10,603 nucleotides of DNA from the NCBI GenBank assembly GCA_943327025.2, contig CALPVO020000056.1, forward strand, positions 1 through 10,603. The letters are read 5' to 3'. Every line of letters begins with the position of its first letter. The stretch's first letter is position 1. Source of the DNA: Janthinobacterium lividum (GTDB lineage Bacteria; Pseudomonadota; Gammaproteobacteria; Steroidobacterales; Steroidobacteraceae). A program made the position numbers and the translations under genes. A model generated the notes under the pieces. It ran no database searches, was not told the DNA's origin, and saw only the letters and a list, made by a program, of their open reading frames with translations. This document shows, piece after piece, positions 1 through 10,603 of the stretch.

Positions 1-144
1 GGCAAGCTCAAGAACATTGGCTCGGACCTCGGTGCCGCCGTGCGCGGCTTCAAGAAAGGCATCAGCGACGAAGAAGAGTCTGCCAAGGAGACCAAGGACG
101 CCAAGGCAGCGGCACCGGTCGCTGACGACAGCAAGAAGGCCTGA
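1..144 (+). CDS. tatA: TatA, C-terminal part (gene enters from the left edge)
   Basis: Frame 1 is open from the first base to a TGA at 142-144 and encodes 47 residues. It starts GKLKNIGSDLGAAVRGFKKG, the end of the conserved TatA amphipathic helix (family pattern KLxxLGxDLGxAVxGFKKA), followed by the usual acidic and lysine-rich disordered tail (DEEESAKETKDAKAAAP...KKA). The membrane helix and the start codon lie outside the window. TatA oligomerises at the inner membrane to form the protein-conducting element for folded proteins that carry twin-arginine signal peptides. The identification is strengthened by tatB and tatC immediately downstream in the standard order. An inverted repeat spans the stop codon (see 134-152). 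Confidence 0.93.
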   Translation, partial: GKLKNIGSDLGAAVRGFKKGISDEEESAKETKDAKAAAPVADDSKKA

Positions 145-152
145 AGCCTTCT
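134..152 (+). other. Hairpin spanning the tatA stop codon
   Basis: AGAAGGC (134-140), CTGAA loop (141-145), GCCTTCT (146-152) form a perfect 7-bp stem. The tatA TGA lies in the loop. There is no T-run after it, so it is not a canonical intrinsic terminator. It may protect the tatA mRNA 3' end or limit read-through; that role is inference. Confidence 0.5.
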
Positions 153-164
153 GCAGCGCTTGAA

Positions 165-222
165 GCAGCCGCCACCTAGGGGCTGCCGTCCTGGTTTACC
201 CAAGGGGCGCCCCTCTTGGGGT
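165..222 (+). other. Two further hairpins in the tatA-tatB gap
   Basis: GCAGCC (165-170) pairs with GGCTGC (181-186) around a 10-nt loop. Next, an imperfect stem runs from about 196 to 222: TACCCAAG pairs with CTTGGGGTA (one extra G), enclosing the perfect palindrome GGGGCGCCCC (204-213). No U-tract follows. tatB begins 25 nt after the second structure, with its ribosome binding site GGAG at 236-239. Structures here would suit mRNA processing or partial attenuation between a highly needed TatA and a less needed TatB, but this is inferred. Confidence 0.45.
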
Positions 223-246
223 AGTCGTGTCGACTGGAGCTAATGC

Positions 247-720
247 ATGTTCGAGGTCGGTTTCAGCGAGATGCTGCTCATCGCGCTGGTAGCGCTGTTG
301 GTGCTTGGGCCCAACAAGCTGCCGAAGCTCGCGCGCGATGTTGGCCGCTGGGCCGGTCGCGCGCGGCAAATGGTCCGCCAAATGCAAGACCAACTGGACC
401 ACGAAACCCGCGTAGCCGAATGGTCACTGGGTGACCCGGAACGCGCGAAGACACTCAACAACCCACCCGCCATCCCCGACGTGAGTGACGTGCCGGACGG
501 TCCGGAAGCACCGCGCCGCCCAGCAGCAGCAGCCGTTCCCACCGGCCCCGAAGCCGTACCGGTCCGGTCAGAAGCCGTGTCCACCGGCCCGGAAGCAGTA
601 CAACATCCTGCCATGGCAGCCGTGAACGTGCCCGCCGGCCCGGAAGCGGTACCGCCGCCGCTGGCGCCCGATTCCTTGCCGACCTCCACCGTGAACGAAC
701 ATGACCGACCACTCGTCTGA
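247..720 (+). CDS. tatB: Sec-independent protein translocase subunit TatB, with a repetitive C-terminal tail
   Basis: This 157-residue protein opens MFEVGFSEMLLIALVALLVLG, the standard TatB start: a single N-terminal membrane helix with the conserved glutamate of FSE, then the GPNKLP hinge (consensus GPxRLP) and an amphipathic helix KLARDVGRWAGRARQMVRQM. TatB works with TatC as the receptor for twin-arginine signal peptides in the inner membrane. The start at 247 is supported by GGAG at 236-239; an ATG at 243 is out of frame and encodes nothing TatB-like. After about residue 80 the tail becomes Pro/Ala/Glu-rich with four GPEA copies and one diverged copy (RSEAV). The 3' end overlaps tatC by 20 bp, implying translational coupling. 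Confidence 0.95.
   Translation: MFEVGFSEMLLIALVALLVLGPNKLPKLARDVGRWAGRARQMVRQMQDQLDHETRVAEWSLGDPERAKTLNNPPAIPDVSDVPDGPEAPRRPAAAAVPTGPEAVPVRSEAVSTGPEAVQHPAMAAVNVPAGPEAVPPPLAPDSLPTSTVNEHDRPLV
494..652 (+). repeat. Imperfect GPEA-coding repeats in the tatB tail
   Basis: A unit resembling ccGGCCCGGAAGCvGTrcc recurs at about 494-510, 541-559, 561-579, 582-600 and 634-652. It encodes DGPEAP, TGPEAVP, VRSEAVS, TGPEAVQ and AGPEAVP. The copies at 541, 561 and 582 are nearly in tandem, whereas the outer two are separated by unique sequence. The reading frame is maintained throughout. Confidence 0.7.
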
Positions 721-1477
721 AACTCGCGGCCTCGGCGAAGGCTCACTGACTTCTCATATCCTCGAACTGCGCGACCGCCTCGTCAAGGCACTGGCCGCGG
801 TGGTAGTGCTGGGCCTGCCCTGTATCGCCTACTCGAATGAACTGTTCACGTTGGTATCGCAGCCACTCATCCAGCAGCTGCCGCCAGGCAGCAAACTCAT
901 TGCCACCAGCGTCGTCTCGCCATTCATGGCGCCGTTCAAGTTATCGCTTTATGTAGCGCTGTTTCTGGCCATGCCCGTCGTGCTCTACCAGCTTTGGGCC
1001 TTCGTGGCGCCTGGCCTCTACAAACACGAACGCAAGTTCGCCGCGCCGTTGGTGCTCACCAGTATCCTGCTGTTCTATGCGGGCGTGTCCTTCGCCTACT
1101 ACGTCGTGTTTCCGCTCATGTTCCAGTTCTTCGCCGCCACCACCCCGGCGGGCGTCACCATGATGACGGACATCACGCAGTACCTCGATTTCGTACTCAT
1201 CCTGTTCCTGTGCTTCGGGCTGGCCTTCGAGATTCCCATCGCGGTGGTGCTGCTCACGCAAACGGGTCTCGTGAAAGTGGCCAAGCTCGCGGAATCCCGC
1301 GGCTACGTCATTATCGGCATCTTCATCATTGCGGCCATCCTCACACCGCCAGACGCCGTGTCACAGTGCGCCATGGCCCTGCCCATGTGGATTCTCTACG
1401 AGGCCGGCATCATCATGTCGCGCATTCTGTCGCGAGTCCGCAAACCCACGGACCGGGACGCCGCCGAAACCACCTGA
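701..1477 (+). CDS. tatC: Sec-independent protein translocase subunit TatC
   Basis: TatC is the polytopic (six-helix) inner-membrane receptor that recognises the twin-arginine motif and recruits TatA. The 258-residue length is typical. Family marks are the cytoplasmic N-terminal HILELRDRL (residues 19-27), FVAPGLYKHER with glutamate 110 (matching the signal-peptide-contacting E103 of E. coli), the FEIP motif at 176-179 with its conserved transmembrane glutamate, and ILTPPD (213-218), the classic start of the fifth to sixth helix region. The ATG at 701 lies inside tatB, 20 bp before the tatB stop, with no strong ribosome binding site, so translation is probably coupled to tatB. A short charged tail (RKPTDRDAAETT) ends the protein. 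Confidence 0.97.
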   Translation: MTDHSSETRGLGEGSLTSHILELRDRLVKALAAVVVLGLPCIAYSNELFTLVSQPLIQQLPPGSKLIATSVVSPFMAPFKLSLYVALFLAMPVVLYQLWAFVAPGLYKHERKFAAPLVLTSILLFYAGVSFAYYVVFPLMFQFFAATTPAGVTMMTDITQYLDFVLILFLCFGLAFEIPIAVVLLTQTGLVKVAKLAESRGYVIIGIFIIAAILTPPDAVSQCAMALPMWILYEAGIIMSRILSRVRKPTDRDAAETT

Positions 1478-1503
1478 GGGGGAGCCCTCTGTTCCTCTCC
1501 CCC
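1478..1503 (+). terminator. Possible weak terminator or mRNA-end hairpin after tatC
   Basis: GGGGGAG (1478-1484) and CTCCCCC (1497-1503) form a perfect 7-bp stem with a 12-nt loop, starting directly after the tatC stop. No T-run follows, so intrinsic termination is doubtful. A competing small hairpin (GAGG with CCTC) is possible in the left arm. Confidence 0.35.
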
Positions 1504-1513
1504 GGCGTTCGGT

Positions 1514-1519
1514 CATACT
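1514..1519 (+). promoter_or_regulatory. Weak -10-like box CATACT before the OPT gene
   Basis: CATACT matches 4 of 6 positions of the -10 consensus and lies 30 bp before the GTG start, which would leave a short leader holding the GGGGGA ribosome binding site. No convincing -35 is seen at 16-18 bp. It is listed because similar TATACT boxes precede two other genes in this window. Confidence 0.3.
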
Positions 1520-1548
1520 CGGCCAAACAATCCACCGGGGGAACATCA

Positions 1549-3519
1549 GTGAACGACCACTCCACGGGCACCGCCCTTCCCGCACAATTGACGGTGAAGG
1601 CCGTCCTGCTGTCGCTGGTTCTCACCGTCATCCTCGCGGCGGCCAACGCCTATCTCGGGCTATTCGCCGGACTGACAGTGGCCACCGCCATTCCAGCGGC
1701 GGTCATCGCCATGGCTGTACTGCGGCTGTTCGGCCCGCCGAACATCCTCGAGAACAACATCGTCGCTACCGGCGCTTCGGCGGGCAGCAGCATTGCCGCT
1801 GGCGCCATCTTCACCATGCCCGCGCTCATCCTGCTCGGACACTGGCAACGCTTTGACTACCTCTGGACCTTCACCATCGTCGGGCTCGGTGGCTTGCTCG
1901 GTGTGCTGTTTAGCGTGCCCTTGCGCCGCACGCTCATCCTCGAGCAAAAGCTGCAGGTCCCGGAAGGTGTCGCCGCCGCCGAAGTGCTGAAGGCTGGCGC
2001 CGGTACTGCCGATGCCGCCAGCGGCCTCAAGTGGCTCGGACTTTCCGCTGCGGCGGGTGGCCTGTTCAAGTTCGCCACCTCAGGCCTGCGCCTCGCTCCG
2101 GAAACCTTCAGCATCTCGCGCTTCGTGGGTGACCGCGGCGTGGCTTTCTTTGGCTATGGCTTTTCCCCGGCGCTGCTCGCCGTCGGTTACATCGTCGGCC
2201 TGAATGTCGGCATCCTGGTCGCGGCCGGTGGTGCCTTCAGTTGGTGGCTGGCCATTCCGCTTTACAACACGTTCTTCGCCGCGCAGGACCCACAGGTCAT
2301 GGCGGCGCTGGCGGATATCACGGACCCCGAAGGCGTGGCCTTCACGCTGTGGAAGTTGCGCATTCGCTATATCGGCGTGGGCTGCATGGTGGTCGGCGGC
2401 TTGTGGGCGCTGTGGTCCTTGCGAAAATCCCTCGGCGCTGGCATCCGCAGTGGTTTTTCAAAGCGCACGCAGGCCGCGGGCGATGTGCCGCACACCGAGC
2501 GCGACCTGCCCATGCCGCTGGTCATGTCGGGCATCGCACTGTTCGTGGTGCCCTTGTTCATTCTTTACTACCTCGTGGTGGGCACCGTGGGAGTAGCGCT
2601 CGCCATGGCCATCATCATGGTAGTGGCGGGCTTCCTCTTCAGCTCCGTCAGCGGCTACATGGCCGGTCTGGTGGGCTCCTCGAACAACCCAGTCTCCGGC
2701 ATCACCATCTCCACCATCCTCTTCGCTTCGCTCGTCCTGTTGGCACTACTGGGCGACGACATCGGCCGCGGCGCCGTGGCGGTGGTGTTCATCGGTGCGG
2801 TGGTATGCAATGCCGCGGCTGTAGCCGGTGACAATCTGCAGGACTTGAAGGCAGGCCAGTTGGTTGGCGCCACACCGTGGCGGCAGCAAGTGATGCTGGG
2901 CATTGGCGCACTCGCGAGCGCGGCCGTCATGGCACCAGTACTGAACCTGCTGCAAGAGGCTTACGGCATCGGTGAGCCGGCACGGCCTGGCGTGCAAGCG
3001 CTGTCCGCTCCGCAAGCCACGCTGGTCAAGAGCGTGGCTGAAGGGATGTTCGGCGGTCAACTGCCGTGGGACATGATTGCGCTGGGCGCGGTAGTCGGCG
3101 CCGGCATCATCGCCTTAGACTTGTGGCTGAAGCGTCGCGGCTCGCGCTGGAGTGCGCCAGTCCTCGCGGTGGCCGTCGGCATCTACCTGCCTTTGGACGT
3201 CTCCATGCCTATCCTGGCTGGCGGCCTGATCAGCGAACTGGCTACGCGCTGGCATGCCGCACGTGCCAATAAGGGTACGACGGGTTCCGCCGAAACCGAG
3301 ACCTTGCAACGCAACGGCATGCTGTTCGCGGCTGGGCTCATCACGGGCGAAGCCATCATCGGCATCCTGATGGCTATCCCCATCGCCTACACCTCGAACC
3401 CCGATGTGCTGGCAGTGGCCGAGGCTTGGCGTCCCGGCCAATGGGCAGGGCTGGCCGTACTATCGGCCATCGGCTATTGGCTGTACCGCGTAGCCACCCG
3501 GCACGCGCCCAGCGGCTAG
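1549..3519 (+). CDS. OPT-family oligopeptide (or metal-chelate) transporter
   Basis: This 656-residue polytopic inner-membrane protein has OPT-family blocks. These are NILENNIVATGASAGSSIAAGAIFT near residues 65-90, EQKLQVPEGVAAAEVLKAG (family pattern 'YPEGxAxAEVL') near 130-150, SSNNPVSGITI near 380, GDNLQDLKAGQLVGATPWRQQ near 425-445, and the C-terminal IYLPLDVSMPILAGGLISE. OPT proteins are proton-coupled importers of small peptides or peptide-like metal chelates; the substrate cannot be read from sequence. The frame is open far upstream through tatC, but GTG 1549 is chosen because GGGGGA lies 6 bp before it, it clears tatC, and MNDHSTG...LTVKAVLLSLVLT gives a normal start into the first helix. 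It sits 71 bp after tatC and may be separately transcribed. Confidence 0.92.
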   Translation: MNDHSTGTALPAQLTVKAVLLSLVLTVILAAANAYLGLFAGLTVATAIPAAVIAMAVLRLFGPPNILENNIVATGASAGSSIAAGAIFTMPALILLGHWQRFDYLWTFTIVGLGGLLGVLFSVPLRRTLILEQKLQVPEGVAAAEVLKAGAGTADAASGLKWLGLSAAAGGLFKFATSGLRLAPETFSISRFVGDRGVAFFGYGFSPALLAVGYIVGLNVGILVAAGGAFSWWLAIPLYNTFFAAQDPQVMAALADITDPEGVAFTLWKLRIRYIGVGCMVVGGLWALWSLRKSLGAGIRSGFSKRTQAAGDVPHTERDLPMPLVMSGIALFVVPLFILYYLVVGTVGVALAMAIIMVVAGFLFSSVSGYMAGLVGSSNNPVSGITISTILFASLVLLALLGDDIGRGAVAVVFIGAVVCNAAAVAGDNLQDLKAGQLVGATPWRQQVMLGIGALASAAVMAPVLNLLQEAYGIGEPARPGVQALSAPQATLVKSVAEGMFGGQLPWDMIALGAVVGAGIIALDLWLKRRGSRWSAPVLAVAVGIYLPLDVSMPILAGGLISELATRWHAARANKGTTGSAETETLQRNGMLFAAGLITGEAIIGILMAIPIAYTSNPDVLAVAEAWRPGQWAGLAVLSAIGYWLYRVATRHAPSG

Positions 3520-3567
3520 TTGCCGCGCGGCAAGAATTGCTTGCCATGGCGCCGGGTGCGCCATGGC
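3520..3567 (+). repeat. Chain of three overlapping inverted repeats before the EamA gene
   Basis: Directly after the OPT stop codon comes the perfect 14-bp palindrome TTGCCGCGCGGCAA (3520-3533). GGCAAG (3529-3534) pairs with CTTGCC (3540-3545) around AATTG. GCCATGGCGC (3543-3552) pairs perfectly with GCGCCATGGC (3558-3567) around CGGGT. The second pairing shares bases with both neighbours, so the three structures are partly exclusive as RNA. The last arm abuts the TATACT box at 3568. Confidence 0.7.
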
Positions 3568-3573
3568 TATACT
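3568..3573 (+). promoter_or_regulatory. Probable -10 box TATACT of the EamA gene
   Basis: TATACT matches 5 of 6 consensus positions. No good -35 is present at 16-18 bp; TTGCCA at 3541-3546 is too distant (21 bp). A transcript starting about 7 nt downstream would begin at or next to the GTG at 3580, implying a leaderless or near-leaderless mRNA. The 10-bp inverted repeat immediately upstream occupies the spacer and could be an operator. Confidence 0.5.
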
Positions 3574-3579
3574 CGCGGC

Positions 3580-4536
3580 GTGCGCGCCCCCACTTCCCGT
3601 CTTTCCCCCGGAGACCCGCTACGGCTGATGGCCGCCTTTGCGGCTGTCTACCTCATCTGGGGTTCTAGTTTCGTGGCCACCAAAGTGATGGTGGCCGAAG
3701 TGCCCGCCATGCTGGCCGTGGCCATTCGCGGCATCTTGGCCGGTGGCATCTTGTTCGGTATCGCCAGCTGGCTGGGCTATTCCCTGCCGGAATCGCGGCG
3801 CGAATGGCGACACATCCTTTTCATGGCAGTCATGACCGTGGTGCTGAGCACCATGCTCAATGTCGTCGCCGCCCGCCATATTGCCAGCAACGAACAGGCA
3901 CTCCTGAACGCCAGTTCGGCGTTCTTCATCGTCATCTTCGGCAGCCTGGGCGGTACGGGGACAGCGCTCGGTAAACGCGCCTGGGGCAGCATCGTGCTGG
4001 GCTTTGGTGGTGTGGCGCTGCTATTGCTGCCACGCGGCGACGGGCACGAATCGCCGTTGCTATGGATGTTGGTGGTACTCGCAGCCTGCATTGCCTGGGG
4101 TATCGGCACTGCGTATTTCCGGCGCTACCCGCCCACCACGGAACCGCTCATGTTCAACGCGCTGCAGTTGGGGTCGGGCGGCCTCATGCTCGTCCCGATG
4201 AGTTTCATGGCCGGTGAAACGCTACCGGTTCACTTGTCTACCAACACCGTGGTGGCGCTGATCTTTTTGACGCTGTTCAGTTCTTGCATTGGCTATACGG
4301 CGTTCACCTATCTGCTGCCGCGCGTCTCGCCAGCGAAACTGGGCACCTACGCCTACGTGAACCCGCTGGTAGCAACGCTGGTGGGCTGGTGGTTGCTGGG
4401 CGAAGCACTCACTCCCATCCAATGGGTAGGCGGCATCATCGTGCTGGCCAGCGTGGCAGTCATCAACTTGCCGGGGAATGGCAACGGCAACGGCAACGGT
4501 AACGGCCGAAAGCAAGCCACATCCAGCGGCAAATAG
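3580..4536 (+). CDS. DMT-superfamily EamA-type transporter
   Basis: This is an inner-membrane drug/metabolite transporter of 318 residues, with two EamA halves and about ten membrane helices. The first half has VYLIWGSSFVATKVM (the family's 'YxIWGSxxxxxK' block); the second ends with SPAKLGTYAYVNPLVATLVGWWLLGEALTPIQWVGG, the standard last-helices signature (pattern 'YxxPVxAxLxGxxxLGE'). Such proteins usually export metabolites or amino acids; the substrate is unknown. Start choice: GTG 3580 fits a promoter box at 3568 but lacks a ribosome binding site. ATG 3628 is an alternative, with GGAG at 3610-3613 lying rather far from it. A TTG at 3520 is unlikely because it falls inside a palindrome upstream of the promoter. 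The C-terminus carries an Asn-Gly repeat. The gene converges on the minus-strand YvlD-like gene 10 bp away. Confidence 0.88.
   Translation: MRAPTSRLSPGDPLRLMAAFAAVYLIWGSSFVATKVMVAEVPAMLAVAIRGILAGGILFGIASWLGYSLPESRREWRHILFMAVMTVVLSTMLNVVAARHIASNEQALLNASSAFFIVIFGSLGGTGTALGKRAWGSIVLGFGGVALLLLPRGDGHESPLLWMLVVLAACIAWGIGTAYFRRYPPTTEPLMFNALQLGSGGLMLVPMSFMAGETLPVHLSTNTVVALIFLTLFSSCIGYTAFTYLLPRVSPAKLGTYAYVNPLVATLVGWWLLGEALTPIQWVGGIIVLASVAVINLPGNGNGNGNGNGRKQATSSGK
4477..4506 (+). repeat. In-frame hexanucleotide repeat encoding (Asn-Gly)5
   Basis: Five hexamer units of the form AAyGGy, mostly AACGGC, lie in tandem in the last 60 bases of the EamA gene (three central units are near identical; the outer ones differ at third positions). 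They encode NGNGNGNGNG after the last membrane helix, in the predicted soluble tail. Because the unit is 6 bp, slippage would change tail length without shifting frame. Confidence 0.8.
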
Positions 4537-4540
4537 CCGC
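4526..4540 (+). terminator. Small hairpin at the end of the EamA gene, between convergent genes
   Basis: GCGGC (4526-4530), AAATA (4531-4535) and GCCGC (4536-4540) form a perfect 5-bp stem whose loop holds most of the EamA stop codon. There is no T-run on either strand, so terminator function is weakly supported. It is the only obvious structure in the 10-bp convergent gap. Confidence 0.25.
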
Positions 4541-4546
4541 CAGCGC

Positions 4547-4930
4547 TTAGTCGCGCGGACCGCGCTGCACGTGCACTTTCACGCCGCCGGGCTGCCCGAA
4601 CAGGGCATTACCCACGGCACCAGCAATGCCGATGACTAACGAGGCCCAGAGCGCCGGCCAAAAACCAGCGACGGTCATGCCATCCAGCATCCACGCCACC
4701 AACCCCACCATCCAGGCATTGATGACCAACAAGAAGATGCCCAGCGTGACGACCGCCAAAGGGAGCGTCAACAACATGAGCAGCGGCCGCACCGTGGCGT
4801 TCACCACACCCAGCAACAGACCGGCCATCAACAGCGTGGCTGGTGTATCGACACTGATGCCATCCACCCATGCAGTCGCCAACCACAACCCCAGCGCGGC
4901 AAATACCGCGCGTAACACGAACGCCGTCAC
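4547..4930 (-). CDS. Phage holin family 4 (YvlD-like) small membrane protein
   Basis: This is a hydrophobic protein of 127 residues with about four membrane helices. It matches the YvlD / 'phage holin family' (PF04020 type) pattern: VLRAVFAALGLWLATAWVDGI, then the hallmark LLLGVVNATVRPLLMLLTLPLAVVTLGIFLLVINAWM, and LDGMTVAGFWPALWASLVIGI. The family name derives from weak similarity to phage holins. Most members are chromosomal membrane proteins of unknown role, and nothing phage-like is nearby. The start is GTG at 4930-4928, overlapping the stop of the upstream amidohydrolase-like gene (GTGA), with GGAGA about 8 nt upstream. This makes translational coupling likely. The protein is the last member of a three-gene minus-strand operon. 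Confidence 0.88.
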   Translation of the reverse strand: MTAFVLRAVFAALGLWLATAWVDGISVDTPATLLMAGLLLGVVNATVRPLLMLLTLPLAVVTLGIFLLVINAWMVGLVAWMLDGMTVAGFWPALWASLVIGIAGAVGNALFGQPGGVKVHVQRGPRD

Positions 4931-6246
4931 TTCATTCTCCTGCCAGCAGCAAACACCAAGGCCACTTCCCGCAACAAGCCAATATCCTCGAGCACTGGGC
5001 CGCGCACCGCAATGATATCGGCAACGCCCCCCGGAACCAGAACACCCTGACGACCGACTGCTGCAGCGGCATCCACCGTGGCGGCACGCAGCGCTTCTTC
5101 AGAAGTGAGGCCGGCCTCGCGCACCAACGCAAAGATTTCCTCGTGCAGCGCCAGCGCTTGCGGCAGTGCCGACTGCCCCGCTGCACTGCCTGTCACCACA
5201 CGCGCACCTGCCGCGCGCAAGGCCCGGACCCGGGCGCCGGCAGATTGGCTCCGCAACTGCGCGTAAGGCGGTGGCGCCAACAACGAATAAGGCGTCCAGG
5301 AAGCGCGCAAATCCTGCGCCAGCAAGGCAGGTAGAGCCTGGAACACCGCCGGCGAGTCTAGTGGTTCGGCATCTACCGACCAGCGCCGCCAAGTGGCCAA
5401 CGGCGCCAGTTGCGGCGCCCACCAGACGATTTGCCCCGCGGCGACGCGTGCTTGCACGGCTGCCAGCGCTTCCGGCGGCCAATCGGGGGCCGTGTCGAGG
5501 CCCAAACCCAGCAGGCCATCCATGCCGGCTGCCATGGCCGGAGCGACCCCGGAGGCCCAACGCAGTTCGGCCCACACCGGGCGACTCGCCGCATGCGCGA
5601 GCGCCACCATCGACTGCAATTCTTCGGGCGTCCACTCCTCGGGAGCAGCCACCACGAAAGCATCCACCCCATCATCCAACCACTGCCTCATGGCGGCAGT
5701 CGCTTCCGCCACAGATTGCACGGTTCGTCGCCCGGTGGCATCGGGCTCGGGATGTCCCTGCCGTTCCAGTACTGGGGCGGCCACCACGAGCCGCGGACCG
5801 GGGACCCGCTTTTCCGCCACCCTTCGCCGCAAATCCAGCGCCGTGGCTGCCGGCGCGCCCACTTCGCGCACGGTGGTCACCCCGGCGGTGAGTTGCACGC
5901 CCAGCGTCCAGGGCATGACGACACGAGCTGCCAAGGGGCGCAGGATGGGGTCGGCCTTCGCGGGATTACCGTGCCCTAATCGCCACGACTGGACCGCCAG
6001 GTCCACCAAGCCCGGCAGGACGGTCATACCTTCCGTACTGATGATTTGGGCTCCGTCGGGCACGGGCGTCGAGGCCATGGGCCCGAGCGCCAGAATGGTG
6101 TCGCCCTCGATGACCACCACCCCGTTGGGGATGGCCGCGCCGGCGCCGGTCCAGACTGTGCCACCCACCAACGCCACCGGCGGCGCAGCGGCAAAGGCTG
6201 CTGACCAGCATAGGCAACCCGACAGGAATAAAGCGATACCGCGCAT
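4927..6246 (-). CDS. Exported amidohydrolase-like protein lacking the family's metal ligands (probable pseudoenzyme)
   Basis: This 439-residue protein begins with a signal peptide (MRGIALFLSGCLCWSAAFAAAP, probable cleavage after AFA or nearby). The fold is recognisable: VALVGGTVWTGAGAAIPNGVVVIEGDTILALG, then EGMTVLPGLVDL (72-83), GVTTVREVGAP (122-132), and the C-terminal block LHEEIFALVREAGLTSEEALRAATVDAA...GVLVPGGVADIIAV of metal-dependent amidohydrolases. The catalytic residues are absent: the HxH after 'PGLVD' is AVQ (84-86), the bridging Lys is Val198, the two later His positions are Glu227 and Gly247, and the final Asp is Ala355. The frame is intact, so this is not simple decay. ATG 6246 is chosen because it starts the signal peptide and overlaps the upstream stop (TAATG). 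It may act as a periplasmic binding or scaffold protein; function unknown. Confidence 0.85.
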   Translation of the reverse strand: MRGIALFLSGCLCWSAAFAAAPPVALVGGTVWTGAGAAIPNGVVVIEGDTILALGPMASTPVPDGAQIISTEGMTVLPGLVDLAVQSWRLGHGNPAKADPILRPLAARVVMPWTLGVQLTAGVTTVREVGAPAATALDLRRRVAEKRVPGPRLVVAAPVLERQGHPEPDATGRRTVQSVAEATAAMRQWLDDGVDAFVVAAPEEWTPEELQSMVALAHAASRPVWAELRWASGVAPAMAAGMDGLLGLGLDTAPDWPPEALAAVQARVAAGQIVWWAPQLAPLATWRRWSVDAEPLDSPAVFQALPALLAQDLRASWTPYSLLAPPPYAQLRSQSAGARVRALRAAGARVVTGSAAGQSALPQALALHEEIFALVREAGLTSEEALRAATVDAAAAVGRQGVLVPGGVADIIAVRGPVLEDIGLLREVALVFAAGRRMK

Positions 6247-6683
6247 TACTGCACTCTTGCAGGTCCAACCGACTGCTTCAACTGGGCAAGCGACACTGCC
6301 CAACGGGACTGCTGCTGACGCAGCCACGGAGCCCAAGCGGGCGTCATGGGCACTCCCTCACCCAAGATACGCAGCATGACCTTGCCGGGCCTGGCGTCAA
6401 TGATCCAGTCTTCGCTGACCACGGCTGCGCTAGGCCAGCCAGCCGCGGGATCCAAGGCAAAAGAGAGGCGCCGCAACGGGTCCTGCTGCATCACGCGGGC
6501 GTGGGCGGTGACACCGTCGGGAAACCGCGCCACCAAGCGGCCTCCATGACGCAAGTCGAACTGCACCGCTACCGCGTACCAACGCAGCAGCAAGGTCGGT
6601 TCCGTGAGCCAGCGCCACAGCTCGGCCGGCTGTACTGGCATTTCGGCGAAGGCGGCGTAGCCGCGCAGGTTCGGCACTGTCAT
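6246..6683 (-). CDS. SRPBCC / START-like (AHSA1-type) small protein
   Basis: This 145-residue soluble protein has the SRPBCC helix-grip pattern. FAEMPVQPAELWRWLTEPTLLLRWY resembles the 'i.ApaeVWxaLTdpexlxxW' start of AHSA1/START-like domains. It is followed by the strand-rich middle (GGRLVARFPDGVTAHARVMQQDPLRRLSFAL), a VSEDWIID...MLRILGEG strand pair and a long C-terminal helix (WAPWLRQQQSRWAVSLAQLKQSV). Such domains bind hydrophobic ligands or act as co-chaperones; no ligand is predictable. ATG 6683 is preferred; a TTG at 6701 would add six residues but lies in the terminator T-tract of the upstream gene. No ribosome binding site is seen. The stop overlaps the start of the amidohydrolase-like gene by one base (TAATG), so both are probably co-translated. 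Confidence 0.75.
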   Translation of the reverse strand: MTVPNLRGYAAFAEMPVQPAELWRWLTEPTLLLRWYAVAVQFDLRHGGRLVARFPDGVTAHARVMQQDPLRRLSFALDPAAGWPSAAVVSEDWIIDARPGKVMLRILGEGVPMTPAWAPWLRQQQSRWAVSLAQLKQSVGPARVQ

Positions 6684-6694
6684 GGTCGACAGCG

Positions 6695-6728
6695 TAAACA
6701 AAATCCGCCGCCATGCACGCGGCGGTTT
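6695..6728 (-). terminator. Intrinsic terminator of the GGDEF-EAL gene
   Basis: Read on the minus strand, CCGCCGC, a 7-nt loop and GCGGCGG form a perfect 7-bp GC stem (plus coordinates 6719-6725 and 6705-6711), followed by ATTTTGTTT. It begins 11 bp after the GGDEF-EAL stop. It is the only canonical intrinsic terminator I find in the window. It ends only about 12 nt before the SRPBCC start codon. Confidence 0.8.
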
Positions 6729-6736
6729 ACCACCGG

Positions 6737-9070
6737 TTACCCGCTGACCGAGGATTCCGTCGGCAACGGAGCAAGCGCTGGTAGCACCAGCGTAGTCGCA
6801 GCCTTGGGGGCGGGTGGCACCAGTTCATACATGGCTAGGTCCTCCAGCACTTGCCGGAACGGTACCGCGCGACCCACTTCATAGCCTTGGCCGTAGACAC
6901 AGCCCAACTCTTGGGAGCGCAGCCGCAGCGCTTCGGTCTCCACCGACTTCGCCACCGTGTCCAGTCCGCGCGATGCGCACCACTGCAACATGCCACGGAC
7001 GGCGGTATCCGCGGCCGAATCTTCGAGCATGACCCGCAAGTCCGCGCCGTTGAGCTTCACCTCGGTGAGCGGCAAGGAAAGATCCGCAAGGGCTTCAGCC
7101 ACGTCCAAGTCGAACTCATCCAGTGCCACGCCGCAGCCCAGTGCGCGCAATTGCTGGATGGCGTCGATAATGACGGGCCATTGAGGTGCCGTTGGTTGCA
7201 TGGCTGCCGCAGGAATATCGAACACCAGCACATCGGGGGGCAGGCCGGTGCTGACCAGTCGTTCGCCGAGTTCCCCCAAGAAAGCCGAAGCTGCTGTCGC
7301 ACTACCCAGCGTGTTCGCGGAGAGGTTGACGGCGAAACGGGCCAGACGACGACCCACGACTTCCGTCTGCGAAGACAAGGCATCGATGACATTGCGTACT
7401 ACCCAGCGGTCGATGGCGGGCAGCAGCCCAGCCTCGGCTGCCAGCGGCATCCAGCGGTCTGGCGAAAGCAGGTCGCCGCCATCCGCCGGCAAGCGCAGCA
7501 GCAATTCAAAGCGTGGCTCCCCATAGCCTTGCAAGGGCAACATGGGCTGCGCCATGAGGGTGGGTGCCTCCATCGTGACAGCACGCATCAACCGTTCCAG
7601 CAGCGGCGCCTCGAGCACGTCTTGGGTGCGCCCCAAGGGAACGGCCGCTTCGGCCCAGCACTGCACACGCCCACGGCCCGGCTGCTTGGCTTGGCGGCAA
7701 GCCGCCTCCGCAAACGCCAAGGCGCGTGCCAGCGCGTCATGCCATCCGCCATCCGTGTCTCGCGTGGACAGGTTGGCAATGCCGATACCGGCGTTCACCA
7801 CAACCTGCCCTTCGCCGCGACGGTAGGTGAGTTCCGCAACGGCTTTGCTGAGTTCTTCAGCCACAGAAGTGGCAACTTCCAAGGTGGTGAGCGGCAAGCA
7901 AACTACCATGCGGCCACCATCCAGACGCCCCGCCACGGCACCGCGCGGCAAGTGGCGACGCACTACCTCCGCTACACGTAGCAGGACCTCATCGCCGACC
8001 GGCAGTCCATAGCGCTCGTTGATGTCCTGAAGGCCATCGACGTCGAGGAACAGCAACTGGTGCACACCATAACTACTACAGATCAGTTCGGCCTGACGCT
8101 CGAACTCGACCCGCATCGGCAGGCCGGTATTCGCGTCGTAGCGCTGATCGAGCAGATCGCAGATGCGACGCGCCACCCATTCGGCAATACGCAAGGCGCG
8201 CACCCCGAAAGCCGGCGCGCTAGGCGGTGCAAAGAAAGCGACAAAACCGACCACACGCTGCCCGCGGCGGCGGATAGGCACGCTCACCACGCGGTGCGAA
8301 CCGCCTGGGTCATCCTTGCGGGTGGAACCCACCAGCGGTTGCTGATTCATGCGGGCGTAGTTGAGAAGATGGCGATGTAGCGCGCTAACCAGTCGCGGCG
8401 CTTCGGGAGCGCCCGGCGTATCCGCGCCGTTTGGCGAACGCTGGGTGCGCAAGACGGCCAAACCCTTGTCCGGTACCACCAGCGCACCGATGGTCGCTTC
8501 CATAGGCTTCAAGGCCGCCTCGAGCAACCCGGCCGGGTCGTCCACCTGGCCTTCGAGGGCCGAAAGATCGACGAGCGTATCCGCCTCGCCGGTACCGCGG
8601 GTAGCAAGCCCCACGCGTTGAATGGCATCCCGCAGCAGCAATTCGCGCTGCAGCACTTCCAGCGCTGGGCGTACCAAGCTCAGCACCAAGGAAAAGGGTC
8701 GCGCCTCGCGCGTTCCAGGCACGAAAAATCCGACAGCGGCCAGCGGCCGCGCTTCTTCACCACGCAAGCAGAAGGTATAAATCATGGCGTCATTAGCGGG
8801 TTCCGCCGCGCCATCGAAACTGAAAGCATTACCTAACGGGCCACTGAGCACCGACTGGGCCGCAGCGCGCATTTCCTGCGGCTCCATACCTTCACCGTGG
8901 TAGAGCGGACGCAAGTCGGGCGAATAGATACAGATGTGGCGTGCTCGCGGCAGCAACATCTTCAACAATTGCGCATGCACATCGAGGGGCGCGCTGGCCA
9001 AGACCAACAAAGCTTCCGGAGTCGGAATGGCCGTCACCGTCAATGGTGAGGGAGGAGAGGTGTCTTCCAT
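6737..9070 (-). CDS. GAF-like/GGDEF/EAL protein with degenerate catalytic motifs
   Basis: This is a soluble cytoplasmic protein of 777 residues. Residues 1-300 look like a GAF-type sensory region in one or two parts (HICIYSPDLRPLYHGEG near 45-61; VVSVPIRRRGQRVVGFVAFF near 261-280). The GGDEF domain runs about 311-470: TGLPMRVEFER and FLDVDGLQDINERYGLPVGDEVL are recognisable, but the signature reads RLDGGRMVVCLP (GGDEF replaced by DGGRM, 384-388). The EAL domain runs about 485-750. The EAL motif is ELL (522-524); N582, D651, K672 and the GQGY segment (727-730) remain. The ITE glutamates are D618 and A621, DDFG is DEFD, KID is KLN, and VAEGVE is VAKSVE with Lys708. Neither synthesis nor hydrolysis of c-di-GMP is likely. 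A receptor or protein-interaction role, as for FimX or LapD, is inferred. The start is ATG 9070, without a clear ribosome binding site. Confidence 0.9.
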   Translation of the reverse strand: MEDTSPPSPLTVTAIPTPEALLVLASAPLDVHAQLLKMLLPRARHICIYSPDLRPLYHGEGMEPQEMRAAAQSVLSGPLGNAFSFDGAAEPANDAMIYTFCLRGEEARPLAAVGFFVPGTREARPFSLVLSLVRPALEVLQRELLLRDAIQRVGLATRGTGEADTLVDLSALEGQVDDPAGLLEAALKPMEATIGALVVPDKGLAVLRTQRSPNGADTPGAPEAPRLVSALHRHLLNYARMNQQPLVGSTRKDDPGGSHRVVSVPIRRRGQRVVGFVAFFAPPSAPAFGVRALRIAEWVARRICDLLDQRYDANTGLPMRVEFERQAELICSSYGVHQLLFLDVDGLQDINERYGLPVGDEVLLRVAEVVRRHLPRGAVAGRLDGGRMVVCLPLTTLEVATSVAEELSKAVAELTYRRGEGQVVVNAGIGIANLSTRDTDGGWHDALARALAFAEAACRQAKQPGRGRVQCWAEAAVPLGRTQDVLEAPLLERLMRAVTMEAPTLMAQPMLPLQGYGEPRFELLLRLPADGGDLLSPDRWMPLAAEAGLLPAIDRWVVRNVIDALSSQTEVVGRRLARFAVNLSANTLGSATAASAFLGELGERLVSTGLPPDVLVFDIPAAAMQPTAPQWPVIIDAIQQLRALGCGVALDEFDLDVAEALADLSLPLTEVKLNGADLRVMLEDSAADTAVRGMLQWCASRGLDTVAKSVETEALRLRSQELGCVYGQGYEVGRAVPFRQVLEDLAMYELVPPAPKAATTLVLPALAPLPTESSVSG

Positions 9071-9237
9071 TGCTTGGGGGCCCGTCTATGTACTTCTCAT
9101 CACCGGAACAGCACCGGTGCGAGGGTTCAGGCGGACTTTAAGGAAAAACCCGAAACGCATCCGTGACCGGTTCGACAGCCCGGCGGGAGGTTTTCGCTTC
9201 AGTGTGACGCAGTTGGCAACCCGCGAACGCGGTGGGG
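9071..9237 (-). promoter_or_regulatory. Intergenic region envC to GGDEF-EAL, with a palindrome and CACCGG repeats
   Basis: The 167-bp gap after envC holds, on the plus strand, CACCGG at 9101-9106 and again at 9112-9117, the second inside the perfect palindrome GCACCGGTGC (9111-9120). A weak -10-like TACATA lies on the minus strand (9092-9087), about 17 nt before the start codon; no -35 is convincing. Next to the envC stop there is only a short CCGCG-AA-CGCGG inverted repeat (9221-9232) without a T-run, so envC termination is not evident. A promoter here for the GGDEF-EAL gene is plausible but not proven. Confidence 0.4.
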
Positions 9238-10482
9238 CTAGCGCAGAAACTGGGACGGATTCACCGGCTTGCTGGCCCGCCCGCTTCCCTGACGAATCTC
9301 GAAGTACAAGGCCGCGCGCCCTTCACCCCCGGTATCGCCGACTTGGGCGATGGAATCGCCGGCCGCGACGGGGTCACCCACGGCTTTCAGCAACGCGGCG
9401 TTGTGCGCGTAAAGAGTAATCCAGCCACCGCCATGGTCGAGGATGAGTAGATTCCCCAACCCCTGCAGCCAGTCCGCATAGAGCACCCGCCCGGCATAAG
9501 GCGCGCGAACCGGCGTGCCCTCGGGCGCTGCAATGAGATGTCCGGCCCACTTGAGGCCGGCCGCCCTCGCCTGCCCGAAACGGGCGACCAGCGTGCCCGA
9601 CACCGGCCAAGGGAGTTGGCCGCGCAGCGCCGCAAACGCCCGCCCACCCGCGGGAGCCCGAAACGGCTTATCGACCACCGCTTGTTGCAAACGCTGGACG
9701 AGCCGGCCGACGCGGGCTTCCTGGCGCCGCAGGCGCTTCAATTCGGCGTCCCGGCTGGCCACCTGGGCGCGCGCCTCGGCTACCAAAAGGTCACGCGAAC
9801 GGCGCGCTTCTTCTAGCGACCCTACTTCGCCCGCACGCTCCGCCACCAGCGCACGGAGTTCTAGCTGTTGCGCGGCCAGGGCCGTGTCCAGCGTATCGAT
9901 GCGCTCGAGGGCCGAACGAATCTCCCGAATCTTCTCGGCGCGCGCACGCCCGAAGTAGCCGTACCAAGCCAGCAGACGCGGCAAAGCACCGGGGTCGTCG
10001 GACTGCAGCAGCAACCGCGCGGACTCGGCGCGCCCCGTGGAATAGGCGGCGCGCAGTTGCCCGGCCAGGGCGGCGCGCTGAGCATCCAGAGCATTCTTCT
10101 CACGGCGCTTTTCAGCGGCCAACTGGGCCTGCCGTCGCTCGGCAGCAGCCAGTTTCGAACGTACACCGTCGAGACGGGAACGGGCGCCGGCCACCTCTTG
10201 CTCGGCGCTACGCAACGCCTGTACCGCTTGGTCGCGCGCCTCCACGTCCTGTTCGAAGGCCTTCGCCACTTCGCGGATGCGGTCGCGTACCCGCGCGAGG
10301 TCCTGTTCGGCCTCAGCGGAGGGAGGAGGCGCCAGCTGGGCCATGGCAGGCGGGGCATAGCCGCCGCCTAGGAGGGTCAACCACGGCAACAACCACACCA
10401 ACGGCCGCCACGCCACGCCCGCGGCCTTGCGCAGACCGCAGAGCAGAGGCGTGGCAGCAGGCAGGTTGCGAATAGCAAGCAC
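9238..10482 (-). CDS. envC: Murein hydrolase activator EnvC
   Basis: This periplasmic protein of 414 residues (E. coli EnvC is about 420) is recruited to the divisome by FtsEX and activates the AmiA/AmiB amidases for septal peptidoglycan splitting. Residues 1-48 form a long N-terminus with a hydrophobic stretch ending AMA-Q (likely signal peptidase site). Residues 55-270 are Ala/Arg/Glu-rich coiled coil (DLARVRDRIREVAKAFEQ and onward). Residues 290-414 form a LytM/M23 domain (LPWPVSGTLVARFG, EGTPVRAPYAGRVLYADWLQGLGNLLILDHGGGWITLYAH). Metal ligands are missing as expected for EnvC: HxxxD reads W312...L316 and HLH reads ALY (391-393). The start is GTG 10482. A GTG at codon 23 would give a more usual signal peptide and is a real alternative. 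The gene diverges from the plus-strand gene at the right edge. Confidence 0.93.
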   Translation of the reverse strand: MLAIRNLPAATPLLCGLRKAAGVAWRPLVWLLPWLTLLGGGYAPPAMAQLAPPPSAEAEQDLARVRDRIREVAKAFEQDVEARDQAVQALRSAEQEVAGARSRLDGVRSKLAAAERRQAQLAAEKRREKNALDAQRAALAGQLRAAYSTGRAESARLLLQSDDPGALPRLLAWYGYFGRARAEKIREIRSALERIDTLDTALAAQQLELRALVAERAGEVGSLEEARRSRDLLVAEARAQVASRDAELKRLRRQEARVGRLVQRLQQAVVDKPFRAPAGGRAFAALRGQLPWPVSGTLVARFGQARAAGLKWAGHLIAAPEGTPVRAPYAGRVLYADWLQGLGNLLILDHGGGWITLYAHNAALLKAVGDPVAAGDSIAQVGDTGGEGRAALYFEIRQGSGRASKPVNPSQFLR

Positions 10483-10508
10483 GGCACAAGTCTACCCAAC
10501 CCCCGGCT

Positions 10509-10516
10509 GATATACT
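10509..10516. promoter_or_regulatory. Overlapping divergent -10-like elements between envC and the right-edge gene
   Basis: On the plus strand TGATATACT (10508-10516) is an extended -10 (TGn plus TATACT). On the minus strand the same bases read TATATC (10514-10509), a 4/6 -10-like box for envC. A further minus-strand box TAGACT (10493-10488) lies so close to the envC GTG that its transcript would be leaderless. No strong -35 is visible for any of them. Confidence 0.45.
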
Positions 10517-10533
10517 GCCGCCGCTTGATGAAC

Positions 10534-10552
10534 GGTCCGCCGCCGGCGGGCC
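10534..10552 (+). other. Leader hairpin before the right-edge gene
   Basis: GGTCCGCC (10534-10541) pairs with GGCGGGCC (10545-10552) with one G-U pair and a 3-nt loop; the core CCGCCGGCGG is a perfect palindrome. If transcription starts near 10523 and translation at 10573, this stem would lie in the 5' leader. If translation starts at ATG 10528, it is coding. Confidence 0.4.
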
Positions 10553-10572
10553 CACGCCCACGGATCCACCCA

Positions 10573-10603
10573 ATGAATGCCCTGCTTGAGCACCTTTACG
10601 CCC
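10573..10603 (+). CDS. Start of an unidentified plus-strand gene (runs off the right edge)
   Basis: ATG 10573 opens MNALLEHLYA before the window ends. An in-frame ATG at 10528 would add 15 residues rich in Pro and Arg (MNGPPPAGPRPRIHP), which look non-conserved. GGA at 10562-10564 sits about 8 nt before 10573 and modestly supports the inner start. The gene diverges from envC. The ten visible residues are too few to name it. A short N-terminal membrane anchor, as in YibN-type rhodanese proteins that often lie near envC, is one possibility but only a guess from gene order. Confidence 0.5.
   Translation, partial: MNALLEHLYA

Follow-up and report, generated by a model that had tools for sequence, protein, structure and literature searches.

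Can a protein of the amidohydrolase fold that has lost every one of its metal ligands still be kept for a function, and if so for which? The question is raised by a gene on the minus strand of the window, by which we mean the whole stretch of 10,603 nucleotides that was analysed. As an earlier note on this DNA had stated, the frame at 4927..6246 (minus strand) runs uninterrupted over 439 codons plus a stop. It encodes an apparently exported protein of 439 aa (P0001, hereafter the pseudo-amidohydrolase) in which every metal ligand is replaced. A putative signal peptide covers residues 1-19 (6190..6246, minus strand), as read by eye from the translation. The stretch LSGC at residues 8-11 inside it resembles a lipobox, for which reason we considered that the protein may be lipid-anchored instead of cleaved; the picture among the orthologues is mixed, some having an LSGC-like stretch and others not (by eye). 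The tRNA and Rfam scans of the window gave no match.

In the earlier note the ligand positions had been assigned by hand. We aligned 117 full-length sequences including P0001 with MAFFT (drawn from the best 120 of 816 protein matches; 4 shorter sequences of 121 were left out) and found the assignment to be exact: the HxH, Lys, His, His and Asp columns correspond to A84, Q86, V198, E227, G247 and A355. Placed from the alignment columns, all on the minus strand, codons A84-V85-Q86 at 5989..5997 occupy the HxH position of the intact relatives, V198 at 5653..5655 that of the carboxylated Lys, E227 within codons E227-L228-R229 at 5560..5568 that of the third metal His, G247 at 5506..5508 that of the fourth metal His and A355 at 5182..5184 that of the metal/catalytic Asp. 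The C-terminal strand ends are where the metal ligands of the amidohydrolase fold belong. The AlphaFold2 model shows a complete fold with high confidence, and its ligand columns lie at or a few residues past the C-terminal ends of strands 80-85, 196-200, 224-227, 244-246 and 348-350, which are strands 1, 4, 5, 6 and 8. Only four His are present (92, 165, 218 and 368), none of them clustered in sequence. H92 is invariant in 27 of 27 intact relatives, and because these keep their own ligands beside it we do not regard it as a shifted ligand. That the protein lacks a canonical metal site is a confirmed observation.

The full ligand set is present in 34 of the 117 aligned sequences (from the best 120 of 816 protein matches) and incomplete in 83. 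We then counted the ligands in a set of 246 sequences, made up of the best 120 of 816 protein matches, the best 80 of 209 loci and the genome searches, with the window's own sequence and near copies included. None of the six ligands is kept in 32 sequences, one in 57, two in 25 and three in none; four or five are kept in five sequences (outgroup types or truncated rows) and all six in 127. Two of the low-ligand rows are partial (L163 and L164) and one is masked (L063_4840). Column 198 is V, L, I or A in the ligand-lost rows. About one in three of these rows retains D at 201 and 203, and the other near-site residues are mostly gone. For the comparisons below we distinguish the window's subclade (10 related rows) from a sister subclade (40 rows). 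The remnants in the sister subclade are mostly the second His of HxH (20/40) and the last Asp (29/40), and in the window's subclade position 227 is occupied by E or R.

At the fold level the protein belongs to the amidohydrolase superfamily, with a TIM barrel and an N/C-terminal beta-sandwich cap; at the enzyme level the HxH, Lys, His, His and Asp ligands are missing. Its closest sequence and fold matches are of the dipeptidase/prolidase types. The nearest known systems are the Xaa-Arg/Lys carboxypeptidase Cc2672 (3mtw), the prolidases 2qs8, 2p9b and 3feq and the amidohydrolases 9kov and 8ihq. All of these are metal-dependent hydrolases, whereas the pseudo-amidohydrolase is without any canonical metal ligand. 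Foldseek's own superposition on 3mtw is looser (TM 0.73, 6.1 A). With the model NF051886 (Xaa-Pro dipeptidase, Caulobacter type) the protein scores 106 bits, below the curated cut-off of 500 bits, which the intact relative P0112 also fails (194 bits). At the level of sequence and fold we could show descent from a dipeptidase/imidazolonepropionase-like metal hydrolase whose canonical ligands are gone. The ligand-lost relatives among the best 120 of 816 protein matches mostly carry the source name 'imidazolonepropionase-like amidohydrolase', which is probably misleading for them.

To what extent is the loss shared? In a tree of 85 representatives, computed with the ligand columns removed, all 50 ligand-lost rows lie beyond one branch (SH-aLRT 100; the tree is unrooted and comes from a quick search with no bootstrap). 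As the intact members stem from several phyla, the change is most naturally read as a loss, not a gain. All or nearly all metal ligands would appear to have been lost once, followed by diversification within one bacterial family. Searching 200 genomes of the window's family at E 1e-30 gave matches in 38, of which four hold intact copies only. The expectation that orthologs across genera would be non-ligand at the same columns was borne out in the other 34 genomes, which span seven genus codes (two copies are partial). In G082 and G093 both a ligand-lost copy at the conserved locus and an intact paralogue elsewhere (L130 and L131) were encountered. Beyond the family 19 of 19 relatives are intact (order, 296 genomes; class, 369 genomes), which rules out a general loss across the class, with the qualification that these searches at 1e-40 would miss more divergent ligand-lost copies and that metagenome proteins are mostly without an organism name.

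The earlier note had also anticipated a dN/dS below 1. For the pseudo-amidohydrolase we obtained 0.15-0.19 against G052 and 0.06-0.08 against G035 (pairwise, three methods). Across all eight genes that were compared, the pseudo-amidohydrolase among them, the ratio ranges from 0.03 to 0.49 against G052, with the SRPBCC gene highest, and from 0.02 to 0.12 against G035. Against G015 the ratio for the pseudo-amidohydrolase is 0.08-0.24 with saturated synonymous sites. The orthologous group is without catalytic residues and under purifying selection (two unsaturated pairs), which is the definition of a pseudoenzyme that we applied.

The gene was described in the earlier note as embedded in an overlapped operon, and it is indeed overlapped at both ends by its neighbours (TAATG, GTGA). 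Upstream lies an SRPBCC gene (AHSA1-like, PF08327; 6246..6701, minus strand) whose stop overlaps the start of the pseudo-amidohydrolase by 1 nt (TAATG); downstream, the start of a PF04020 membrane protein (4547..4930, minus strand) overlaps its stop (GTGA). These overlaps make translational coupling with both likely. A GGDEF-EAL protein (6737..9070, minus strand) lies further upstream in the same orientation, as does an EnvC-like M23 protein (9238..10482, minus strand), a recurrent member of the locus that scores 178 bits, below the EnvC cut-off of 270 bits. A search of the PF04020 and SRPBCC neighbours against NCBIfam gave no match at E 0.001. We compared 31 ligand-lost loci, one per genome. 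Where the contig allows, the order is EnvC-like, GGDEF-EAL, SRPBCC, pseudo-amidohydrolase and PF04020, then EamA, OPT and TatC on the opposite strand. All 31 loci have PF04020 downstream on the same strand; its ORF starts at -166 to +61 nt from the stop of the pseudo-amidohydrolase in 28, and in 3 the longest ORF starts further upstream. The other neighbours occur less regularly (SRPBCC in 22 loci, EnvC in 28, GGDEF-EAL in 25, EamA in 28, OPT in 29 and TatC in 23). In six loci (L123, L124, L125, L129, L041 and L044) EnvC lies directly upstream of the ligand-lost gene (396-492 nt), and neither SRPBCC nor GGDEF-EAL was found in the fetched stretch. The 41 loci of intact relatives, whose flank lengths differ, gave no match to PF04020, SRPBCC, EnvC, EamA, TatB or TatC; GGDEF-EAL matched in 7 of them, at a distance of 1.9 to 9.5 kb, and OPT in a single locus.

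In order to see the locus without the gene we sampled 15 family genomes without a match at 1e-30 and 2 genomes from other families of the order. PF04020 is present in 15 of these 17, and the 15 PF04020 loci that were fetched contain no ligand-lost homologue (HMM, E 1e-10). In 7 of these 15 empty loci (within L165-L179 and L180-L194) PF04020 is directly preceded by SRPBCC. The neighbours can thus live without the pseudo-amidohydrolase, and a strict dependence of PF04020 on it is ruled out. One of these sites, L165 (G006:C108:149950-150327), has a PF04020 match with one in-frame TGA. The tree computed from the locus proteins, for which 42 of 46 loci gave enough data, requires two presence/absence changes and places the window's genus beside two empty loci; this quick tree without a mixture model fits ancestral presence with two losses as well as transfer into the same site. 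As both carrier groups share the site and the copies form one clade, ancestral presence followed by at least two losses would be the simplest reading.

The GGDEF-EAL neighbour shows changes of its own. Its GGDEF motif is non-canonical in 29 of the 29 loci aligned. The loop DDFG-T/R-G of the EAL domain is intact in each of the 25 loci from outside the window's genus; all four from inside have lost it and read DEFDLD or DNCTGA (in the window, DEFDLD for DDFGTG). We take this loop and the GGDEF motif to be catalytic features. On this reading two genes of one apparent operon have lost catalytic features in the window's genus, and the GGDEF-EAL protein of this genus may be a c-di-GMP receptor.

The earlier note had further suggested that Trp and Arg side chains which replace the ligands could line a binding pocket. 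We computed the entropy of several column sets and judged it by random sets of equal size. The sets had been picked either by hand or for their conservation in intact relatives, with positions taken from the sequence. For the window's subclade the 19 former active-site columns have a mean entropy of 0.38 compared to 0.83 overall, and the 66 barrel-mouth columns one of 0.59; in both cases 0.2% of the random sets were as low. The beta-sandwich of the same rows has an entropy of 0.69, and 1.6% of the random sets were at least as low. Taken by themselves, the six ligand columns show no unusual conservation in this subclade (entropy 0.62, with 25% of the random sets as low). For the sister subclade, conservation of the active-site and mouth sets does not exceed chance (78% and 75%, respectively), while that of the beta-sandwich does (0/5000 sets as low). 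W32, W88, W205, W225, W256, W276 and W317 are invariant in the window's subclade (10/10), with W113 and W289 conserved in 9/10 and W230 in 8/10. The suggested lining therefore stands in part: W88, W225, W256 and W317 are invariant, R229 is conserved in 9/10 rows, and the 19 active-site columns are more conserved than random sets. Against it, intact enzymes have W276 of 'VWWAP' invariant too, its neighbour W275 is variable, the ligand columns by themselves are unexceptional and the sister subclade has no such re-conservation. The pattern fits an aromatic mouth that may have been rebuilt in the window's subclade and a constraint on the body only in the sister. As the mouth is unexceptional in the latter, one pocket function common to all ligand-lost proteins is not supported.

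There are several possible explanations for a ligand-free protein at this locus. It is hardly credible that the columns are misaligned or that a sequencing or assembly error is responsible. The source genome is a draft of 351 contigs and 75% complete, but G052, G035 and G015 have non-ligand residues at the columns as well, and the strand ends of the model together with the bimodal ligand counts rule out misalignment. We also consider it very improbable that the gene is a decaying remnant on its way out. Such a course would agree with the 166 of 200 family genomes (many of them incomplete drafts) that have no ligand-lost copy at E 1e-30, and with the two changes in the locus tree, best read as two losses. 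However, no stops occur in any of the 41 matches listed, the loss lies on a single branch with long divergence afterwards, the fold is predicted with high confidence, and two close pairs have a dN/dS far below 1, which rules out decay. The earlier argument for a retained non-catalytic role is thus supported by the single-branch loss, the dN/dS, the complete fold and the occurrence in 34 genomes of seven genus codes.

An enzyme with different chemistry, either metal-free or with a metal held by other residues, seems improbable to us. Polar residues do persist near the old site by sequence position, as nearly every ligand-lost row keeps H92 and S354, and most of the window's subclade keeps R229; the scarce and scattered His, the presence of H92 in 27 of 27 intact relatives and the E/R variation at position 227 speak against such chemistry. 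The alternative that we regard as possible, on the doubtful side, is a purely structural partner that would assemble or stabilise PF04020 or an envelope complex via its outer surface, the barrel mouth being irrelevant. The sister subclade, where the beta-sandwich is conserved and the mouth is not, agrees with this, and there is a bacterial precedent for putting a dead amidohydrolase fold to such use, the inactive dihydroorotase chain (pseudo-dihydroorotase, pDHO) of Pseudomonas ATCase, as passages of PMC7053772 describe it. On the other hand, few parts of the protein are as conserved in the window's subclade as the mouth and former active site, and many scaffold residues are common to intact relatives, which makes conservation of the scaffold unspecific.

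The former enzyme has probably been retained for binding rather than chemistry. The reading that we favour, and hold to be somewhat probable, is a non-catalytic exported binder with a periplasmic mouth that most likely acts with PF04020 as an envelope adaptor or sensor. The barrel-plus-beta-sandwich body would remain folded without catalysis, and in the periplasm a protein partner or a ligand would meet the former active-site mouth. Going by gene order, the protein would most likely act jointly with the PF04020 membrane protein and serve as adaptor or sensor in an envelope function. The window's subclade would have rebuilt this mouth into a conserved surface rich in Trp, which suggests that the ligand is a single, specific one. 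Several observations count against this binder: neither neighbour needs the pseudo-amidohydrolase at the empty loci, 9 of 31 ligand-lost loci are without SRPBCC, genes may keep their order without acting together, and the re-conservation rests on 10 related rows in which the beta-sandwich is conserved too. A further proposal, that the operon of the window's genus is a two-pseudoenzyme envelope-sensing unit in which a periplasmic, Trp-lined former active site would bind a single ligand, PF04020 would relay the signal in the membrane and GGDEF-EAL would be a c-di-GMP receptor and not a phosphodiesterase, appears rather unlikely.

We compared the locus with known cases. According to passages of PMC4051505, the CRMPs have the amidohydrolase fold with no dihydropyrimidinase activity observed, their carboxylated Lys is replaced by Leu and the cavity is kept; the Lys column 198 is likewise replaced in the ligand-lost rows here. 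The same passages describe the CRMPs as cytosolic and credit CRMP-4 with two of six metal residues, compared to none in our apparently exported protein. The CRMPs are nearest to dihydropyrimidinase, whereas by best matches the pseudo-amidohydrolase is nearest to dipeptidase-like enzymes. The pDHO of Pseudomonas aeruginosa ATCase, an inactive bacterial member of the fold, is required by its partner enzyme (PMC7053772); with its fungal homologue it offers a precedent for an inactive amidohydrolase fold in a non-catalytic role as partner. Its partner is ATCase, whereas a Pfam scan of the nine ORFs of the window found no ATCase, and by best matches the two belong to different amidohydrolase branches. 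The pDHO sits in a cytoplasmic pyrimidine enzyme complex. The downstream gene is of the same family, PF04020 (DUF360), as YvlD, which passages of PMC3498285 place in the Bacillus sigma-W regulon and passages of PMC12791056 among the Listeria genes changed by bacteriocin. Such Firmicutes proteins in envelope-stress responses suggest an envelope role. Those passages mention no amidohydrolase-fold partner; we saw the pairing in a single family of Gammaproteobacteria.

Among the papers listed in searches of the open-access literature, with most subscription journals outside its scope, we found none on such a ligand-lost lineage. Dead amidohydrolase folds are already known from a few cases, for example the CRMPs and the pseudo-dihydroorotase. 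The present lineage is bacterial and apparently exported, and it adjoins one membrane-protein gene in every locus examined. Intact paralogues persist in two genomes and provide matched live and dead copies. Together with the empty sites and the re-conserved subclade, these copies offer an approach to how an enzyme pocket becomes a binding site.
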